A DNA stretch of 64,000 nucleotides from Marinilongibacter aquaticus (GTDB lineage: Bacteria; Bacteroidota; Bacteroidia; Cytophagales; Spirosomataceae): NCBI RefSeq assembly GCF_020149935.1, contig NZ_CP083757.1, positions 3,745,501 through 3,809,500 of the forward strand. Direction: 5' to 3'. A program made the translations under genes and the position numbers. The notes beneath the pieces are model-generated. The model searched no databases. It was not told where the DNA came from and worked only from the letters and a program-made list of their open reading frames with translations. Positions within the stretch are counted from its first letter, which is position 1, and each line of letters opens with the position of its first letter. Below are positions 1 through 64,000 of the stretch, piece by piece.

Positions 1-412
1 CGCCCAATTTGGCCAGTTTTTCTGCGAATTCTACATCGCCTGCTGTTTCTTCTTTGTAGAAGCGAAGGTTTTCCAACAAAAGCACTTCGCCGGGTTTCAA
101 TGCTGCGGCTTTCTCAGCGGCTTCTTCTCCAATGCAGTCGTCGGCAAATTGTACTTTCACGCCCAGTTTCAAGGATAGGGCGGGTACAATATGTTTGAGG
201 GAGTACTTTTCCACTGGGCCGTCTTTGGGTCTTCCCAAATGAGACATGAGGATACAAGCACCACCGTCAGCGATTATTTTCTTGATTGTTGGTATTGTTG
301 CTTTGATTCGGGTATCGTCGGTAATTTCAAATTGGTCGTTCAACGGCACATTGAAATCGGCACGGACTAAAGCCTTTTTGCCCGAAAAATTATATTCGTC
401 TAATGTAATCAT
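1..412 (-). CDS. pgk: Phosphoglycerate kinase, N-terminal part (cut by window edge)
   Basis: The reverse strand reads from an ATG at 412 into the window edge, giving the first 137 residues of phosphoglycerate kinase, which transfers phosphate between 1,3-bisphosphoglycerate and ADP in cytoplasmic glycolysis. Recognisable family motifs are the substrate loop VRADFNVPL near residues 17-25, the MSHLGRPK segment near 56-63 and the [12 protein letters not shown] segment near 111-122. No stop interrupts the frame, so this is a partial gene rather than a pseudogene. A perfect Bacteroidota -7 box lies 56 bases upstream of the start. The C-terminal nucleotide-binding half is outside the window. Confidence 0.96.
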
Positions 413-467
413 ATTCCGTTTGAATTTTCTGTAAATGTATCGCAGTCCTGGTGTATCAGAATGTGAG

Positions 468-499
468 CAAATATAATGTTAACGGCATGTTATGGTAAA
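468..499 (-). promoter_or_regulatory. Candidate pgk promoter
   Basis: On the reverse strand TATATTTG (475-468) matches the Bacteroidota -7 consensus TAnnTTTG exactly. A TTTA resembling the -33 TTTG element lies 21 bases upstream of it. It is correctly oriented and placed for pgk. The -33 match is imperfect, so only the -7 element is strong. Confidence 0.5.
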
Positions 500-629
500 G
501 AAAAGGGGGTTAAAAATGGAAGATTGTCAAATTCTATTTGATAAATACAATTTAATGTTTTGAAAATTCTACTGGATTTGAGAATGGCAAAATAAAATTT
601 GGAGGCCTATTTGCTTGTGTATCAGAGGC

Positions 630-659
630 TTGTTTTATAGTATTTTTTTTGTACTTTTG
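630..659 (+). promoter_or_regulatory. Promoter of the rpsF-rpsR-rplI operon
   Basis: TTG at 630-632 and TACTTTTG at 652-659 match both elements of the Bacteroidota primary-sigma consensus (TTTG, then TAnnTTTG) with 19 bases between them. It ends 40 bases before the rpsF start, a suitable leader for a highly expressed ribosomal operon. Confidence 0.75.
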
Positions 660-699
660 CACCTCATTTTTGAAATCAAAATTTTAATAAACAATTAAC

Positions 700-1071
700 A
701 TGTTTCAAAACCAGTACGAGACAGTGTTCATTTTAACTCCCGTTTTGTCTGAAGCCCAGATGAAGGACGCTGTCGAAAAATTCAAAAGTGTGCTGACTGA
801 TAATGGTGCTGAGCTATTGAACGAAGAACATTGGGGTCTTCGTAAATTGGCGTATCCCATTCAGCATAAATCAACGGGCTACTATCAGTTATTCGAATTC
901 AAAGCAGATCCTCAGTTGATCGCTACTCTGGAAACCGAATACAAGCGTGATGAACGCATTATGCGTTTTCTAACAACCAAGTTGGACAAGTATGGTGCAG
1001 ACTATTCCGAGCGTAGAAGGAATGGAAAGATTGGCAAGAAGAGCCAAGAAGAACCCAAAGTAGAATCTTAA
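700..1071 (+). CDS. rpsF: Small ribosomal subunit protein bS6
   Basis: This 123-residue protein is ribosomal protein bS6, which binds the central domain of 16S rRNA together with bS18. The N-terminal [13 protein letters not shown] strand, the [13 protein letters not shown] segment and the [13 protein letters not shown] segment are typical of the family. The C-terminal tail is charged and low in complexity, as in many Bacteroidota S6 proteins. It is the first gene of a three-gene operon and is followed after 12 bases by rpsR, the usual bacterial order. A strong promoter sits immediately upstream. Confidence 0.97.
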
Positions 1072-1083
1072 AAATCTGAAGAC

Positions 1084-1338
1084 ATGTCATTAGTAAACGA
1101 AAGAGTTGAACGCAAAAGCCAAGTTCAAAAGAAATACTGCCGTTTTAAAAGAGCGGGTATCAAGTATATCGATTACAAGGATCCGAATTTCTTGTTGAAA
1201 TTTTTGAACGAGCAAGGTAAAATCCTTCCTAGAAGATTGACCGGTAACAGCTTGAAATACCAAAGAAAGGTGGCCACTGCTGTAAAAAGAGCTCGCCACT
1301 TGGCCTTGTTGCCATACGTGACAGACGGCTTGAAGTAA
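1084..1338 (+). CDS. rpsR: Small ribosomal subunit protein bS18
   Basis: An 84-residue basic protein matching bS18, the partner of bS6 in the 30S platform. The [18 protein letters not shown] segment, the [18 protein letters not shown] core and the [12 protein letters not shown] stretch are diagnostic. The start follows rpsF after 12 bases, so the two are almost certainly translated from one message. Length is normal for the family. No CxxC zinc motif is visible, as is usual for S18. Confidence 0.97.
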
Positions 1339-1398
1339 TTTTAGCTAAGGTGGTCTTTCGGGGCCATCGCATGTTAAATTTTTAATCGAATTAGTAAA

Positions 1399-1854
1399 AT
1401 GGAAATTATATTAAAAACGGATATTGCGGGTCTTGGCTATAAGAACGACGTGTTGGACGTAAAGCCTGGCTACGGTCGCAATTACCTAATTCCTCAGGGT
1501 TACGCTGTATTGGCGACTGAGTCGAACAAAAAGATACTTGCTGAAAACATGAAGCAAGCTGCTCACAAAGCAGAGAAAATCAAAACAGAAGCAGAAGAGT
1601 TGGCTTCTTCAATTGGCGAAATGGTGGTTGTGATCACTATGAAAGCTGGTGAGTCTGGCAAAATCTTTGGCCGCGTAACTAACACGCAGGTTTCGGATGC
1701 TTTGGCAGAGAAAGGGTACAGTGTAGACCGTAAGAAAATCGCTTTGGCCGACATCAAAAATGTGGGAGAGTATGTAGCGGTTTTGGATTTGCACAAAGAT
1801 GTAAAACACGATTTGAAAGTAAATGTAGTAGCCGAGGCTAAAGCCGACGCTTAA
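1399..1854 (+). CDS. rplI: Large ribosomal subunit protein bL9
   Basis: A 151-residue bL9 protein, which spans the L1 side of the 50S subunit. The N-terminal domain carries DIAGLGYKNDVLDVKPGYGRNYLIPQG, split here as the pattern GLGxKxDxxxVKxGYxRNxLxP. A long central helix (about residues 40-75) and a C-terminal domain follow, giving the expected length. It lies 60 bases after rpsR and ends the operon just before a clear hairpin with a T-run. Confidence 0.96.
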   Translation: MEIILKTDIAGLGYKNDVLDVKPGYGRNYLIPQGYAVLATESNKKILAENMKQAAHKAEKIKTEAEELASSIGEMVVVITMKAGESGKIFGRVTNTQVSDALAEKGYSVDRKKIALADIKNVGEYVAVLDLHKDVKHDLKVNVVAEAKADA

Positions 1855-1875
1855 TACAATTGCTCAAAAGCATAA

Positions 1876-1909
1876 GAGGAGGGTTCGAATGTCGAGCCCT
1901 CTTTTTTTG
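1876..1909 (+). terminator. Intrinsic terminator of the rpsF operon
   Basis: GAGGGTTCGA (1879-1888) pairs with TCGAGCCCTC (1892-1901) with one G-T wobble and a very short loop, and is followed by seven T residues. It lies 21 bases after the rplI stop. Confidence 0.85.
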
Positions 1910-1933
1910 TGCCTTCCGTCGGTTATTGGGCAT

Positions 1934-1963
1934 AAAAAAATCGGATGTGCAACACATCCGATT
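1934..1963 (-). terminator. Intrinsic terminator of the cytochrome c gene
   Basis: AATCGGATGTG and its exact complement form an 11-bp stem with a 3-base loop (1939-1963). Read on the reverse strand the stem is followed by a run of T residues, so it terminates the reverse-strand cytochrome gene that stops at 1996. Confidence 0.85.
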
Positions 1964-1995
1964 CTATTACAAAATGCTATTTTATTCGCCGAGTT

Positions 1996-2316
1996 TTATT
2001 TCAAGCTAGCAATCCATTTGGCAATGATCATGGCCTCGTTTTTAGGCACTTGAGTCATTGGAGCCATTGGAGGAAAGCCAGGCCAGTTTTTAGGATTTGG
2101 TTTGTAGATCAATTCCACGATTTGCTCAGGCTTGTATTTCTTTTGCTTCATTACATCCTTGTAAGCAGGTCCTACCACTTTTTTGTCAGGATTGTGACAA
2201 GCCAAACAAGTGTTTTTTTGCAACAATTTCTGCACGTTGGGTGGGATACGAGTTTGGGCATGAGAAAGAGTAGAAATTCCGCCCAAGAACAAAATGGTTA
2301 TCAGTAGTTTTTTCAT
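1996..2316 (-). CDS. Small periplasmic c-type cytochrome
   Basis: A 106-residue protein with a cleavable signal peptide (about residues 1-20, ending in SHAQ) and one heme c site, CLACH, near residue 37. The downstream FPPMAPMTQVP stretch supplies the methionine expected as the sixth heme ligand, as in cytochrome c551/c552-type electron carriers. It is therefore probably an exported single-heme electron shuttle for the respiratory chain. The gene stands alone with its own terminator. A 7-of-8 match to the -7 box lies upstream on the reverse strand at 2352-2345. The redox partner cannot be inferred from the neighbours. Confidence 0.88.
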   Translation of the reverse strand: MKKLLITILFLGGISTLSHAQTRIPPNVQKLLQKNTCLACHNPDKKVVGPAYKDVMKQKKYKPEQIVELIYKPNPKNWPGFPPMAPMTQVPKNEAMIIAKWIASLK

Positions 2317-2473
2317 TCTTTTTATAGGTTTATAAATTGTGACACAAATATGGTCGATATTCTATGGAAAAGAAGAAGAATGTGTAATATTTCCTGTCTT
2401 TGGTCAAAAATATCATTATTTAGACGGAAAAGAACGAGAAAGGGTTGTTAAAGAAAACTTAACATTTCAATCT

Positions 2474-4132
2474 TTATTGAAAAAAAACACGTAATACGTG
2501 TGCATTGATGCCGTTTTCTTCAAAATATCCAAGCCAAAACAACTGCCTGTTCGACAGGTTGTCGGTCGGCGATTTTACCTCCACAAAAGCGTAGTTTTCT
2601 TCATCCCAAACGAATAAATCAGGAAAGCCTCGGGAGTTTTCGGCAATGTCTTTCGACATGTGTACCAAAATACCTTTTAGCTTGTCGAGGCCTATGAACT
2701 GAGTCGCTATGCGTATGCCGTCCCAAAGTTCATCGAGCCAAAGCACAAAAGGATTGGCTATACCCTCATTTGCCACATATTTTTCTCGCATAAAGACCAG
2801 CAATTCATCGGTGTCTTCAAAGGTATCGAGGTGAGCATGAATGGACTCTTTTCTTTTTTCATAAAAATCGGGTAAATGCAAATCGGAGGGGCGTCTTTGG
2901 AAAGGGTGGTGGAAAGCCACCAAGCTCGGATCGAAAATGATGTCCCAAAATATCAGCCCGAATAGTCCACGCCACAAATAGTTTTCCGAGAAAATGGCCA
3001 TTTGCCCCTGTGAAATGAAATGAGCGATTGTGCCCAATTCAACTTGGCCTCTAAATTCTGAAGGGATGGTGATCTGCTCGGATTGATGAAGTTTTTCAGT
3101 CGTCAGCTTTTTTCTTCTTGGCGATTTTTGAATGATACGCTCAGAGAAATCTTTGGCAAAAAATACTTCGTCCGCATTGTGGCTGTGGGCCATAAGGTCT
3201 TGGCAAAGAGCCAAAGCTTCGGCATTTTTTCCGAGTTTGTTCAAGCTGCGAATATGACGTTCACTCGCCGCAGGGAGTGTGCAGATATTGTAAATTTCTA
3301 CCGCAAGCTCTAGGTTTTTTGTGCGTTCCAGATGTCGGCCAATTTTATATTTGAGCCGCTCCAAGGAAGGTTTGGCCACTTCGCTCAAGGTGTGAAGCGA
3401 GCTGTTCAAAGTCATGAACCAATCGAAGATGTCCTCGGGTTCTTCGGTCTTTTTCAATTGTTCGAAAAGTTCGGCCTGATCGCTGAGCATCCATTTGTCT
3501 TCTGCGTCTTTTCGTGTTTCGAAACGGGCTACGAGTTTGTCGTCGTCGTGCTGAAAATATTGCACAAAGCCGAGGTCACGCACCACAAACTCGGTCATGT
3601 CCATGTAACGGTTGCCGAAGAACAGGAATTTTAAAAAGGCTGTTTCAAACTCGAAATTGACTTTTACCCATTCTTGCTGACTCGCGATTTGCGATACTAT
3701 GAATTCGGGCTTTTCGGTCAGTCGAATGTGTTCAATCAACTCATCCTTTTGAATGGATTTGGCCGCTTTCTCCGAAGGTATTTTTAATAGCTCGGCTTTC
3801 GTATTAACCAAGAGCAAGTCGTGTACGAAGGGAGCGTGTGCGGGATTGAGCCACTCTACAAATTCTTTTTGACTGAGCTCTTCCAGTAAATCTTTAATTT
3901 CGCTCAACTCCTCGTATTCCAGCTTTTTTGTCCGGAAAAAAAGCCCTTTGCGGTTGGTGAAGCGAATGAACAGGCACTGTGCATCTTCGCTCAGTCCATA
4001 GAATTTCCTCAAGAAACGCCATTCATTTTCTTGCAAGATGTGCTTGTATTTGTCTTTTACAAAATCAAGCAAGTAGTTGAAATAATCGAGGTAGTATTTT
4101 GGAGGAAGAACTAAGTTTTGATTTTCGGACAT
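2474..4132 (-). CDS. FAN1-like VRR-NUC domain nuclease
   Basis: This 552-residue protein ends in a VRR-NUC (PD-(D/E)xK) nuclease domain. GFPDLFVWD near residue 503 and FVEVKSPTD near 518 supply the metal-binding Asp and the ExK pair, followed by the Q-containing helix NRQLFWLGYF. The long helical N-terminal region resembles the SAP-less, TPR-like body of FAN1-family structure-specific nucleases, which cut 5' flaps and process interstrand crosslinks. Activity on DNA is inferred from the family. It lies 39 bases from the TonB receptor gene on the same strand, with no DNA-repair neighbour. There is no signal peptide, so it is cytoplasmic. Confidence 0.8.
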   Translation of the reverse strand: MSENQNLVLPPKYYLDYFNYLLDFVKDKYKHILQENEWRFLRKFYGLSEDAQCLFIRFTNRKGLFFRTKKLEYEELSEIKDLLEELSQKEFVEWLNPAHAPFVHDLLLVNTKAELLKIPSEKAAKSIQKDELIEHIRLTEKPEFIVSQIASQQEWVKVNFEFETAFLKFLFFGNRYMDMTEFVVRDLGFVQYFQHDDDKLVARFETRKDAEDKWMLSDQAELFEQLKKTEEPEDIFDWFMTLNSSLHTLSEVAKPSLERLKYKIGRHLERTKNLELAVEIYNICTLPAASERHIRSLNKLGKNAEALALCQDLMAHSHNADEVFFAKDFSERIIQKSPRRKKLTTEKLHQSEQITIPSEFRGQVELGTIAHFISQGQMAIFSENYLWRGLFGLIFWDIIFDPSLVAFHHPFQRRPSDLHLPDFYEKRKESIHAHLDTFEDTDELLVFMREKYVANEGIANPFVLWLDELWDGIRIATQFIGLDKLKGILVHMSKDIAENSRGFPDLFVWDEENYAFVEVKSPTDNLSNRQLFWLGYFEENGINAHVLRVFFQ

Positions 4133-4171
4133 ACCTGCAATTTAAGGAAAATAGGTCATTCCTTTCTGCAT

Positions 4172-6544
4172 TTAATGTCTGCGAATGCCATTGAATTCCA
4201 TGGCTTCTCCTTTTCCAAAACCGTAACTGAAGCCCAAGGTTACGAATCGGCCTCTTTTGCGGCGATTGTAAAGGTAAAAGTGCTCTTGGTCGGCAGTTGA
4301 TCTATAAATACGCGAGGCGAAAAGATCACGCACGCCAATGTTGACAACGCCTTTGCCTTTTAATATTTTTTTTCGCAAACCCATATCCATAAAACTCATG
4401 GCAGAGTTGCTGCCCTGTATGGTTTGGTAGCCCGAACGGTGATTTCCGGTAAGTTCAATATCGATATCGGCCGGCAGTTTGAATTTGGCGTTTAGTCTCG
4501 AGGTCCAATTGTTGGACGAGAAGTCGAACGAGCGGGCTTCCAATTGCCCTTCTCTTTTGAACATGTTGACGTTTATATCGCCCGCGAGACTGATCCATTT
4601 GGCTAATTCATACTTTCCGTTTACTTCGATGCCTGTTGTTTTGTTTGTACCGATATTGAGAGGTTTAGAATAGCTTACTCCGTTTTCGAATGTAGAGATA
4701 CGGTCGATGACATTGGAGGTGTAGCGGTAGTACACTCCGGCGTTCAAAGAAAGTTTGTCGAGGTCGTAAATGCTAGTGATTTCATAAGAATCGGTAAATT
4801 CTGGGCGTAAGTTCGGATTGCCCGTACGCACATTGAAATTGTTTCGAATGTTAAAAAAGGGGTTCAAATCCCAAAGGCGTGGACGGTAAATGCGTTTAGA
4901 ATAACCAGCTTGTACCGATACCGTTTTTGTGAATTTGTAGGAGGTGTGCAAGCTTGGGAAGAAATTGGTGTATTTCTGCAAATTACTGGTTCCGGTATTG
5001 GCCAAAAGGGTATGCAGACGGGTGTGTTCCAGTCGGCCGCCGAGTTTCAGTCCCCAAGCTTTTCGCTCGTAGGCGGCCGTAGTGTACAAAGCAAAAACTT
5101 TCTGATTGTAATCGAAAAGGTTTGTTAGGTCTGGGTTTTCGATCCATTCTCCGTTTTCAAGATTGCTTACAGCGTAGTCGTTGCTTACGTCGTTGATCAC
5201 ATATTGCGAGCCCGCTTCGATTTTCACTTCTTCCGTAAAGGGGTTGGTGTAATCCAGTTTCAATACATTTTCGGCCTCTTTGAAATTGGTTCGGGTTTGT
5301 TGATCGACCAAATCGATTTCGCCCAAAGTGGCCATATTCGTAAAATCGGAATTTTGATCTTTGCCAAAAAATGAACCGACTGCACTGGCCAGAAGCGAAT
5401 GCTCTTTGTTGTTGGCAAACTGCTTTTTGTATTGAAAATCATATTGCCATTTGGGGTTGCCAGCTGATGTGCTTTCATCTCTGAACCACTTGGATAAAAC
5501 TTCACCGTCGGCATTCGTTCTTACGTAATTGGTTTGAGACGGTTGTTTTTCGGCTTCAAAAGCAAAGTTGCCTGAGAGTGTCAGCACATTGAGAGCATTG
5601 ATGTGGTAATCTGTGCCCAAAATAAAATTGTAAAAGGTTTCATTGCGATATTCTGTACCTGAGCTGCTCACCGTTTGGCCGCTGCTTTTGTCCAAATTGA
5701 TGTTCTCATTGTAGCTTGGGAGCGAACGGTAACCGGCTCCCAATTGGCTGAATAGGTTGAACTTCTCTGTTCTGCGGTTTAAACTCATGCCGAAACTGTG
5801 GTTGTCTGGCATACCGGTGTTGAGCGACAAAGAGCCATTGAGGCCTTTACGCTCTTCTTTTTTGAGAATAATATTGATGATTCCGCTGGTTCCTTCGGCT
5901 TCGTATTTGGCCGAAGGGTTTGTGATGACTTCCACTTTTTCAATCATTTCGGCCGTAATCGTGCCCAAAGCATTGCTTTGCTCAGAGGCTAAAACGGAAG
6001 GTTTGCCATTGATCAAAATCTGCACGCCAGAGCTTCCTCGTAGGCTTATTTGGCCTTCAATATTTACCGTTACGGAAGGTACGTGGTTCAAAACCTCAAG
6101 GGCACTTGCCCCGGTAGTGGAGAGGTCTTTGCCGACATTGAATACCCTTTTGTCAAGACTGAACTCCGTTTGTGATTTTTCGGCTCGCACCACCACATCG
6201 TCGAGTACTCTTGTGTTTTCGTTTAAAAGAATATCGCCCAAAAGGAAGGTGTTGCCCTTTTTTTGAAATTGTTTTATTTGTCTGTTTTCGAAACCAATGA
6301 AACTGATATCCACATAAAAATTCGAGTGTGCTGATTCAATTGAAAAGCGACCATTCTCATCGGCTATTCCTCCAGCAAATGGCTTTTGATCAGTATTGTC
6401 GACAAGTTGAATTGTGGCGAAGGGGATGGGAGATTTGTCATCAGATTTTAGAATTCGCCCCTCCACTTCGAATGCTGCACTTTGTGCAAGAGTAGAGAAA
6501 GTAAACAGTGTGAAAATAAATATATGTGTAATAAAAATTCGCAT
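4172..6544 (-). CDS. TonB-dependent outer-membrane receptor with carboxypeptidase-like N-terminal domain
   Basis: A 790-residue outer-membrane protein. A signal peptide (about 1-20) precedes a CarboxypepD_reg-like beta-sandwich (about 25-110: EGRILKSDDKSPIPFATIQL). A plug domain follows (about 115-230, with VTVNIEGQISLRGSSGVQILINGKP), then a large beta-barrel ending in aromatic FSYGFGKGEAM. The barrel belongs to the 'outer membrane protein beta-barrel' subfamily rather than SusC. No SusD partner is adjacent, so it is more likely an importer of iron chelates, peptides or another small ligand than a glycan receptor. The substrate is unknown. The gene is isolated between a nuclease and a metallo-hydrolase. 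Confidence 0.87.
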   Translation of the reverse strand: MRIFITHIFIFTLFTFSTLAQSAAFEVEGRILKSDDKSPIPFATIQLVDNTDQKPFAGGIADENGRFSIESAHSNFYVDISFIGFENRQIKQFQKKGNTFLLGDILLNENTRVLDDVVVRAEKSQTEFSLDKRVFNVGKDLSTTGASALEVLNHVPSVTVNIEGQISLRGSSGVQILINGKPSVLASEQSNALGTITAEMIEKVEVITNPSAKYEAEGTSGIINIILKKEERKGLNGSLSLNTGMPDNHSFGMSLNRRTEKFNLFSQLGAGYRSLPSYNENINLDKSSGQTVSSSGTEYRNETFYNFILGTDYHINALNVLTLSGNFAFEAEKQPSQTNYVRTNADGEVLSKWFRDESTSAGNPKWQYDFQYKKQFANNKEHSLLASAVGSFFGKDQNSDFTNMATLGEIDLVDQQTRTNFKEAENVLKLDYTNPFTEEVKIEAGSQYVINDVSNDYAVSNLENGEWIENPDLTNLFDYNQKVFALYTTAAYERKAWGLKLGGRLEHTRLHTLLANTGTSNLQKYTNFFPSLHTSYKFTKTVSVQAGYSKRIYRPRLWDLNPFFNIRNNFNVRTGNPNLRPEFTDSYEITSIYDLDKLSLNAGVYYRYTSNVIDRISTFENGVSYSKPLNIGTNKTTGIEVNGKYELAKWISLAGDINVNMFKREGQLEARSFDFSSNNWTSRLNAKFKLPADIDIELTGNHRSGYQTIQGSNSAMSFMDMGLRKKILKGKGVVNIGVRDLFASRIYRSTADQEHFYLYNRRKRGRFVTLGFSYGFGKGEAMEFNGIRRH

Positions 6545-6664
6545 AAAAAGCTGGCTGTTCTTTTGATTAGTCGATTTACTAAGTTAGTGTAAATCAATGC
6601 ACTATGTCAAGTCGAATCGGCCAAACACGATAGGGTGTCGCTGAAAAAATCGGAGAATTTCGCT

Positions 6665-7429
6665 CTAAAGTGTAAAGCTGAGGCCGTCGAAAGCCAGCTC
6701 CATGCCCTCGGGCAATTCTGCGTTCACCTCTTTATGAAAGCCCATTTTATGGGAAATATGGGTGAAGAAGGTTTTTTTTGCCCTTACTTCTTGAGCAAGT
6801 GCGATAGCCTGATCGAGCCGGAAATGGGAGACATGATCGGTTTTTTGCAAGGCATTCAACACAAGAATGTCACAATCTTTTATTTTTTCTTTCTCTTCTT
6901 CAGAAATGGCATTGGCGTCGGTGATGTACACAAAGCCGCCAATTCTATACCCGAATACGGGCAGTTTGTGATGCATAACTTGAATAGGTTGAATTTGCAG
7001 ATTGTCAATTGCAAACGCTTTGTTTTCAATGGCGTGGGTGCGGATCAGTGGCACGCCCGGGTAACTTGATTCGAGAAAAGCGTAATGAAATTCGCGTTTG
7101 AGTTGGTCGAGCACATTCTGCCGGGCGTAAATATCCATGTATTTCGAGCCCTGCAGGTAATTGAAAGGACGCACGTCGTCTAATCCCGCAGTGTGATCTT
7201 TGTGTTCGTGGGTGAAGAGCAGGGCATCCAAGCGTTTTGTTTGGGTACGTAACAGCTGTTGCCGAAAATCAGGTCCGCTATCGATGACCAAATTGACTTC
7301 ATCGGTTTCGATCAGTACAGAAGACCTGAGCCTGTTGTCTTTGGGGTCTTTTGAAAGGCAAACGGGGCACTCACAAGTTAATACGGGAACGCCAGATGAT
7401 GTTCCCGTACCTAACATTGTGATTTTCAT
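6665..7429 (-). CDS. PhnP-like MBL-fold phosphodiesterase
   Basis: A 254-residue metallo-beta-lactamase-fold hydrolase. The metal motif HxHxDH is present as HEHKDH (residues 74-79), preceded by LGTGTSSGVP. A CxCxxC cluster (C19, C21, C24), with a C-terminal THISHKMGFH segment, matches the structural zinc site known from PhnP. PhnP hydrolyses 5-phosphoribosyl 1,2-cyclic phosphate in C-P lyase pathways, but no phn genes are present here. The true substrate may be another cyclic nucleotide or phosphodiester. It lies 42 bases after the response regulator gene and may be co-transcribed with it. Cytoplasmic. Confidence 0.82.
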   Translation of the reverse strand: MKITMLGTGTSSGVPVLTCECPVCLSKDPKDNRLRSSVLIETDEVNLVIDSGPDFRQQLLRTQTKRLDALLFTHEHKDHTAGLDDVRPFNYLQGSKYMDIYARQNVLDQLKREFHYAFLESSYPGVPLIRTHAIENKAFAIDNLQIQPIQVMHHKLPVFGYRIGGFVYITDANAISEEEKEKIKDCDILVLNALQKTDHVSHFRLDQAIALAQEVRAKKTFFTHISHKMGFHKEVNAELPEGMELAFDGLSFTL

Positions 7430-7471
7430 AAGACTAAAATTTCATTGTGGTTTTGCAGTGTACGGTGTGGC

Positions 7472-7846
7472 TCAACCCTCGGTCAAGTCTTTCACCACTT
7501 TTACCAACATATCGAAATTGAGAGGTTTCATAAGCACTTCATTGAAACCAGTATCTTTGTATTCTTCTACCGTGTAGTTTCGGGCGTTTCCAGTGATGGC
7601 CACAACGGGCAAGTTTGCAGTGGCTTCGTTTTCCCGAATAGCCTGAACGCACTCGATTCCGTCCATTACAGGCATGTTGATGTCCAATAGTACGATGTCA
7701 AAAGGTTCTTTTTCAAGCAATTGCAGTACTTGTTCGCCATTTTTTACAGCCGTGATTTTAAAGTTTTGGAACTCTAATATTTTTTTGGCTAGGTTTTGAA
7801 TGACAGAAGAATCTTCTGCGATCAGTACATTTTTCGGTGATGACAT
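7472..7846 (-). CDS. Single-domain response regulator (CheY-like)
   Basis: A 124-residue stand-alone receiver domain. The acidic pair E11-D12, the phospho-acceptor D55 in LLDINMP, the conserved Thr in VVAITGN and the Lys in LMKPL are all present, so phosphorylation should be possible. There is no output domain. It would act by protein contact, as a phosphorelay intermediate or a motility/signalling adaptor. No histidine kinase lies next to it. The PhnP-like gene follows on the same strand. Confidence 0.9.
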   Translation of the reverse strand: MSSPKNVLIAEDSSVIQNLAKKILEFQNFKITAVKNGEQVLQLLEKEPFDIVLLDINMPVMDGIECVQAIRENEATANLPVVAITGNARNYTVEEYKDTGFNEVLMKPLNFDMLVKVVKDLTEG

Positions 7847-8018
7847 GGGTTTTATCTTAATTCAGTTGTTCGTAAATATAAAAAGAGAAGTGGTTTACTT
7901 TGGTTCGCACAAGTTATTTTTTTCGAAAAATACCATTTCTTCCGCTAAAGAAGCTATTTTTCCGCTTATTGTCAATTTATCTATCTTTTTTATGAATAAG
8001 GGGGCAATTTGTGCAAAA

Positions 8019-8567
8019 TCATGCGTTTTTCTTTTCATAATTTTCCTCCCATTCGAGTTGTTTTACTTCCATAATCCTGAACTCTTCCCCAAAATGGGCG
8101 GTCACTACGAGGTCGAGTGCTTCTAGCCTGGTTTCGGGGTCTACTTCCACTAAATTCTCTGCATAAATATGGACAATGCCGTTTGCAAATTCCATTTCCC
8201 AATTGCTCGGATCAATGATCACGGGATCGAGAAGAGCATCGTACATTTTGAAAGGTGAAACACGTGGGTTTTCTGGTTTGGCGTATCTGAATTCCCAATG
8301 GGCCAGATCGGGGGCCGCTTTCATGATTTTTTTTGTCAGCTGCAGGCGATCGTAATCACGGTTTGGCGAAATGATCAGGCAATAGGTTTTGTTTTGACTT
8401 TCGATGATTTCCCAAGTGAAATGGCCGAAACCCAAGACTTTGCGGTCGATATGTTCTTTCAGTTCCAAGAGCTTTGCTTCAGATCCTTTCTCGATGACCT
8501 TGCGAATCAAAGCTTCGTTTTTGGCCCACCAGAGCCAAAACCTTCTGATGTCCCTTTCTGGAATCAT
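8019..8567 (-). CDS. Uncharacterised protein coupled to mutS2
   Basis: A 182-residue cytoplasmic protein I do not recognise. It is charged, has no signal peptide or membrane segment, and is rich in tryptophan near its start (RRFWLWWAKNEALI). The body looks alpha/beta, with strands such as KTYCLIISPN and FRIMEVKQLEW. Its ATG follows the mutS2 stop after one base, so the two are very likely translated from one message. That suggests, without proving, a role with MutS2 or simple co-expression. The C-terminus is acidic then basic. Confidence 0.7.
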   Translation of the reverse strand: MIPERDIRRFWLWWAKNEALIRKVIEKGSEAKLLELKEHIDRKVLGFGHFTWEIIESQNKTYCLIISPNRDYDRLQLTKKIMKAAPDLAHWEFRYAKPENPRVSPFKMYDALLDPVIIDPSNWEMEFANGIVHIYAENLVEVDPETRLEALDLVVTAHFGEEFRIMEVKQLEWEENYEKKNA

Positions 8568-8568
8568 T

Positions 8569-10974
8569 TTATTTCAGTTTTACGATCGTTACACCGTGCC
8601 CACCGCGGTCGGCATGTTCATCCTCAAATCCATTTACTTGCTTGTAAGATTTGAGGTGCGTGCGAACCAAGTTTCGCAAAATTCCGTCTCCTTTTCCGTG
8701 TACAATGCGTAGCTCCGGGTAGCCCAGTACTATGGCATCGTCCATCAATGAATCCAAAGCATGGATGGCCTCTTCGGCCCTTTTGCCACGGATGTCGAGA
8801 TTGAAGCTAAAGTTAGCCATTTTTTCATTGAGGTCGACTCCACCAAGCTTGACCGATGGGCTTTCTTTCGTGGCTTCTTTGAAGGCCTTTTTGCTCACTT
8901 TTTCCAAACGGTTCAGCTTTATTTTGGTTTTGAGCTGACCGACGGCCATTTCCACATCTTTTCCTTTAATGGAAATCACTTCACCAATGGTTTCTTGCCC
9001 CATCACGCGTACAAAAGAACCCAGTTTGATCTCGCCTTTTTCTTTCTCCCATTTGTTTTTTTCTGGAGTTTTGGTTTCGCTTTTTAGCTTCTCTTCTCCA
9101 AAGCTTTCCAACTGTTGGCGTATCTCTTGTGTACGTTCTTTGTCGGCCTGCGTTTCCTTGATCTCACGAATCACTTGCTCGATTTTCCGATTGCTTTCTT
9201 TCAAAAGCTCTCGGGCTTCTTTTTTTGCTTCACTTATTATCCGCGTTTTTTCGCCGTCAAGAAAAGTTTTAAGACCTGTGTACTGATCGAGCTTGGTTTG
9301 CAGAAGTTTATTCTGTTCGAGCATTTGCAAGTTTTTGTCGGCGTAAACCTTTTTCTCGATTTCGAGCTCTTTCAGCATTTTTTCGAAGTCGACTTGCTGT
9401 GTGCCCAGTTTCTTTTGGGCTCTTTTCGTAATGTATGCCGGTAGGCCAATTTTTCCGGCCACTTCTATCGCGAATGAGCTGCCGGGCTTACCCATTTCCA
9501 AAGCGTATAGCGGTTCCAGATTTTCCGCATCAAATTTCATGGCTCCATTTTTCAAGCCTCTATTTTTGTCAGCAAAAATTTTCAGGTTGGTATAATGTGT
9601 GTTGATCACACCTTTTGCCCTCGATTTTACGAAGTGTTCCAAAAGCGATTCGGCAATGGCCCCACCCAGATTGGGTTCGGTTCCGGTACCAAATTCATCG
9701 ATCAAAAACAAGCTGCCTTTGTTGAGGTTGCTCAAAAAGAAATTCATGTTTGTCAGGTGCGAACTGTAAGTACTGAGGTCATTCTCGATACTTTGCTCAT
9801 CGCCGATATCAATAAAGAGATCCTTGAAAATTCCGAGTTTCGAGTCGGGCGAAATGGGTACGAGAAAACCAGATTGAGCCATGTACTGACAAAGGCCAAT
9901 GGTTTTCAGCATCACCGATTTCCCGCCTGCATTGGGACCCGAAACAATAAGGATGCGGTCTTCGGCATTGAGCTCCACAGAAAGCGGAACCGTAGGCTTT
10001 TTGAGCTTTTGGTGTGTAAGAAACAAAATGGGATGACGGGCATGCTTCCATTCGATCACCCGTTCATCAACCAACAATGGGGCAGAGGCGTCCAATTCGA
10101 TGCCCAGAAGTGCTTTCGCCCGAATAAAATCCACCAATCCTAAAAGAAAATAGGCCTTTTTCAAGTTTGGGATTTCTGGACGAATCTGCGAGGTCAAGGC
10201 CTTGAGTATGCGAATGACTTCTCGCCGCTCTTTGATTTCGAGATCACGAATTTCATTGTTCGATTCCAAGACTTCCGCGGGTTCGACAAAGGCCATTTGT
10301 CCTGTGCTCGATTCATCGTGTACAAAGCCTTTCAATTTTCTTTTGTGCTCGGCCAGCAAAGGAATAACCAAACGGCCATTTCGAACAGAAATCGACATGT
10401 CGTCTCCAATCCAGCCCGAATTTTTGACCGTTTTGAAAATACGCTCCAAGGCTCGCCGCACAGATTGTTGCTCGGCAGCAATGCGTTTGCGAAGGGAGTA
10501 CAGTTCCTCCGAGGCGTTGTCTCGCACCATGCCGCGTTCATCAATTACCCCGTCAATTTGGTCAATGATGTCGCCAAGATCTAGACTTTTGCTTACAGCT
10601 TGGGCCACCATTTCGCCCAGAAGCGGATAACGCTCGGTTTTGTCGCTGAAGAAATCTTGAATTTGCAGTATCGTCCGAAGGGAAAGCTTTAGATCAGTGA
10701 AAAGTTCTTCTGATAAATAAGTGCCCTCTTTTTGTATACTTTCCAACGAATGGCTTAAGTCGATATAATTTTGTTCGGGGAAAGAGCTGTGCAATTGCAG
10801 CACCAATTTAAACTCGGCGGTTTGCCCAATGAGCTTTTTCACCAGTTCGAAATTCTCCGAAAATCGTATTTTGTCCACAAAAGCACGGCCCAATGGGCTT
10901 ATGCACCGTTCTTTTACGTAATCACGGATGGTATCAAAACCAATTTTGCTTTCAATATTTTTTGGGTATAGCAT
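8569..10974 (-). CDS. mutS2: MutS2 family ATPase with Smr domain
   Basis: An 801-residue MutS2. It has the MutS-type core and clamp, an ABC-type ATPase with Walker A GPNAGGKS (about residues 343-350), a signature/Walker B region ending in LFLIDEFGTGTEP, and a coiled coil (about 510-640). The C-terminal Smr domain (about 720-800) carries LDIRGKRAEEA and the catalytic-type IVHGKGDGILR motif. It lacks the mismatch-recognition domain of MutS. MutS2 proteins restrain recombination and, in some bacteria, rescue collided ribosomes through Smr cleavage. The ATG at 10974 is preferred to an upstream TTG at 10980. The next gene starts one base after its stop. Confidence 0.95.
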   Translation of the reverse strand: MLYPKNIESKIGFDTIRDYVKERCISPLGRAFVDKIRFSENFELVKKLIGQTAEFKLVLQLHSSFPEQNYIDLSHSLESIQKEGTYLSEELFTDLKLSLRTILQIQDFFSDKTERYPLLGEMVAQAVSKSLDLGDIIDQIDGVIDERGMVRDNASEELYSLRKRIAAEQQSVRRALERIFKTVKNSGWIGDDMSISVRNGRLVIPLLAEHKRKLKGFVHDESSTGQMAFVEPAEVLESNNEIRDLEIKERREVIRILKALTSQIRPEIPNLKKAYFLLGLVDFIRAKALLGIELDASAPLLVDERVIEWKHARHPILFLTHQKLKKPTVPLSVELNAEDRILIVSGPNAGGKSVMLKTIGLCQYMAQSGFLVPISPDSKLGIFKDLFIDIGDEQSIENDLSTYSSHLTNMNFFLSNLNKGSLFLIDEFGTGTEPNLGGAIAESLLEHFVKSRAKGVINTHYTNLKIFADKNRGLKNGAMKFDAENLEPLYALEMGKPGSSFAIEVAGKIGLPAYITKRAQKKLGTQQVDFEKMLKELEIEKKVYADKNLQMLEQNKLLQTKLDQYTGLKTFLDGEKTRIISEAKKEARELLKESNRKIEQVIREIKETQADKERTQEIRQQLESFGEEKLKSETKTPEKNKWEKEKGEIKLGSFVRVMGQETIGEVISIKGKDVEMAVGQLKTKIKLNRLEKVSKKAFKEATKESPSVKLGGVDLNEKMANFSFNLDIRGKRAEEAIHALDSLMDDAIVLGYPELRIVHGKGDGILRNLVRTHLKSYKQVNGFEDEHADRGGHGVTIVKLK

Positions 10975-11062
10975 TCTCAAATGTTGATTCCCCGCAAAAT
11001 TAAGGAAAAGAGATTAGAGCTGCGATGCAGACTGCTCTATACTATACTCAAATCGCGGAATA

Positions 11063-11947
11063 TTAGAGGTTCTCTTTGAAAAACTGCACGGTTCGGCTCC
11101 AAGCCAGCTCTGCGGATTCTTTGTCGTATCTTGGCGTTGTGTCGTTATGAAAACCGTGATTTACATCCGGATAGACAAAAGCTTGATAGTTTTTCCCAAA
11201 TGCTTTCAAAGCGGATTCGTAATCGGGCCAGCCCGCATTCACTCTGGTGTCGAGTCCGGCATAGTGCAAGAGCAAAGGAGCTTGAATTTTTTCTGTTTCT
11301 TCACGACTGGGCTGGCCACCGTAAAAGGGCACTGCGGCGTTGAGGTTGGGGATTCTCACGGCCATCATATTCGCAATCCATCCTCCGAAACAAAAGCCGA
11401 CTGCTCCTGTTTTTCCAGAGCACGCATCCTGTATGCTGAGAAAATGTTGAGCCGCAATGAAATCTTCCAGCATTTCATTCCTGTCTCGTTTCTTCTGCAT
11501 TTCTCTGCCGTCGTCGTCGTTGCCGGGGTAGCCACCCAATGGGCTTAGGGCGTCTGGAGCCAAGGATACAAAACCAGCCAAAGCGGCCCTTCGGGCTACA
11601 TCTTCGATATGTGGGTTGAGACCGCGGTTTTCGTGGACAACCACAATTCCGCCCAGCTTCCCTGAAACGCCAGCCGGTTTGCACAAAAGAGCTTTGATTT
11701 TCCCGCCTCCTTTTGGCGAATCATATTCAATGTACTCCGAATCTATTCTTGGGTCATCGGCTTTTACCTGTAATTTCTCTTGGTAATCGGGCATCAAGAA
11801 ACTCATGAGTGCCGAAACAGTAAGGCCGCCTACAGCGTACTGCGATAGTTTTTGGGCGAAGCCACGGCGGTCGATTCGATTGTGGGCGTAGTCGTCGTAG
11901 AGGTCAAAGACTTCTTGTTTGATATCCTCTTTTTTGAGCTGTTCCAT
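11063..11947 (-). CDS. Dienelactone hydrolase family protein
   Basis: A 294-residue alpha/beta hydrolase of the dienelactone hydrolase family. The nucleophile is Cys186 in GFCFGG, with an acidic residue in HYAGLDTRV and His in NHGFHND completing the triad. Family members open lactone or ester bonds, but the substrate here is unknown. Before the domain there is a 60-residue N-terminal region with RRGFAQKL followed by a hydrophobic stretch (about 38-52). This looks like an internally placed twin-arginine-type or membrane-anchor signal, so the enzyme may be exported or membrane-bound. The gene is flanked by unrelated genes on the same strand. Confidence 0.83.
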
Positions 11948-12039
11948 AGGGTTAATAGGTTTAGGATAAGTAATATTGCTTTACAATTTAGCCAAGAAAA
12001 TTGAATATTCGATGCACCGAAACAATCGCCTCGGTTTCT

Positions 12040-12525
12040 TCATCCGCTTGCATGGCGATTCAATCCTAAGCGTATTTCCATCTTGTAGTTCTTCAATATT
12101 ACAGTTTGACGTTCGACTTTTTGTACGTTTACTACATGAAATCCGCATTTTTCGAAAAAAGGCCGTGCGGTGATGCTCGCATCTACACTTAATTTTTGGG
12201 CTTGTTTCTCAAGAGCTTTTTCGAGCAGTGCTTCATACAGTTTTCGGGCTACGCCCTTTCCATGAGCTTGAGGATGCACGTAAAGCAAATCGACATAATC
12301 GGGAATTTCGAGCGAAGCAAAACCCAACAACTGCTGATCGGCTTCGGCCAAAAGAAAATATTGCCTTTCGATTTTTTCCTGCCATCGCTCTCGATTTTTG
12401 GAAGACGAAGCCCAAGCCTCTCTTTGCGAAGTGTCATAATCTTTGGCTGCGAGCTCATGAATAGAATCCTCGAAAAGTTCTAAAATGTCTTCTAAATCGG
12501 CGATTTTGGCCGTTCTTAAAATCAT
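12040..12525 (-). CDS. GNAT family N-acetyltransferase
   Basis: A GNAT-fold acetyltransferase of about 161 residues. MILRTAKIADLEDILELF is the typical first strand and helix. LLYVHPQAHGKGVARKLYE is the acetyl-CoA pyrophosphate-binding motif A (R/QxxGxG/A type). KCGFHVVNVQKV is the closing motif B region. The acceptor substrate cannot be read from sequence. I prefer the ATG at 12525, where the domain begins, over one at 12540 that adds five residues. It is divergent from the GntR regulator gene. Confidence 0.85.
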   Translation of the reverse strand: MILRTAKIADLEDILELFEDSIHELAAKDYDTSQREAWASSSKNRERWQEKIERQYFLLAEADQQLLGFASLEIPDYVDLLYVHPQAHGKGVARKLYEALLEKALEKQAQKLSVDASITARPFFEKCGFHVVNVQKVERQTVILKNYKMEIRLGLNRHASG

Positions 12526-12555
12526 GTTTGCGGAATACATGGTTTAATTGTTTTC

Positions 12556-12587
12556 TTGCGTTCGAATTTCAAGGATAAAGACATTTG
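12556..12587 (+). promoter_or_regulatory. Candidate promoter of the GntR regulator gene
   Basis: TTG (12556-12558) and GACATTTG (12580-12587, seven of eight to TAnnTTTG) are separated by 21 bases and end 28 bases before the ATG. An AAGGATA sequence resembling the half-sites at 16441-16476 lies between the two elements, which would allow autoregulation; this last point is weak. Confidence 0.4.
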
Positions 12588-12615
12588 CATAAATTAGAGT
12601 TTCAAAAAATTCATT

Positions 12616-13662
12616 ATGAACGCATTGCACACACTTGTTCTTAATGATGATTCGCGTGTTCCGAAATACAGGCAGTTGGTTGATGGCGTGATGCAGCAGC
12701 TTGCCAATGGCAGGTTGAAAATAGGCGATAAAATTCCATCCATCAATAAAGTGAGCGAAGAATTGTACCTTTCGAGAGATACTGTCGAAAAGGCATATCG
12801 TTTGCTCAAAGATGAAAAAGTGATCGTTTCGGTGCCCGGGAAGGGGTTTTATATAAATCGATCACCGGTTTCGAACCAGAAAAATGTGCTTTTTCTGATC
12901 AATAAACTGAGTTCCTACAAAATGAAATTGTACAATGCATTTGTGAAAGCGATGGGCGATCGTGCATTGACAGAGATTCTGGTTTACCATTGCGACGAAA
13001 CGCTGTTTCTCAATTATTTGAAAAAAAACAAAGGGGCATTCGATTATTATCTCATTATGCCGCATTTCAAAAACGATAAATTGAGGTACGGGCAGATCAG
13101 CAAAGAGGTGGCAGCGGCTATTTCGGAGATTGGGAAAGAAAAGCTCATTTTACTCGACAATGAAGATGTGCCCTTGCCTTATCAGGCGAAATCCATCTAC
13201 CAAGATTTTGAAAGTGATATTTACGAAGCCTTGAAAACGGGCCTCGAAAAAGTACGGAAATACAAAAAGTTATTTTTGCTTTTTCCGGCTGAAGCTCTTT
13301 ATCCGTATCCCGAAAAAATCATTCAAGGTTTTCGGGAATTTTGTCTCGAACAAGAATTTGACTTTGAGGTAGTGTACCAATTTTTTGATGAGTTTATTAT
13401 CATGGAAGGCGATTTGTTCATCTGCGTTGAAGAGGCCGATCTGGTGAGTTTAGTGAAAAAAATAAGAGAAGACGGCTTTGAATTGGGCAAAGCAGTGGGT
13501 GTGATTTCGTACAACGACACACCTCTGAAGGAGCTTTTGGGCATTACTGTCATTTCCACAGATTTCGATTATATGGGCACAAAAGCCGCCGATTTGGTCA
13601 GTACCGGAGCATACGATCGGATCAAGAATCCTTTCAATTATATCGAACGCAATTCGTTGTGA
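12616..13662 (+). CDS. GntR-family regulator with sugar-binding-like C-terminus
   Basis: A 348-residue transcription factor. The N-terminal winged helix (about 10-80) has the GntR pattern YRQLVDGVMQQLANGRLKIGDKIPSINKVSEE and LSRDTVEKAYRLL. The remainder (about 85-345) resembles a periplasmic-binding-protein/LacI-like sensor, with segments such as FDYYLIMPHF, KLILLDN and DYMGTKAADLV. This architecture is common in Bacteroidota sugar regulators. The gene converges on rhamnose mutarotase with a 3-base gap, so a rhamnose-derived ligand is likely. The four-half-site array at 16441-16476 between the glycosidase genes is a good candidate target; that link is inferred. Confidence 0.88.
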   Translation: MNALHTLVLNDDSRVPKYRQLVDGVMQQLANGRLKIGDKIPSINKVSEELYLSRDTVEKAYRLLKDEKVIVSVPGKGFYINRSPVSNQKNVLFLINKLSSYKMKLYNAFVKAMGDRALTEILVYHCDETLFLNYLKKNKGAFDYYLIMPHFKNDKLRYGQISKEVAAAISEIGKEKLILLDNEDVPLPYQAKSIYQDFESDIYEALKTGLEKVRKYKKLFLLFPAEALYPYPEKIIQGFREFCLEQEFDFEVVYQFFDEFIIMEGDLFICVEEADLVSLVKKIREDGFELGKAVGVISYNDTPLKELLGITVISTDFDYMGTKAADLVSTGAYDRIKNPFNYIERNSL

Positions 13663-13665
13663 GCA

Positions 13666-13977
13666 TTACAGCGTGAAAACTTTTTCGAGGTTGCTGCTTT
13701 TCGGGGAAAGGTCCTCATTTACTTCCATGAGTTCGGCCATATGTGCCCACCATTTCTGCATGATTTCTTGTCCTTTCAAATTTTCGTTGCTAGGGCCGGC
13801 ATCGCTTTTTTGAAATGCAAAGAGAATATTCGTCTCTTCGTCCAAGAAAATATGATATTCTGCAATTCCCGATTGCTCGAGCAAGGTTTTCAATTCGGGC
13901 CAAATAGCCGCGTGCCTTTTGGTGTATTCTTCTTTTTGGCCCGCCTTTAATTTCATTTTAAAAGCTTTGATTTTCAT
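13666..13977 (-). CDS. rhaM: L-rhamnose mutarotase
   Basis: A 103-residue ferredoxin-like-fold mutarotase that interconverts alpha and beta L-rhamnose. Tyr18 and His22 in EYTKRHAAIWPEL and the Trp-Trp pair at 76-77 (KWWAHMAE) correspond to the known active-site residues of RhaM. The ATG overlaps the GH31 stop as ATGA, so it is translationally coupled to that glycosidase. It strongly marks this locus as handling free rhamnose released from glycans. The isomerase, kinase and aldolase genes of rhamnose catabolism are not in the window. Confidence 0.93.
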   Translation of the reverse strand: MKIKAFKMKLKAGQKEEYTKRHAAIWPELKTLLEQSGIAEYHIFLDEETNILFAFQKSDAGPSNENLKGQEIMQKWWAHMAELMEVNEDLSPKSSNLEKVFTL

Positions 13978-16397
13978 TGGATGCGAATTTCTTGTGATAA
14001 GTCTTCTTTCAACTTGGCTTTAATATAAAGGATTTCGTTTTTGTAGAAAGCGGGCTCTTCTTCGCTTTGCCCAATCGCAACTTGCTTTCCGTTGATTAGG
14101 AGTGCTGAGGGTTTGTTTTGAAGGAAGATCTCCCAATTCAAGTGTTGGAATTTAGAAGGATAGCGACCTGTTGGCGAAGATTTGCTCAACACAATTTCTC
14201 GGTCTGTTCGTTCACATTTCAGCCATGATTTGGCGAAATCTCCACTTTGATACTGCATGGATTTACCGTCGTCTTCATAAAGTTCAAATTGTCCGGATTT
14301 TGCGGGAAAGACTTTCACGTTCAAGGTTTTGATGTCTTTTTGACCAATGTATTGTTCCACTTCTTGGCTGGGCAGCAGCCCGCCGGCTTTCAAGAAAATG
14401 GGCATGATATCCAATGGGCTAAGAATATTGATGTGCTGTTTGCCCGAGTAGACTTTGCTTGTCCACAAATCGAGCCATTGGCCTTCGGGGAGATACACCA
14501 CACGGGTTTGGGCTCCCTTAGTGGTTACAGGGCAAATCATCAAATTCTCGCCAAACATGTACTGGTCTGTAATGGGATATACGTTGGGGTCGTCCTGAAA
14601 ATGGAAGACTAATGCACGCATCAGCGGCGTGCCACTTTGGTACATTTGGTAAGCCGAGCTGTAAATATAAGGCAATAGTTCATAGCGGATTTGGGTGTAT
14701 TTCCTGAAAATATTGACCGCTTCCATACCGTAATTCCAAGGTTCTTTGTAATTGGGATGCTCCATTCCAAAGAGGTGAGAGAGCGGACTGAACAGCCCGA
14801 ATTGGCACCAGCGGATGTACAATTCGGGATCGGCGACATGCTCAAAGCCGCCCATGCAGTGTGTCCAATAGCCCACGCCAGAAAGACCAATGTTTAAGCC
14901 CGCTTTTATAACGGGTTCAAAATACTGCCATTCGCTCGGCCAATCTCCAGCGAAAATGAACGGGTAGCGTTGAATGCCCGCAAAACCTTCTCGGGTGTGG
15001 TTCATGCCTCGCATCCCGTTGAATTTGGCAAAATGTTCGAATGGGGCTTTGGCATATACAAGTGGGAATAGGTTGTGCAATTCTTTTATTTTTTCGCCCG
15101 TGGGTCCGGTTTTGTCGCTTTCATTGGCCAGTCGCCCAAATGCAGAACCTTCGTCTGTTTTAAAGAATTTTATGCCAAGATTGGCCACACGCATTGCTCC
15201 GTTTTCCCACCACCAATCCGCGGCTTTAGGATCAAAAAAATTGACAAATTCGCCTTTCCCTCCCGGTTCGGGGTATACCATGCCTGCTTTTCGAGCTTGG
15301 TCGAGCAAATCGAGCGAGAAGCCGTTGTCGAGTCGGGGTCGCACGTGTAAACCCACCATGTTCAAATGAAGAGCGTACAAACTGTCGATGGTTTGTTTGG
15401 GGTTTGTGAATTGTGGACGCCATTCAAAACTCGTCGCTCCAGAGCCGCCGCTTTTCCCGAAAATCCGCCAAGTGGAATCAAAGTGCAACACATCGACTGG
15501 GATTTCGTAGGCTCGAAACTTTTTGATGAGAGCAATGGGATAATGTGCGGTCAATTCATTTTCGTGTCCCCAAGTTCCGCCGTTATAGGTGCCCACCTGA
15601 AGACCAAATGCAGGAAGTGGGAGCAGTGGAGACTTGCCCGTGATGGCGGTGTAATGATCCAAAATTTCAGCGAATGATGGGCCATTGAAGACATAGTAAT
15701 CCATTTCGCCGCCTTGAGCAGAAACGGTATACACTTGTCCCGAGCTTTGGCCCATGTCAAATTCAGAGGTATACGAATTGTGCAGGTAAAGTCCGTATCC
15801 TTTTGTGCTCATAAAAAAAGGAATCGGGCTGTAGTTGGCTTCGAGCACATTGTAGGCTCCAACAATATGTGGCCGTCCTGTTCCGCGACCCACCTCGAGT
15901 TTGACTTTCCGCCCTCGGCGGTCAAGTACATCCATGCGTTCCCCGAAACCAAAGAAATGCTCATCCGCTTGAAGAACTTTGCTCAACTTCAGACCAGTCT
16001 CTTGTTTGCTTGCGGGCAGATGGTCTTGTACCAAAACCTTACCTTCTTTGTTTTCGATTGTAATTTGCCCTGTTTCCCTATGCAGTTTTAATGTAAGGCT
16101 ATTGCTTTCGAACAAATAGTTTTTTTTCACCTTACGCACCAATACTTCAATGGCTTTGGGTTGATTTGGAGCCAACATGATGCTGTCTTTTACAGCAAAT
16201 TGGTCGTCGTTGGCATAGCGAATTCGCAGAATATCAGGCCCATAGAAAGCGATCTTCAAATCAGCCCGATTGGTCTTTATCAAGAATTCATGATTGGGTA
16301 GGTGATTGATTTCTTCGATTTCCCCCAAGAGGTTTTGACCATTGGAAAGAAATGAAAAACAGAGAAAAGTGAGAAGTAAATATAGTTTTGGAAGCAT
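13974..16397 (-). CDS. Secreted GH31 glycosidase (alpha-xylosidase/alpha-glucosidase type)
   Basis: An 807-residue exported GH31 enzyme. A signal peptide (about 1-20) precedes an N-terminal beta-sandwich with GFGERMDVLDRRGRK. The (beta/alpha)8 barrel carries the nucleophile Asp near 415 in FFKTDEG and the acid/base Asp near 484 in FAGDWPSEW. Beta domains follow, including a DUF5110-like region. The family cleaves alpha-linked glucosides, xylosides or galactosides by retention. Substrate class cannot be fixed, but coupling to rhaM suggests mixed rhamnose-containing plant glycans. It is transcribed away from the GH106 gene, with the operator array in its leader. Confidence 0.88.
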   Translation of the reverse strand: MLPKLYLLLTFLCFSFLSNGQNLLGEIEEINHLPNHEFLIKTNRADLKIAFYGPDILRIRYANDDQFAVKDSIMLAPNQPKAIEVLVRKVKKNYLFESNSLTLKLHRETGQITIENKEGKVLVQDHLPASKQETGLKLSKVLQADEHFFGFGERMDVLDRRGRKVKLEVGRGTGRPHIVGAYNVLEANYSPIPFFMSTKGYGLYLHNSYTSEFDMGQSSGQVYTVSAQGGEMDYYVFNGPSFAEILDHYTAITGKSPLLPLPAFGLQVGTYNGGTWGHENELTAHYPIALIKKFRAYEIPVDVLHFDSTWRIFGKSGGSGATSFEWRPQFTNPKQTIDSLYALHLNMVGLHVRPRLDNGFSLDLLDQARKAGMVYPEPGGKGEFVNFFDPKAADWWWENGAMRVANLGIKFFKTDEGSAFGRLANESDKTGPTGEKIKELHNLFPLVYAKAPFEHFAKFNGMRGMNHTREGFAGIQRYPFIFAGDWPSEWQYFEPVIKAGLNIGLSGVGYWTHCMGGFEHVADPELYIRWCQFGLFSPLSHLFGMEHPNYKEPWNYGMEAVNIFRKYTQIRYELLPYIYSSAYQMYQSGTPLMRALVFHFQDDPNVYPITDQYMFGENLMICPVTTKGAQTRVVYLPEGQWLDLWTSKVYSGKQHINILSPLDIMPIFLKAGGLLPSQEVEQYIGQKDIKTLNVKVFPAKSGQFELYEDDGKSMQYQSGDFAKSWLKCERTDREIVLSKSSPTGRYPSKFQHLNWEIFLQNKPSALLINGKQVAIGQSEEEPAFYKNEILYIKAKLKEDLSQEIRIQ

Positions 16398-16440
16398 AGG
16401 GTCGGTTTTTGGCTAAAATCAGCTTTTTTTCGAAATCTTC

Positions 16441-16476
16441 TATCCTGCGGTATCCTGTGCAGGATAGTACAGGATA
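16441..16476. promoter_or_regulatory. Four-half-site operator array between GH31 and GH106 genes
   Basis: TATCCTG occurs at 16441-16447 and 16451-16457, and its inverse CAGGATA at 16460-16466 and 16470-16476. Within each pair the copies are exactly 10 bases apart, one helical turn, and the two pairs face each other. This fits two stacked dimers of a winged-helix regulator; the GntR protein at 12616-13662 is the obvious candidate. Nearby on the reverse strand TAAATTTA (16504-16497) is a 7-of-8 match to the -7 box, which would put the array just downstream of the GH31 transcription start. Binding is inferred. Confidence 0.7.
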
Positions 16477-16560
16477 GTTTAGGCTACGAATCATCCTAAA
16501 TTTACTTCGAAATTTTACAATACCCTAATCTATTTCTATAATTGAAACGTTGTTTAAAAG

Positions 16561-16604
16561 ACTACTGTCAGGATCTTTCCGAAGTCCTCACAGTAGTTTT
16601 TTTA
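16561..16604 (+). terminator. Terminator-like hairpin in the leader of the GH106 gene
   Basis: ACTACTGT (16561-16568) pairs with ACAGTAGT (16590-16597), and inner AGGA pairs with TCCT. Seven T residues follow directly. It lies upstream of the GH106 start with no forward gene before it. It may be a leader attenuator, an insulator against transcription from the divergent promoter region, or may end a short RNA. Confidence 0.6.
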
Positions 16605-16696
16605 TAGAATATTTCCGATGAATTGGGTATTTGTTTTGAGAGCCTTTAAAATCCACTTATTTTCATTTCTGTCGGACCCTTTAACTCAGATACCCT

Positions 16697-19348
16697 ATGC
16701 CTGCAAAACAGCTATTGAGCTTATGCTCCTTCGTTCTACTTTCACTTTCTTCGTTTGCACAGCATGCAGAGCAGAAGCCTTTTACGCGGTGGTGGTGGAT
16801 GGGCTCTGCGGTAAATGAACAAGGGATAAAATACAATCTCGAAGCTTTTCACAAGGCTGGAATTGGCGGTGTGGAAATTACTCCAATTTATGGGGTGCGT
16901 GGCGAAGAGTCGAATTACATTCCTTTCTTGTCGGAGAAATACATGCACATGCTGGATTATACTGTAAAAGTGGCGGATAGCTTAGGCATGAAAGTGGATA
17001 TGGTGCAGGGTACGGGTTGGCCATTTGGTGGGGCACAAGTGGAGGCCAAACATGCGGCAACAAAATTAATGGTCGATTCTCTTTTTTTGAAGAAAGGAGA
17101 AACCGTGGATCGTGATTTCGAGGTAAACCAAGAAGGTGTGGCACTGCTTCATGTGCTGGCTTTTGGAGCCAATGCGTATTATAAAGATTTAAGTGATAAA
17201 GTGGAGGAGGGGCGTTTGCGTTTTCAGGCAGATCGGGATTTGACGCTCTATGCGGTGTATGCCGGAAAAACCGCTCAAAAAGTGAAGCGGGCTGCCCCAG
17301 GAGGCGAGGGATTCACTGTCGACCACTATTCGCAATCGGCATTGGAAGATTATCTGGAGCCTTACAATGAAAAACTTAAGTCGGGGATTCGGGCCGTGTT
17401 CAACGACAGTTACGAAGTGTATGGCACCGACTTTACACCTCATTTTTTCGAAGATTTTGAGGCACTTAGGGGATACGATTTAAAACCCCACCTGCCTTTG
17501 CTTATTCAAAAGGAGAATTCGGAAAAGGCCAATCGCATTCGCGGAGATTACAGAGAAACCATTTCGGATTTGCTGAAAACACGTTTCGATAGGCCATGGA
17601 CAAAATGGGCCCATGAGCATGGCTATAGAACCAAGCTGCAGGCCCACGGTTCACCCGGAAACTTGCTCGACCTTTATGCTACGGCTGATATTCCAGAATG
17701 TGAGACTTTTGGTTCGATGCCTTTTGATATTCCGGGTTTTCGACGTGAAGCCGATGATATTCGTGAAGGGGATGCTGATCCCGTAATGCTGAAATTTTCG
17801 AGTTCGGCTGGGCATGTGATGGGCAAACCCTTGATTTCTTCGGAAACATTCACATGGCTTCGCGATCACTTCAAAACGGCTCTTTCTCAATGTAAACCCG
17901 AACTCGAAGAGTTGTTGCTGAATGGTGTAAACCATGTGTTTTTTCACGGCTCAACTTATTCGCCGCCTGAGGCCGAATGGCCCGGATGGAAATTCTATGC
18001 GTCGGTGAATTTCAGTCCGCAAATGACCATTTGGAAAGATGCTCCTGCACTTTTCAGATACATAAAGAATTGCCAGACACTGCTGCAAATTGGACAGCCA
18101 GATAATGAAATCGGACTTTACTGGCCAATTCACGATGTCTGGAATGGTTATCATGAAGGTCGACTGCTTTATCAATTTCAGATTCATTCTTTGAAGGAGT
18201 GGCTTTTGGATACGCCTTTCTATGCCTTGGCGAATGAATTGATGGATTCTGGATATTCTGTAGATTTTCTTTCGGATGAGTTTATCGCTACGGCACGTGT
18301 GGAAAGTGGGAAAATCGTATTCAATGGGGGAGCGTACAAAGCACTTGTTGTGCCCAAAGCAAAATACATGCCTCTGGCTACTTTGGACAAATTGAAAAGT
18401 TTGAAAGCCGAAGGAGCGACGATAATTTTCGAGGATTTACCCGAAAGTGTCCCTGGGTTCCGAGATTTTGAATCGCGGGCTTTGAAATTGAATGATCGTT
18501 TAGAAAGCCTCGTTCCTGTGCCGAACGTAATGCAAGCCTTGAAAAGCGGAGGGGTGGAGCGTGAAGAATTTGGGAAGCTCGGGCTGAAATTTATCCGAAG
18601 AAAACACGAAGAAGGCTATATTTATTTTGTGGTGAATCATGGTTCTAAAGATTTTGAGGGCTTTTTGAATTTGCAAAGCAAAGGAAACAAACCCGTTCTT
18701 TTTGATCCAGACACAGAGATGCTTGGCATGGCGAGCCAAAACGCCCAAGGTGCGGTTCGCATTCAATTGAAAGCTGGGAAATCCATCTTTATTCGTACAG
18801 ATCAAAAGGCCGTTAAACAAGAATGGTCTTATTACAAAACACTTCCACAAGCTGTGGTTTTGCATGGGCCCTATACCTTGAAATTTCTCGAAGGCGGACC
18901 CGTTTTGCCGCCGGCTCATGATAAGCTGGAAAAGCTTGGGTCGTGGACCGAGCTTGGACAAGAGGAAGCGGATTTTAGCGGTACGGCGATGTACTCGTTT
19001 GAATTTGTGAAACCGAAAACTAAAGCGGATGCATGGGCTTTGGTATTGCCTGATGTTCGAGAAAGTGCACGAATATGGTTGAATGGAAAATATTTGGGCA
19101 CTTTGTGGGCCAATCCGTTCACGATCAATCTTACAGATTTGAAGGCGGAGAATACGTTAAAAATTGAAGTGACGAATTTGACAGCCAACCGCTTGCGGGC
19201 GAAAGAAATGCGGGGCGAAGAGTGGAAGATTTTTCACGAAATCAATATGGTGAATAAGGATTACAAGCCCTTCGATGCTAAAAAATGGAAGCCGATGCCT
19301 TCGGGAATTGTCGGCGAAATCAAATTGGTGCCATTGGAAAAGGATTGA
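16697..19348 (+). CDS. Secreted GH106 alpha-L-rhamnosidase
   Basis: An 883-residue protein matching GH106 alpha-L-rhamnosidases, which release terminal L-rhamnose with inversion. A signal peptide (about 1-22, ending SFAQ) precedes the family opening TRWWWMGSAVNEQGI and the barrel segments GGVEITPIYGV, VDMVQGTGWPFGG and HGSPGNLLDLY. A C-terminal beta-sandwich (about 760-850) carries RIWLNGKYLGTLWANPF, a galactose-binding-like fold. Length is at the short end for the family. Together with rhaM and the GntR regulator it forms a small rhamnoside-use locus. There is no SusCD pair, so released sugar must enter by another route. Confidence 0.9.
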   Translation: MPAKQLLSLCSFVLLSLSSFAQHAEQKPFTRWWWMGSAVNEQGIKYNLEAFHKAGIGGVEITPIYGVRGEESNYIPFLSEKYMHMLDYTVKVADSLGMKVDMVQGTGWPFGGAQVEAKHAATKLMVDSLFLKKGETVDRDFEVNQEGVALLHVLAFGANAYYKDLSDKVEEGRLRFQADRDLTLYAVYAGKTAQKVKRAAPGGEGFTVDHYSQSALEDYLEPYNEKLKSGIRAVFNDSYEVYGTDFTPHFFEDFEALRGYDLKPHLPLLIQKENSEKANRIRGDYRETISDLLKTRFDRPWTKWAHEHGYRTKLQAHGSPGNLLDLYATADIPECETFGSMPFDIPGFRREADDIREGDADPVMLKFSSSAGHVMGKPLISSETFTWLRDHFKTALSQCKPELEELLLNGVNHVFFHGSTYSPPEAEWPGWKFYASVNFSPQMTIWKDAPALFRYIKNCQTLLQIGQPDNEIGLYWPIHDVWNGYHEGRLLYQFQIHSLKEWLLDTPFYALANELMDSGYSVDFLSDEFIATARVESGKIVFNGGAYKALVVPKAKYMPLATLDKLKSLKAEGATIIFEDLPESVPGFRDFESRALKLNDRLESLVPVPNVMQALKSGGVEREEFGKLGLKFIRRKHEEGYIYFVVNHGSKDFEGFLNLQSKGNKPVLFDPDTEMLGMASQNAQGAVRIQLKAGKSIFIRTDQKAVKQEWSYYKTLPQAVVLHGPYTLKFLEGGPVLPPAHDKLEKLGSWTELGQEEADFSGTAMYSFEFVKPKTKADAWALVLPDVRESARIWLNGKYLGTLWANPFTINLTDLKAENTLKIEVTNLTANRLRAKEMRGEEWKIFHEINMVNKDYKPFDAKKWKPMPSGIVGEIKLVPLEKD

Positions 19349-19354
19349 ATTTTG

Positions 19355-19386
19355 AACAGGTCGGGCTTTTGGTCCCGACCTGTTTT
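19355..19386 (+). terminator. Intrinsic terminator of the GH106 gene
   Basis: AACAGGTCGGG and its exact complement form an 11-bp stem with an 8-base loop (19355-19384), followed by four T residues. It lies between the GH106 stop and the convergent unknown operon. Confidence 0.85.
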
Positions 19387-19387
19387 A

Positions 19388-20119
19388 TTAGCCGTTCAGC
19401 TTTTTCGAAAATTTCTTGATGGTCGCTCCTTTTTTCCTCTTGCTCAGCTGAACTTTCACACGTGCACGAAAATCGGCCTTCAGTTGATTCGTAAAGCTAT
19501 GCTTGCCCTCGAGTTTGGCTTCTTTGTCCAACTTTATTTCGATGTCCGAAAGCCCTTTACCGAATTTGAAAACCAGACCTTGATTGGGCAAAATCCGAAT
19601 GGAATTGGTTTTCCCGAGAATATCTTCGGTTATCAGTTGCGTGGCTGCCGTTTGCGAAAGTTTGGCCTCTTGCAGTTCGGGCGTTTTCACTTCGATCTCG
19701 AAATTCTTTTTCATGCTTTTCGAACTGACCACAAATTTCCCAGGTCGCAAAAGGTTTACTCCGAAGAGGTCTTCCTTACCGGGTTTGGCCGAATCAAATT
19801 CAAGGGTATCATCCTTTTTGATCAACACACGGTTTTCTTTAAATTCTCGAGAATTGTAAAGAAGAATATGTCCATTTTCGGCATTCAGTGTAAATACAGG
19901 CAATGCTTCGCGTTGGCCGAAAGCGAACATGTCCAAATTTATTTGGTTTTCTTCCACATCTTTCGATGCCCGAATGCTGCCTTTTCGGAAGGTTTTTCCA
20001 TTTTTCTGTACTTCAATTGTAAAGATACCTTCGCCCGATATTTTATGGACGAGAAAAGAAAACGGACCCAAAATGGCGGGTGAAAAGTTTGCTTGGTTTA
20101 ATATTTTGGCGTTTAGCAT
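19388..20119 (-). CDS. Unknown protein, third gene of orphan operon
   Basis: A 243-residue protein I do not recognise. It has no signal peptide or membrane helix. Predicted strands alternate through most of it (GIFTIEVQKNGKTFRKG, GHILLYNSREF, KFVVSSKSMKKNFEIEV, FKFGKGLSDIEIKL), suggesting one or more beta-sandwich domains. It ends in a very basic tail, VQLSKRKKGATIKKFSKKL, which could bind nucleic acid or acidic lipid. It lies 19 bases after the preceding gene of the same operon. The complementary strand also has a 243-codon open frame, but that frame has the composition of a shadow. A function cannot be assigned. Confidence 0.68.
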   Translation of the reverse strand: MLNAKILNQANFSPAILGPFSFLVHKISGEGIFTIEVQKNGKTFRKGSIRASKDVEENQINLDMFAFGQREALPVFTLNAENGHILLYNSREFKENRVLIKKDDTLEFDSAKPGKEDLFGVNLLRPGKFVVSSKSMKKNFEIEVKTPELQEAKLSQTAATQLITEDILGKTNSIRILPNQGLVFKFGKGLSDIEIKLDKEAKLEGKHSFTNQLKADFRARVKVQLSKRKKGATIKKFSKKLNG

Positions 20120-20138
20120 GATTTTGTCTGTTTAGTTT

Positions 20139-21041
20139 TTAAATCGATACGGTGAGTGCCATTTCGGTCTCATCGATGTTTACATTCACATTGCTTACTG
20201 TCAGTAAAACAGGGTTGGAACCCGGAATGATCGGGTACGGATTGGGTATGCCGATCAAAGGGAATTTGTCGCTTAGGTAGTTTCCAACTTCTACGGCGAT
20301 GAAGTCGAAAAGGCCAAAACTCACACCCAATAGATCGGAAAGCCATTCGTCGATGTCATCTGCGATATCGAGAATGTCGCGAACAATGTCTACCATGCCA
20401 TGCAAAAGCCAGCCAAGAATATCTTTGGCCCAGCCGGGCAATCCTCCAAAAATATTGTTGATGAAATGATCGATCATGTTGTCGAGAATATTGCCCAAAG
20501 TGTCGGCAATGTCAATGATATCGATATCCACCCAGTCGGCCTTCAAATGCAGCCGCCATTCGTCCATTTTATCCTGTGCATAGGCTTGAAAGTCGTTTAA
20601 AGTAGCATTTAGAGGATTATCGAAATATTTAATTTCTGGGCGAAAGCTCCCCGATATTTCCGATTGAATAATCCCGTCGAGATTGATAGGCAGGCTGATA
20701 TCTGGATTGGCACTGAAAAGGCAAATTCGCGGAGCCCTTACTAAACAGCCGCTCCAAGGCCAAGGTTTGGGGATGATGCAAAAGCCACCGATGCACATTT
20801 GAGGAATATCGACCTCCAAGGTGACATTCAGCGGATCATAAATGATGTCCAGTTCCGAGATCTTGACATTGTTCGGGTCTTTTAAATCCAAATCGCCACC
20901 CGAAAGCCGAATACCGGCATTGTAAGAAGCTCTGAAATTTCCATTCGAAGAGCCAGATTTAACCACATGAAAGCTCTGCACTACATTTTGAAAGATTTCT
21001 TGTACGCTTTGTTCGTCTACTGCTATTGTTACATTGGGCAT
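20139..21041 (-). CDS. Unknown protein with amphipathic helical core, second gene of orphan operon
   Basis: A 300-residue protein I do not recognise. The first 140 residues look beta-rich, with LDIIYDPLNVTLEVDIP and a cysteine- and tryptophan-bearing loop containing CIGGFCIIPKPWPWSGC. Residues about 170-245 form a strongly amphipathic, Asp/Ile/Leu-rich helical stretch (DIDIIDIADTLGNILDNMI, WLLHGMVDIVRDILDIADD). A final beta segment follows (NPVLLTVSNVNVNIDE). Long amphipathic helices packed on curved sheets occur in lipid-binding TULIP-like folds; this is only a structural guess. No signal peptide is present. Its start lies 4 bases after the preceding stop. Confidence 0.7.
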   Translation of the reverse strand: MPNVTIAVDEQSVQEIFQNVVQSFHVVKSGSSNGNFRASYNAGIRLSGGDLDLKDPNNVKISELDIIYDPLNVTLEVDIPQMCIGGFCIIPKPWPWSGCLVRAPRICLFSANPDISLPINLDGIIQSEISGSFRPEIKYFDNPLNATLNDFQAYAQDKMDEWRLHLKADWVDIDIIDIADTLGNILDNMIDHFINNIFGGLPGWAKDILGWLLHGMVDIVRDILDIADDIDEWLSDLLGVSFGLFDFIAVEVGNYLSDKFPLIGIPNPYPIIPGSNPVLLTVSNVNVNIDETEMALTVSI

Positions 21042-21045
21042 GGCT

Positions 21046-21873
21046 TTAAGGATTTAGATTAATAAACAAGGTCAGTTTGTCGCTGGATACGTTGGGGTTG
21101 TACGGCACTGTGGCCGAAATTGCGGCAGGCATTACGGTAAAAAACTCGCCTACACTGAACACAAGGTCTTCGAGTTTGATCATTATTTTCGGGAATACCA
21201 CTTTGTTGAGCAGCTTGAAAAGGTAGCATTCGATAATGTTTTCAAGGCCAATGGGGCTAATGTCTTTGATCTCGATTCCAAGAAGTTGCAGGCGGATGGA
21301 TGTGCTGTCGCGAACGACGGCCATTTTGGCGAAAAGTTCGAGGCAAAAGCAATTCAAGTGCGGCAGTGTGACGGGTAAATAAGGCACCTTCTCCAAATCT
21401 TTTAATAGGCCCGTGTCTTTTTTTACCTCTTTTGCTTTTCCGTCTTTGAGCTGCTTTCCTTTGTCTTTTCCCGGGATGGGCACATTTGTTCGGTTGCCGC
21501 AGGAAACACCACAGCAGGCTTTGCCTTTTAGGGCGAACTCTTGCACGGCCAAGTTGCCGAGTTCTGAAGGCAGGCTGATGCTGTTTGAGGGTTGAAAGTC
21601 GACTTTGAGTTCGGTAATCTGAATACAGAAATCGAGTCCGGCCGAAGCGGGTAAACCGGGCAATGGAATCTTGGGCACTTCTGTGCAGGTCGGGAAATCC
21701 ATTGTACCTTTTACGGGGTGTTTACGAATGGGCGAGCAGAGGCTCTGGCCCATTAGAGCAGCGGAAGCGTAGTTGAAAACGTCGGGCATTTGCAGCATCA
21801 CCTCCTTGATGACTTTGTTGAAGGCAGCCTCTGGGAAGATACCCACAACATTTGCGTGTTGTGTAATTGGCAT
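21046..21873 (-). CDS. Unknown cysteine-containing protein, first gene of orphan operon
   Basis: A 275-residue protein I do not recognise. It opens with MPITQHANVVGIFPEAAFNK, has no signal peptide, and holds a helical N-terminal region followed by beta-rich segments (DFCIQITELKVDF, TSIRLQLLGIEIKDI). A cluster KACCGVSCGNR near 135-145 and further cysteines (CSPI, PTCTEV, CFCLEL) could bind a metal or form disulfides. A lysine/glycine-rich linker (GKDKGKQLKDGKAKEVKK) splits the protein in two. The overall strand pattern and final strand resemble the neighbouring 300-residue protein, suggesting distant relatedness or a shared fold. It is the first gene of the operon. Confidence 0.7.
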   Translation of the reverse strand: MPITQHANVVGIFPEAAFNKVIKEVMLQMPDVFNYASAALMGQSLCSPIRKHPVKGTMDFPTCTEVPKIPLPGLPASAGLDFCIQITELKVDFQPSNSISLPSELGNLAVQEFALKGKACCGVSCGNRTNVPIPGKDKGKQLKDGKAKEVKKDTGLLKDLEKVPYLPVTLPHLNCFCLELFAKMAVVRDSTSIRLQLLGIEIKDISPIGLENIIECYLFKLLNKVVFPKIMIKLEDLVFSVGEFFTVMPAAISATVPYNPNVSSDKLTLFINLNP

Positions 21874-22374
21874 GGCAATTCACTTTAAATTGGGCCTACT
21901 CTGTACAGTTTTCGGCATCCCTGTTCTGTCTGCGACAGTTGAATTTTTGGAGGTGATTAAGTGAAGGAGGAGGAGCAAGCCATACTTTTGAGCCCATGTA
22001 TGCCGATCGGCATTTGAGATTGACTTTACGATTCAATGATTATGCCCAAGCGTATTGAACTTGCTCCATTTTGAGTCGTGTAGTTTTCATGGCTGTAAAA
22101 CATGAGGATATCCGAGTCAAAGCAAACTTTGTAACTCTTCCTCTTGTTAAGAGAGGGGAATCCAAAGCCCAAAAGGTGAAAAAAACAGCAAATTTCTGGG
22201 TGTTTTTTGTGCGAGAAAAAGGGGGCAAAATCGGTGTAAACAGGATTTTGGAAAAGCAAAATTGGAATTTTCAGGCCTCCAAAGATTCTTCTGCACAAAT
22301 ACGCGATGTTTTTTGCATTAACGCTCAATCTTTTGGAATTTGGCCCTATCATTCAATGAAATTCTAAGAAAAAT
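21874..22374. other. 501-bp intergenic region between divergent orphan operon and gnd
   Basis: No convincing gene is present; a 98-codon forward frame and a 108-codon reverse frame overlap each other and look like chance. The region must hold the promoters of both flanking operons. Visible symmetry: a CTGTACAG palindrome (21901-21908), CTGTC-TGC-GACAG (21926-21938) and a 14-bp perfect palindrome (22000-22013). No exact TAnnTTTG box was found for either operon. Confidence 0.6.
22000..22013. promoter_or_regulatory. 14-bp perfect palindrome, possible operator
   Basis: ATGCCGATCGGCAT is fully self-complementary and lies 127 bases upstream of the first gene of the orphan operon. It is GC-richer than its surroundings. 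No regulator gene is adjacent, and no second copy was noticed in the window. Confidence 0.35.
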
Positions 22375-23823
22375 ATGGACGCAAACGTTCAAGCAGAATT
22401 TGAATTGGGCATGATCGGTCTGGGTACTATGGGCCGTAACCTTTTGCTCAATATGGCTGATCATGGATACAAGGTGATTGGCTACGACAAAAACCCCAAA
22501 CAAGTAGAATTGTTAGACACAGAGCCGGGAGAAGTGCCTGGTGAGAAGGATCTTGCTCGCTTTATTGCGAAAATAAAGACACCTCGTGCTATTGTGCTTT
22601 TGGTGCCGGCCGGAAAAATTGTGGATGCGGTGATTGATGAACTGAGCCCCTTGTTGGACGAGGGCGACCTGATCATCGATGGCGGAAACTCCAAATGGAC
22701 CGATACCGAAGAGCGGGTGAAAAAGCTGGAAGAAAAGGGCTTGCACTTTTTTGGTATGGGAATTTCTGGTGGCGAAGAAGGAGCCCGAAAAGGACCGAGT
22801 ATGATGCCGGGCGGAAACAAAGCCGCATACGAGCACGTGAAAAATATTTTGGAGTCTATTGCAGCTAAAGCAAAAGGCGAACCTTGCGTGACGTATATCG
22901 GTCCGGGAGCTTCTGGGCATTATGTAAAAATGGTGCACAACGGTATTGAATACGCCATTATGCAACTTTTGGCCGAAGCGTATGAGCTGATGAAAGAAGG
23001 AGCGGGAATGAGCAACAAGGAAATACATGAGGTGCTCAAAAGCTGGAACGAAGGCCGACTGCAATCTTTCTTGATGGAAATCACGGCAGATATTTTCAAT
23101 TATTATGATCCGGAAAGCGGAGAATATCTATTGGATAAAATCTTGGATGTGGCCAAGTCGAAGGGCACAGGAAAATGGACTTCTCAATTTGCAATGGACA
23201 TAAATTTGCCGATTCCTTCGATCGACGTGGCGGTGAGCACACGCGATCTGTCGAAGTACAAAAGTCTTCGCGAAAAGTTGGAGTCGCGTTCGCGAGTCGC
23301 TTCAGACAAAAAGGGATTGAAAGCAGAATTGGACAATTTCCAAGAAGAACTCGAGAAGGCAGTCTATTTCTCTTTTGTTTCTGTCTATGCCCAAGGCATG
23401 TTTTTGTTAAAAACAGCGTCTGAAGCCTACGATTGGAATTTGAATTTGGCCGAGATTTCGAAAATTTGGAGAAGCGGCTGTATCATTCGTTCGGCTTTCC
23501 TCGAAGATATGTACCAAGCTTTTTCGGCTCAGCCGCCTATCGAACACTTGTTTGGCGATGATGAAATAGGAGCGAAATTACAGGAAGACTTGCCGGCTAC
23601 ACGAAAGGTGATCAGCACAGCGATGCAGTTTGGTTTCTCTTTACCGGTTTTTGCTTCGGCTTTGAATTACTATCAATCGATGCACGATGGCCGAATGCCG
23701 ACGAACCTTATTCAGGCTCAACGCGACTATTTTGGAGCACATACTTATGAATTGAAAGGCGAAGAAGGAACTTACCACAGCAAATGGACGGAAGCCTTTG
23801 CTCCGAGCATCCGAATTTCGTAA
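22375..23823 (+). CDS. gnd: 6-phosphogluconate dehydrogenase (decarboxylating)
   Basis: A 482-residue enzyme that oxidises 6-phosphogluconate to ribulose 5-phosphate and CO2 in the cytoplasm. The N-terminal Rossmann motif GLGTMGRNL, the MGISGGEEGARKGPSMMPGG substrate loop (split in the chain near 125-145) and the catalytic Lys/Glu segment YVKMVHNGIEYAIMQ are all present. Length is normal for the homodimeric type. It is the first gene of gnd-zwf-pgl, with 13 bases to zwf, so the whole oxidative branch is co-expressed. Confidence 0.96.
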   Translation: MDANVQAEFELGMIGLGTMGRNLLLNMADHGYKVIGYDKNPKQVELLDTEPGEVPGEKDLARFIAKIKTPRAIVLLVPAGKIVDAVIDELSPLLDEGDLIIDGGNSKWTDTEERVKKLEEKGLHFFGMGISGGEEGARKGPSMMPGGNKAAYEHVKNILESIAAKAKGEPCVTYIGPGASGHYVKMVHNGIEYAIMQLLAEAYELMKEGAGMSNKEIHEVLKSWNEGRLQSFLMEITADIFNYYDPESGEYLLDKILDVAKSKGTGKWTSQFAMDINLPIPSIDVAVSTRDLSKYKSLREKLESRSRVASDKKGLKAELDNFQEELEKAVYFSFVSVYAQGMFLLKTASEAYDWNLNLAEISKIWRSGCIIRSAFLEDMYQAFSAQPPIEHLFGDDEIGAKLQEDLPATRKVISTAMQFGFSLPVFASALNYYQSMHDGRMPTNLIQAQRDYFGAHTYELKGEEGTYHSKWTEAFAPSIRIS

Positions 23824-23836
23824 ACAGGAGAAGAAA

Positions 23837-25321
23837 ATGAGGAAAAACAACACCAGGCCTACTGTATTTGTAGTTTTTGGGGCCACAGGCGATTTGAACT
23901 GGAGAAAGATCAATCCCGCCTTGTACAATTTGTATCTGGAAAAATACATGCCTAAAGAGTTTGCCATTTTGGGCTCTGGGCGAACAAAATACACTTCCGA
24001 CGAACTGGCCGAGAAATTGAAAGACGGTATAGATCGCTTTTCGAGAAAGGGCAAAGCCGAGGCCAGCGAGTGGGATGCGTTTTCGCAGAATTTATATTAT
24101 CAGCCAGCCGATGTGACGAATCCAGAGGATTTCAAAGCTCTGGCGGCCACTTTGAAAGAGATCACCAAAGAATGGGAACAAGAGCCCACTTTGATTTTCT
24201 ATTTGGCGGTTTCGGCTGATTTCTTTGCCGTGATTGCCGAGAATGTAGGCAAATACATCAGCCCCGAGTTTGGTCAGAAAGTACGCATTGTGCTCGAAAA
24301 ACCTTTCGGGAAAGATTTGGAAACGGCGAATGAACTCAATGCTTTGCTTTCTCAGAATTACGACGAAGATCAGATTTATCGTATAGACCATTATTTGGGC
24401 AAAGAAACGGTACAGAATATTTTGGCTTTCCGTTTTGCGAATTCCATTCTCGAGCCCATTTGGAACCGAAATTATATCGAGCACGTGCAAATTTCGGTGA
24501 GCGAGGATATTGGAATCGGGAATCGCGGCGGTTATTACGATACGTCGGGAGCCCTGCGAGATATGGTGCAAAACCACATATTCCAATTGCTGTGTTTGGT
24601 GGCAATGGAAAGTCCGGTAAGTTTCCATGCCGATGAAATTCGGAACAGGAAAGTGGACGTCTTGAAATCTGTAAAAGCCATCAATGTAGATGAAGAAACC
24701 GTGCGGGCTCAGTACCTTGGCGGAGAAATAAAGGGTGAAGAGATCCTTTCGTATATCGATGAAAAAGGGGTAGACGACAGTTCGAGCACAGAAACTTATG
24801 TGGCCCTGAAGCTATTCATCAATAGCTGGCGTTGGCACGGCGTACCTTTTTACATTCGGACAGGAAAACGTTTGAAAAAGAAAGACTCGACGATTACCAT
24901 TCAGTTTCGCGACGTGCCGCATCAGGTTTTCCCGAAAGAAGCCAATAAATTATGGCAGAAGAATAAACTGGTGATCAACATCCAACCCGAAATGGGCATT
25001 ATTTTGAAAATGCAAGCGAAACGCCCAGGTTTGGATATGATGCTTCAGGATGTGAACATGGAGTTCAATTATGAAGATGCCTTTACCGAGCAAACTCCCG
25101 AAGCTTACGAGACATTACTTTTGGATGTGCTTACATCCGATCAAACGCTCTTCATGCGAGCCGATCAGGTAGAAGAGGCGTGGAAATTGTTGATGCCTGT
25201 TTTGGACAATTGGGCCGAAAAGAAATCGGAAGGTATGCAAACGTATGCATCGGGTTCGTGGGGACCAGAGAAGGCCGACGAATTGTTGAAAAAGGATGGA
25301 TTCGAATGGTTCAATGATTGA
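23837..25321 (+). CDS. zwf: Glucose-6-phosphate 1-dehydrogenase
   Basis: A 494-residue G6PDH, the entry enzyme of the oxidative pentose phosphate pathway. FVVFGATGDLNWRKINPALY is the nucleotide-binding start, YRIDHYLGKETVQNIL contains the catalytic His-Lys region, and YIRTGKRLKKK is a conserved substrate-side segment. The ATG at 23837 has AGGAG close upstream; an earlier in-frame ATG inside gnd adds 13 unlikely residues. The FGATGDL motif with Ala and Thr is typical. It is sandwiched between gnd and pgl in one operon. Confidence 0.95.
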   Translation: MRKNNTRPTVFVVFGATGDLNWRKINPALYNLYLEKYMPKEFAILGSGRTKYTSDELAEKLKDGIDRFSRKGKAEASEWDAFSQNLYYQPADVTNPEDFKALAATLKEITKEWEQEPTLIFYLAVSADFFAVIAENVGKYISPEFGQKVRIVLEKPFGKDLETANELNALLSQNYDEDQIYRIDHYLGKETVQNILAFRFANSILEPIWNRNYIEHVQISVSEDIGIGNRGGYYDTSGALRDMVQNHIFQLLCLVAMESPVSFHADEIRNRKVDVLKSVKAINVDEETVRAQYLGGEIKGEEILSYIDEKGVDDSSSTETYVALKLFINSWRWHGVPFYIRTGKRLKKKDSTITIQFRDVPHQVFPKEANKLWQKNKLVINIQPEMGIILKMQAKRPGLDMMLQDVNMEFNYEDAFTEQTPEAYETLLLDVLTSDQTLFMRADQVEEAWKLLMPVLDNWAEKKSEGMQTYASGSWGPEKADELLKKDGFEWFND

Positions 25322-26045
25322 AAAAATGGAGAAGCACATTAAAAAAGAACAGAGCGAATTGCTCGTAGATTATGCCAATTTTTTAATAGAAACAGGAAAT
25401 AAAAGTATTGCAGAGAACGGACGCTTCAATTTGGTGCTTTCCGGCGGCTCTTCGCCAAAGGCTTTGTTTACGCTTTTGACCCGTGATGAATACCGCGAAC
25501 AACTTGATTGGCAAAAAGTTTATTTCTTTTTTGGGGATGAACGTTATGTGCCCGCCGAGGATGCCGATTACAATGGCTTAATGGCCCAAAACTACCTTTT
25601 TGAGCCCTTGGGTATTGCCGCTCCGCAAATATTTTTGGTGAATACGGCATTGGCACCCGAGGCCTGTGCAGCGGATTATGAAAAACGCATCGGCGAGCAT
25701 TTTGGAGAGGCTCAATGGCGATTCGACTTTATGATGTTGGGTATGGGTGGCGACGCCCATACGGCTTCTTTGTTTCCAGGAACCTCCATTTTACCTGTTC
25801 AAGAAGTGGGTGTGCGAGCGGTTTTGATAAAGCCTGAGGTTTGGCGTATATCCATGACCGCAGCCCTGATCAACCAATCGAAAGAAGTGGCTTTTCTCAC
25901 TTTTGGAGAATCCAAAGCCGAGGCTCTACACCACGTTTGGGAAGGCGAGTACAATCCAAATATGTACCCTTCGCAGTTGATTAAACCGCTAGATGGCCAT
26001 TTGCATTGGTTTGTGGATGAGGCAGCTGCGGCTTCTATGCCTTAA
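25314..26045 (+). CDS. pgl: 6-phosphogluconolactonase
   Basis: A protein of about 243 residues of the DevB/SOL family that hydrolyses 6-phosphogluconolactone. LVLSGGSSPKALFTLL, VYFFFGDERYVPAEDADYN and FDFMMLGMGGDAHTASLFPG are family hallmarks. The ATG at 25314 overlaps the zwf end, implying translational coupling; an ATG at 25326 is also possible. With gnd and zwf it completes the three-step oxidative branch. Its stop codon shares bases with the stop of convergent rpiA within CTTAAG. Confidence 0.94.
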   Translation: MIEKMEKHIKKEQSELLVDYANFLIETGNKSIAENGRFNLVLSGGSSPKALFTLLTRDEYREQLDWQKVYFFFGDERYVPAEDADYNGLMAQNYLFEPLGIAAPQIFLVNTALAPEACAADYEKRIGEHFGEAQWRFDFMMLGMGGDAHTASLFPGTSILPVQEVGVRAVLIKPEVWRISMTAALINQSKEVAFLTFGESKAEALHHVWEGEYNPNMYPSQLIKPLDGHLHWFVDEAAAASMP

Positions 26046-26722
26046 GTTTCCCTTGTGAAAGTATGATATGATTGACCTGTGCCCACCATTACACTGTGGG
26101 CATAGGTTAAAAAAAGCCCCGTTTCGACCAGACCAGGAATGCTCTTCAACTTTTGCTCCAACTCTTCCAAATTGTCGACTTTGGAAATATCTAGATCAAG
26201 AATGTAGTTTTGTTCGTCCGTAAGAAAAGCGGTATTGTTGTGCACGCGAAGCACGGGATTCAAAGCCCAACCTTCGAGTTCTTGTTTTACTTTTGCGGCC
26301 GCAAATTTCACCACTTCTACGGGTAATTTAAAATGCCCAAGTCTGTCGACCTGCTTCTTAGAATCGGCAATAATGATGTTCTGCTTGGAATTATGGGCAA
26401 TGATTTTCTCTTTTAGAAGTGCTCCGCCGCCGCCTTTGATCAAGTGCAAATTCGGGTCGAATTCATCGGCTCCATCAATGTTTAGGTCGATTTTATCAAT
26501 GTCATCCAAACTCACCAAAGGAATGCCCAATTCTTTCGCTCGCAGCTCTGTTTGATACGAAGAAGGCACACCCACAATTTTCAGTCCCGCTCGTACTTTC
26601 TCTGCCAAAGCATCGAGCATATAGGCCACAGTTGAGCCCGTGCCCAAACCCAGAACCATACCGTTTTCGACGTACTTCAAAGAGGCTATAGCCGCTATTT
26701 CTTTTTCTCTTTCTACAGACAT
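26042..26722 (-). CDS. rpiA: Ribose-5-phosphate isomerase A
   Basis: A 226-residue RpiA, which interconverts ribulose 5-phosphate and ribose 5-phosphate, the step directly after gnd. GLGTGSTVAYMLDAL, SLDDIDKIDLNIDGADEFD and LIKGGGGALLKEKI are the phosphate-binding and catalytic motifs, the Asp/Lys residues being intact. It is convergent with pgl and overlaps it by four bases, so it needs its own promoter although it serves the same pathway. Confidence 0.96.
   Translation of the reverse strand: MSVEREKEIAAIASLKYVENGMVLGLGTGSTVAYMLDALAEKVRAGLKIVGVPSSYQTELRAKELGIPLVSLDDIDKIDLNIDGADEFDPNLHLIKGGGGALLKEKIIAHNSKQNIIIADSKKQVDRLGHFKLPVEVVKFAAAKVKQELEGWALNPVLRVHNNTAFLTDEQNYILDLDISKVDNLEELEQKLKSIPGLVETGLFLTYAHSVMVGTGQSYHTFTRET
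26075..26107. other. Long hairpin in the 3' coding end of rpiA
   Basis: ACCTGTGCCCAC (26075-26086) pairs with GTGGGCATAGGT (26096-26107) with one wobble and a 9-base loop. On the forward strand it is followed by a run of A residues, not T, so it is not a standard terminator in either direction. It lies just beyond the pgl stop and could stabilise or limit either convergent transcript. Confidence 0.4.
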
Positions 26723-26819
26723 TGAATTTGATGTTTTGGAATTACAAAAATGGAAAATTCAATTTTGTAAAAGAAAATTTGCTTTGCGATTCGCCCAAAA
26801 GAGGAAGAGCACAGCGTGT

Positions 26820-27185
26820 TTAGAACTGCCCAGTACTGAGTAACACCAAAGTGCAAGCTTCCAATGTTTCGATACCGGCTTCTTGCAAATTGTTTTCAAA
26901 TTCAGGGTTTTCCGTACCTGGGTTGAAAATGACACGCTTGGGCTTGAGTTTGACAATATCTTCTTTGTACGGTTCTTGATTTTGAGGATTCAAATACAAA
27001 CTTACCGTATCAATGTCTTTGGGCAATGCCTCAAACTGATGGAGGATCTTTTCACCAGCGACTTCGCCTTTTTTATTCCCCAACAACACCAAATCATGTC
27101 CTGCATTTTTTAGACGATTGGCCGCCAAAAAAGCATACCTAGAGGGATTGGTGCTGGCTCCTAAAACCAAAGTTTTCTTGCTCAT
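26820..27185 (-). CDS. CoA-binding domain protein (YccU-like)
   Basis: A 121-residue Rossmann-fold protein of the CoA-binding family. LVLGASTNPSRYAFLAANRL is the glycine-bearing nucleotide loop, and VIFNPGTENPEFENNLQEAGI is the conserved C-terminal half. Members bind CoA or succinyl-CoA-like ligands; the physiological role is unknown. The ATG at 27185 begins the domain, while an upstream in-frame start adds 32 poorly conserved residues. It is near rpiA on the same strand but about 100 bases away. Confidence 0.85.
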   Translation of the reverse strand: MSKKTLVLGASTNPSRYAFLAANRLKNAGHDLVLLGNKKGEVAGEKILHQFEALPKDIDTVSLYLNPQNQEPYKEDIVKLKPKRVIFNPGTENPEFENNLQEAGIETLEACTLVLLSTGQF

Positions 27186-27370
27186 CAATGTCACTGAATT
27201 CGTGTACGAGTATAATTGATTGAAAGAAAGAATGGTTTCTTTCCGATGAAATAAATCTTTGTATTTCTTCGGAGAAAGCAATTAAAGCCACAAAAATATT
27301 TATTTTCATTCCCTTGGAAGTGCGTGGCTTTTTGGGACTGGTCTTTGTACAATACTTTAACGGCTAAAAG

Positions 27371-30300
27371 ATGAGCTGGCTGCAGGGTCTGTTTCACTTG
27401 TTTTTGAGGTGCGGAATATTCGCAATACTGTACGCCACGGTAGGGTCGAATCTTTATGCCCAATCGCTTAAAATCGAGCATTTGGGTTATCAAGAGGGGC
27501 TTACACAAGGCTCTGTGTATTCGATGCTCAAAGACCGTTTTGGGAACCTCTGGTTGGGCACGCAGGGCGGTTTGCACCTTTGGGATGGGCAGAATATGAA
27601 AGCCATGCTTCCGGATGCTCAAGACAGGCATGCCATTAGCGGGGCGATAATCTCGGGACTTGTCGAGGGAAACGACCTCGACGTTTGGATTGGCACGGAA
27701 GCGGGCTTGAGCCGATTCGATTACAACTCGTTCCGTTTCGATACGTTTTTTCCCAAGTACCGCACGATTCCACTTTGCCAAAAAGGGGATTCCCTGTATT
27801 TGTGGGTTTCCCGCCTTGGGTTCTGCCGAATGCATGTGCAAACAGGAGAATACAAGGTTTTTGACAATGAAAAATTCACACTCAGTTACAACATCACCAA
27901 CAACAGTTCTGTCTTTCTGGAAAATGGTGAATACTGGCTGCAAAGCAATGTGGGTTTGGTACATGTGAAAAAGGGTGTGCGTGAATATTATTTCTCTTCG
28001 CGGAACGACAACAAAGCCGGACCGCCGTTGCGAATTTCGAAATTGAAAGTGTACAAAAACAGGATTTTGGTTTCGGCCTCTGATGGTTTTTATGTATTGG
28101 ATTATGAGCGAAACGCACTAAAGGCATTGAAGGCCTTTGAAGGGCAAGATTTGGGTTTTGTTTACGATTTTGATTTGGACAAAACAGGAAAGGCATGGAT
28201 TGTCTCAGAACTGGGCGGTTTACTGATTTACGATCCACTCAATGGGCAAACCGAACAGATTGTAAAAACGGGAGCCGTGAATTCGCTGACAGACCATTTT
28301 TTGTCGGCAGTTTACATCGATCAGGACAACATAGTGTGGGTAAATCCAGACCCTTTTGGAGTGGATCGAATCCAGTTTGTCGATGACGTCATGGGCCATT
28401 TTAAAGTGCCGTACAGCTCAAATTTACCCGGAAATATGCTCAACAACAGCGTACGCTGCATGCAAGCTTTAGACAATGGCGATCTGCTTGTGGGTACTTT
28501 GCGTTCGGGTTTATGGCAATTGGAACCCCAAAGCTGGAATGTGCGAAAGGCCTTTTACAATTTGGGTGAGCAACAGCCTTTGCCAAGCAATTACATCACA
28601 CACATGGCGAAAGGGGAAAATGGAGAGGTATATGTGGGCACGGCAAAGGGTTTGTCGGTTTTTAAGCATGGCAAACTAGCACAGGTTGATGGGCTGGATT
28701 CGCATGTGCGGAGCTTGACTTATAAAGAAGGGCGACTATGGATCGCGACGGATAAGGGGCTTTTTGTGTATCGTGTGAAGGAAAAGCAAATGGAGTCTAG
28801 ACCCGATATTTGTGCCAATCCCATGACTTTTGCAAAAGCACTGAACAAGGACAGTCTGGTGTTGGGCACAGATTCGGGCGATTTTTTGGTGTGCAGCAAA
28901 GGGCGGGCTGATACCCTGATACGCGGTGCAATGCCCACTTTTTTTGATGAAAATCCGGTAGATAAAAGCTGGTGGATCGGCACTTCGAAAGGAATCTATG
29001 TACTCGACAATCGTGGAGAGTTGAGAAAAATATGGCGGAAAGAGGATGGGCTGCCCGATGAATTTGTGTATTGCGGCCTTCAGGATGCGGAACACAATTT
29101 ATGGGTGAGTACAAATAGAGGTTTGGCCAAAATCGAGCGTAATATTGCCGAACCAACTATTCACAGTTTCAACCTCAATGATGGTTTGCAGGCCTATGAG
29201 TACAATTTCATGTCGGCTTATGCGGCCTCAAACGGCACCTTGTTTTTTGGCGGAGTGAATGGCGTGAACTATTTCAAACCCGAGCAAATGACCAGGCCTG
29301 AACCGGCTGAAAACATATTGACTTCAAAAGATTCGGAACTGGGAATTGGCCGTTTTAAGGCATTTTTAGCAGAAGAGGGAGAGTACAATACGCCTTTGGA
29401 AATACCGGAAAATACTTTCAAGGAAACCGATACCTACATTCCGAACTTTGCCTATACGGATAAAACTGCTTGGGTGAAGTTTACAATACGCAATGAGTCG
29501 AGCAAGCCTTGGTATCTGGAAATTGGCAATACGCACTTGAATGAGGCCGAGGTTTGGGTTTTGGAAAAAGGGGCGGTGCAATATTACCGCAGATTGGGAG
29601 ACGAATATCCTTTTTCACTCAATTTGATTGAGGATGCCAATCTCATTGTGCCCATGCCCTTTATCGACAATCAGAGTTACACGGTTTTTTTGAAAACACG
29701 AAGCCAAAAGGATTTAAAATACGCCATTCGCTTTTATGATCCCCAAGGTTTACAAAAGCACCTTTTTGGACGGCGGTTTATCTGGGGCGTTTTTCTGGGT
29801 TTTATTCTGCTCATCATGCTTTACAATGTCTTTCTTTGGCTGACGATCAAAGACCCTACATTCCTTTATTACGCCCTTTATATTTTCTTTTTGGGGGCAT
29901 TTCAGTTTGCGATATACGGCTTTTTCTATCAGCATGTTTGGGGCAATGTGAGCTTTAATCAATATGCTTTTATTGTGTTTTTGCTCCTGTCCATTGTATT
30001 TCTCATTTTATTCACGCGTCATTTTTTAGAGCTGAAACGAAATATTCCGTATTGGGCGAAAATCGAAAAACTCTTGCTTTCGGTCTGTGCGATACTGATA
30101 CTTCTGGTCCCTTTCGTGTACGATTATTGGTTCAATTATCTCATAGTGGTTTTGGTGTTGTGTTTGGGCTTGTGTTTTGCTTTTGTGCTTTGGCAATACG
30201 CCAAGCAAGGGCACCGCATCATTCGATATTATGGCTTGGCCACGGCATTTTTATTGCTTTCGGGTGTGTTGGTGGTTTTACAAAATCTCAATTTTATCAA

Positions 30301-31015
30301 TCCCTATTATCAAGAATACGTCCTTATGGCAGGTTCGATGCTCGAAATCTCGTTTTTTGCCATTGCCTTGGGCTACAGGTATCGTCAGCATGTGCTCGAG
30401 AAGCAAAGGCAGCAAAGGATTAGAAACGAAATTTCTTCCAATTTGCACGACGATATGGCGGCTTCTCTGAGTAGCTTGACCATGTTTGCCGAGTTGACCA
30501 AACGGAAAGTAGGACAAAAGGAAGAATTGACGACGAGCCTCGAACGGATTTCAAATCAAAGTCGATTGCTGTTGCAAAAGCTTCGTGCGGCGGTATACGA
30601 ATTGAATCCGCAAAACGATAAGGAAGAACATTGGCTGGAGCGGATCGTTGAATTCGGTGTCGAGATATTCGGTGCAAAGGAAATGGATTTTCTCGTCGAG
30701 ATCGATCCGGCTTTCGAGGCGGCACAGGTGCCGGAGAGTTGGCGAAAGGAATTGATTTTTATATTCAAAGAGGCCATGAACAATGCGGCAAAATATTCCG
30801 AAAGCAAAGGTGTTTCGTTACGGGCAGAAAGAGGTTTGGGCTTTGGCATACTTGTTTTGCAAGATTTCGGAGAAGGCTTTGAAATGGCCGAGCACCATGC
30901 AGGAAATGGATTGCGTAATATGAAAATGCGGGCCGCCAAACTGGGTGTGGATTTGCAGTTGGATACGCGATTGGGTGAAGGCACCAGCCTCAAAATTATG
31001 TTGAAAAACTCCTAA
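27371..31015 (+). CDS. Propeller plus 7TMR-DISM sensor histidine kinase
   Basis: A 1214-residue membrane sensor. A signal peptide (about 1-30) precedes a two-component-propeller region (about 35-650) built of repeats such as DRFGNLWLGTQGGLHLWDG. Then comes a 7TMR-DISMED2-like sandwich (about 670-785, TAWVKFTIRNESSKPWYLEI) and seven membrane helices (about 800-1003). A HisKA_3 dimerisation domain with the phospho-acceptor His in ISSNLHDDMAASLSS (about 1026) and a HATPase domain ending GNGLRNMKMRA follow. Propeller and DISM modules are usually in separate proteins. The NarL-type regulator 60 bases downstream is the expected partner. The ligand is unknown. Confidence 0.88.
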   Translation: MSWLQGLFHLFLRCGIFAILYATVGSNLYAQSLKIEHLGYQEGLTQGSVYSMLKDRFGNLWLGTQGGLHLWDGQNMKAMLPDAQDRHAISGAIISGLVEGNDLDVWIGTEAGLSRFDYNSFRFDTFFPKYRTIPLCQKGDSLYLWVSRLGFCRMHVQTGEYKVFDNEKFTLSYNITNNSSVFLENGEYWLQSNVGLVHVKKGVREYYFSSRNDNKAGPPLRISKLKVYKNRILVSASDGFYVLDYERNALKALKAFEGQDLGFVYDFDLDKTGKAWIVSELGGLLIYDPLNGQTEQIVKTGAVNSLTDHFLSAVYIDQDNIVWVNPDPFGVDRIQFVDDVMGHFKVPYSSNLPGNMLNNSVRCMQALDNGDLLVGTLRSGLWQLEPQSWNVRKAFYNLGEQQPLPSNYITHMAKGENGEVYVGTAKGLSVFKHGKLAQVDGLDSHVRSLTYKEGRLWIATDKGLFVYRVKEKQMESRPDICANPMTFAKALNKDSLVLGTDSGDFLVCSKGRADTLIRGAMPTFFDENPVDKSWWIGTSKGIYVLDNRGELRKIWRKEDGLPDEFVYCGLQDAEHNLWVSTNRGLAKIERNIAEPTIHSFNLNDGLQAYEYNFMSAYAASNGTLFFGGVNGVNYFKPEQMTRPEPAENILTSKDSELGIGRFKAFLAEEGEYNTPLEIPENTFKETDTYIPNFAYTDKTAWVKFTIRNESSKPWYLEIGNTHLNEAEVWVLEKGAVQYYRRLGDEYPFSLNLIEDANLIVPMPFIDNQSYTVFLKTRSQKDLKYAIRFYDPQGLQKHLFGRRFIWGVFLGFILLIMLYNVFLWLTIKDPTFLYYALYIFFLGAFQFAIYGFFYQHVWGNVSFNQYAFIVFLLLSIVFLILFTRHFLELKRNIPYWAKIEKLLLSVCAILILLVPFVYDYWFNYLIVVLVLCLGLCFAFVLWQYAKQGHRIIRYYGLATAFLLLSGVLVVLQNLNFINPYYQEYVLMAGSMLEISFFAIALGYRYRQHVLEKQRQQRIRNEISSNLHDDMAASLSSLTMFAELTKRKVGQKEELTTSLERISNQSRLLLQKLRAAVYELNPQNDKEEHWLERIVEFGVEIFGAKEMDFLVEIDPAFEAAQVPESWRKELIFIFKEAMNNAAKYSESKGVSLRAERGLGFGILVLQDFGEGFEMAEHHAGNGLRNMKMRAAKLGVDLQLDTRLGEGTSLKIMLKNS

Positions 31016-31075
31016 TATTAGTAGTTGATCGGAAAGGTCATCTTCAAGATTTTTGTGCAAAATGCTCCAATAGAA

Positions 31076-31708
31076 ATGATAAAGGTAACGCTGTACGAGG
31101 ATGTGAAAGATATTCGCGAAATGTTGAGCGAAGCGATTCAGTCGTGCCCAGACCTTTATTTGTTGGAGGCCCATGCCCGAGCCGATGATGTGTTGATCAA
31201 TACAAGGCGAAACAAGCCGCATGTGATTTTGATGGATATCCAAATGCCCGGCTTGAACGGCATTGAAGCGGTGCGGCTTTTGAAACAGAAATATCCGGAG
31301 GTCCAGGTTTGTATGCAAACGGTATTTGAAGAAAACGAACGGATTTTTGCTGCGATTTGTGCGGGAGCAAACGGCTACATACTTAAAGGAGCCAGCCCGG
31401 AAAAATACATATCGGCCATTTTCGATACGCATGAGGGGGGCTCGGCAATGAGCCCGACCATCGCTCGTAAAGTGCTTACCATGTTTCAAAATCAAAATGC
31501 CCCGGTGAAGGAGTTTGTGCAACTGACGCCCACCGAACGCAAGGTATTGGAAAAGCTTGTGCAGGGCATGAGCTATAAAATGATGGCCGCAGACCTTGCG
31601 GTTTCCTTCGCAACTGTGAATTTCCACATCAAGAATATTTATAAAAAGCTGCATGTCAACTCGGCCAACGAGGCCATTCGCCTGGCTATTCAAAACGGAT
31701 TGGTTTAA
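31076..31708 (+). CDS. NarL/FixJ-type response regulator
   Basis: A 210-residue two-domain regulator. The receiver has acidic residues E8 and D9, the phospho-acceptor D54 in LMDIQMPGLNG and Lys in GYILKGAS. The LuxR-type helix-turn-helix near 145-205 reads LTPTERKVLEKLVQGMSYK and VNFHIKNIYKKLHVNSANE. The ATG at 31076 begins the domain; an upstream in-frame start adds 17 residues. It should be phosphorylated by the preceding HisKA_3 kinase. Inverted ATTAGT-type repeats just downstream are a candidate target upstream of the surface genes. Confidence 0.92.
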   Translation: MIKVTLYEDVKDIREMLSEAIQSCPDLYLLEAHARADDVLINTRRNKPHVILMDIQMPGLNGIEAVRLLKQKYPEVQVCMQTVFEENERIFAAICAGANGYILKGASPEKYISAIFDTHEGGSAMSPTIARKVLTMFQNQNAPVKEFVQLTPTERKVLEKLVQGMSYKMMAADLAVSFATVNFHIKNIYKKLHVNSANEAIRLAIQNGLV

Positions 31709-31714
31709 GGTTTG

Positions 31715-31752
31715 ACTAATCTTTAAAAGCCTCGCCCCCTAAGATTAGTAGT
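31715..31752. promoter_or_regulatory. Inverted ATTAGT repeats downstream of the response regulator
   Basis: ACTAATCTT (31715-31723) and AAGATTAGT (31741-31749) form a perfect 9-bp inverted repeat with a 17-base gap. The second arm lies in CCTAAGATTAGTAGT (31738-31752), which recurs with one mismatch at 31011-31025 at the kinase stop. It may be a NarL-type binding site controlling the downstream LytTR and surface genes. A terminator is less likely because no T-run follows. Confidence 0.4.
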
Positions 31753-31851
31753 ACTTTCCCCATTTGCCCCAAGCTAACTTCGTCATTGAGATTGGTCGGA
31801 GACTTTGATCCGAAACAAACTCACGGTTTGAACAAAATAAAAGACCAGATG

Positions 31852-32211
31852 ATGAAACGCAATACAAATCCGCGGGTCAATCCTATGGCCCTATGGCTGC
31901 CGCTTAAAAAGGTACATGTGGGAGCACGTTGCGAGCTCTCCGCCTCCAATATCGTGATGATAGAATCGGATATCAGCTACTCGCATATTCACCTCCGTAA
32001 TGGCGAAAAACTGACAGTGGCGATGAATATCCAGAAACTGCAGGAACGCTTTGCCCATGTGTGGGGCATGGTGCGTGTACACCGCAGGTATTTGGTCAAT
32101 CTCTGCTATTTGAAATCGGTGGTGGATTTCGAAATACGCATGGAAAACGGACTGAAAGCGACGGTATCCCGCCGGAAATTCGACGAATTGGCATCAATGC
32201 TGTGCCTCTGA
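31852..32211 (+). CDS. LytTR-domain DNA-binding protein without receiver
   Basis: A protein of about 119 residues made almost entirely of a LytTR DNA-binding domain: NIVMIESDISYSHIHLRNGE, LQERFAHVWGMVRVHRRYLVN and LKATVSRRKFDEL are the characteristic segments. There is no receiver or membrane part, so it would be controlled by expression or by a partner protein. The start is uncertain; in-frame ATGs at 31849 and 31852 fit best and an earlier one at 31786 adds 21 residues. It sits between a complete two-component pair and the secreted-protein genes, 28 bases before the first of these. Confidence 0.82.
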   Translation: MKRNTNPRVNPMALWLPLKKVHVGARCELSASNIVMIESDISYSHIHLRNGEKLTVAMNIQKLQERFAHVWGMVRVHRRYLVNLCYLKSVVDFEIRMENGLKATVSRRKFDELASMLCL

Positions 32212-32239
32212 AAAATCATTTAACAGAAAATAAAATACC

Positions 32240-33259
32240 ATGAAAAATATATCCATTATTCTCCTTCTTCTGGCCTTTTCTACGGCACAGGCAACGATAC
32301 GCCGTGTAAACAACAATGCGGGTATTGAATTGGTGTCGGGCCTTGTGTACTCCAGTTTCGATGCGGCATATGCCGATGCTGTAAATGGCGACACACTCTA
32401 TATAGAGCCTTCGGTAACGAATTATACGGTGGGAAATCCACTCACGAAACGATTGGTTGTGATTGGCGATGCTTATCAAAAGGGGCCGAACAACAGTCTG
32501 CAAAGTCCACTTTCGTTTTCTTTGAACGAGTCGGTGTTGGCCAATAATTTTAGTGTCGATTCGGGAGCAGAGAACAGTGCTTTCTATGGCATTCGTTTTT
32601 TTCACATCGTGACGGTCAATTGCCAAAATGTATTGTTTAAGAGGTGTTCATTCACGGGTTCGAATGCACAAAGTTTGAATATTAACGGTTCCGCAAATTT
32701 GGTTGAGCAATGTTATTTCCATTTGGGCGGTGGCGGCCATTCGGATATTTCGGGCACGGGCTCAGGGAATATTTTCAGGAACTGCATCTTTTCCGACATT
32801 TTTCTTAATCAGAAGAATCCAATTGTCGATCAGTGTATTTTGGGCGGTGTGCAGAATGTGGTCAACGGGACTTTTTCCAATTGCATTGTGGGCACAAACA
32901 CTTATAGCCCGGGAACGAACTCCACGTTTACAAATTGCCTGAAAATCGGGGCGGCTTTCAATGCTCCGGGTAGCAACAACATTGAAAACGCGGCATTTGC
33001 CGATGTTTTTATTTCGGGCACAGACAACAATGGCAATCCCTTTGATTCGCAGTTCGACAAAGAATTTCGTTTGAAAGCGGCTTCGTTGGCTGAAAATGTA
33101 GGCACTTCGGGACAAGATTTAGGGCCATTTGATGGAGCCGACCCTTATCGCTTGTCGGGGCAGCCGCCTGTTCCAGTCATTACTAATTTTTATTTGGAAA
33201 CTACGGGCTCGAGCTCTTCTGGGATCAATGGAAGCATTACAATTCAGGCCAACAATTAG
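32240..33259 (+). CDS. Secreted repeat protein, possible beta-solenoid
   Basis: A 339-residue exported protein of unknown function. A signal peptide (about 1-19, ending AQA) is followed by turns of the type found in right-handed parallel beta-helices: NCQNVLFKRCSFTGSNAQS, GNIFRNCIFSDIFL, FSNCIVGTNTY, FTNCLKIGAAF. Each carries an Asn/Cys ladder motif such as xNCxF. There is no obvious catalytic site or C-terminal secretion tag; the last residues are Ser/Gly-rich. It starts the run of three secreted-protein genes. A surface or filament role is inferred. Confidence 0.75.
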   Translation: MKNISIILLLLAFSTAQATIRRVNNNAGIELVSGLVYSSFDAAYADAVNGDTLYIEPSVTNYTVGNPLTKRLVVIGDAYQKGPNNSLQSPLSFSLNESVLANNFSVDSGAENSAFYGIRFFHIVTVNCQNVLFKRCSFTGSNAQSLNINGSANLVEQCYFHLGGGGHSDISGTGSGNIFRNCIFSDIFLNQKNPIVDQCILGGVQNVVNGTFSNCIVGTNTYSPGTNSTFTNCLKIGAAFNAPGSNNIENAAFADVFISGTDNNGNPFDSQFDKEFRLKAASLAENVGTSGQDLGPFDGADPYRLSGQPPVPVITNFYLETTGSSSSGINGSITIQANN

Positions 33260-33279
33260 GCTTCGTAAACACCGCATCC

Positions 33280-36200
33280 ATGAAAAAGATAATTTACGGA
33301 CTTCTATTCGGCTTTTGGCTCGGCATTTCTGGGGCTTTTTCGCAAACGGTTCAGCGTGTCGAGTATTTCATTGATTCTGATCCCGGTTTTGGGCAAGGAA
33401 CAGCTATCAGCTTTTCGGCAGGCACAGAAGTGACCATTCCTTTGCAGATTCCGCTCTTGCCCAATCTGAGTAATGGCTTTCATAAGATTTTTGTTCGGGC
33501 TCAAGATTCAGACGGCGTATGGGGGCAAACCTATATGCAGGTTTTCTACAAATCTGGAGAAATCGCCGGCTTGTCTGCATGCGTAGCTTTGGAGTATTTC
33601 ATTGATCAAGATCCGGGTTACGGTTTGGCTACGGGCATTCCCATTTCTGCTCAATTGAATCAAAGCAAAGCATTGCATATTGCCTTGCCCCAAGCTTTGC
33701 CTTTCGGCTTTCATCGTTTCTTTATCCGAGCCCGCGATGTCGCTGGGCGTTGGTCTGTAGTGTATGCTCAGAATTTTTACAAAACCAATGAATTGCCTCA
33801 GCTTCAAGATGTTGTAAAGTTGGAATATTTTGTAGATCATGATCCTGGCTTTGGTTTGGCCAATGATTTGCCCCTTACAAACGCGACTCAGGTAAGCTTA
33901 AGCGATGTTACTTTCAATTTGGGAAATACTACATTGGGTGGGGGTGAACACCGCTTGTTTGTGCGAGCGATGGATGCTTTGGGAAGATGGAGTATTGTAG
34001 GTAAGGAGACATTTGTAGAGTGCGATTTCGGGGCATTTATATCGGCTGTGCCGAATGCCACTTCATGCGGAGATTCCATTACTTTGAGTGCCAATTTTCA
34101 AGAAAATGGAAATACTCTGAGTTGGAAATGGATGAAGGATGACGAACCTATTTTTGGATCGGACAACAAAAATCCAATAAAGGTGGGAGAGTCGGGACTC
34201 TATAGAATGCGGGTTAGCAGTACGCCTGCTTCGGTCTGCGGTGCAGTGAATTTCAGCAATACGGTACAGGTGAACATCCTGAAAGAGGAGTTTTTAAAGA
34301 TTTCGACACTATCTGATTTGGCTTCATGCGATCAACCGGCCGTCTTGCAGATTGATCCACTTTTGTCCAGTTTTTCCGACGAGTTGGGTTTGAGTTATTC
34401 TTGGTTCAGAAATGGGGTGCCCATTCCAGGGGCATCGTCTTCCAGCTTTGCGGCTCAGCAAGGCGGTATCTATACATTGCGGATTGCCCATGGAGAAGGT
34501 TTGGCAGCATGCGGTTTTCTCGAATCGAACGCGGTACAAGTTGGCGATAAAACTCCTTTTGTTCGGTTGAGTCCTGTAAGTCAATCGCCCAATAAAATTG
34601 TGGTTTGTTCTGGAGCACAAATCGACCTGACTTCCGAAACCAATCTGGAGGGCAATTTAAGCTACCAATGGTTTAAAAATGGTACACCCTTAAATGGGCA
34701 AAATGAAGCTACACTTACTTTAAACAATGCTCCTGGCGTATACAAACTTAAAATTACATCGGGTATTTGCCCTGTTGTGGAATCGCCGAATTACACCCTA
34801 AGCTATGCCAGTGGAGGAGGATCCCCGCTAATCAATTTGGTAGAGGGGGATTTGGCCAGCTGTCCGGGTTCTTTGGCCAAGCTGAGTGTTTCGGCTTGTG
34901 CGGGTGAGGTGCTTTGGAACACCGGATTCTCTGGTGAAATGTTGGATGTCATTCAACAAAACGAATCTTTCACTTATAAGGCCAATTGCGTGGGCACTTG
35001 CATTAGTCCGGCGAGTGGAACAAAAACATTTACGCCTTTGCCTTCGGTCTATCCCGAACCAGAAATTGCTGTGGCCGAAATGCCTTTCGATACGAGTGTG
35101 TATTTGGTCGAGAAGGTTTATGATTTGGACGAAATGGGAGGTTTTATCCCCTCCTTTAAATTTATTCAGTTCGAGGGTGGTGGTTTTTTGAGTTATAATG
35201 CTTTTGGAAATAGCCTCAAAATAGGCGAGAGCACATACCCCATTTCGGTTTCGAAAGGGATAGCTGGGCTGCAGTTGGAAAACGGCAATTTTCTTTTCGC
35301 TGTGGGCACAGCTGCTGGAGTCGGGCATGGTAAAAGTATGGCTTCTTTTGGAGGAAGTGATATATGGGTGTTTTCGACCAACCTTCAAGGCGAAATACTC
35401 TGGGATGCTGCTTTTGGGGGTACCGCCAATGAAAGTTTTTCGGCAATTTTGCCCCTCTCGAATGGCAATTTCTTGATTTGTGGAAACAGCAATTCCGCCG
35501 TGAATGGCAACAAAACCGCAGATCAAAAAGGAGGACAAGATTTTTATGTGATCTGCATCGATGCCGAAGGGAATAAGATTTGGGAAAAATCGTATGGCGG
35601 AGATCAGAACGAGACTTTGTCTACGGCATTTCAAGCAGCGAATGGAAACATTCTGTTGGGAGGGGGCAGTCGTTCGGGTATTGGTTTCGATAAAACAGCC
35701 GCCCCAAAAGGCGAGTGGCTGGTGGTGATAAACCCCGAAAACGGGAATCTGATTACAGAGAAAAGTTTTGGAAAAACGGGAGCTCAAGAGTTCGAAACAA
35801 ATGTAATCGGCTCTATCGCTCAAGTAGGTGTTCGTCAAGAAATTTTCATTGGCAGCCGATTCGAACCGAGGGTAATAAAATTGGCGAATAATTATACCTT
35901 GAGTCAATATTTCGAGGTCAATCCACCATTTACTTATCAAGCGTACAACTACTTTTTATATAAAGAACTGGTGAAAATATTGCCCACTTGGGATGGCAAC
36001 CTTTTGCTTTTTTTTAGAGCGGAAGGCAGGGCAAACAATGGAAACGATTTGGCCGAATTTTCGGTAATCGGCAGCTATGAAACCAATCAGTTTGGTACCT
36101 ACCAGAATGGAAGTTTGAACCTCAATGGTTTCTGTGGAGAAAACGAATTTGTAGATATTCAGACCGACAGATTGGGAGAAACACTGGTCAGCTTTTTGGG

Positions 36201-36828
36201 CTTCGAAAGTGGACCCTTCGGTGTATACGACCCCCCGAATGACGACCGAAATTGCGGCACCTGCTATGCTTCTGGGCGGGTGAATTTCAAATCTTGTGAA
36301 TTGGTGGGTACGCCTTCGTTTTTCATCGGCCAACGCTATTTTGGTGGAGTGTATAAATTGAAACGTATAGACTTCCAAAATCGAAGGTATACCGATTTCT
36401 GTAAACCAAAATACTTTGTGGTGAATGCCAGTATTCCGTACCAAATGGAAACAGATACCTTGCGTAATGTTGAATTTCTATGGAGCGATGGGCAAACTGG
36501 GGCCACCAGAACATACACGGCGAATGAGCACAAGCCCCTTTATGTTTCTTATAAAGTAAAAAATGCTGCGATTTGCGGCTCGCAACTCGGTTCTATCGAC
36601 CTACTTCCTTATGGCGACAAATTGGTTTTACAAGGGCTCAATCAAATCGATTCGTCGAGAAAATTTGCCTACAAACAATTGATTTCTTCGGAAAAAAATG
36701 AAATCAAACGGCTATACCAATCCGAGGGTCAAATTCAATTGGAACCGGGTTTTGAAATAAAAGCTACTGCGGGAAGGTCTTTCCGAGCGGAGATTGCGGG
36801 ATGTGAAAACAATTCACTGCCGGATTGA
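33280..36828 (+). CDS. Large secreted adhesin-like protein with triple repeat and Ig-like domains
   Basis: A 1182-residue exported protein. A signal peptide (about 1-22) is followed by three 77-residue repeats beginning VEYFIDSDPGFG, LEYFIDQDPGYG and LEYFVDHDPGFG and ending in RWS.V-type strands. Cysteine-paired Ig-like domains follow (about 245-580; SYSWFRNGVPIPGAS, LSYQWFKNGTPLNGQ). A region with GGxDxWVF-type repeats comes next (about 640-850; GGSDIWVFSTNLQGEILWD, GGQDFYVICIDAEGNKIWE), typical of surface propellers. The extreme C-terminus, GQIQLEPGFEIKATAGRSFRAEIAGC (split), resembles the '3-coathanger stack' domain of Bacteroidota. No standard T9SS tail is obvious. Confidence 0.83.
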   Translation: MKKIIYGLLFGFWLGISGAFSQTVQRVEYFIDSDPGFGQGTAISFSAGTEVTIPLQIPLLPNLSNGFHKIFVRAQDSDGVWGQTYMQVFYKSGEIAGLSACVALEYFIDQDPGYGLATGIPISAQLNQSKALHIALPQALPFGFHRFFIRARDVAGRWSVVYAQNFYKTNELPQLQDVVKLEYFVDHDPGFGLANDLPLTNATQVSLSDVTFNLGNTTLGGGEHRLFVRAMDALGRWSIVGKETFVECDFGAFISAVPNATSCGDSITLSANFQENGNTLSWKWMKDDEPIFGSDNKNPIKVGESGLYRMRVSSTPASVCGAVNFSNTVQVNILKEEFLKISTLSDLASCDQPAVLQIDPLLSSFSDELGLSYSWFRNGVPIPGASSSSFAAQQGGIYTLRIAHGEGLAACGFLESNAVQVGDKTPFVRLSPVSQSPNKIVVCSGAQIDLTSETNLEGNLSYQWFKNGTPLNGQNEATLTLNNAPGVYKLKITSGICPVVESPNYTLSYASGGGSPLINLVEGDLASCPGSLAKLSVSACAGEVLWNTGFSGEMLDVIQQNESFTYKANCVGTCISPASGTKTFTPLPSVYPEPEIAVAEMPFDTSVYLVEKVYDLDEMGGFIPSFKFIQFEGGGFLSYNAFGNSLKIGESTYPISVSKGIAGLQLENGNFLFAVGTAAGVGHGKSMASFGGSDIWVFSTNLQGEILWDAAFGGTANESFSAILPLSNGNFLICGNSNSAVNGNKTADQKGGQDFYVICIDAEGNKIWEKSYGGDQNETLSTAFQAANGNILLGGGSRSGIGFDKTAAPKGEWLVVINPENGNLITEKSFGKTGAQEFETNVIGSIAQVGVRQEIFIGSRFEPRVIKLANNYTLSQYFEVNPPFTYQAYNYFLYKELVKILPTWDGNLLLFFRAEGRANNGNDLAEFSVIGSYETNQFGTYQNGSLNLNGFCGENEFVDIQTDRLGETLVSFLGFESGPFGVYDPPNDDRNCGTCYASGRVNFKSCELVGTPSFFIGQRYFGGVYKLKRIDFQNRRYTDFCKPKYFVVNASIPYQMETDTLRNVEFLWSDGQTGATRTYTANEHKPLYVSYKVKNAAICGSQLGSIDLLPYGDKLVLQGLNQIDSSRKFAYKQLISSEKNEIKRLYQSEGQIQLEPGFEIKATAGRSFRAEIAGCENNSLPD
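33358..34020 (+). repeat. Three in-frame 231-bp coding repeats
   Basis: The EYF(I/V)DxDPG(F/Y)G motif begins at 33358, 33589 and 33820, an exact 231-base (77-residue) period without insertions. DNA identity between copies is visibly low while the protein pattern is kept, so this is an old domain duplication and not recent slippage. Confidence 0.85.
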
Positions 36829-36873
36829 CAAGATTATGTTCGCAGCATTTCTAAAAATTAAACAATCGACAAA

Positions 36874-38451
36874 ATGAAAATACACCTTACTTTTTTGCTT
36901 GTCATGAATGCTCTTTTTTCAATGGGGCAGAGCATTGTGTTATCGCCAGATACACCGAACAAAGGGATATATGCCGAAAGGGAGTCGGCCTATATTTTCA
37001 ATGCGGTTGATCCGCCTTTGCAATTGGCTGAAGAAGCGGCGGGCACGCGTTTCATGTGGATTCCGGAAAGAAGTGCCCTTCGGGCGGGAACAGTGCTCGA
37101 CAATTCTTGGGATGCAGATTCCATTGGGGCATACAGTTTTGCATTTGGCTTGAATACTGTGGCCTTGGGATTGGCCTCCGGAGCGATCGGTTTGGAAAAC
37201 AAAGTGCGAGGTCGACAGGCTTTTGCAGGTGGGGTATCGAATACCATCACCGGAAATCAATCGATGGCTTTTGGTCTTGGAAATCGAGTTTTCGCGGCAC
37301 AAAGTGTGTCTTTCGGCAACGCCAATAAGATAGAAAGCGGAGCTAATTACTCCTTCTTGGCAGGAAACGACAATATAGTGGCTTCCGAAAAGAGCTTTTT
37401 GATCGGTTTGGAAAACAAAGGCCAAGCAGATTACCAATATCTATTTGGAGAAGGAAACTCAGGCAAAAACCAGCATGCCTTTGGTTTTGGGGTTTCGAAT
37501 GCCGTGAGTGGCCATACTTCACTTTCTGTAGGTTTTTTCAACAACAATGCGGCCGCCAACACTTTCAATTTTGGCGAGGGCAATAAAGCCAATTTCGAAC
37601 GTGCAATGAACGTCGGTTTTGACAATGCTTCGAAGGCTTTCAAAGCCTTGGCCATCGGGACAGGGAATGTACCTCTAGGCGAACTCAGCTTGGCTTTAGG
37701 TACGGCAAATCGCCCTTCGGGTATTCAGTCGACGGATATTGGTACAGGAAACAGCACCCACAGTGATAAGGGAGCGAGTATTGGTCTTGGCCTTGTAAAC
37801 AACAGTTTTGGTGCGGTGGTTACCGGCCTGTACAACGATTCTTTGAGTACCAACCTTTCGGGTGTGGCTTTGAGCAAAGAGGCTTATAAAAGTGCCGATC
37901 CAGTATTTTTGGTGGGCAATGGAAAAGGAGAAAATGAACGGTCGAATGCCCTTTCGGTATTCAAAAATGGTAAAGTGGGACTCGGGACAAACAGCCCAAC
38001 GGAGCTACTTGACGTGAACGGGAATGCCCGTTTCAGAAATATTCCAATTACGCAGGCTAAATATGTGCTTGGTGTTACTTTGAACGGCACCTTGACCTTG
38101 GTTTCGGAGGTTTCTCAACCGGGTTATCTGCCTTCGGATAGCCGATTGAAAACAAATGTGGAAGACATTTCGGATCCCCTCGAAAAAGTAGCCAAAATGA
38201 AAGGGCATTATTTCGAATATAAATCAAATTCGGGTCAAAGACATGTCGGTCTAATTGCCCAAGAAGTAGAGCAAATTGTACCTGAAGTGGTAAAAACGGA
38301 TGAAATTACCGGATTCAAGTCGGTGAATTATCAAGAATTGGTTGGACTTTTGATTGAAGCCGTGAAATCCCAACAAAATACCATAGTTGAAATTTCCGCA
38401 CGTCTGCTTAATTTGGAAGAGGTAGTCTCAGGATTTTCACAGACCAAATAA
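36874..38451 (+). CDS. YadA-head-like fibre protein with C-terminal S74 autoprocessing chaperone
   Basis: A 525-residue exported protein. A signal peptide (about 1-18) precedes about 20 degenerate 13-15-residue repeats of the YadA/Hia head type (about 85-330: GAYSFAFGLNTVALG, SMAFGLGNRVFAAQS, SLALGTANRPSGIQS). The C-terminus is a Peptidase_S74 intramolecular chaperone: the Ser-Lys dyad fits Ser421 and Lys426 in SDSRLKT, followed by HYFEYKSNSGQRHVGLIAQE and a coiled-coil tail. By family analogy the chaperone trimerises the fibre and then cuts itself off. There is no YadA membrane anchor, so attachment must come from elsewhere. A phage origin is unlikely since no phage genes are near. Confidence 0.85.
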   Translation: MKIHLTFLLVMNALFSMGQSIVLSPDTPNKGIYAERESAYIFNAVDPPLQLAEEAAGTRFMWIPERSALRAGTVLDNSWDADSIGAYSFAFGLNTVALGLASGAIGLENKVRGRQAFAGGVSNTITGNQSMAFGLGNRVFAAQSVSFGNANKIESGANYSFLAGNDNIVASEKSFLIGLENKGQADYQYLFGEGNSGKNQHAFGFGVSNAVSGHTSLSVGFFNNNAAANTFNFGEGNKANFERAMNVGFDNASKAFKALAIGTGNVPLGELSLALGTANRPSGIQSTDIGTGNSTHSDKGASIGLGLVNNSFGAVVTGLYNDSLSTNLSGVALSKEAYKSADPVFLVGNGKGENERSNALSVFKNGKVGLGTNSPTELLDVNGNARFRNIPITQAKYVLGVTLNGTLTLVSEVSQPGYLPSDSRLKTNVEDISDPLEKVAKMKGHYFEYKSNSGQRHVGLIAQEVEQIVPEVVKTDEITGFKSVNYQELVGLLIEAVKSQQNTIVEISARLLNLEEVVSGFSQTK

Positions 38452-38470
38452 TAAATACAAACAGTTTTCA

Positions 38471-39388
38471 ATGAAGGAATTGCTTGCCCCAGTGGCTTTG
38501 CTCACTTTTCGTCGTTTGGATGTTTTAAAACAAACGGTGGATGCTTTACAAAAAAATACGCTGGCCAAAGACACAGAGCTTTTTGTTTTCAGCGATTGGG
38601 GACGAAACGAAAGTGAACAAGATGAGGTAAGGCGTGTCCGTGAATATTTAAAGAAACTGGAGGGTTTTGAAACTGTGCACATTATTGAGTCTGGAGAGCA
38701 TCGAGGTTTGGCAAAATCTGTGAAATATGCTGTAGATACGGTGTTCTGCACTCACGACCGGGTGATTGTTGTTGAAGACGATATTTTGTGTTCACCCGAT
38801 TTTCTGGCCTACGCCAACGAAGGATTACACTGCTATGCAGCCAACTCCCAGGTGTTTTCAATTACGGGTCACCGTTATCCTTTTTCAATTCCTGCTTCGT
38901 ATGATCAAGATACCTTTTTAATGCCGCGTTCTTGTGCTTGGGGTTGGGCCACATGGAAAGACCGATGGGCTTTGATCGATTGGGAAAAGGATTATTTCGA
39001 AAGTCTTCAAAAGAATACTTATCTCCGAAACCGTTTTGCCGAACGGAATGGTTACGATTGGCTGCAAGTGGCCCGCATGCGAAAGCAGGGTAAAATGGAT
39101 GTGTGGAGCGATTTCTGGAATTACACGCATTTCAAGCATGGAGCCTTTGCCGTGGCTCCGGTTAAAATGAAGACAAATCATATAGGATACGATCACTATG
39201 CGGTGAATGAAGGAAAGGGCTCTCAGGTGCAGCGGCATGCTCAGTTGGCAAGCCATTCGGTGAAATTCGATCCATTTCCATACCCCGACGAAGAAATTTT
39301 GAAAAATATCAGTGCTTATTTTCGGGGAACGCCTTTGTACAATTTAAAGCGTGAAATCCGTATTTGGACGGGCATTGACATTGCCTAA
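38471..39388 (+). CDS. GT-A-fold glycosyltransferase (GNT-I/GT2-like)
   Basis: A 305-residue cytoplasmic glycosyltransferase. PVALLTFRRLDVLKQTVDAL is the nucleotide-sugar-binding start. VIVVEDDILCSPDFLAYANEGL holds the metal-binding DxD-like VEDD. SCAWGWATWKDRW is a conserved acceptor-side segment seen in Bacteroidota surface-polysaccharide transferases. Sugar and acceptor are unknown. It begins 19 bases after the fibre gene, so it may glycosylate the preceding surface proteins or add to a polysaccharide. Its last 45 bases overlap the convergent membrane-protein gene. Confidence 0.82.
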   Translation: MKELLAPVALLTFRRLDVLKQTVDALQKNTLAKDTELFVFSDWGRNESEQDEVRRVREYLKKLEGFETVHIIESGEHRGLAKSVKYAVDTVFCTHDRVIVVEDDILCSPDFLAYANEGLHCYAANSQVFSITGHRYPFSIPASYDQDTFLMPRSCAWGWATWKDRWALIDWEKDYFESLQKNTYLRNRFAERNGYDWLQVARMRKQGKMDVWSDFWNYTHFKHGAFAVAPVKMKTNHIGYDHYAVNEGKGSQVQRHAQLASHSVKFDPFPYPDEEILKNISAYFRGTPLYNLKREIRIWTGIDIA

Positions 39389-40468
39389 AGCTTCTTTCAT
39401 CAAGAAAAACAGCCAAAGCATTTCGGAAAGAAAAGTGGGGCCGCCGATCCACTCGCGTATGGGGAAATGGAGGCCGCCGTATCCCCAGCCTTCGGCTCGT
39501 GTGAAATGGTAAAGGATTGCGGTAAAGCCAAACCAGCAAAGTGCGGAAATGCTTATGATCTTTAAGGGTTTGGAAAGCTTTTGCCAACCACGTTGCTGAA
39601 CGAATAAAGCAAACAATGCAAAAGTGGTGATGAAATACTGATGATTGCCCACTTTATAAAAACTGAAAATACCGAGCATGATAATGCAGGCCGAAAGGGC
39701 AGTATGGCGTATTTTTTTTAGGACAATGAAAAGCAACAGAGCCAAGTACACGAGTAACATGAGCATATTGGCAAATTGATCGAGTGTGTGCATGCCGAGA
39801 AAGGCCAGAGGTTGATGTGTGCCGCGAATAAAGCGAAAAACAGAGAGTAGTCGCGAGTCGCGGGCCATGCCAAACTGAAAGGGAATGAGAAAGGAGTCGC
39901 CCCAACGTAAAAAAGCCCAGAGGTAGAGCAATCCAATTGTAAGGCTGAAAGCCAATAGATTTTTAAAGTTGATTTTACCTTTTCGGATAAAGAACAAAGG
40001 AAAAAGAAAGCCAGCCGAAAACTTGAAAGCACAAGCTAGAGCAAAGAGCATTCCGGAAAACCCATCCTTTTGTTTTTCCAAGGCCCAAAGAGCCAAAATC
40101 AGTAGGCCGGCCAAAAGCGTTTCATTGTTGTTGTAAAGCAAGCCAAAAATGAGGAAGAGCGGATTGATCAAACCGAAGAGGCAAACAGAAAAACGGGGCG
40201 AGGGATTGCACAGCAACCAAAAGGCCAAGAGGTAAACCGACATGAAAACCAGGGCGGGTAACTTGGGGTGTATTTCGGCGATATAGGCAAAAGAGGTGTA
40301 AAATGGCCCATAGGCATTCAATGTATTTTGCCAAGGATCATGGCCTTGGGCAATGTGCTCCCACTGCTCGAGATAAAGGGCGTAATCGTGCGTAGAAGGC
40401 GATAGGCCAACAATGAGCAGCAGGCTTGCTCCGAAAATCAAATATATCCAGTTGAATTTATCCAGCAT
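39344..40468 (-). CDS. Polytopic membrane glycosyltransferase (GT-C / GT87-like)
   Basis: A membrane protein of about 374 residues with around nine to ten hydrophobic helices. An acidic loop sits after the first helix (STHDYALYLEQWEHI). LGLLYNNNETLLAGLLILALWALEKQKD and FKFSAGFLFPLFFIRKG are typical of DUF2029/GT87-type polyprenyl-phosphate-sugar mannosyltransferases. Donor and acceptor are not identifiable. It is convergent with the soluble glycosyltransferase and its 3' end overlaps it by 45 bases, which is unusual in length. The start at 40468 is preferred; in-frame ATGs at 40489 and 40513 add up to 15 residues. Confidence 0.75.
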   Translation of the reverse strand: MLDKFNWIYLIFGASLLLIVGLSPSTHDYALYLEQWEHIAQGHDPWQNTLNAYGPFYTSFAYIAEIHPKLPALVFMSVYLLAFWLLCNPSPRFSVCLFGLINPLFLIFGLLYNNNETLLAGLLILALWALEKQKDGFSGMLFALACAFKFSAGFLFPLFFIRKGKINFKNLLAFSLTIGLLYLWAFLRWGDSFLIPFQFGMARDSRLLSVFRFIRGTHQPLAFLGMHTLDQFANMLMLLVYLALLLFIVLKKIRHTALSACIIMLGIFSFYKVGNHQYFITTFALFALFVQQRGWQKLSKPLKIISISALCWFGFTAILYHFTRAEGWGYGGLHFPIREWIGGPTFLSEMLWLFFLMKEALGNVNARPNTDFTL

Positions 40469-40715
40469 TTTTGTTTCCACAATGGCCATAAGTAAAGGTC
40501 TGTGCAAAGACATCTTGAAAGTACAAAAGCCTGTGGAGTCTTAGGCATTTTTTGCTTTAAATTAAAAGAGAATTGTCAATGTATATTTCCTGCTGATGCT
40601 GTGGTTTTTATGGCTTTTCCATTGAAAAGGACAAAACTGTATTCTCTAAATTCAAGATTTTCCAATTTCAAATAGGAAAAATTGTCTCGTTTCAGAAATT
40701 AACCAATTGCTTTAT

Positions 40716-40723
40716 TACCTTTG
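40716..40723 (+). promoter_or_regulatory. Perfect -7 box overlapping the trkH 5' region
   Basis: TACCTTTG matches TAnnTTTG exactly. It would start transcription near 40730, downstream of a TTG codon at 40721 but upstream of a GTG at 40748. No clear -33 TTG lies 19-21 bases before it. Confidence 0.45.
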
Positions 40724-40747
40724 AATCCTGAGCCATCAAGTAAATTT

Positions 40748-42550
40748 GTGAAATTTAGAGATCACTATGTAGACATTCTCGATCGTCTCACACTGGTTCG
40801 GGAAAAAATGGTCAGAAGGTTAAACTGGGGCATATTTACTACGCTCTTGATCGGTTTTGCCCTTGTAATATATCAGATTGGCTTTCCCAAAGAACAAAGT
40901 GTGCACGATACGGTGGTATTTATACTGGAAGAAATACCCTGGGTACTTTTTCTGCTGTACATTGCCAAATGGTTTTTTCAGAGTTTTGTACGAAAAAAGC
41001 CAAAGGTCTTTGACCGAAACAACTTCTCCGACTTCATCCTTGCCCTCCTTCTTTTTGCATTCGAGACTTTTAGAGCGGATTACCGATTCCTGAGCAGCAT
41101 TTGGTTTTTGTATATTTTGCTTTCGGTAATGTTCGTGATCCGCGTGATGCGGGAAAGTTCGAATTTGAAAAGTAAGCGTTTGACGCCTTCCATTTTGTTT
41201 GTGGTGAGTTTTGTGATGTTGATTTTCGTGGGTACGGCACTCTTGCTTATTCCAGATGCCAGTACGCACAGGCTGAGTGTGGTGGATGCTTTGTTTACGG
41301 CCACTTCTGCGGTTTGTGTCACAGGGCTTACGGTGGTCGATACCTCAACGGCATTCACGCCGATTGGCCAAGATTTGCTCTTGGTTTTGATCCAAATAGG
41401 TGGCTTGGGATTGATGACCTTTACCAACTTTTTCGCGATTTTGTTTCAGGGTGGTATTTCTTTCCGAAACCACTTGATTCTGAGCGATATAATGCAAACA
41501 GACAAGCCGAATTCCTTGTTTTCTACCTTGATGAAAATCTTGGCTTATACGGTGGTGATCGAGATTTTGGGCGTGTTTTTTATACATTATGTGACCAACG
41601 AAGAATTTTTCACCACCTCGGTCGATTCATGGATGTTCTCGACTTTCCATGCCATCTCGGCTTTTTGTAATGCGGGTTTCAGCACTTTGCCCAATGGCCT
41701 TTACAATGTTGATTTCCGCTACAATTACGATTTTCAGATGGTGATTTGCTTTTTGGTGATTTTGGGCGGAATTGGTTTTCCCGTCGTCATCGATTTGTAC
41801 AACACCTTGAAAAGCTCGCTGAAAAACCTTTTGCGGTCGATTTTCTTCGGCGAAAATTTCAATTTTCAGGCCCGTAACTTGAACGTGCATTCGCGTTTGG
41901 TGCTCACCTCGACTTTGGTCTTGCTCACGTTGGGCACCGTGCTCTTTTTCATTACGGAATACCAAAATACATTATTGGATCACCCCACGCTTTACGGGAA
42001 ATTCGTGCAGGCCTTTTTTGGTTCGGTTACGCCCAGAACAGCAGGTTTCAATACCGTGGACATGGGAGCCCTGATGCAGGGCACCATTCTGATTTACCTT
42101 TTGCTTATGTGGATTGGGGCTTCGCCGAGCAGTACCGGTGGCGGGATTAAGACTACGACATTTACTATTGCCATTTCAAATATTGTGTCTTTGGCTCGTG
42201 GGAAAGACCGCGTCGATTTGTTCAGAAGAGAAGTGTCGGATATTTCGATAAAAAGGGCTTTTGCGGTTCTGTTTCTTTCCTTGCTCATCATTGGATTGGC
42301 GGTTTTGTTGATCAGTATTTTTGAGCCCAATCAAGAGTTGACAGCCATTGCCTTTGAATGTTTTTCGGCCTACAGTACCGTGGGACTTTCTTTAAACCTG
42401 ACCCCGGAATTGGGCACGGCCAGCAAGCTTATTTTGGTGGTCACCATGTTTTTGGGGCGTGTCGGGATGTTCACTTTGCTTTTCGGTTTGTTCAAAAAAG
42501 CAGAATGTCGACATTTCCATTATCCGAGAGAAAACGTTTTAATTGTTTAA
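40748..42550 (+). CDS. trkH: TrkH-family potassium transporter subunit
   Basis: A membrane protein of about 600 residues forming the ion-conducting subunit of a Trk/Ktr potassium uptake system. Selectivity-filter-type segments are FTATSAVCVTGLTVVD, ISAFCNAGFSTLPNG, GSVTPRTAGFNTVD and FSAYSTVGLSLNL, the four pore loops of the family. About 100 extra N-terminal residues with three helices precede the pore core. The frame is open back to a TTG at 40721 and beyond, but a -7 box covers that codon, so GTG 40748 is preferred; the first ATG is at 40808. trkA follows after 24 bases. Confidence 0.92.
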   Translation: MKFRDHYVDILDRLTLVREKMVRRLNWGIFTTLLIGFALVIYQIGFPKEQSVHDTVVFILEEIPWVLFLLYIAKWFFQSFVRKKPKVFDRNNFSDFILALLLFAFETFRADYRFLSSIWFLYILLSVMFVIRVMRESSNLKSKRLTPSILFVVSFVMLIFVGTALLLIPDASTHRLSVVDALFTATSAVCVTGLTVVDTSTAFTPIGQDLLLVLIQIGGLGLMTFTNFFAILFQGGISFRNHLILSDIMQTDKPNSLFSTLMKILAYTVVIEILGVFFIHYVTNEEFFTTSVDSWMFSTFHAISAFCNAGFSTLPNGLYNVDFRYNYDFQMVICFLVILGGIGFPVVIDLYNTLKSSLKNLLRSIFFGENFNFQARNLNVHSRLVLTSTLVLLTLGTVLFFITEYQNTLLDHPTLYGKFVQAFFGSVTPRTAGFNTVDMGALMQGTILIYLLLMWIGASPSSTGGGIKTTTFTIAISNIVSLARGKDRVDLFRREVSDISIKRAFAVLFLSLLIIGLAVLLISIFEPNQELTAIAFECFSAYSTVGLSLNLTPELGTASKLILVVTMFLGRVGMFTLLFGLFKKAECRHFHYPRENVLIV

Positions 42551-42574
42551 TTTGAAAACGCATTGCATTAAGAT

Positions 42575-43267
42575 ATGAAATACATCGTGATCGGTCTAGG
42601 AAACTTCGGTTCCACTCTCAGTTCGCGTCTGACGGCATTGGGGCATGAGGTATTTGGTGTAGACAACAGGCTCGATACCGTAGAGCAGTTCAAAGACAAA
42701 ATTACCCATACGATTTGTCTGGATTCTTCGAAACCTTCGGCCTTGCATTCACTGCCCATAAAAGATGCTGACATTGTTGTTGTGGCGATCGGTGAGGATG
42801 TCGGGGCTTCGATTTTGACAACCGCCTTGTTGAAACAACACAATGCCAAAAGAATCATTGGCCGGTCGATCAACCCTTTGCACCAAACGGTTTTGGAATC
42901 CATAGGGGTGGAAACGGTGGTGAATCCGGAGAAAATTGCGGCCGAGCAATTTTCAAAACAACTTGAATTGAGCGAGGTGGTGGAATCGTTCGACTTGTCG
43001 GAAGACACCAGTATTTTGGAGATCGAAGTGCCGAAACGTTATTTGGGCCGTGCGGCTGGCAATATCGATTTTCGGGGCACATACAATCTTAAAATTATTG
43101 GAATAAAAAGATTTGAAACTCGGAAAAACGTATTCGGATTGATGAGCAAACACGCCATCGTTGATATGGACATCGATCCTGAACACGAATTTACCGAGTC
43201 CGATTTGTTGGTTCTGATGGGCAACATGAAGAATTTCCAGAAAATGATCGGTAAAGATTCCGATTGA
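42575..43267 (+). CDS. trkA: TrkA/KtrA potassium channel gating subunit
   Basis: A 230-residue cytoplasmic RCK protein. An N-terminal NAD-binding fold (YIVIGLGNFGSTLSSRLTAL, with a downstream VDN acidic end of the second strand) is followed by a TrkA_C domain (about 140-225; RFETRKNVFGLM, FTESDLLVLMGN). It binds nucleotide and gates the TrkH pore. It is a single RCK unit, so it resembles KtrA rather than the doubled E. coli TrkA. It is in an operon with trkH. Confidence 0.93.
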   Translation: MKYIVIGLGNFGSTLSSRLTALGHEVFGVDNRLDTVEQFKDKITHTICLDSSKPSALHSLPIKDADIVVVAIGEDVGASILTTALLKQHNAKRIIGRSINPLHQTVLESIGVETVVNPEKIAAEQFSKQLELSEVVESFDLSEDTSILEIEVPKRYLGRAAGNIDFRGTYNLKIIGIKRFETRKNVFGLMSKHAIVDMDIDPEHEFTESDLLVLMGNMKNFQKMIGKDSD

Positions 43268-43273
43268 TTTTGT

Positions 43274-44425
43274 TTAATCTTCTCCTTTGAAAACACGGAG
43301 TATGTGTGCAATTGCCCCTTCTGCATGTAATTTTTCGGTTTGATACAAAGTCATTGCAGTGATCTCTTGGGCTCTTTTTTGCATGCCTCTTTCAAATGCT
43401 GAAATGGCTTCATCGAGACTTGTAAAATTAGAATTGCAGAGGCTTTCGGCCAATTCAAAAGCATCTTGCATCGCCATATTTACGCCTTCTCCGGCATAGG
43501 GCGGCATTCTGTGTGCAGCATCTCCGATCATAGTTAATGTGCCCAAAGTAGGCCAAGTTTGGTCAAGCGGAAAATGGTATTGCGGGCGTGGCACAAACCA
43601 AAGTGAATCGCTTTGGAAAAGTTCTTGCCACAGAGGAGACCAAGAGGCGAATGCGGCTTTGAACCACTTTAAAACTTGCTTTTTGTCTCCAAAATCTAGA
43701 CCCGAACTTTCGGTCCAATGTGCAGCCTCACGGCAGCCTGTATAAAAGGATAAGCTGCCATCGCCTTTAGCACTGAGAATAATGGATTGGGTGTTTCCAA
43801 AAGCGAAAAGTTTACCGCCATTCACCAAATCGTAAAGTTGGGGAGCATTTTCTTGTGCATTGTACACGTTCCCTTCCACAATGGTAACTCCCGAATATAG
43901 AGCTTTTGTATCGCTGATATAAGGCCTGATTTTAGAATTGGCTCCATCGGCGGCCACCACAAAATCGGCATAAATGCTTTGTCCGTTTTCGAAATTTAGA
44001 AGCCAGCCTGTGTCTTGTTTTACCAAGGATTGAAAATGGCTATTCCATACCACGGTGCCTGCATCCAGAGCATCCAAAAGGATTTTCCGCAAAGGGCCGC
44101 GATCGATTTCGGGGCGGTCTTCACTGACCGAATCGGGCGAACTGTGTTCGTCGTAGTGCACAAGACCATTTTGATCTAGAACACGGAGTTTGCCGGCATT
44201 CGGCCTGTAATTTTCGTAAAACGCGGAAAGTAAACCCGCCCTTTTCAAGGCTTCGAGGCCAGAGCCAACGTGTAAATCGAGTGTGGCTCCCTGTACTCTG
44301 GCGTTTTTGTCGTAGTCTCTTTCGTATACCTGTACATCCAATCCTTGTTGTTGCAGTAAATTGGCCAAGGTCAGGCCGCCTGGGCCACCACCTATTATGG
44401 CTATTTTTTTATCGTATAATAACAT
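43274..44425 (-). CDS. TetX-like FAD-dependent monooxygenase
   Basis: A 383-residue flavoprotein monooxygenase. IAIIGGGPGGLTLANLLQQQG is the FAD-binding Rossmann motif, VVAADGANSKIR the DG motif, and TMIGDAAHRMPPYAGEGVNM the GD motif. GATLDLHVGSGLEALKRAGLL and RPEIDRGPLRKILLDAL strongly resemble the corresponding parts of Tet(X) tetracycline-inactivating enzymes. Similarity alone does not show resistance; related chromosomal enzymes oxidise other aromatics. An AraC regulator lies 26 bases upstream on the same strand, forming a two-gene operon. No mobile element is nearby. Confidence 0.87.
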   Translation of the reverse strand: MLLYDKKIAIIGGGPGGLTLANLLQQQGLDVQVYERDYDKNARVQGATLDLHVGSGLEALKRAGLLSAFYENYRPNAGKLRVLDQNGLVHYDEHSSPDSVSEDRPEIDRGPLRKILLDALDAGTVVWNSHFQSLVKQDTGWLLNFENGQSIYADFVVAADGANSKIRPYISDTKALYSGVTIVEGNVYNAQENAPQLYDLVNGGKLFAFGNTQSIILSAKGDGSLSFYTGCREAAHWTESSGLDFGDKKQVLKWFKAAFASWSPLWQELFQSDSLWFVPRPQYHFPLDQTWPTLGTLTMIGDAAHRMPPYAGEGVNMAMQDAFELAESLCNSNFTSLDEAISAFERGMQKRAQEITAMTLYQTEKLHAEGAIAHILRVFKGED

Positions 44426-44451
44426 GTCCCTTATTTTTTAATGGGACAAAA

Positions 44452-45213
44452 TTATTTCTCGGAAAGGGTTGAAAATTGTATAAATCGGTCGTTTGTGTTT
44501 TTGTTCAATTTTTTTGGAGAAGCGCCCGCGTATTTTTTGATTTCACGGATAAAGTGGGACTGGTCGGCGAAGGCGGTTTCTAGGAAAAACTTGCCTTCTT
44601 TGATTTGTTTGAAAGAAGCCCTGAACCGTAGGATATTGCAATAGGCTTTTGGCGAAAGGCCAAATTGTGCGTTGAAATAGCGATTGATCTGTCGGGCACT
44701 CCATGCACAATGTGCAGAAAGAGCCTTTACTGTACAATCTCCTTGTTTTTCGTATATATATTCAAACAATCGCTTTTTTCGCGGATCCAAAACTGAGGCG
44801 TCGAAATAGGCAAGAAGCTTCCCTTGTATTTTATTCTGGAAATGCTTGAAATCACGAAGGTCGGTTTTGCTTATACCGAAAGCATTTTCAGGCAATAAAC
44901 TGACGTCGTCGAGCAAATCGGCAATCCCATTTGGAAATAAATATTCAATGGCAGGCAGTTTGAAACTCACCGCGAAAATGTGTGTTTGTGCAGTAAATTG
45001 AGCATGGTTGGCACGGGTTTCAATGCCCGAAACCATGACATGAAAATCTTCGGATGTGGAATAGGAAAAGAATAAATCAACCCGTCCGTCGGGCAATACA
45101 ACAAGTGCCTTATCTTGCTGCAACGGGTTGCTCAACATCCAGAAACTATCGACAAAATCGGATAGCTTGCCAGAAGGTTTGGCAGATTGATATGCGAAGG
45201 CAGGCTCTTCCAC
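44452..45213 (-). CDS. AraC-family transcriptional regulator
   Basis: A 253-residue regulator. The N-terminal half (about 1-140) resembles the DUF6597-type domain with LSDFVDSFWMLSN and VVLPDGRVDLFFSY. The C-terminal AraC helix-turn-helix pair (about 150-250) has LSAHCAWSARQINRYFNAQFGLSPKAYCNILRFR, split over two helices, and FADQSHFIREIKKYAG. The likely start is a GTG at 45213, since no ATG precedes the domain. It probably controls the downstream TetX-like monooxygenase gene, with which it is co-directional, and could respond to the enzyme's substrate. Confidence 0.87.
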   Translation of the reverse strand: MEEPAFAYQSAKPSGKLSDFVDSFWMLSNPLQQDKALVVLPDGRVDLFFSYSTSEDFHVMVSGIETRANHAQFTAQTHIFAVSFKLPAIEYLFPNGIADLLDDVSLLPENAFGISKTDLRDFKHFQNKIQGKLLAYFDASVLDPRKKRLFEYIYEKQGDCTVKALSAHCAWSARQINRYFNAQFGLSPKAYCNILRFRASFKQIKEGKFFLETAFADQSHFIREIKKYAGASPKKLNKNTNDRFIQFSTLSEK

Positions 45214-45266
45214 TGAACGGGCTTATTTTATTTGAAATTAGTAAAATGAACCGAAATACCTTGGCC

Positions 45267-46199
45267 CTAATTCAAATTGATTTCCACGCGTACGGGGATG
45301 CCCTGAGCTTCCAATTGTGCCTTGAATGCCTGCCAATTTTTCTTCGATAAAGAGCCGGCTCGAAAGGAACGCGAATTGAGGTCTTTTGTAATGATTGTGC
45401 AATTGTAAGGCCCTTTATCGTGCGAATAAGTAAAGGCTATTTCTCGGACATCATTTAGGCGAAACACCTTTTTTTGCCAAAAGAACAAGTGGTTTTTGAT
45501 AATTAAGTATTCATCCGATAGACCAAAATAATGCATCATCCAGCCGTAGATTAAGTACAAGATAGGGGTAAGGCCGAAGAGGACAAAAACAGTATCTGTA
45601 TGCCTCATGGGGTTCGCGTAGAACATGAAAATAAAAGCCAACATTATGCCCCAAAAGCTGAGCCCGCGAAAACTGAAAAGCGTAGAGCCTTTGAAATAAT
45701 CGAAAACAATAAAGTGGTCTTTGAGTTCTGTGTGATTTATTGGTTTAACCTTTTGGTAATTAATTGCTTGATTGGTGATGAGTAATGCTTCAAGAAAAGT
45801 CTTGAGTTCTCCAGGTTCCTTGTACATTCTGTCAATGATGAAGCGTTTTTCGCCATTTTTGAATGCAATCTCAGCTCCTTCTGTTTGCCCTTGAATCCAG
45901 CCACTGGCATGCGATTGGCTGCCTGTAAGTTTTAAGTGTTGGATTTCGCTCAAAGGATATTTTCTCTTTCCGAAGGCGATTTGGTGTGAGTCGAGTACGA
46001 TGGGCACAGAAAAAAGGAAGTATTTGTAAAGGCCTATAAAACAAAAACAGAGTAAGCCTAAAGTGATTAAAATGCCCCAAATTAAATGCTTGTCTTCGAT
46101 AGCAATGTTGTAGGATATTACAAGGAGTAGACCACAAAATACGACCATGCCGAAAACGGAAAGGATAAATGTGCTTGTGTTTCTTTTGGAGTGGATCAT
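45267..46199 (-). CDS. Membrane protein with two PH-like cytoplasmic domains
   Basis: A 310-residue integral membrane protein without a named family. Two hydrophobic helices (about 10-65) are followed by a soluble segment resembling a bacterial PH domain (ALDSHQIAFGKRKYPLSEIQHL type). Two more helices (about 175-225) and a second similar soluble segment follow (SDEYLIIKNHLFFWQKKVFRLNDVREIAFTY). The duplicated helix-pair plus beta-domain layout resembles YdbT-like proteins. Function is unknown. It is on the reverse strand upstream of the AraC gene but separated by 53 bases. Confidence 0.75.
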   Translation of the reverse strand: MIHSKRNTSTFILSVFGMVVFCGLLLVISYNIAIEDKHLIWGILITLGLLCFCFIGLYKYFLFSVPIVLDSHQIAFGKRKYPLSEIQHLKLTGSQSHASGWIQGQTEGAEIAFKNGEKRFIIDRMYKEPGELKTFLEALLITNQAINYQKVKPINHTELKDHFIVFDYFKGSTLFSFRGLSFWGIMLAFIFMFYANPMRHTDTVFVLFGLTPILYLIYGWMMHYFGLSDEYLIIKNHLFFWQKKVFRLNDVREIAFTYSHDKGPYNCTIITKDLNSRSFRAGSLSKKNWQAFKAQLEAQGIPVRVEINLN

Positions 46200-46355
46200 G
46201 CCACAAGATAGTATTTTATTCTATAATGGAGTGGGTGGTTTTTTGGGTTCAAAATCTGATTTATTACGGAGAATTGAGGCTTTAACACTTCTTAACAGGC
46301 TTTTTAAACTTCAATTTGAGCTAAGCTGTTAATTTGAAAAAAAGCAGGGAAGCAC

Positions 46356-47570
46356 ATGAAGAAATATATTGGTTTTTGTCTGGCTTTTTTCGGGACTGTT
46401 GCAGCATTTGCTCAGGTTACCGTCAAGCCGAAATTCGAGAAAAGCTCAACGATTAATGTACAGATTGAAAAGGTAGAACTCACCTCGGAATACACTATTT
46501 TTTCGATGGAGTATGTGGGTAAAACCACCAAGGAAATGCTGAAGGAGTATCTCAATGCCAATCCAGAGCTCAAAGAGCAACTGGGACAGATGCCCACCAT
46601 GATGCGGGATATGTATTTGAAAAGAATGATGGAACAGGGTGGGGGACAGTCTTTCATTAGTTTCCAGCCTACCTCTGTTTTACGGAGCCCTTCTGGCGAA
46701 GAATTTAAGTTTATAAAGGCAGAGGATATTCCAGAATCGCCTGAAAAAATGAGTTTGCCAAGTGGCGAAAACCACAATTTCGTGGTCTATTTTGAAAGGC
46801 TGGATACGGGAATTTCAAGGTTTGATTTGATTGAAAACCCGAAAGAAGAAGAAAATGGCACGGAATTTTGGAATTTCTATGGGGTGCAAATAAAGAATCC
46901 CAAGGCGGGCGAAACGAATACAGTTTCGAATTCCGAAGCCGAAAATTTTGTGTTGAATGGGAAAGTCTTTAATGCCCAAACCGATCAACCCATTGCGGCG
47001 AAAATCACCTGCATTCAACAAGGTGGGAAAGCGGCCTTCGATTCGGTAATGACTTCGAGAACAGGTTATTACGAGTTTCTGCTTAATCGCAAAAACTATG
47101 TGTACAAAGTAGAAGCTCAGGGTTTTGAAACTGTTGAACAAGCTTTTGATTTGACAAACTGGAACGGTGAAAGCATTGAACAAAATTTTTATCTCGAACC
47201 GAAAAAGGATGATATCGAAAAAGTGGACGATAAAACTTATCGCTTGAACAAGGTGTATTTTGAAACGGGTAAAGCCAATTTGAAAGAGGCTTCTTTCCCC
47301 GAGCTGAACAATGTAGTAAAGATGTTGAAGGAAAATCCGGAAATGCGGATTCGTGTGGATGGGCATACCGACAACCAAGGCGACAGTGGACTGAATAAAA
47401 TATTGTCTTTGGATCGGGCGAAGAATGTCAGGGATTATCTCATCGGTCAGGGTATTGCAGCAGAACGCATCGAATTTAAAGGTTGGGGTGATACCAAACC
47501 GGTGTTTTCGAACGCCAGTGAAGAGCAACGGAAAAAAAACAGACGAGTCGAGATTGTAATTATAGATTAA
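46356..47570 (+). CDS. OmpA-family outer-membrane protein
   Basis: A 404-residue exported protein. A signal peptide (about 1-20, ending FAQ) is followed by a unique region (about 25-195). A CnaB/carboxypeptidase-like sandwich comes next (about 200-285; LNGKVFNAQTDQPIAAKITC), then a C-terminal OmpA peptidoglycan-binding domain (about 300-404). In the last domain VYFETGKANLKEASFPEL, VDGHTDNQGDSGLN and KNRRVEIVI are diagnostic. It should tether the outer membrane to the cell wall. It lacks the N-terminal barrel of classical OmpA. The gene ends directly at a strong bidirectional terminator. Confidence 0.88.
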   Translation: MKKYIGFCLAFFGTVAAFAQVTVKPKFEKSSTINVQIEKVELTSEYTIFSMEYVGKTTKEMLKEYLNANPELKEQLGQMPTMMRDMYLKRMMEQGGGQSFISFQPTSVLRSPSGEEFKFIKAEDIPESPEKMSLPSGENHNFVVYFERLDTGISRFDLIENPKEEENGTEFWNFYGVQIKNPKAGETNTVSNSEAENFVLNGKVFNAQTDQPIAAKITCIQQGGKAAFDSVMTSRTGYYEFLLNRKNYVYKVEAQGFETVEQAFDLTNWNGESIEQNFYLEPKKDDIEKVDDKTYRLNKVYFETGKANLKEASFPELNNVVKMLKENPEMRIRVDGHTDNQGDSGLNKILSLDRAKNVRDYLIGQGIAAERIEFKGWGDTKPVFSNASEEQRKKNRRVEIVIID

Positions 47571-47571
47571 A

Positions 47572-47601
47572 ACAAAAGGCGTGAAAAATCACGCCTTTTG
47601 T
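47572..47601. terminator. Bidirectional terminator between ompA-like and mscS genes
   Basis: ACAAAAGGCGTGA and its exact complement form a 13-bp stem with a 4-base loop. The A-rich 5' arm and T-rich 3' arm serve both converging genes; it fills the whole gap between their stop codons. Confidence 0.9.
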
Positions 47602-48636
47602 TTATTCCTCTTTTTTCAGGTGCACGGTACGAATCGGGAATGGAATTTCGATATTTTCTTTATTGTATCGCACATGCAAAGCCTTGATGAATTCGTGAGT
47701 AATGAGATATTGGCTGGTAAAATCGCTGCTTCGCAATATTACATTGAAATTGATGCTGCTATCAGCAAAAGAATTATAGCGTATAAAAGGCTCGTGATCA
47801 CGCACAGCTCCATCCACCCTGCCTTGTATTTCTTTCGCCACTTCTATCGTAATACGTTCAACCAAAGCCAGATCCGAATCGTAGGATACGCCCACTCCAA
47901 CCAACACTGAATTTTGCGAATCGGGCAGGATGAAATTTTTGACAATACTGCTCGCCAGTTTGCTATTGGGTACAATAATGATGTGATTGCCCAAAGCACG
48001 AACCGTGGTATTTCGCCAGGCAATATCTTCTACAAAACCTTCATCGCCATTTTCAAGCTTTACGTAGTCGCCCGGTTTTAGCTTTTTGGCCGCCAACATT
48101 TGTAGGCCCGCAAAGAGATTACTTAGTGTATCTTGAAGAGCCAAGGCCACGGCCAAGCCACCCACGCCCAAAGCTGCAAGAGCGGGGGCAATGTCGATTT
48201 TCAGATAGCGTAAAATGAAGAGTAAGCCCACAACAAACACGCCGCCACTTACGAGATTCGAGAAAATGGAGGTATTGGGCAGATTTTTGCCTAACCGCAA
48301 CAAGTATACGCGGGCAATTTCATTAATCAAATAAGAACTTGCCCAAGTAATGCAGACTATCGTGAAAACCACAATGGCCTTTTTTATGTCGCTTTTGTAT
48401 TCAAAGAACAAATCGCTGTAATGGAAGGCTAGCCAAACGCCAATTATCCAGAAAATGGGCACTACTATCTTTTCTGCGGAAGAGACAAAGGTGTCGTCAA
48501 TGTTGTTTTCGGTGCGTTCGGCGTGTTTTCTAAAGATCGGAAAGACTAAAGCTTTAAACAATCGGCCTAAAATCCATCCGGCCGGAAGAGCCACAATCCA
48601 CAAGAGAATGTCGATGGCTAATTGGTGTTCGGTCAT
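47602..48636 (-). CDS. Small-conductance mechanosensitive channel (MscS family)
   Basis: A 344-residue MscS-type channel. Four hydrophobic helices precede the pore-lining TM3-like segment APALAALGVGGLAVALALQDTLSNLFAG (split), which has the Gly/Ala packing pattern of the family. The beta domain follows, with PGDYVKLENGDEGFVEDIAWRNT and HIIIVPNSKLASSIVKNF. It opens under membrane tension to release solutes on hypo-osmotic shock. Its ATG is 3 bases after the otsAB stop, so trehalose synthesis and the channel are probably co-expressed. Confidence 0.93.
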   Translation of the reverse strand: MTEHQLAIDILLWIVALPAGWILGRLFKALVFPIFRKHAERTENNIDDTFVSSAEKIVVPIFWIIGVWLAFHYSDLFFEYKSDIKKAIVVFTIVCITWASSYLINEIARVYLLRLGKNLPNTSIFSNLVSGGVFVVGLLFILRYLKIDIAPALAALGVGGLAVALALQDTLSNLFAGLQMLAAKKLKPGDYVKLENGDEGFVEDIAWRNTTVRALGNHIIIVPNSKLASSIVKNFILPDSQNSVLVGVGVSYDSDLALVERITIEVAKEIQGRVDGAVRDHEPFIRYNSFADSSINFNVILRSSDFTSQYLITHEFIKALHVRYNKENIEIPFPIRTVHLKKEE

Positions 48637-48639
48637 AAA

Positions 48640-50847
48640 TCAGTTGATCAGGTTTTCGAAAAAGGGCAAGACCTCCGCAATGTGCGTAAAATAATATTTG
48701 GCTTCGGTGTTTTCTGTACCGACCTTGATGGTGTAGGCCACGCTGTTCAAGGCCCTGAACATGTCTTCGTCCGTACGGTCATCGCCAATGGTTAACACAA
48801 AATCGGCCCGATGGGTTTCGTACAATTCAAGAGCCGCACTGCCCTTGTCAACGCCCGTCATGCGTACTTCCACTACTTTGTTTCCGTCTATCACCTGCAG
48901 GGGCATATTGTTATTGATTACCCGGTAAAGTGAATCGATCAGTTCTCTGGAGCGTAGAAAACCCAAGTCTTTGTCGGCGTTTCGATAATGCCAAGCGAGG
49001 GCAAAGCTTTTTTCTTCGATAAAGGATTTGGCACAACGGTGCGTCACCAGTTTCATTTGATGATGGATCTCCTGTCGCCATTCGGGATTGAATATTTTTT
49101 CGGTCATTTTCCAATCCTCGCCTTTTAGCCTTTTGGCGGCACCGTGTTCGGTCACCAAATTGATGGGCAGATGTCCGAGCCATTCGCTTAAAGTTCCTTT
49201 GTCTCGCCCGCTGATTACGGTCACGATATTTTTGGGATCAGCCGTTAGGTTTTCTAAGACATGGAGCACCCTTTCATTGGGGCGGGCCATATGCGGTTGT
49301 TGCTGAAAAGGCATCAATGTGCCGTCGTAATCCAAGAAAAACATCCTCTTTTTGGCGTTGGCATAGGCATTTTGAATTTCTGTTTTTACCTGGGGGCCAA
49401 CTTCTCTGATTTTCCGGTTTTCCTGGAGGGTTTTGATTTGGTTCAATTGTGTCATAAAATCGTGGGCCCACATTTGTACATCGTAGGTGCGTATACGCTC
49501 CTGCATGATTTCCATGTTTCTGCTTTGTACCATTATGGGCAATGTCAATGCTCTTTTTATTCCAGTGGCTATTTCGTCCAAATCGGTTGGATTGATCAAA
49601 ATGGCTTCGCCCAATTCGGCGGCCGAGCCGGCCATTTCACTCAAAATCAATACACCTTTTTGGTCTTTTCTGCTCGCAAGAAATTCTTTGGAAACCAAGT
49701 TCATACCGTCGCGGACGGGCGTGATCAAAGCGACATCACATCCAGTATACGAAGCACAGAGTTCGTCGAAATCCAAAGAACGGTATTGGTAAACCACAGG
49801 TTGCCAACCCATTTTCCCGAATCGACCGTTTATTTTTCCTACAAGCTCGTCCAATCGGCGTTTGTTTTCACTGTACCTTTTGATGACATCTCTTGAGGGT
49901 ACAACCACCAAATTGAAGGTCACTTTTTCATGCCATTCGGGGTTTTGCTCAAGAAAACGTTCGAACCCGATCAGGCGGTTGGGAATCCCTTTGGTGTAAT
50001 CGAGGCGATCGACCGAAAAGATTGTTTTCACGCCGGGCATAAGGTTCTTCATCTCTCGGCGTATTTTCCGCACCTCGGGCTTGTCATAAGATTTGTTGAA
50101 CAGATGATAATCTATACTGATCGGGAATAAATCCGAGCGTATTGGGCGGTCTTCGGTTTGGATGATTCTTCTTTTGCTCTCGTAACCCAACAACATGCGT
50201 ACCGATTTTTGGAAATGCAATACATAGTCGTTGGTATGGAAGCCCACCAAGTCAGCTCCGAGCATGCCTTGCAGTATTTGCTCCCGCCATTCGCGTGGCA
50301 GCATCCTGAAAATCTCGAAAGACGGGAAAGGGATATGCAAGAAAAAGCCGATCGTGGCATTGGGCAGTTTACGCCGCAACATTTGCGGAAGCAAAAGCAA
50401 TTGATAATCGTGCACCCAAATGACGTCTCCTTCTTGATATTCGGCCACGATACTTTTTGCAAAGAGCTCGTTTACCTTGTGGTAAGCCTTAAAATCTTCG
50501 TGATCGTATTTTGTAAAAGTTGGGAAATAATGAAAGTGCGGCCAGAGGGTAGAGTTTGAAAATCCCGAATAGTGCTTTTCTTTCAGGGTTTTGGGTATGA
50601 AAATGGGTTTTATACCCGATGCTTTTTCGGGTTGCTGCTCGGCAGCAGCTTTCCATTCTTTTGCGTTGAAGTCGGCGTTGCCAAACCACAGCATTTGGCT
50701 GTAGCTTCCTCCCGAGCTTTCCATATAGCTTTTTAAAGCCGAGACCAGACCACCGCTGCTCATGTGAAACCTGAACTCACCCTCGGTGTTTTCCAGTTGA
50801 TAGGGCAGTCTGTTCGATACAATGAGTAGTCTTTTTCCTTTTGACAT
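48640..50847 (-). CDS. otsAB: Bifunctional trehalose-6-phosphate synthase/phosphatase
   Basis: A 735-residue fusion. The GT20 synthase domain (about 1-470) has LLIVSNRLPYQLEN, GGLVSALKS, WVHDYQLLLLPQML and DGMNLVSKEFLA, joining UDP-glucose and glucose 6-phosphate. The HAD phosphatase domain (about 505-730) has FLDYDGTLMPF with the nucleophile Asp, VISGRDKGTLSEWL and LTIGDDRTDEDMF. Together they make trehalose, a compatible solute. The ATG at 50847 starts the synthase; an earlier in-frame start adds 37 unlikely residues. The mscS-type gene follows after 3 bases. Confidence 0.94.
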   Translation of the reverse strand: MSKGKRLLIVSNRLPYQLENTEGEFRFHMSSGGLVSALKSYMESSGGSYSQMLWFGNADFNAKEWKAAAEQQPEKASGIKPIFIPKTLKEKHYSGFSNSTLWPHFHYFPTFTKYDHEDFKAYHKVNELFAKSIVAEYQEGDVIWVHDYQLLLLPQMLRRKLPNATIGFFLHIPFPSFEIFRMLPREWREQILQGMLGADLVGFHTNDYVLHFQKSVRMLLGYESKRRIIQTEDRPIRSDLFPISIDYHLFNKSYDKPEVRKIRREMKNLMPGVKTIFSVDRLDYTKGIPNRLIGFERFLEQNPEWHEKVTFNLVVVPSRDVIKRYSENKRRLDELVGKINGRFGKMGWQPVVYQYRSLDFDELCASYTGCDVALITPVRDGMNLVSKEFLASRKDQKGVLILSEMAGSAAELGEAILINPTDLDEIATGIKRALTLPIMVQSRNMEIMQERIRTYDVQMWAHDFMTQLNQIKTLQENRKIREVGPQVKTEIQNAYANAKKRMFFLDYDGTLMPFQQQPHMARPNERVLHVLENLTADPKNIVTVISGRDKGTLSEWLGHLPINLVTEHGAAKRLKGEDWKMTEKIFNPEWRQEIHHQMKLVTHRCAKSFIEEKSFALAWHYRNADKDLGFLRSRELIDSLYRVINNNMPLQVIDGNKVVEVRMTGVDKGSAALELYETHRADFVLTIGDDRTDEDMFRALNSVAYTIKVGTENTEAKYYFTHIAEVLPFFENLIN

Positions 50848-51094
50848 AATGTTCGTTTTATAAAAAATAAATGTGCGGTTAGCGATTAGCAAAGATGAAT
50901 TTTCGGGCGAACAATTGGAATAGTACAAAAAAATGTTCGAGGCCTGAAAATGAATCATCGATTTCCTTTAAGATAGGCATTTCGCCCACGAATCGCAAGC
51001 CCGAAAAAACTCGAATAGGCGGTTGGAACGGGCACAATTGCCCATCCTGCATGCATGAATGAAGGAGAATTAGATGCTTAGGCAAGCGGCTGTT

Positions 51095-52471
51095 CTAAGA
51101 AAAAAGGTGGGCAAAAACCTCCTCAAGTTTTTCGGCTGGCAGGATGGCAATTCCAAATTTAGAAGGGTCCAATCCCTTCATGTTGTTTTTTGAAATGAAA
51201 ATTTTCTGAAAGCCAAGTTTTTCGGCTTCAGATATTCGGGATTCGATTCGGCTAATCGCTCGGATTTCACCACCCAGCCCCACTTCGGCCGCAAAACACA
51301 CCGATTGCGGAATCGCCAAATCTTCGTAAGAAGAAGCAATCGCTGCACAAACGGCCAAATCTATTGCAGGGTCCTCCACTTTAAGCCCGCCAGCCACATT
51401 TAAAAATACATCTTGCGTGCCCAAACGAAAACCTCCCCGTTTTTCGAGCACGGCCAATAGCATTTGCAAACGCCGGTTGTCGAAGCCGTTGCTTGTACGT
51501 TGCGGCGTACCGTAATTGGCCGTGCTTACCAAGGCTTGGATTTCAATGTTCAAAGGGCGGTTGCCTTCGAGCATGGCGGCTATGCCGATTCCACTTATTT
51601 GATCGCTGCGGTCGGAGATGAGGATTTCCGAAGGATTGCTCACCTGACGAAGCCCATCGGCCAACATTTCATAGATGCCCAATTCGGAGGTGCTCCCAAA
51701 CCTGTTTTTTGTGGTTCGCAGCAAACGATAGGCCATGTAGCGGTCGCCTTCGAACTGCAGTACGGTGTCGACCATATGTTCCAAAACCTTGGGCCCGGCC
51801 AAGCTGCCTTCTTTGGTAATGTGCCCGATCATCAAAACGGGCACATCAGACTCTTTGGCGAAAGTCATAAATTCGGCCGCACACTCTTTTATTTGCGAAA
51901 CCGAACCTGCTCCCGACTCGATCAGAGGCGATACCATGGTTTGTATGGAATCCACAATAACCACATCGGGCTCCAATTGCTCGATTTGTTTAAAAATCAA
52001 TTCAGTGGACGTTTCGGTAAGGATATAGCACCGTTCGTTTTCGAATTTCAAACGCTGAGCTCGCATTTTAAGCTGTTGTTCACTCTCTTCTCCCGAAATA
52101 TAAAGCACATTGTAACCTTGTAAACTTAAGGCCAACTGCAGCATTAATGTGGATTTCCCAATGCCCGGTTCACCGCCAATAAGGATCAGGGAGCCCGGTA
52201 CAAGCCCGCCGCCCAATACACGATCGAATTCGGCATCTTCTGTCGAAATGCGGTATTTTTCAGCGGCCGTAATGCTTTTGATGGTTTTGGGTTTATTGGC
52301 GGTTTTTTGCCCAGAATTCCCGAAACGCCAATACCCTTTTTCGGGCTCATCTTTTTGGATGAGTTCTTCGACCATCGAGTTCCAGCTTTGGCATGAAGGG
52401 CACTTGCCCAACCATTTTGGGGAATTGTATCCACACTGTTGACAAAAATAAGCAGTTTTGGCTTTGGCCAT
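51095..52471 (-). CDS. radA: DNA repair protein RadA
   Basis: A 458-residue RadA/Sms. The N-terminal zinc ribbon (CQQCGYNSPKWLGKCPSC, residues about 10-27) is followed by a RecA-type ATPase with Walker A GEPGIGKST near 97-105. The RadA-specific KNRFG motif lies in TTKNRFGSTSELGIYEM. A C-terminal Lon-like domain is present (about 290-455; VAGGLKVEDPAIDLAVCAAIASS). It is a DnaB-type branch-migration helicase acting in recombination. The gene stands alone, divergent from the beta-barrel gene. Confidence 0.96.
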   Translation of the reverse strand: MAKAKTAYFCQQCGYNSPKWLGKCPSCQSWNSMVEELIQKDEPEKGYWRFGNSGQKTANKPKTIKSITAAEKYRISTEDAEFDRVLGGGLVPGSLILIGGEPGIGKSTLMLQLALSLQGYNVLYISGEESEQQLKMRAQRLKFENERCYILTETSTELIFKQIEQLEPDVVIVDSIQTMVSPLIESGAGSVSQIKECAAEFMTFAKESDVPVLMIGHITKEGSLAGPKVLEHMVDTVLQFEGDRYMAYRLLRTTKNRFGSTSELGIYEMLADGLRQVSNPSEILISDRSDQISGIGIAAMLEGNRPLNIEIQALVSTANYGTPQRTSNGFDNRRLQMLLAVLEKRGGFRLGTQDVFLNVAGGLKVEDPAIDLAVCAAIASSYEDLAIPQSVCFAAEVGLGGEIRAISRIESRISEAEKLGFQKIFISKNNMKGLDPSKFGIAILPAEKLEEVFAHLFS

Positions 52472-52602
52472 AAAATAGGAAAATAGAGATTTGCTTCAGG
52501 CTTTAAAGTAAATCATATTAATTGAAATATCCATTTCGCTTGGCTGAAGACGAGTTTTGGCTTTGTGTTTTTTGTGCGGAATACAGATTCGGAATGCGTA
52601 AA

Positions 52603-52635
52603 TTGAGGAAAGAAATATTGTCGGAATAATTTTTG
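52603..52635 (+). promoter_or_regulatory. Candidate promoter of the beta-barrel protein gene
   Basis: TTG (52603-52605) and TAATTTTTG (52627-52635) lie 21 bases apart, upstream of the ATG at 52684. The -7 element has three bases instead of two between TA and TTTG, so the match is imperfect. Confidence 0.35.
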
Positions 52636-52683
52636 AATACACTAGGCGTTAAGTAGCCAATTGATCACGAAACAAATTAAATT

Positions 52684-53310
52684 ATGAAAAAGATAAGTAT
52701 TGTATTGTTGTTCTCATTAATTAGCCTTGGAACCTTTGCTCAATCGGGTTTCGGTGTAAAAGGTGGAATTAACCTCACTCAAATTCACACAGATGCAGGT
52801 TCGTTGAAAGATAATTTCAGACAAAGCTTGGATACCCAAACCGGATACGTACTGGGACTTTGGGGTCGTTTGGGCGACAAGTTTTATCTGCAGCCCGAGG
52901 TTTTGGTCTCGAAAAAGGGCGGCAAAGTGTATGTATTCGATCCGAGTACAAGTACAGTGACAAACGAACTTGTGGATGTAAAATATACCAATTTGGATAT
53001 TCCTGTATTGATCGGTATTCGTCCGATGAGCTTTTTACGCATTATGGCGGGGCCGGTGGCTTCGGTAAAACTTTCCGAAGACTATACGTATCGTGATGCA
53101 ATCGCTTCGTATACGAACAACACCAACGACGCGATCAAGAATTCGACTTGGGGCTATCAAGCAGGTATTGGGTTTAAAATCGGTAGCTTGGATTTGGACA
53201 TTCGACATGAAGGTTCTTTGTCGGATATCAATGCCAATCATTTCCAAGATTCGAAGTTCTCACAAAGAGCGAAAGGTTGGGTTGTAAGTTTAGGTTTGAA
53301 AATCCTTTAA
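52684..53310 (+). CDS. Outer-membrane beta-barrel protein (PorT-like family)
   Basis: A 208-residue exported protein of the Bacteroidota outer-membrane beta-barrel family. A signal peptide (about 1-20, ending FAQ) precedes GFGVKGGINLTQIHTDAG, the typical first strand. Alternating strands include GLWGRLGDKFYLQPEVLVSKKGG and LDIPVLIGIRP, and the chain ends WGYQAGIGFKIGSLDLDIRHEGS and a final aromatic-poor VVSLGLKIL. It probably forms an eight-stranded barrel. The function is not known for most members. Confidence 0.85.
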   Translation: MKKISIVLLFSLISLGTFAQSGFGVKGGINLTQIHTDAGSLKDNFRQSLDTQTGYVLGLWGRLGDKFYLQPEVLVSKKGGKVYVFDPSTSTVTNELVDVKYTNLDIPVLIGIRPMSFLRIMAGPVASVKLSEDYTYRDAIASYTNNTNDAIKNSTWGYQAGIGFKIGSLDLDIRHEGSLSDINANHFQDSKFSQRAKGWVVSLGLKIL

Positions 53311-53323
53311 AACCTGAATCGGC

Positions 53324-53638
53324 GTGATTTTAATCAAAGGTGTTCGTTTGCCTAAAATTCGGGCCATTGCCCTGTTTCCTTTTGTTCTGACAAGGGATAG
53401 AAAAGTAAGCAAGCGACTCCTGAATCATGAAAATATACATTTAAGACAGCAGCTCGAAATGCTCGTGCTGCTGTTTTATTTGTGGTATGTTGTCGAGTGG
53501 GCCATTCATTATGTACGATTGGGCAACTTTTGGGCGGCATATGCACGCATTTCGTTTGAAAGAGAGGCTTATGCCAAAGAAAACGAGCCTACATATTTAA
53601 AAAGTCGCCCATTTTGGGCATTTTTGGCTTGGCTTTAA
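53324..53638 (+). CDS. Small membrane-associated protein with HExxH motif
   Basis: A 104-residue protein of unknown function, apparently starting at GTG 53324, 13 bases after the barrel gene. HENIHLRQQLEMLVLLFYLWYVVEW carries an HExxH zinc-protease motif (near residue 35) immediately before a hydrophobic helix. A later FEREAYAKE supplies a possible third ligand Glu, as in gluzincins. The protein is too short for a normal protease, yet the HExxH-helix-E order is preserved. A minimal membrane metallopeptidase or a structural zinc protein are both possible. Confidence 0.7.
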   Translation: MILIKGVRLPKIRAIALFPFVLTRDRKVSKRLLNHENIHLRQQLEMLVLLFYLWYVVEWAIHYVRLGNFWAAYARISFEREAYAKENEPTYLKSRPFWAFLAWL

Positions 53639-53661
53639 CAATGCTATACAAGAATAAACCA

Positions 53662-54078
53662 ATGAAAAAGATACTGATCATCAATGGGCCAAATTTGAAT
53701 CTGCTGGGTACTCGCGAACCGGAAGTGTATGGTTCTCAAACCTTTGAGGCTTATTTCGAGCTTCTAAAGTCTGAGTCTCCCGAAATGGATTTGGTTTATT
53801 TTCAAAGCAATCATGAAGGAGCATTGATCGATAAAATTCACGAAGTGGGCTTTGATTATGATGGCATTGTGCTGAATGCCGGGGGGTATTCGCATACTTC
53901 GGTGGCTTTGGCCGATGCGATTTCATCGGTGAAAACGCCAGTGGTGGAGGTGCACATTTCCAACATTCATTCACGTGAGGCTTTTCGGCACCATTCTTTT
54001 CTTACAAGCCGCTGTGTGGGAATAATAAGTGGCCTAGGACTCAAGGGCTACGCCTTGGCCCTAGGTTATTTTAAATAG
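53662..54078 (+). CDS. aroQ: 3-dehydroquinate dehydratase, type II
   Basis: A 138-residue type II dehydroquinase of the shikimate pathway. ILIINGPNLNLLGTREPEVYG has the catalytic Arg and Tyr, IVLNAGGYSHTSVALADA the substrate-binding Asn and His, and VEVHISNIHSREAFRHHS the remaining active-site residues. The protein forms dodecamers in relatives. The ATG at 53662 is preferred; two earlier in-frame ATGs (53614, 53641) lie in or near the previous gene. Its last 8 bases overlap the convergent lipoprotein gene. Confidence 0.95.
   Translation: MKKILIINGPNLNLLGTREPEVYGSQTFEAYFELLKSESPEMDLVYFQSNHEGALIDKIHEVGFDYDGIVLNAGGYSHTSVALADAISSVKTPVVEVHISNIHSREAFRHHSFLTSRCVGIISGLGLKGYALALGYFK
54024..54073 (+). 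terminator. Hairpin terminator embedded in the aroQ 3' coding end
   Basis: CCTAGG (54033-54038) pairs with CCTAGG (54060-54065), inner CAAGG pairs with CCTTG, and outer AATAA with TTATT, followed by TT. The structure lies within the last codons of aroQ and crosses the overlap with the convergent lipoprotein gene. It probably ends aroQ transcripts. Confidence 0.5.
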
Positions 54079-54688
54079 CGTCTACGCCTTCTCCTAAGCG
54101 ACTGATCAAAGGATATTTGCAGCGTATCGTGCCCTGTAAGGGTATCCAGGCTTCAGGATTTTCGAGGTCCATCAAATGGCCGTATTGGCCTTCTAGCTTC
54201 AATACGAGTTCGTCTGTTGTTAGCTTTTCGACGGTGGCTGTGCCTTTCATGGCAGAAAACACGGCGGTATTCATGTCGTTCGCCATTTCGGAGAAATCGG
54301 TAATGTTTACATTCGAGGTAATGGAGCCGTCGTCGGCAGGAGAATTGCTGGTTTCTGCTTGCAGCGGCCTCGCCGATAGCGAATTGCCATTGGCGTTGAA
54401 ATTGATGACTAAGGCTCGGGTATCGTTTTTGATCACGATTGCCATCAAATCTTTTGTCACGGTGATGGAAGTATTCAAGTCCGATACGTCGGCAAAACTG
54501 CTCGGCCCATCCCAATCCAATTCGACACTGGTTTCTTGATCCTTTACATTGGAAATATTGTCTGAATCAATTTTCAGTCCGGTGCCCTTTTCAATCAATT
54601 TTTCGGCTAAGCTTTCTTTGGCTTTTTCGGCTGTTCCACAGTTTTGAAGAAGAAGTGCAAGCGACAAGGCATAAATGAGTTTATTCAT
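54071..54688 (-). CDS. Putative lipoprotein, last gene of envelope operon
   Basis: A 205-residue protein of unknown function. The N-terminus MNKLIYALSLALLLQNCGTAE is a lipoprotein signal with Cys17 as the lipidation residue. The mature part is Asp/Ser/Thr-rich and beta-predicted (TVKDLMAIVIKNDTRALVINF-like strands, split). The VKDQETSVELDWDGPSSF and ITDFSEMANDMNTAVFSAM segments match no family I know. It starts 2 bases after the preceding gene and ends inside the end of aroQ. Confidence 0.7.
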   Translation of the reverse strand: MNKLIYALSLALLLQNCGTAEKAKESLAEKLIEKGTGLKIDSDNISNVKDQETSVELDWDGPSSFADVSDLNTSITVTKDLMAIVIKNDTRALVINFNANGNSLSARPLQAETSNSPADDGSITSNVNITDFSEMANDMNTAVFSAMKGTATVEKLTTDELVLKLEGQYGHLMDLENPEAWIPLQGTIRCKYPLISRLGEGVDAI

Positions 54689-54690
54689 AA

Positions 54691-55101
54691 TTACTTATAG
54701 TACGTTTTGATTTGAAAAAGGAAAAAGCCCCCAATAAGAAAACCCAAGACAAGGCCAACGAACGAAAAGCTCAAGATGTTGGAAATCAGTGTGAGCACAT
54801 AACCCAGTAAAAGGAGTTTCCAGCCTTTTCTGCTTTTGTCGAACAAAGGTTTTATGGCCAATAGGTCGACCACCATTGCTACAATACTGAATATCATGCC
54901 CAAAGAGCGGAGGAAGTGCCCCGAGAACAAATCGAGGGCATAGGATAAACCACCGAGCCCAATGGCCAATAGAGAGAGCGGGGCAAGTATCAACATTATC
55001 CACGGTATGTACTTGACAAGCCCTTCACGCCAAGTTTCGGGCAATTGAACCGGCGATTTGGTCGTAAAAATGGGCGTAAGTATGCTTTCTATTTGATCCA
55101 T
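54691..55101 (-). CDS. Small integral membrane protein of envelope operon
   Basis: A 136-residue protein with about four hydrophobic helices: IPWIMLILAPLSLLAIGLGG, LRSLGMIFSIVAMVVDLLAI, WKLLLLGYVLTLISNILSF and VGLVLGFLIGGFFLFQI. The short N-terminal cytoplasmic part reads MDQIESILTPIFTTKSPVQL. I do not recognise a family. It is flanked by two lipoprotein genes at distances of 12 and 2 bases, so it may form a complex with them. Confidence 0.7.
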   Translation of the reverse strand: MDQIESILTPIFTTKSPVQLPETWREGLVKYIPWIMLILAPLSLLAIGLGGLSYALDLFSGHFLRSLGMIFSIVAMVVDLLAIKPLFDKSRKGWKLLLLGYVLTLISNILSFSFVGLVLGFLIGGFFLFQIKTYYK

Positions 55102-55113
55102 GACGGTAGAGGA

Positions 55114-55842
55114 TTAAAGGTTGTCGATTACAGATTCGGCCAATTCTTTGGCTTTGCTCAATGATTTTTCTTTATCTCCGGAGGCTTTCACGGTAAGAAA
55201 GAAGATATCCGTACCAGACAATACCGTAAGCTGGCTTGTTTTTGAGCTCCAAGAAGCGGCATCGCCCACTCCGGAAACAGATTCGTGCGAACCGTCGGAA
55301 ATAGTGGTGTCTTCGGCATGCGATTCTATTGCTTTTGAATCCAGCCCCATTTCTTCGGCTTTTTTGATGATGTCTTCTTTTTTGACCGTGATGCCCTCGC
55401 TCATGCGTTTCAAAATGGTGTCGTAAGTTTTTCGGGCATCGGCTGCACTTGAAGGTTTGGCGGTAGTGAAATTTAAGCCTACGGAGTATGTGCCTTGCGA
55501 ACTAATAGCTACGATTTTATCCATATCGCCACTTTTGGTGGCTTCCAAAGTTGCTTTCAGGCGTTCGTCATCCGAAGCTTGTTCACTTTCCACTTCCCAA
55601 TTGAAGCTGCATATGCCGAATCGGTCATTTTTGTCCATTGTCACTTCAGTGCCCACACCGAAGATGGAACGAATGTCGTCTTCATCGATGAAGTCGCAAG
55701 GTGACTTATCCGATTTGTCGATTGCGGCTTCCACCTTTTCTTCCAAGCTGCTGGAATCGGAAGAAGAGTTTGAGCAACTGAATACGAAAATGGACATGGC
55801 AAGGCCAAGGCTGCCTTTCAGCAGAGGAAAAAGAGTTTTCAT
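55114..55842 (-). CDS. Putative lipoprotein with paired-cysteine domain
   Basis: A 242-residue exported protein. The signal ends in VFSCSNSS, giving a lipobox Cys near residue 23, followed by a Ser/Asp/Glu-rich linker. The mature domain has SPCDFIDEDDIRSIFG and RFGICSFNWEVE, a Cys pair around an alpha/beta unit that resembles DUF3558-type lipoproteins in general layout. A C-terminal strand-helix (DIFFLTVKASGDKEK, AKELAESVIDNL) closes it. The resemblance is by pattern only and the role is unknown. Confidence 0.7.
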   Translation of the reverse strand: MKTLFPLLKGSLGLAMSIFVFSCSNSSSDSSSLEEKVEAAIDKSDKSPCDFIDEDDIRSIFGVGTEVTMDKNDRFGICSFNWEVESEQASDDERLKATLEATKSGDMDKIVAISSQGTYSVGLNFTTAKPSSAADARKTYDTILKRMSEGITVKKEDIIKKAEEMGLDSKAIESHAEDTTISDGSHESVSGVGDAASWSSKTSQLTVLSGTDIFFLTVKASGDKEKSLSKAKELAESVIDNL

Positions 55843-55867
55843 GGCTATAATTAAATTGTCTGTTTGT

Positions 55868-56917
55868 TTAGTTTTGATTTGCTCCGTTCATGATGGCATT
55901 CATGTCCATCATGTTGCTGTAACCCGAGGTGGAAAAGCTGAAGGAATCGTTTGCTTCCACAGATTCCACTTCCATGTGGGTTTCTTCGTTTTTGTCCACA
56001 TTGTCCATTCCCATAAGGGCTCGCCCTTCCATGGCCATCTTGTAGATTTCTGGATTCTTCGCATAATCAAGTTTGATTTTGCTGTTGCTGTTGTTTCCAG
56101 CCATTTTAGCGAATGATTTGTAGTAAGAAGCTATTACGGGTACTTTACCTTGACTTATCCAAACCGTCATTTCTTCCTTGCCGTCGTTGATTAGGTAGCC
56201 GTCACATTTGTACCCAGCGATAGTTTTGGTTTGGCCTGTTTTGGTGTACGAGGTTTTTTCCATGCTTTTGTTGGCTTCGTCTTCAATCACATTCGAGGTT
56301 TGATTGTACGAAATGCCCATCATGGTTTTGCTTCCGTTGTTGTTCATGAAAGTATACATGCTCTCCTTGTCGAAATCCATCACCATGAAGTCTATAGGAT
56401 TTTGGCCTTTGTTTTTTCCGTCCGACATTTCAAGGATTTTCGTACCCACGGCATTTGTTTCGTCGGTGAAATAATATTTCATCCGCATAAGGCTTTCGCC
56501 TTTTTTGTCTTTCGCGGTGATTTTCATGACATAAGAAGACTTGAAGCCATAGCTTCCTTCAGGAGCTGGGGCATTTCCAATTCCACTGAGCAGGCCGCCC
56601 AACATCTTTTTCGCTTGTTCTTCAGATTGAGCATCGCTCGTGTTCGTGCTTTTCGACTCTTCCCCAGAGCCGCTAGCGGCATCTTTTACGGCATCGGTCG
56701 TTTTCTTTGCTCCTTTGTCTACGCCGCCAAAAAGGCCATCAATCACCTTATCGACGCCACGGTCCACGCGGTTGTTCACATTGTCTTCGGCCCTTTGCTC
56801 GGCACGGTCTTTTGCTCTTTTTTTGAGGCGATCCACACTGAAAATCTGAGAGTAGGCTACAGAACTGCTGGCCAGAAGAGCCAAACAGAATACGGTTTTA
56901 AAGAATATAGCTTTCAT
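55868..56917 (-). CDS. Secreted DUF4412-like protein, first gene of envelope operon
   Basis: A 349-residue exported protein. A signal peptide (about 1-24, ending AYSQ) precedes a charged helical region (about 30-75; LKKRAKDRAEQRAEDNVNN). A DUF4412-like beta domain follows (about 115-280), with SSYVMKITAKDKKGESLMRMKYYF, FMVMDFDKESMYTFMN and AGYKCDGYLINDGKEEMTVWIS. The tail is Met/Asn-rich (YSNMMDMNAIMNGANQN). Members are periplasmic or outer-membrane-associated and uncharacterised. It leads a four-gene operon with gaps of 25, 12 and 2 bases. Confidence 0.78.
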   Translation of the reverse strand: MKAIFFKTVFCLALLASSSVAYSQIFSVDRLKKRAKDRAEQRAEDNVNNRVDRGVDKVIDGLFGGVDKGAKKTTDAVKDAASGSGEESKSTNTSDAQSEEQAKKMLGGLLSGIGNAPAPEGSYGFKSSYVMKITAKDKKGESLMRMKYYFTDETNAVGTKILEMSDGKNKGQNPIDFMVMDFDKESMYTFMNNNGSKTMMGISYNQTSNVIEDEANKSMEKTSYTKTGQTKTIAGYKCDGYLINDGKEEMTVWISQGKVPVIASYYKSFAKMAGNNSNSKIKLDYAKNPEIYKMAMEGRALMGMDNVDKNEETHMEVESVEANDSFSFSTSGYSNMMDMNAIMNGANQN

Positions 56918-57052
56918 TATAAGTTTTGATTTTGTAGTTCGACTTTATACAAAAGTAAAAAAATGAAAGCTGTTTTTTTTGTCTTAAGGATGCATTGCGG
57001 AGATATTTAAATGAATGGTAAGGTTTTCTTAATATTCGGTTTGGCTATAAAG

Positions 57053-57081
57053 AAAAAGCTTCCCGATTGAGGAAGCTTTTT
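57053..57081 (-). terminator. Terminator of ychF (also symmetrical on the forward strand)
   Basis: AAAAAGCTTCC and its exact complement form an 11-bp stem with a 7-base loop. On the reverse strand it is followed by further T residues and lies 25 bases past the ychF stop. Confidence 0.85.
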
Positions 57082-57106
57082 GTAGATTTTCTATTGGGTG
57101 ATGGAC

Positions 57107-58210
57107 TTACACATTGAACCTAAAGTGCATAATATCACCGTCTTTCACCACATATTCTTTTCCTTCTATACGAAGTTTTCCGGCTTCTTTGGCGGCTTGT
57201 TCCGAGCCCAAGTGCACAAAGTCTTCGTAGGCGATCACTTCAGCTTTGATGAAACCTCTTTCAAAGTCGGTGTGAATTACACCCGCTGCTTGTGGAGCTT
57301 TCCAGCCGTCTTGAATGGTCCAAGCTCTTACCTCCTGTACGCCGGCTGTAAAATAGGTGTTCAGGTTCAGCAATTTGTAAGCGGCCCGAATAAGGCGATC
57401 GAGTCCGGCTTCTTGCATACCGTATTCGTCAAAGAACATGGCCTTGTCGTCGGCGTCTTCCATTTCGGCAATTTGGGCCTCAATGCTGTTGTTCAGCACA
57501 ATCATTTGGGCGTCTTCAGCTTGTGCGGCTACCGAAAGGGCTTCGCTGTATTTGTTGCCCGTGTGCATGCTGCCTTCATCCACATTGGCCACGTACAGTG
57601 TAGGTTTGATTGTCAGTAAAAAAAGGTCGGCAATCGCGGGTATTTCCTCTTTGGTTAGTCCCAATTCACGAATGTTTTTCCCTTGCTCGAGCCAATCTTT
57701 GCATTTTTCAACCACTGTGAGTTCGGCTTTGAGGCGGGCATCGCCACCCACGCGGGCAGCTTTTGATATGCGTTGCAGTTTTTTCTCTACGCTTTCCAAA
57801 TCTTTCAACTGCAACTCGGTATCGATTATCTCTTTGTCGCCAACGGGATTGATCGCTCCTTCATCACGCATGACATTTTCGTCTTCAAAACAACGGATCA
57901 CGTGTATAATGGCATCCACTTCCCGAATGTTCCCCAAGAATTTATTGCCCAAACCTTCCCCTTTACTGGCTCCTTTTACAAGCCCTGCGATGTCTACGAT
58001 TTCGATTTGAGTGGCTACTGTCTTTTTGGGTTGTACCAATTCTTCAAGCTTGGCCAGGCGTTCATCGGGTACGTCCACCAGGCCTACGTTCGGGTCGATG
58101 GTACAGAATCTGTAATTGCTCGCCTGAGCTTTTGCCGAGGTCGAAACCGCATTGAATAAGGTGGATTTTCCCACATTGGGAAGTCCCACAATCCCCACTT
58201 TTAAAGACAT
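57107..58210 (-). CDS. ychF: Ribosome-binding ATPase YchF
   Basis: A 367-residue Obg-related P-loop NTPase. GIVGLPNVGKSTLFNAV is the P-loop, VDIAGLVKGASKGEGLGN the switch region, and LYVANVDEG replaces the GTPase NKxD motif with the NxxE form that favours ATP. A coiled-coil insertion and C-terminal TGS domain (about 280-360; RAWTIQDGWKAPQAAGVIH) follow. It binds ribosomes and modulates stress responses. The ATG at 58210 starts the P-loop domain; an earlier in-frame start adds 43 unlikely residues. Confidence 0.96.
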   Translation of the reverse strand: MSLKVGIVGLPNVGKSTLFNAVSTSAKAQASNYRFCTIDPNVGLVDVPDERLAKLEELVQPKKTVATQIEIVDIAGLVKGASKGEGLGNKFLGNIREVDAIIHVIRCFEDENVMRDEGAINPVGDKEIIDTELQLKDLESVEKKLQRISKAARVGGDARLKAELTVVEKCKDWLEQGKNIRELGLTKEEIPAIADLFLLTIKPTLYVANVDEGSMHTGNKYSEALSVAAQAEDAQMIVLNNSIEAQIAEMEDADDKAMFFDEYGMQEAGLDRLIRAAYKLLNLNTYFTAGVQEVRAWTIQDGWKAPQAAGVIHTDFERGFIKAEVIAYEDFVHLGSEQAAKEAGKLRIEGKEYVVKDGDIMHFRFNV

Positions 58211-58237
58211 TTGATCTTGATTTTGAAATTCAGGCTG

Positions 58238-58245
58238 CAAAAATA
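58238..58245 (-). promoter_or_regulatory. -7 box of ychF
   Basis: TATTTTTG on the reverse strand matches TAnnTTTG exactly, 28 bases before the ATG. A clear -33 TTG is not present at the usual distance. Confidence 0.45.
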
Positions 58246-58374
58246 GCGAATTTGAAATTGAAAAGGTAATGGGAAGGCTTTTCAATTTCGGCGAGGGTTT
58301 CTTTTGAGAAAATGGTATGTGCAAGGCTTTTGTAAACATCCCGTCGGCTCATGTGGTTTTCTCGTATCTTATTC

Positions 58375-58382
58375 TATTTTTG
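58375..58382 (+). promoter_or_regulatory. -7 box of the aldo/keto reductase gene
   Basis: TATTTTTG matches TAnnTTTG exactly and lies 21 bases before the ATG at 58403. The -33 region is not clear. Confidence 0.45.
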
Positions 58383-58402
58383 TGGGAGGTAAATCTGCAA
58401 GT

Positions 58403-59284
58403 ATGAAGAAAGTGTATTTAAGTGATAGTGGACCGAAAGTTTCCAAAGCCATTTACAGTTTTTGGCGGTGGGAGCATGAGAAATTGACTGATCGGAAACG
58501 TGCGGCCGATGTGATCGAAACCTGTCTCGATCTGGGCATCAACACTTTTGATTACGGCGACACTTCGGCTCAATTGCAAACCGAGTCCTTGGTGATGAGC
58601 ATTTTGGAATCGAAAGGTTTGAAACGCGAAGACCTCGTTTTGTTTGCCAAGTGCGGCATTCGCCACAATGCCAAGGGCATGCCTTATTTCGACAATTCTC
58701 GAAAGTATCTGCTCGATTCGGTGGATAGTTTTTTGAAGAATTTGAAAACAGACTATCTCGATATTTTCTTGCTCAATGGGTATGATTATGCGGCCGATCC
58801 CGAAGAAACGGCGGCGGCTTTGCAACATATTGTACATACCGGAAAGGCCAAACATGTGGGGATTGCCAATTTTACGGTAGACCAGCACAAACTTTTGGCC
58901 AAACATCTACGCGAGCCGATCGTGACGAGTCACATTGAGTTGAATTTGCTGAATTTGCAAGCTTTGCACGATGGCCGCATCGATTTCATCAAAGAACAAT
59001 ATGCCAAGCCCTTGGTTTGGGCTCCTTTGGCGGGTGGCGAAATCCTTGAAGGTGGGTCTGAACAGGCCATTCGACTGCGAAAAGTACTCAATAGAGTGGC
59101 CGAAAAACATGCCGTGAATGTAGAACAGGTGGCCGTGGCGTGGCTCATCGGTTTGGGCGTGTTGCCCATTATTGGCTCCTTGAAGAAAGAACGCATTCAG
59201 AATGTGGCCCACGCCACCAATTTGCAAATCGATAAGGAAGATTGGTACGAAATATACTATGCCTCGGAAGGCAAAATGTTTTAG
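58403..59284 (+). CDS. Aldo/keto reductase (YdhF-like)
   Basis: A 293-residue NAD(P)H-dependent reductase with a TIM-barrel fold. LGINTFDYGDTSAQLQTESL holds the catalytic Asp and the position normally occupied by the catalytic Tyr, which here reads Ser/Ala rather than the usual DxAxxY pattern. VLFAKCGIRHN covers the Lys position. TDYLDIFLLNGYDYAADPEET corresponds to the LDLxLxHxPDP region, with Asn-Gly in place of the usual His. The changed residues make activity uncertain. The ATG at 58403 is preferred over an in-frame start 33 codons earlier. Confidence 0.85.
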   Translation: MKKVYLSDSGPKVSKAIYSFWRWEHEKLTDRKRAADVIETCLDLGINTFDYGDTSAQLQTESLVMSILESKGLKREDLVLFAKCGIRHNAKGMPYFDNSRKYLLDSVDSFLKNLKTDYLDIFLLNGYDYAADPEETAAALQHIVHTGKAKHVGIANFTVDQHKLLAKHLREPIVTSHIELNLLNLQALHDGRIDFIKEQYAKPLVWAPLAGGEILEGGSEQAIRLRKVLNRVAEKHAVNVEQVAVAWLIGLGVLPIIGSLKKERIQNVAHATNLQIDKEDWYEIYYASEGKMF

Positions 59285-59286
59285 TG

Positions 59287-62200
59287 CTATAAATTGTATT
59301 TTTCGGCAAAGGCACTGTAGCCCAAACTTTGGGCTTCTTTTTTTAAGCTTACGGGTTGTTGTCCGTAAGCTTTTTTTATGCATTTCGAGAAATATTTCGG
59401 GTCATTGAAACCGACTTTGAAGGCGGCTTCCGAAACGGAATAGCTGTAGTTGACCAAAAGGTCGAGTCCTTTTTTGAGTTTGATTGCCCGCACATATTCC
59501 ACCAAGCTCATACCCGTGATGGCCAAACATTTTCTGTACAATGCCGAGTAGCTGAGGTTCAGTGTCTCGGCCAAATGCTCGAGTTTGAAGTCTGGATTCT
59601 CGAGATTGTTTTGAATGCTGTTGACGAGGTCGTTCAAGAAAATGTCGTTTTTATTCAGTTCGCCATCGGGTTTCGGGTTGCCCATGATCTCGGCTTTCAA
59701 GCGGGCTTCTACTTCGTCGCGAGCCAGTAGTATATTGTGTACTTTAAGCAGCAATTCGTGTGTGTCGAAAGGCTTTCTGATAAACTCCACCGCCCCACTT
59801 TTCAAGCCTTTGTATTTGGCCTTGTTGCTGTTTTTGGCCGTCATCAAAATAATGGGGATATGCTTTAATTTCTGATTCGCCTTGATCTCCCGGCTCATTT
59901 GAATGCCGTCCATTTCAGGCATCATCACATCGCTGATGATAAGGTCGGGTTTTATTTTTTGAGCCGTGAGCAGCCCCTCTTGGCCATTTGGGGCCAGATG
60001 CACTTTATAGAAACGGGAGAGAAGCTCTGTGAGCATTTGTTGCAAATCTTCATGGTCTTCTACCACCAGTACGGTTTTGTCGAAATTCGATTGGTGTGCC
60101 AATTCCAATTTTTTGAAATCTTGTCTCGAAATCGGTTCATCTTCGTATCGGGCGGTACTTTCGTAAGTCTTCTCGTAAACGATATCTGTAGGGATTTCTA
60201 TTTCAAACCGAGTGCCCTTTTTATTGGATTTTACATGGATTTCCCCTTTGTGCAAGTTTACAAGTTCTTTGGTCAAGGCCAAACCTACGCCCATTCCACG
60301 AAAGCGTTTGCCCAATGAAGATTGATAAAACATGGTGAAGATTTTTTCCATGTTTTCGGGTTCAATTCCCGGGCCAGAATCTTGAACCGACAGCACAAGG
60401 TGTTTGCCCTCTTCTCTGGCTTGCAAAACAATTTTCCCTTCGTTTGGGGTGAATTTGAAAGCGTTGGAAAGCAGGTTGTACAGAATGTGCTCAAATTTTT
60501 CGTAATCATACCAGAAACTGAGGTTTTTGCTGGAATAATTTTCAATGAAATCGATGTGTTTGGTGCGGGCTTGCTCGTGAAACGAGCCGGATACATATTT
60601 GATGTGTTCGATGGCATCGTTGAAACTTGGTCGCAATTGCAAAGTTCCCAATTCTTTGTCGCGAATATTCGTGAGCTCGTCGGCAATTCGAGAAAGACGT
60701 TTCGCATTGTTTTTGATAATGCCCAACCGCTCGGTGAGCAAGAGGTTTCCTTTGGCTTGGGCCGATTGCAACATGTCGTCGAGTGGCCCGAGAATCAAGG
60801 TCAAAGGGGTTTGAATTTCATGACTCATTTTGGCAAAGAAATTCATTTTCGTGTCGTAAAGCTCTTTTTCGTGTTTGTGTTGATACGTTTCGAGGAAAAG
60901 CTTGTTTTTCAATTGCCACCAAATATATAATGCGTATACGATACCTGCGATGAGAATAAGGTAGAGGATAAGGGCTATTTTCGACCGCCAAAACGTGGGT
61001 TGTACGTCGATTTCTATCTGTTTTACGGGCAATGTGTATTGTCCAAAGCGGTTTCCCGCCTTCACTTCAAAAGTATAATGCCCAGAGGGGATATTCGTGT
61101 ATACCGCTTTTCGGTCAAATTCACTGGTTTCTATCCATTCGTCATTAAAACCTTTTAGGCGATACGCGTAACTGTAGGGGCTGTCGAAGATGTCGCTCAA
61201 AGCGATAAAACTAAAGGAAAATGAAGATTGATCGGCCTTTAATTTCAGGTGTTTGGTTGCCGCCACACCATTTTCCAATTGATTGGGTATGATGTGAAGG
61301 GCAGGTTTGTTGAGTACTTCAATGGACTCGATAAAGAGCCGAGGTCTTTTGATTACTTTCTGTACTTCTTTCGGGTTGAAATAAATTATGCCGTTGTAAT
61401 TGCCAAAATACAAGTTTCCTTCTTGGTCGTGAAACGAAGTTTTATTGACGAAATTTTGAGCCTGCAAGCCGTCGGATTTATAGTAAGTGACCAAGCTGTC
61501 GTTTGTGGGATTGAACTGCATCAGTCCCAAATGCGTAGAAAGCCACAAATGCTGAAACCCATCGATTTCTACGGCACGAACAAAGGCCTTGTCGAATGGC
61601 GAAACCCGAGCATACGAAATCACTTTTTTTCGTTTCGGTTGATATTTCAGCAGTTCGCCGTAAAAATTGATAAACCACAAATTACCTTGACTGTCTTGTT
61701 TCATGTCCAAGACATTTCGCACTTCTTCGCCGCGAATTTTCAGATGCTTCAATACCGATTTTGAATAGTCTTTTTCATGGGGTAAAAAGTGTAGAAGACC
61801 ACTTTTTGCTGGTGAAATCCAGAGGCCGCCTGATCCATCAGACTCAATTCGGGTAATAATCTGATTGGCATAAACGCCCAAAAGAGGATTGAAATTATGC
61901 ACGATATGTCCTTGGCTGTCGAGTAGCAAAAAGCCCTTGTCGCTTCCGGCCCAAAGTTGGCCGTTCGCGAACAACAGAGAGCGAACATCAATCAAACCCA
62001 AATCGATTTTTCGGGCTTTATCGTTTTCCAATAGCCAGAGTCCGTTTTTGTACGTGCCCAGCCACAAACGCCCTTTATCGTCTTCTGCCATACTTTGTAT
62101 GTAGAAACCGGCTTGCGTTTTGCTTTTAGCGAAGAACATGTGTTCTGTACCCGTTTTGGTGTTCACTTTCTTTAGGCCCAGCCCATCGGTTCCTATCCAG

Positions 62201-63285
62201 AGCACATCTTTTTTCCGCAAAACACTCAAAGGTTTTGAGAATGTTTGGTTCGGACCGCCACTGGCAAATTTGAAATGGTGTTGCACGTTTGGGTAAATGG
62301 AAATTCCGCCGTAATTGTGAGTAGACCAGATATTGCCAAGGCGATCTTCATTGATGGCAATTATCGTATTGGCCGTAATGGAATGCGGGTTTTCGTTTTT
62401 GTGTACAAAATGGGTGACTTTTTGGGCTTTTAAGTCGATTTGAAATAAACCTTCGCCATCGGTTCCGGCCCAAAGTAGTCCGTTTGAGTCGCAAAAAAGG
62501 TTGATGTACAAACTCGATTTGAGCATGGGATTTTGGGCGTACAGGGCGTCGAGATTACGGAAACTCTGGTGTGCGATATCGTAGCAAAATAGCCCTTGGT
62601 TTTCCGTACCGATCCACAATTCCTTTTCAGGGTTTAGGCCAATGCGTACGCTTAAATTATAGCTTTCTTTTGCGGGGAAAGCCAAATCTTTGAACTGACC
62701 AGAGGCAATGTCATAAAAATAAACTTTACTGTTTTCGGTACTTACGTAGAGTTTGGATCCGTCGCAAAGGAAATCGAGCACATCGTTTAGTCCGGGAATC
62801 ACATTGGGAATCGTGGCCAATTTCTCGGGCTTTTCCGCAAGGCGATACAAACCTCCAAATTGATCGAGAAAATAGAGTTCGCCTTTCCAAGTGACGATAC
62901 GGTTTACACGTATCGATGGGTCAATTTCAACGGCTTCGAAAACCCCATTGGCTTTCGAACGCACCACCTTTCCTTCCGAGTTGACCAGCCAAAAACGTCC
63001 ACTTTCGTCTTGATAAAACTGTTCGATTAAGGCATTTTCGCCCAATTCGGGGAAGAGTTCGTCAATGTTGTGGAATTTGTATTGATAGCCATTGTATTCA
63101 CAAATCCCGCTGCTGAAGCCCATCCAGATTATGCCCAAAGAATCTTGGTACATGGAGGTCACGACAATGCCGATTTCACCTTTTTGGGGTTGAAGATGGT
63201 AAAACTGATTTACCTGCTGTCCGAAAAAATCAGTGGATTGCAGAAAAGACCATATGAATAAAACCCAAAGGCGTGGACTCCGCAT
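59287..63285 (-). CDS. Hybrid two-component system sensor/regulator (HTCS)
   Basis: A 1332-residue one-protein phosphorelay. A signal peptide (about 1-23) precedes two-component propeller repeats (about 30-640; SLGIIWMGFSSGICEYNG, NLYFGNYNGIIYFNP). A Y_Y_Y domain (about 695-760), one membrane helix (about 767-787) and HisKA with His in MSHEIQTPLTLILGP (about 820) follow. Next come HATPase (VQDSGPGIEPENM near 968), a receiver with Asp near 1117 in ISDVMMPEMDG and a C-terminal AraC helix-turn-helix (about 1230-1330). HTCS proteins sense oligosaccharides in the periplasm and activate adjacent glycan loci. It is divergent from the GH109-like gene, a likely target. Confidence 0.94.
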   Translation of the reverse strand: MRSPRLWVLFIWSFLQSTDFFGQQVNQFYHLQPQKGEIGIVVTSMYQDSLGIIWMGFSSGICEYNGYQYKFHNIDELFPELGENALIEQFYQDESGRFWLVNSEGKVVRSKANGVFEAVEIDPSIRVNRIVTWKGELYFLDQFGGLYRLAEKPEKLATIPNVIPGLNDVLDFLCDGSKLYVSTENSKVYFYDIASGQFKDLAFPAKESYNLSVRIGLNPEKELWIGTENQGLFCYDIAHQSFRNLDALYAQNPMLKSSLYINLFCDSNGLLWAGTDGEGLFQIDLKAQKVTHFVHKNENPHSITANTIIAINEDRLGNIWSTHNYGGISIYPNVQHHFKFASGGPNQTFSKPLSVLRKKDVLWIGTDGLGLKKVNTKTGTEHMFFAKSKTQAGFYIQSMAEDDKGRLWLGTYKNGLWLLENDKARKIDLGLIDVRSLLFANGQLWAGSDKGFLLLDSQGHIVHNFNPLLGVYANQIITRIESDGSGGLWISPAKSGLLHFLPHEKDYSKSVLKHLKIRGEEVRNVLDMKQDSQGNLWFINFYGELLKYQPKRKKVISYARVSPFDKAFVRAVEIDGFQHLWLSTHLGLMQFNPTNDSLVTYYKSDGLQAQNFVNKTSFHDQEGNLYFGNYNGIIYFNPKEVQKVIKRPRLFIESIEVLNKPALHIIPNQLENGVAATKHLKLKADQSSFSFSFIALSDIFDSPYSYAYRLKGFNDEWIETSEFDRKAVYTNIPSGHYTFEVKAGNRFGQYTLPVKQIEIDVQPTFWRSKIALILYLILIAGIVYALYIWWQLKNKLFLETYQHKHEKELYDTKMNFFAKMSHEIQTPLTLILGPLDDMLQSAQAKGNLLLTERLGIIKNNAKRLSRIADELTNIRDKELGTLQLRPSFNDAIEHIKYVSGSFHEQARTKHIDFIENYSSKNLSFWYDYEKFEHILYNLLSNAFKFTPNEGKIVLQAREEGKHLVLSVQDSGPGIEPENMEKIFTMFYQSSLGKRFRGMGVGLALTKELVNLHKGEIHVKSNKKGTRFEIEIPTDIVYEKTYESTARYEDEPISRQDFKKLELAHQSNFDKTVLVVEDHEDLQQMLTELLSRFYKVHLAPNGQEGLLTAQKIKPDLIISDVMMPEMDGIQMSREIKANQKLKHIPIILMTAKNSNKAKYKGLKSGAVEFIRKPFDTHELLLKVHNILLARDEVEARLKAEIMGNPKPDGELNKNDIFLNDLVNSIQNNLENPDFKLEHLAETLNLSYSALYRKCLAITGMSLVEYVRAIKLKKGLDLLVNYSYSVSEAAFKVGFNDPKYFSKCIKKAYGQQPVSLKKEAQSLGYSAFAEKYNL
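59319..59344 (+). terminator. First of two tandem forward terminators
   Basis: AGCCCAA pairs with TTGGGCT around a 3-base loop (59319-59335), followed by TTCTTTTTTT-type T-rich sequence. It lies antisense within the last codons of the HTCS gene and follows the aldo/keto reductase stop by 35 bases. Confidence 0.75.
59345..59377 (+). terminator. Second of two tandem forward terminators
   Basis: AAGCTTACGG pairs perfectly with CCGTAAGCTT (10 bp, 8-base loop, 59345-59372) and is followed by a run of T residues. It is embedded in the HTCS coding sequence on the opposite strand. Together with the preceding hairpin it should strongly stop aldo/keto reductase transcripts from running antisense into the regulator. 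Confidence 0.8.
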
Positions 63286-63293
63286 ACAAAAGT

Positions 63294-63313
63294 GTAATTT
63301 TTCTACAAATTAC
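63294..63313. promoter_or_regulatory. Inverted repeat at the HTCS 5' end
   Basis: GTAATTT and AAATTAC form a perfect 7-bp inverted repeat with a 6-base gap, 9 bases upstream of the HTCS start codon. On the reverse strand TAATTTG resembles a shortened -7 box. It may be a promoter or operator in the divergent region. AT-rich symmetry of this size can also arise by chance. Confidence 0.25.
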
Positions 63314-63496
63314 GCATAAAAATTTGGTATCCACCACGCCTAACTGGGTGTGATATTTTCGTCAAAAAGGAGGAAAAATTGGGCAGGTGGAATTGAATGA
63401 CCAATCATTACTCCTTAATCGCACAATTTCAGATACCTAAAGTGCAAGCCAATAGTGGAAATTTGCAATTCAAGAAATTCAATTCCAATATCTTAT

Positions 63497-64000
63497 ATGA
63501 GCAGCAGAAGAAACTTTATCAAAAACCTTTCGGCCACAGCCATGGGGCTAGGAGCAGTGCCCTATGCCGGACTGGCCAAAGGAATGAAAGCGGAGAAAGT
63601 CAAATTGGCCTTTATCGGTGTCGGCCTTCGCGGCACCAATCACTTACGCAATGCACTTCTTCGCGACGACGTGGAGGTTGTGGCTATTTGTGACCTTGAC
63701 CCCAAGAGAATAGAAATTGCACAACAAATGATTCAAAAGGAGGGCGGGGCAAAAGCCAAAGTTTTCGGGAAAAACGAACACGACTACCGAAACCTTTTGG
63801 AGCTGCCTGAAGTGGAAGCTGTGATTATCGCTACGCCTTGGCTTTGGCATACACGCATGGCCAAAGACGCTATGCGTGCAGGAAAATATACCGGATTGGA
63901 AGTTTCAGCGGCCAATACGCTTGAAGAATGTTGGGATTTGGTGAACACGCATGAAGCGACAGGTACGCACATGATGATTCTGGAAAATGTGAATTATCGT
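63497..64000 (+). CDS. Secreted GH109-like Gfo/Idh/MocA protein, N-terminal part (cut by window edge)
   Basis: The frame from ATG 63497 stays open to the window edge, giving 168 residues. SSRRNFIKNLSATAMG is a twin-arginine export signal. A Rossmann domain follows with LAFIGVGLRGTNHLRNALL and VVAICDLDPKR. IIATPWLWHTRMAKDAM, GKYTGLEV and GTHMMILENVNYR closely follow the pattern of GH109 alpha-N-acetylgalactosaminidases, which use tightly bound NAD+. Export of a dinucleotide-binding enzyme fits the Tat route. It is divergent from the HTCS gene across 211 bases. Confidence 0.87.
   Translation, partial: MSSRRNFIKNLSATAMGLGAVPYAGLAKGMKAEKVKLAFIGVGLRGTNHLRNALLRDDVEVVAICDLDPKRIEIAQQMIQKEGGAKAKVFGKNEHDYRNLLELPEVEAVIIATPWLWHTRMAKDAMRAGKYTGLEVSAANTLEECWDLVNTHEATGTHMMILENVNYR

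Follow-up and report, generated by a model that had tools for sequence, protein, structure and literature searches.

What do three adjacent genes encode for which no family could be named? We encountered this question in a 64,000-nucleotide stretch of the Marinilongibacter aquaticus chromosome (hereafter the window), where genes A, B and C follow one another on the reverse strand. We judge it about an even call that the trio is a single horizontally spread operon for a protein complex that binds lipids or another hydrophobic ligand. No description of such a trio was found in the literature (open-licence papers).

A conserved three-gene unit and its settings

A preliminary description of the window had listed three reverse-strand genes of 275, 300 and 243 residues, separated by 4 and 19 bases, and had recognised neither a family nor a signal peptide in any of them. 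The open reading frames confirm the lengths, the strand and the spacing (4 bases between A and B, 19 between B and C), and searches of all three proteins against Pfam, NCBIfam and PHROGs returned nothing above noise, with no protein of the trio matching an unrelated known family in the profile searches. A Kyte-Doolittle scan found no hydrophobic N-terminus or signal peptide in A, B or C (the highest 15-residue means within the first 35 residues are 0.96, 0.64 and 1.31, respectively).

Table 1. Coordinates of the trio and of its sequence features in the window, and of the homologous genes in an Acidobacteriota contig (L003) and a phage-like contig (L004).
Locus	Feature	Position	Strand	Description
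Window	Gene A	21046-21873	minus	275 aa, ATG ORF; predicted single-domain TULIP-like protein
Window	Gene B	20139-21041	minus	300 aa, ATG ORF; predicted TULIP-fold protein
Window	Gene C	19388-20119	minus	243 aa, ATG ORF; basic beta-rich protein
Window	B residues 83-107	20721-20795	minus	loop CIGGFC...GC...RxPxxC with four invariant Cys
Window	B residues 199-243	20313-20447	minus	conserved acidic amphipathic helical segment LPGW...DIVRDILDIADDIDEWLSDLLGVS, predicted to lie beyond the minimal TULIP core
Window	Inverted repeat	19356-19383	minus	ACAGGTCGGG-ACCAAAAG-CCCGACCTGT, directly 3' of C, between C and the GH106 gene; read from sequence
L003	Gene A	4970-5833		37% identical to window A
L003	Gene B	5830-6747		46% identical to window B
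L003	Gene C	6750-7460		about 24-27% identical to window C
L004	Gene A	2592-3443		35% identical to window A
L004	Gene B	3445-4395		41% identical to window B
L004	Gene C	4392-5099		about 24-27% identical to window C

In the window the trio is separated on its 5' side by a 0.5-kb gap from a divergent 6-phosphogluconate dehydrogenase (6PGD) gene (22375) and faces a convergent GH106 gene (16697-19348) on its 3' side; its neighbours include GH106, GH31 and 6PGD genes, and no transposase or phage genes were seen near it. The inverted repeat that follows C is a candidate for the end of the transcription unit, and was not listed by a terminator scan requiring a T-run, which this repeat does not have. 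We rejected recent acquisition as judged by base composition, of which there was no sign (GC of 42-48% for the trio and 44% for the window), and the trio would appear from these values to have settled in. In four relatives the genes that flank the trio in the window are themselves not syntenic, and a comparison of the flanks accordingly showed no empty site.

When B was compared with 84,980 species genomes a single match was obtained, in the Acidobacteriota MAG contig JAUWTE010000054.1 (L003), and a scan of IMG/VR found one contig carrying B (L004) and no copy beyond it. The order and strand of A-B-C are identical in all three loci, with a 4-base overlap between A and B and a 2-base gap between B and C in L003, and a 1-base gap followed by a 4-base overlap in L004. 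Conserved tight spacing, at first a guess, is now demonstrated by these gaps and overlaps of no more than 4 bases. A-B-C is a real unit and one operon, conserved across phyla: its three loci are a chromosome in Bacteroidota, a contig from Acidobacteriota and a contig that is phage-like. A, B and C are genuine genes, because chance reading frames cannot retain protein sequence and gene order at two distant loci. The next gene in L003 bears out the binning of this contig, since it has relatives of up to 43% identity in further Acidobacteriota genomes. In L004 the trio stands in a phage-like context, opposite in strand and between lambda-type terminase and head-tail joining/portal genes, where by analogy a phage 'moron' would be placed.

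Further copies were sought widely. The trio was not found in a sample of about 1,080 genomes from Bacteroidota and Acidobacteriota; B was not found in 59 relatives, two of the same genus among these, nor A in 295 genomes of the class; a B profile had no match in 395 genomes of the phylum; and 396 Acidobacteriota genomes held no further copy besides L003's own. With B as the sole query, tblastn found it in none of 50,697 phage records and nowhere in the plasmid collection. Co-occurrence of the three genes elsewhere, which the preliminary description had proposed to look for, is seen in the remote loci L003 and L004 but not in the close relatives examined. We infer that the trio is rare and horizontally spread, since it is scattered over phyla and lies once among phage genes.

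The absence of a signal peptide, an ordinary chromosomal setting next to a pentose-phosphate operon in the window, and a GC content in keeping with that of the window would all suit an intracellular carrier of a hydrophobic metabolite or lipid, cytoplasmic and with no role in the envelope or outside the cell. We think such a carrier rather unlikely, as so patchy a spread together with a copy among phage genes would be unusual for a housekeeping protein of this kind, and the invariant cysteines of A and B fit an oxidising place (metal binding is also possible).

Predicted folds of A and B, and properties of C

A lipid-binding TULIP-like fold had been one early hypothesis for these proteins, and structure prediction sustains it for B and, tentatively, for A. 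The AlphaFold models were built on three-sequence alignments and have low scores (pLDDT 52 and pTM 0.46 for B; pLDDT 36 and pTM 0.32 for A), so the fold calls lean on the consistency of the matches and not on single scores. No Foldseek match of either protein reaches E 0.001, and TM-scores are low. Among the 50 best VIA-align rows of B we class 38 as TULIPs, and several of the non-TULIP rows are lone-helix alignments. YceB, bacterial like B, is the best structural match (Z 9.7, 143 aligned, 4.2 Å), with LBP (Z 8.0, 198 aligned, 5.5 Å), BPI (Z 7.6), CETP (Z 7.0) and P47 (Z 6.3) also matched, although a VIA Z below 8 can reflect a common arrangement; SPLUNC1, juvenile-hormone-binding protein, OrfX3, OrfX2, Takeout, Der f 7, Mdm12 and E-Syt2 are among the other rows. 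The first three Foldseek ranks for B in the PDB are CETP, LBP and YceB (E 0.006-0.12). Foldseek places TULIPs (BPIFA1, SPLUNC1) in the first nine rows for A, and VIA-align does so in the first 16, with Z of at most 6.2 from a model of pLDDT 36. Sequence searches of the PDB gave nothing credible, and matches of B in a viral fold library were inconsistent.

Low pLDDT and pTM for both proteins and the lack of a significant Foldseek E-value are what one would expect if the TULIP resemblance were an artefact of shallow models, with A and B folding otherwise. We hold this to be unlikely, because the two proteins retrieve the same rare superfamily atop their PDB lists, and B's list covers nearly every solved TULIP family. 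Homology between the A and B sequences was undetected in a comparison of three-sequence profiles, so the two fold results are fairly independent. From these models we assign a TULIP fold to B with moderate confidence and to A with low confidence.

The model of B comprises a strand (3-8), a helix (10-23), long strands, a further strand (162-177), helices (179-259) and two closing strands (284-289 and 294-299). Levine 2019 (PMC6791001) links an arrangement of one strand before the core and two after it to BPI-type, head-to-head dimers of bacterial TULIPs, and the strand 3-8 and the two final strands of B would correspond to this. The model of A has strands at E8-12 and E268-271 (pLDDT 36). The model of B, and tentatively that of A, also resembles the two-domain eukaryotic TULIPs BPI, LBP and CETP. 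B aligns with the N-terminal half of each of these and of P47, and A with the C-terminal halves of BPI, LBP and P47; this gives a weak hint that an A-B pair might be a two-domain TULIP in two chains.

The features that had been remarked on in the first two proteins are present and largely conserved. A has nine cysteines, of which six are invariant in the three homologues (C46, C120, C125, C175, C177 and C216), and B has four, all invariant, in a loop that lies between strands of the model at low pLDDT and is a possible disulphide or metal site. B is strongly acidic in all three loci (pI 4.05-4.14), with a net charge of -16 over residues 160-260, and its long amphipathic stretch, noted earlier, falls in this region: the segment 199-243 has helix moments of 0.44-0.56 and is helical in the model, and no other block of 20 residues in B is as well conserved as 221-240, in which 14 positions are invariant in the three homologues.

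Protein C has no cysteines and is basic (pI 9.4-9.8 in all three loci), and the C-terminal tail, described earlier as lysine-rich, is basic here and in both homologues, with the charge kept and the sequence not. The opposite charges of B and C, kept at each of the three loci, make contact between the two proteins, or binding of acidic lipids by C, plausible. The L003 homologue of C has a sub-threshold cupredoxin-like match (E 0.011). A role in anti-phage defence was considered and found no support, as a PADLOC scan gave one chance-level match only (C, E 0.017).

We propose that A and B would each form one TULIP domain, an antiparallel sheet round a long helix, and would each hold a hydrophobic molecule such as a lipid in a greasy, tubular groove. 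The two might pair head-to-head, joined by their terminal strands, and so make a tube of two domains like that of BPI, or a two-chain P47, over whose groove the conserved acidic amphipathic helices of B could serve as a lid or membrane-contact element. The basic tail of C would bind acidic B, acidic lipid head groups, or both. Lacking a Sec signal, the proteins would act in the cytoplasm, or leave it by cell lysis or by another route; any role at lysis is putative, as is the role of C.

Relation to known TULIP systems

P47/OrfX proteins are made without signal peptides, and the trio resembles them in this as well as in the predicted TULIP folds, the adjacent genes and the patchy distribution across phyla; P47 and OrfX3 are also among the structural matches of B. 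They differ in size, the P47/OrfX proteins having about 415-750 aa and two or more TULIP domains and A and B about 280-300 aa and one predicted domain each, and the trio further differs in having the basic partner C and, in the window, no toxin gene alongside. P47/OrfX TULIPs form partner complexes (OrfX1-OrfX3) and are found in many phyla, mostly near toxin genes (PMC7020563; PMC13030710). This background would favour an OrfX/P47-type cassette, in which TULIPs without signals exit by lysis and help a toxin, peptidase or enzyme to reach or cross a target membrane, with the neighbouring genes as cargo, and the location of the L004 copy among phage packaging genes, directly upstream of a gene with a sub-threshold bacterial Ig-like match, could be read in the same way. 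We consider such a cassette improbable. PF06597 had no match up to E 10 in A-C of the window, up to E 1 in A-C of L003, or anywhere in the window's genome; the window neighbours are GH106 and 6PGD genes; and the gene that follows the trio in L003 has relatives in Acidobacteriota without the trio, which argues against a conserved cargo.

Only a handful of bacterial TULIP families have been described, namely P47/OrfX, YceB, DUF4403, DUF2140 and DUF2993, and of these YceB (DUF1439) and DUF4403 proteins are exported and mostly lipid-anchored (PMC6791001), unlike the trio, which is without an export signal. A comparison of DUF4403 with the three-sequence profiles of the trio gave an hhalign probability of <1%, and by sequence the trio appears not to be a member of a named TULIP family (P47/OrfX, DUF4403 or YceB). 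We note that the window's genome carries an ordinary DUF4403 gene elsewhere (G000:C1:502816-504063).

In contrast to BPI, LBP and CETP, the trio would provide its two TULIP domains from separate bacterial genes, with no signal peptide and no sequence similarity to these proteins, and the extra acidic amphipathic helical segment of B is a further difference. The most far-reaching version of our proposal, a 'split BPI' in which a phage-carried, cross-phylum pair of single-domain TULIPs, made with a basic partner and without export signals, would be released at lysis to capture or disturb the membrane lipids of other cells, seems to us quite unlikely.

If the proposal of a ligand-binding complex is right, two families would be added to the bacterial TULIPs, in a three-gene arrangement that would be mobile, without export signals and untied to toxin genes. 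The trio would then offer a small, expressible system in which to study the function of OrfX/P47-like TULIPs away from toxin clusters, and would be evidence that phages can carry lipid-binding TULIPs. It may also be noted that the models of A and B resemble human antibacterial BPI, a kind of protein little known in bacteria.

The insertion of the L004 trio between terminase and portal genes suggests a phage-derived moron, a host-altering or superinfection-related complex of prophages that would survive as a remnant in the chromosome of the window. This reading is very doubtful. Neither in the window nor in L003 does the trio have phage genes around it, B occurs in a single IMG/VR contig and in no phage record, and PADLOC gave nothing above noise; the terminase of L004 is split into several frames, and the prophage there may itself be decayed.

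Genes beside the trio

A constant fourth gene was considered and rejected, as the genes that follow the trio in L003 (780 aa) and L004 (329 aa) are unlike each other by eye. The L003 gene (7549-9891) encodes tandem 'FDPGSAVGFNPQPEPPA' repeats and a C-x-C-W-V-R-G motif and has no family match; it was also rejected as a part of the trio, because relatives 36-43% identical stand in several Acidobacteriota genomes without the trio, and no relative was found in the window's genome. The L004 protein (5319-6308), directly after the trio, had nothing above cut-off in Pfam, and its C-terminal H...D...HxHxH pattern recalls zinc murein peptidases.

Two further observations were made in L004. The lambda gpA-type terminase large subunit (6805-8775) is split over three overlapping reading frames, with the ATPase and nuclease parts in separate ORFs, which may reflect decay of the prophage or errors in the assembly. 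By eye, the stretch just 5' of the trio (2080-2600) shows long inverted repeats, a sigma-70-like TTGACA site and strong Shine-Dalgarno sequences, and on that inspection would fit a self-contained cassette.

A separate P47 cluster was seen in another Bacteroidota genome (L067, 6915-9798), in which two adjacent PF06597 P47-type genes encode proteins of 427 and 528 aa; homologues of A, B and C are absent from it, and no toxin-like neighbour stood out when judged by size and first residues. Finally, the gnd-zwf-pgl operon that lies beyond the trio in the window (22375-26045) has its match in another genus of the family (59/57/47%). The two genomes of the same genus have no more of it than a gnd of 43-46% identity, with neither zwf nor pgl next to it in the stretches read, so congeners differ in this region.
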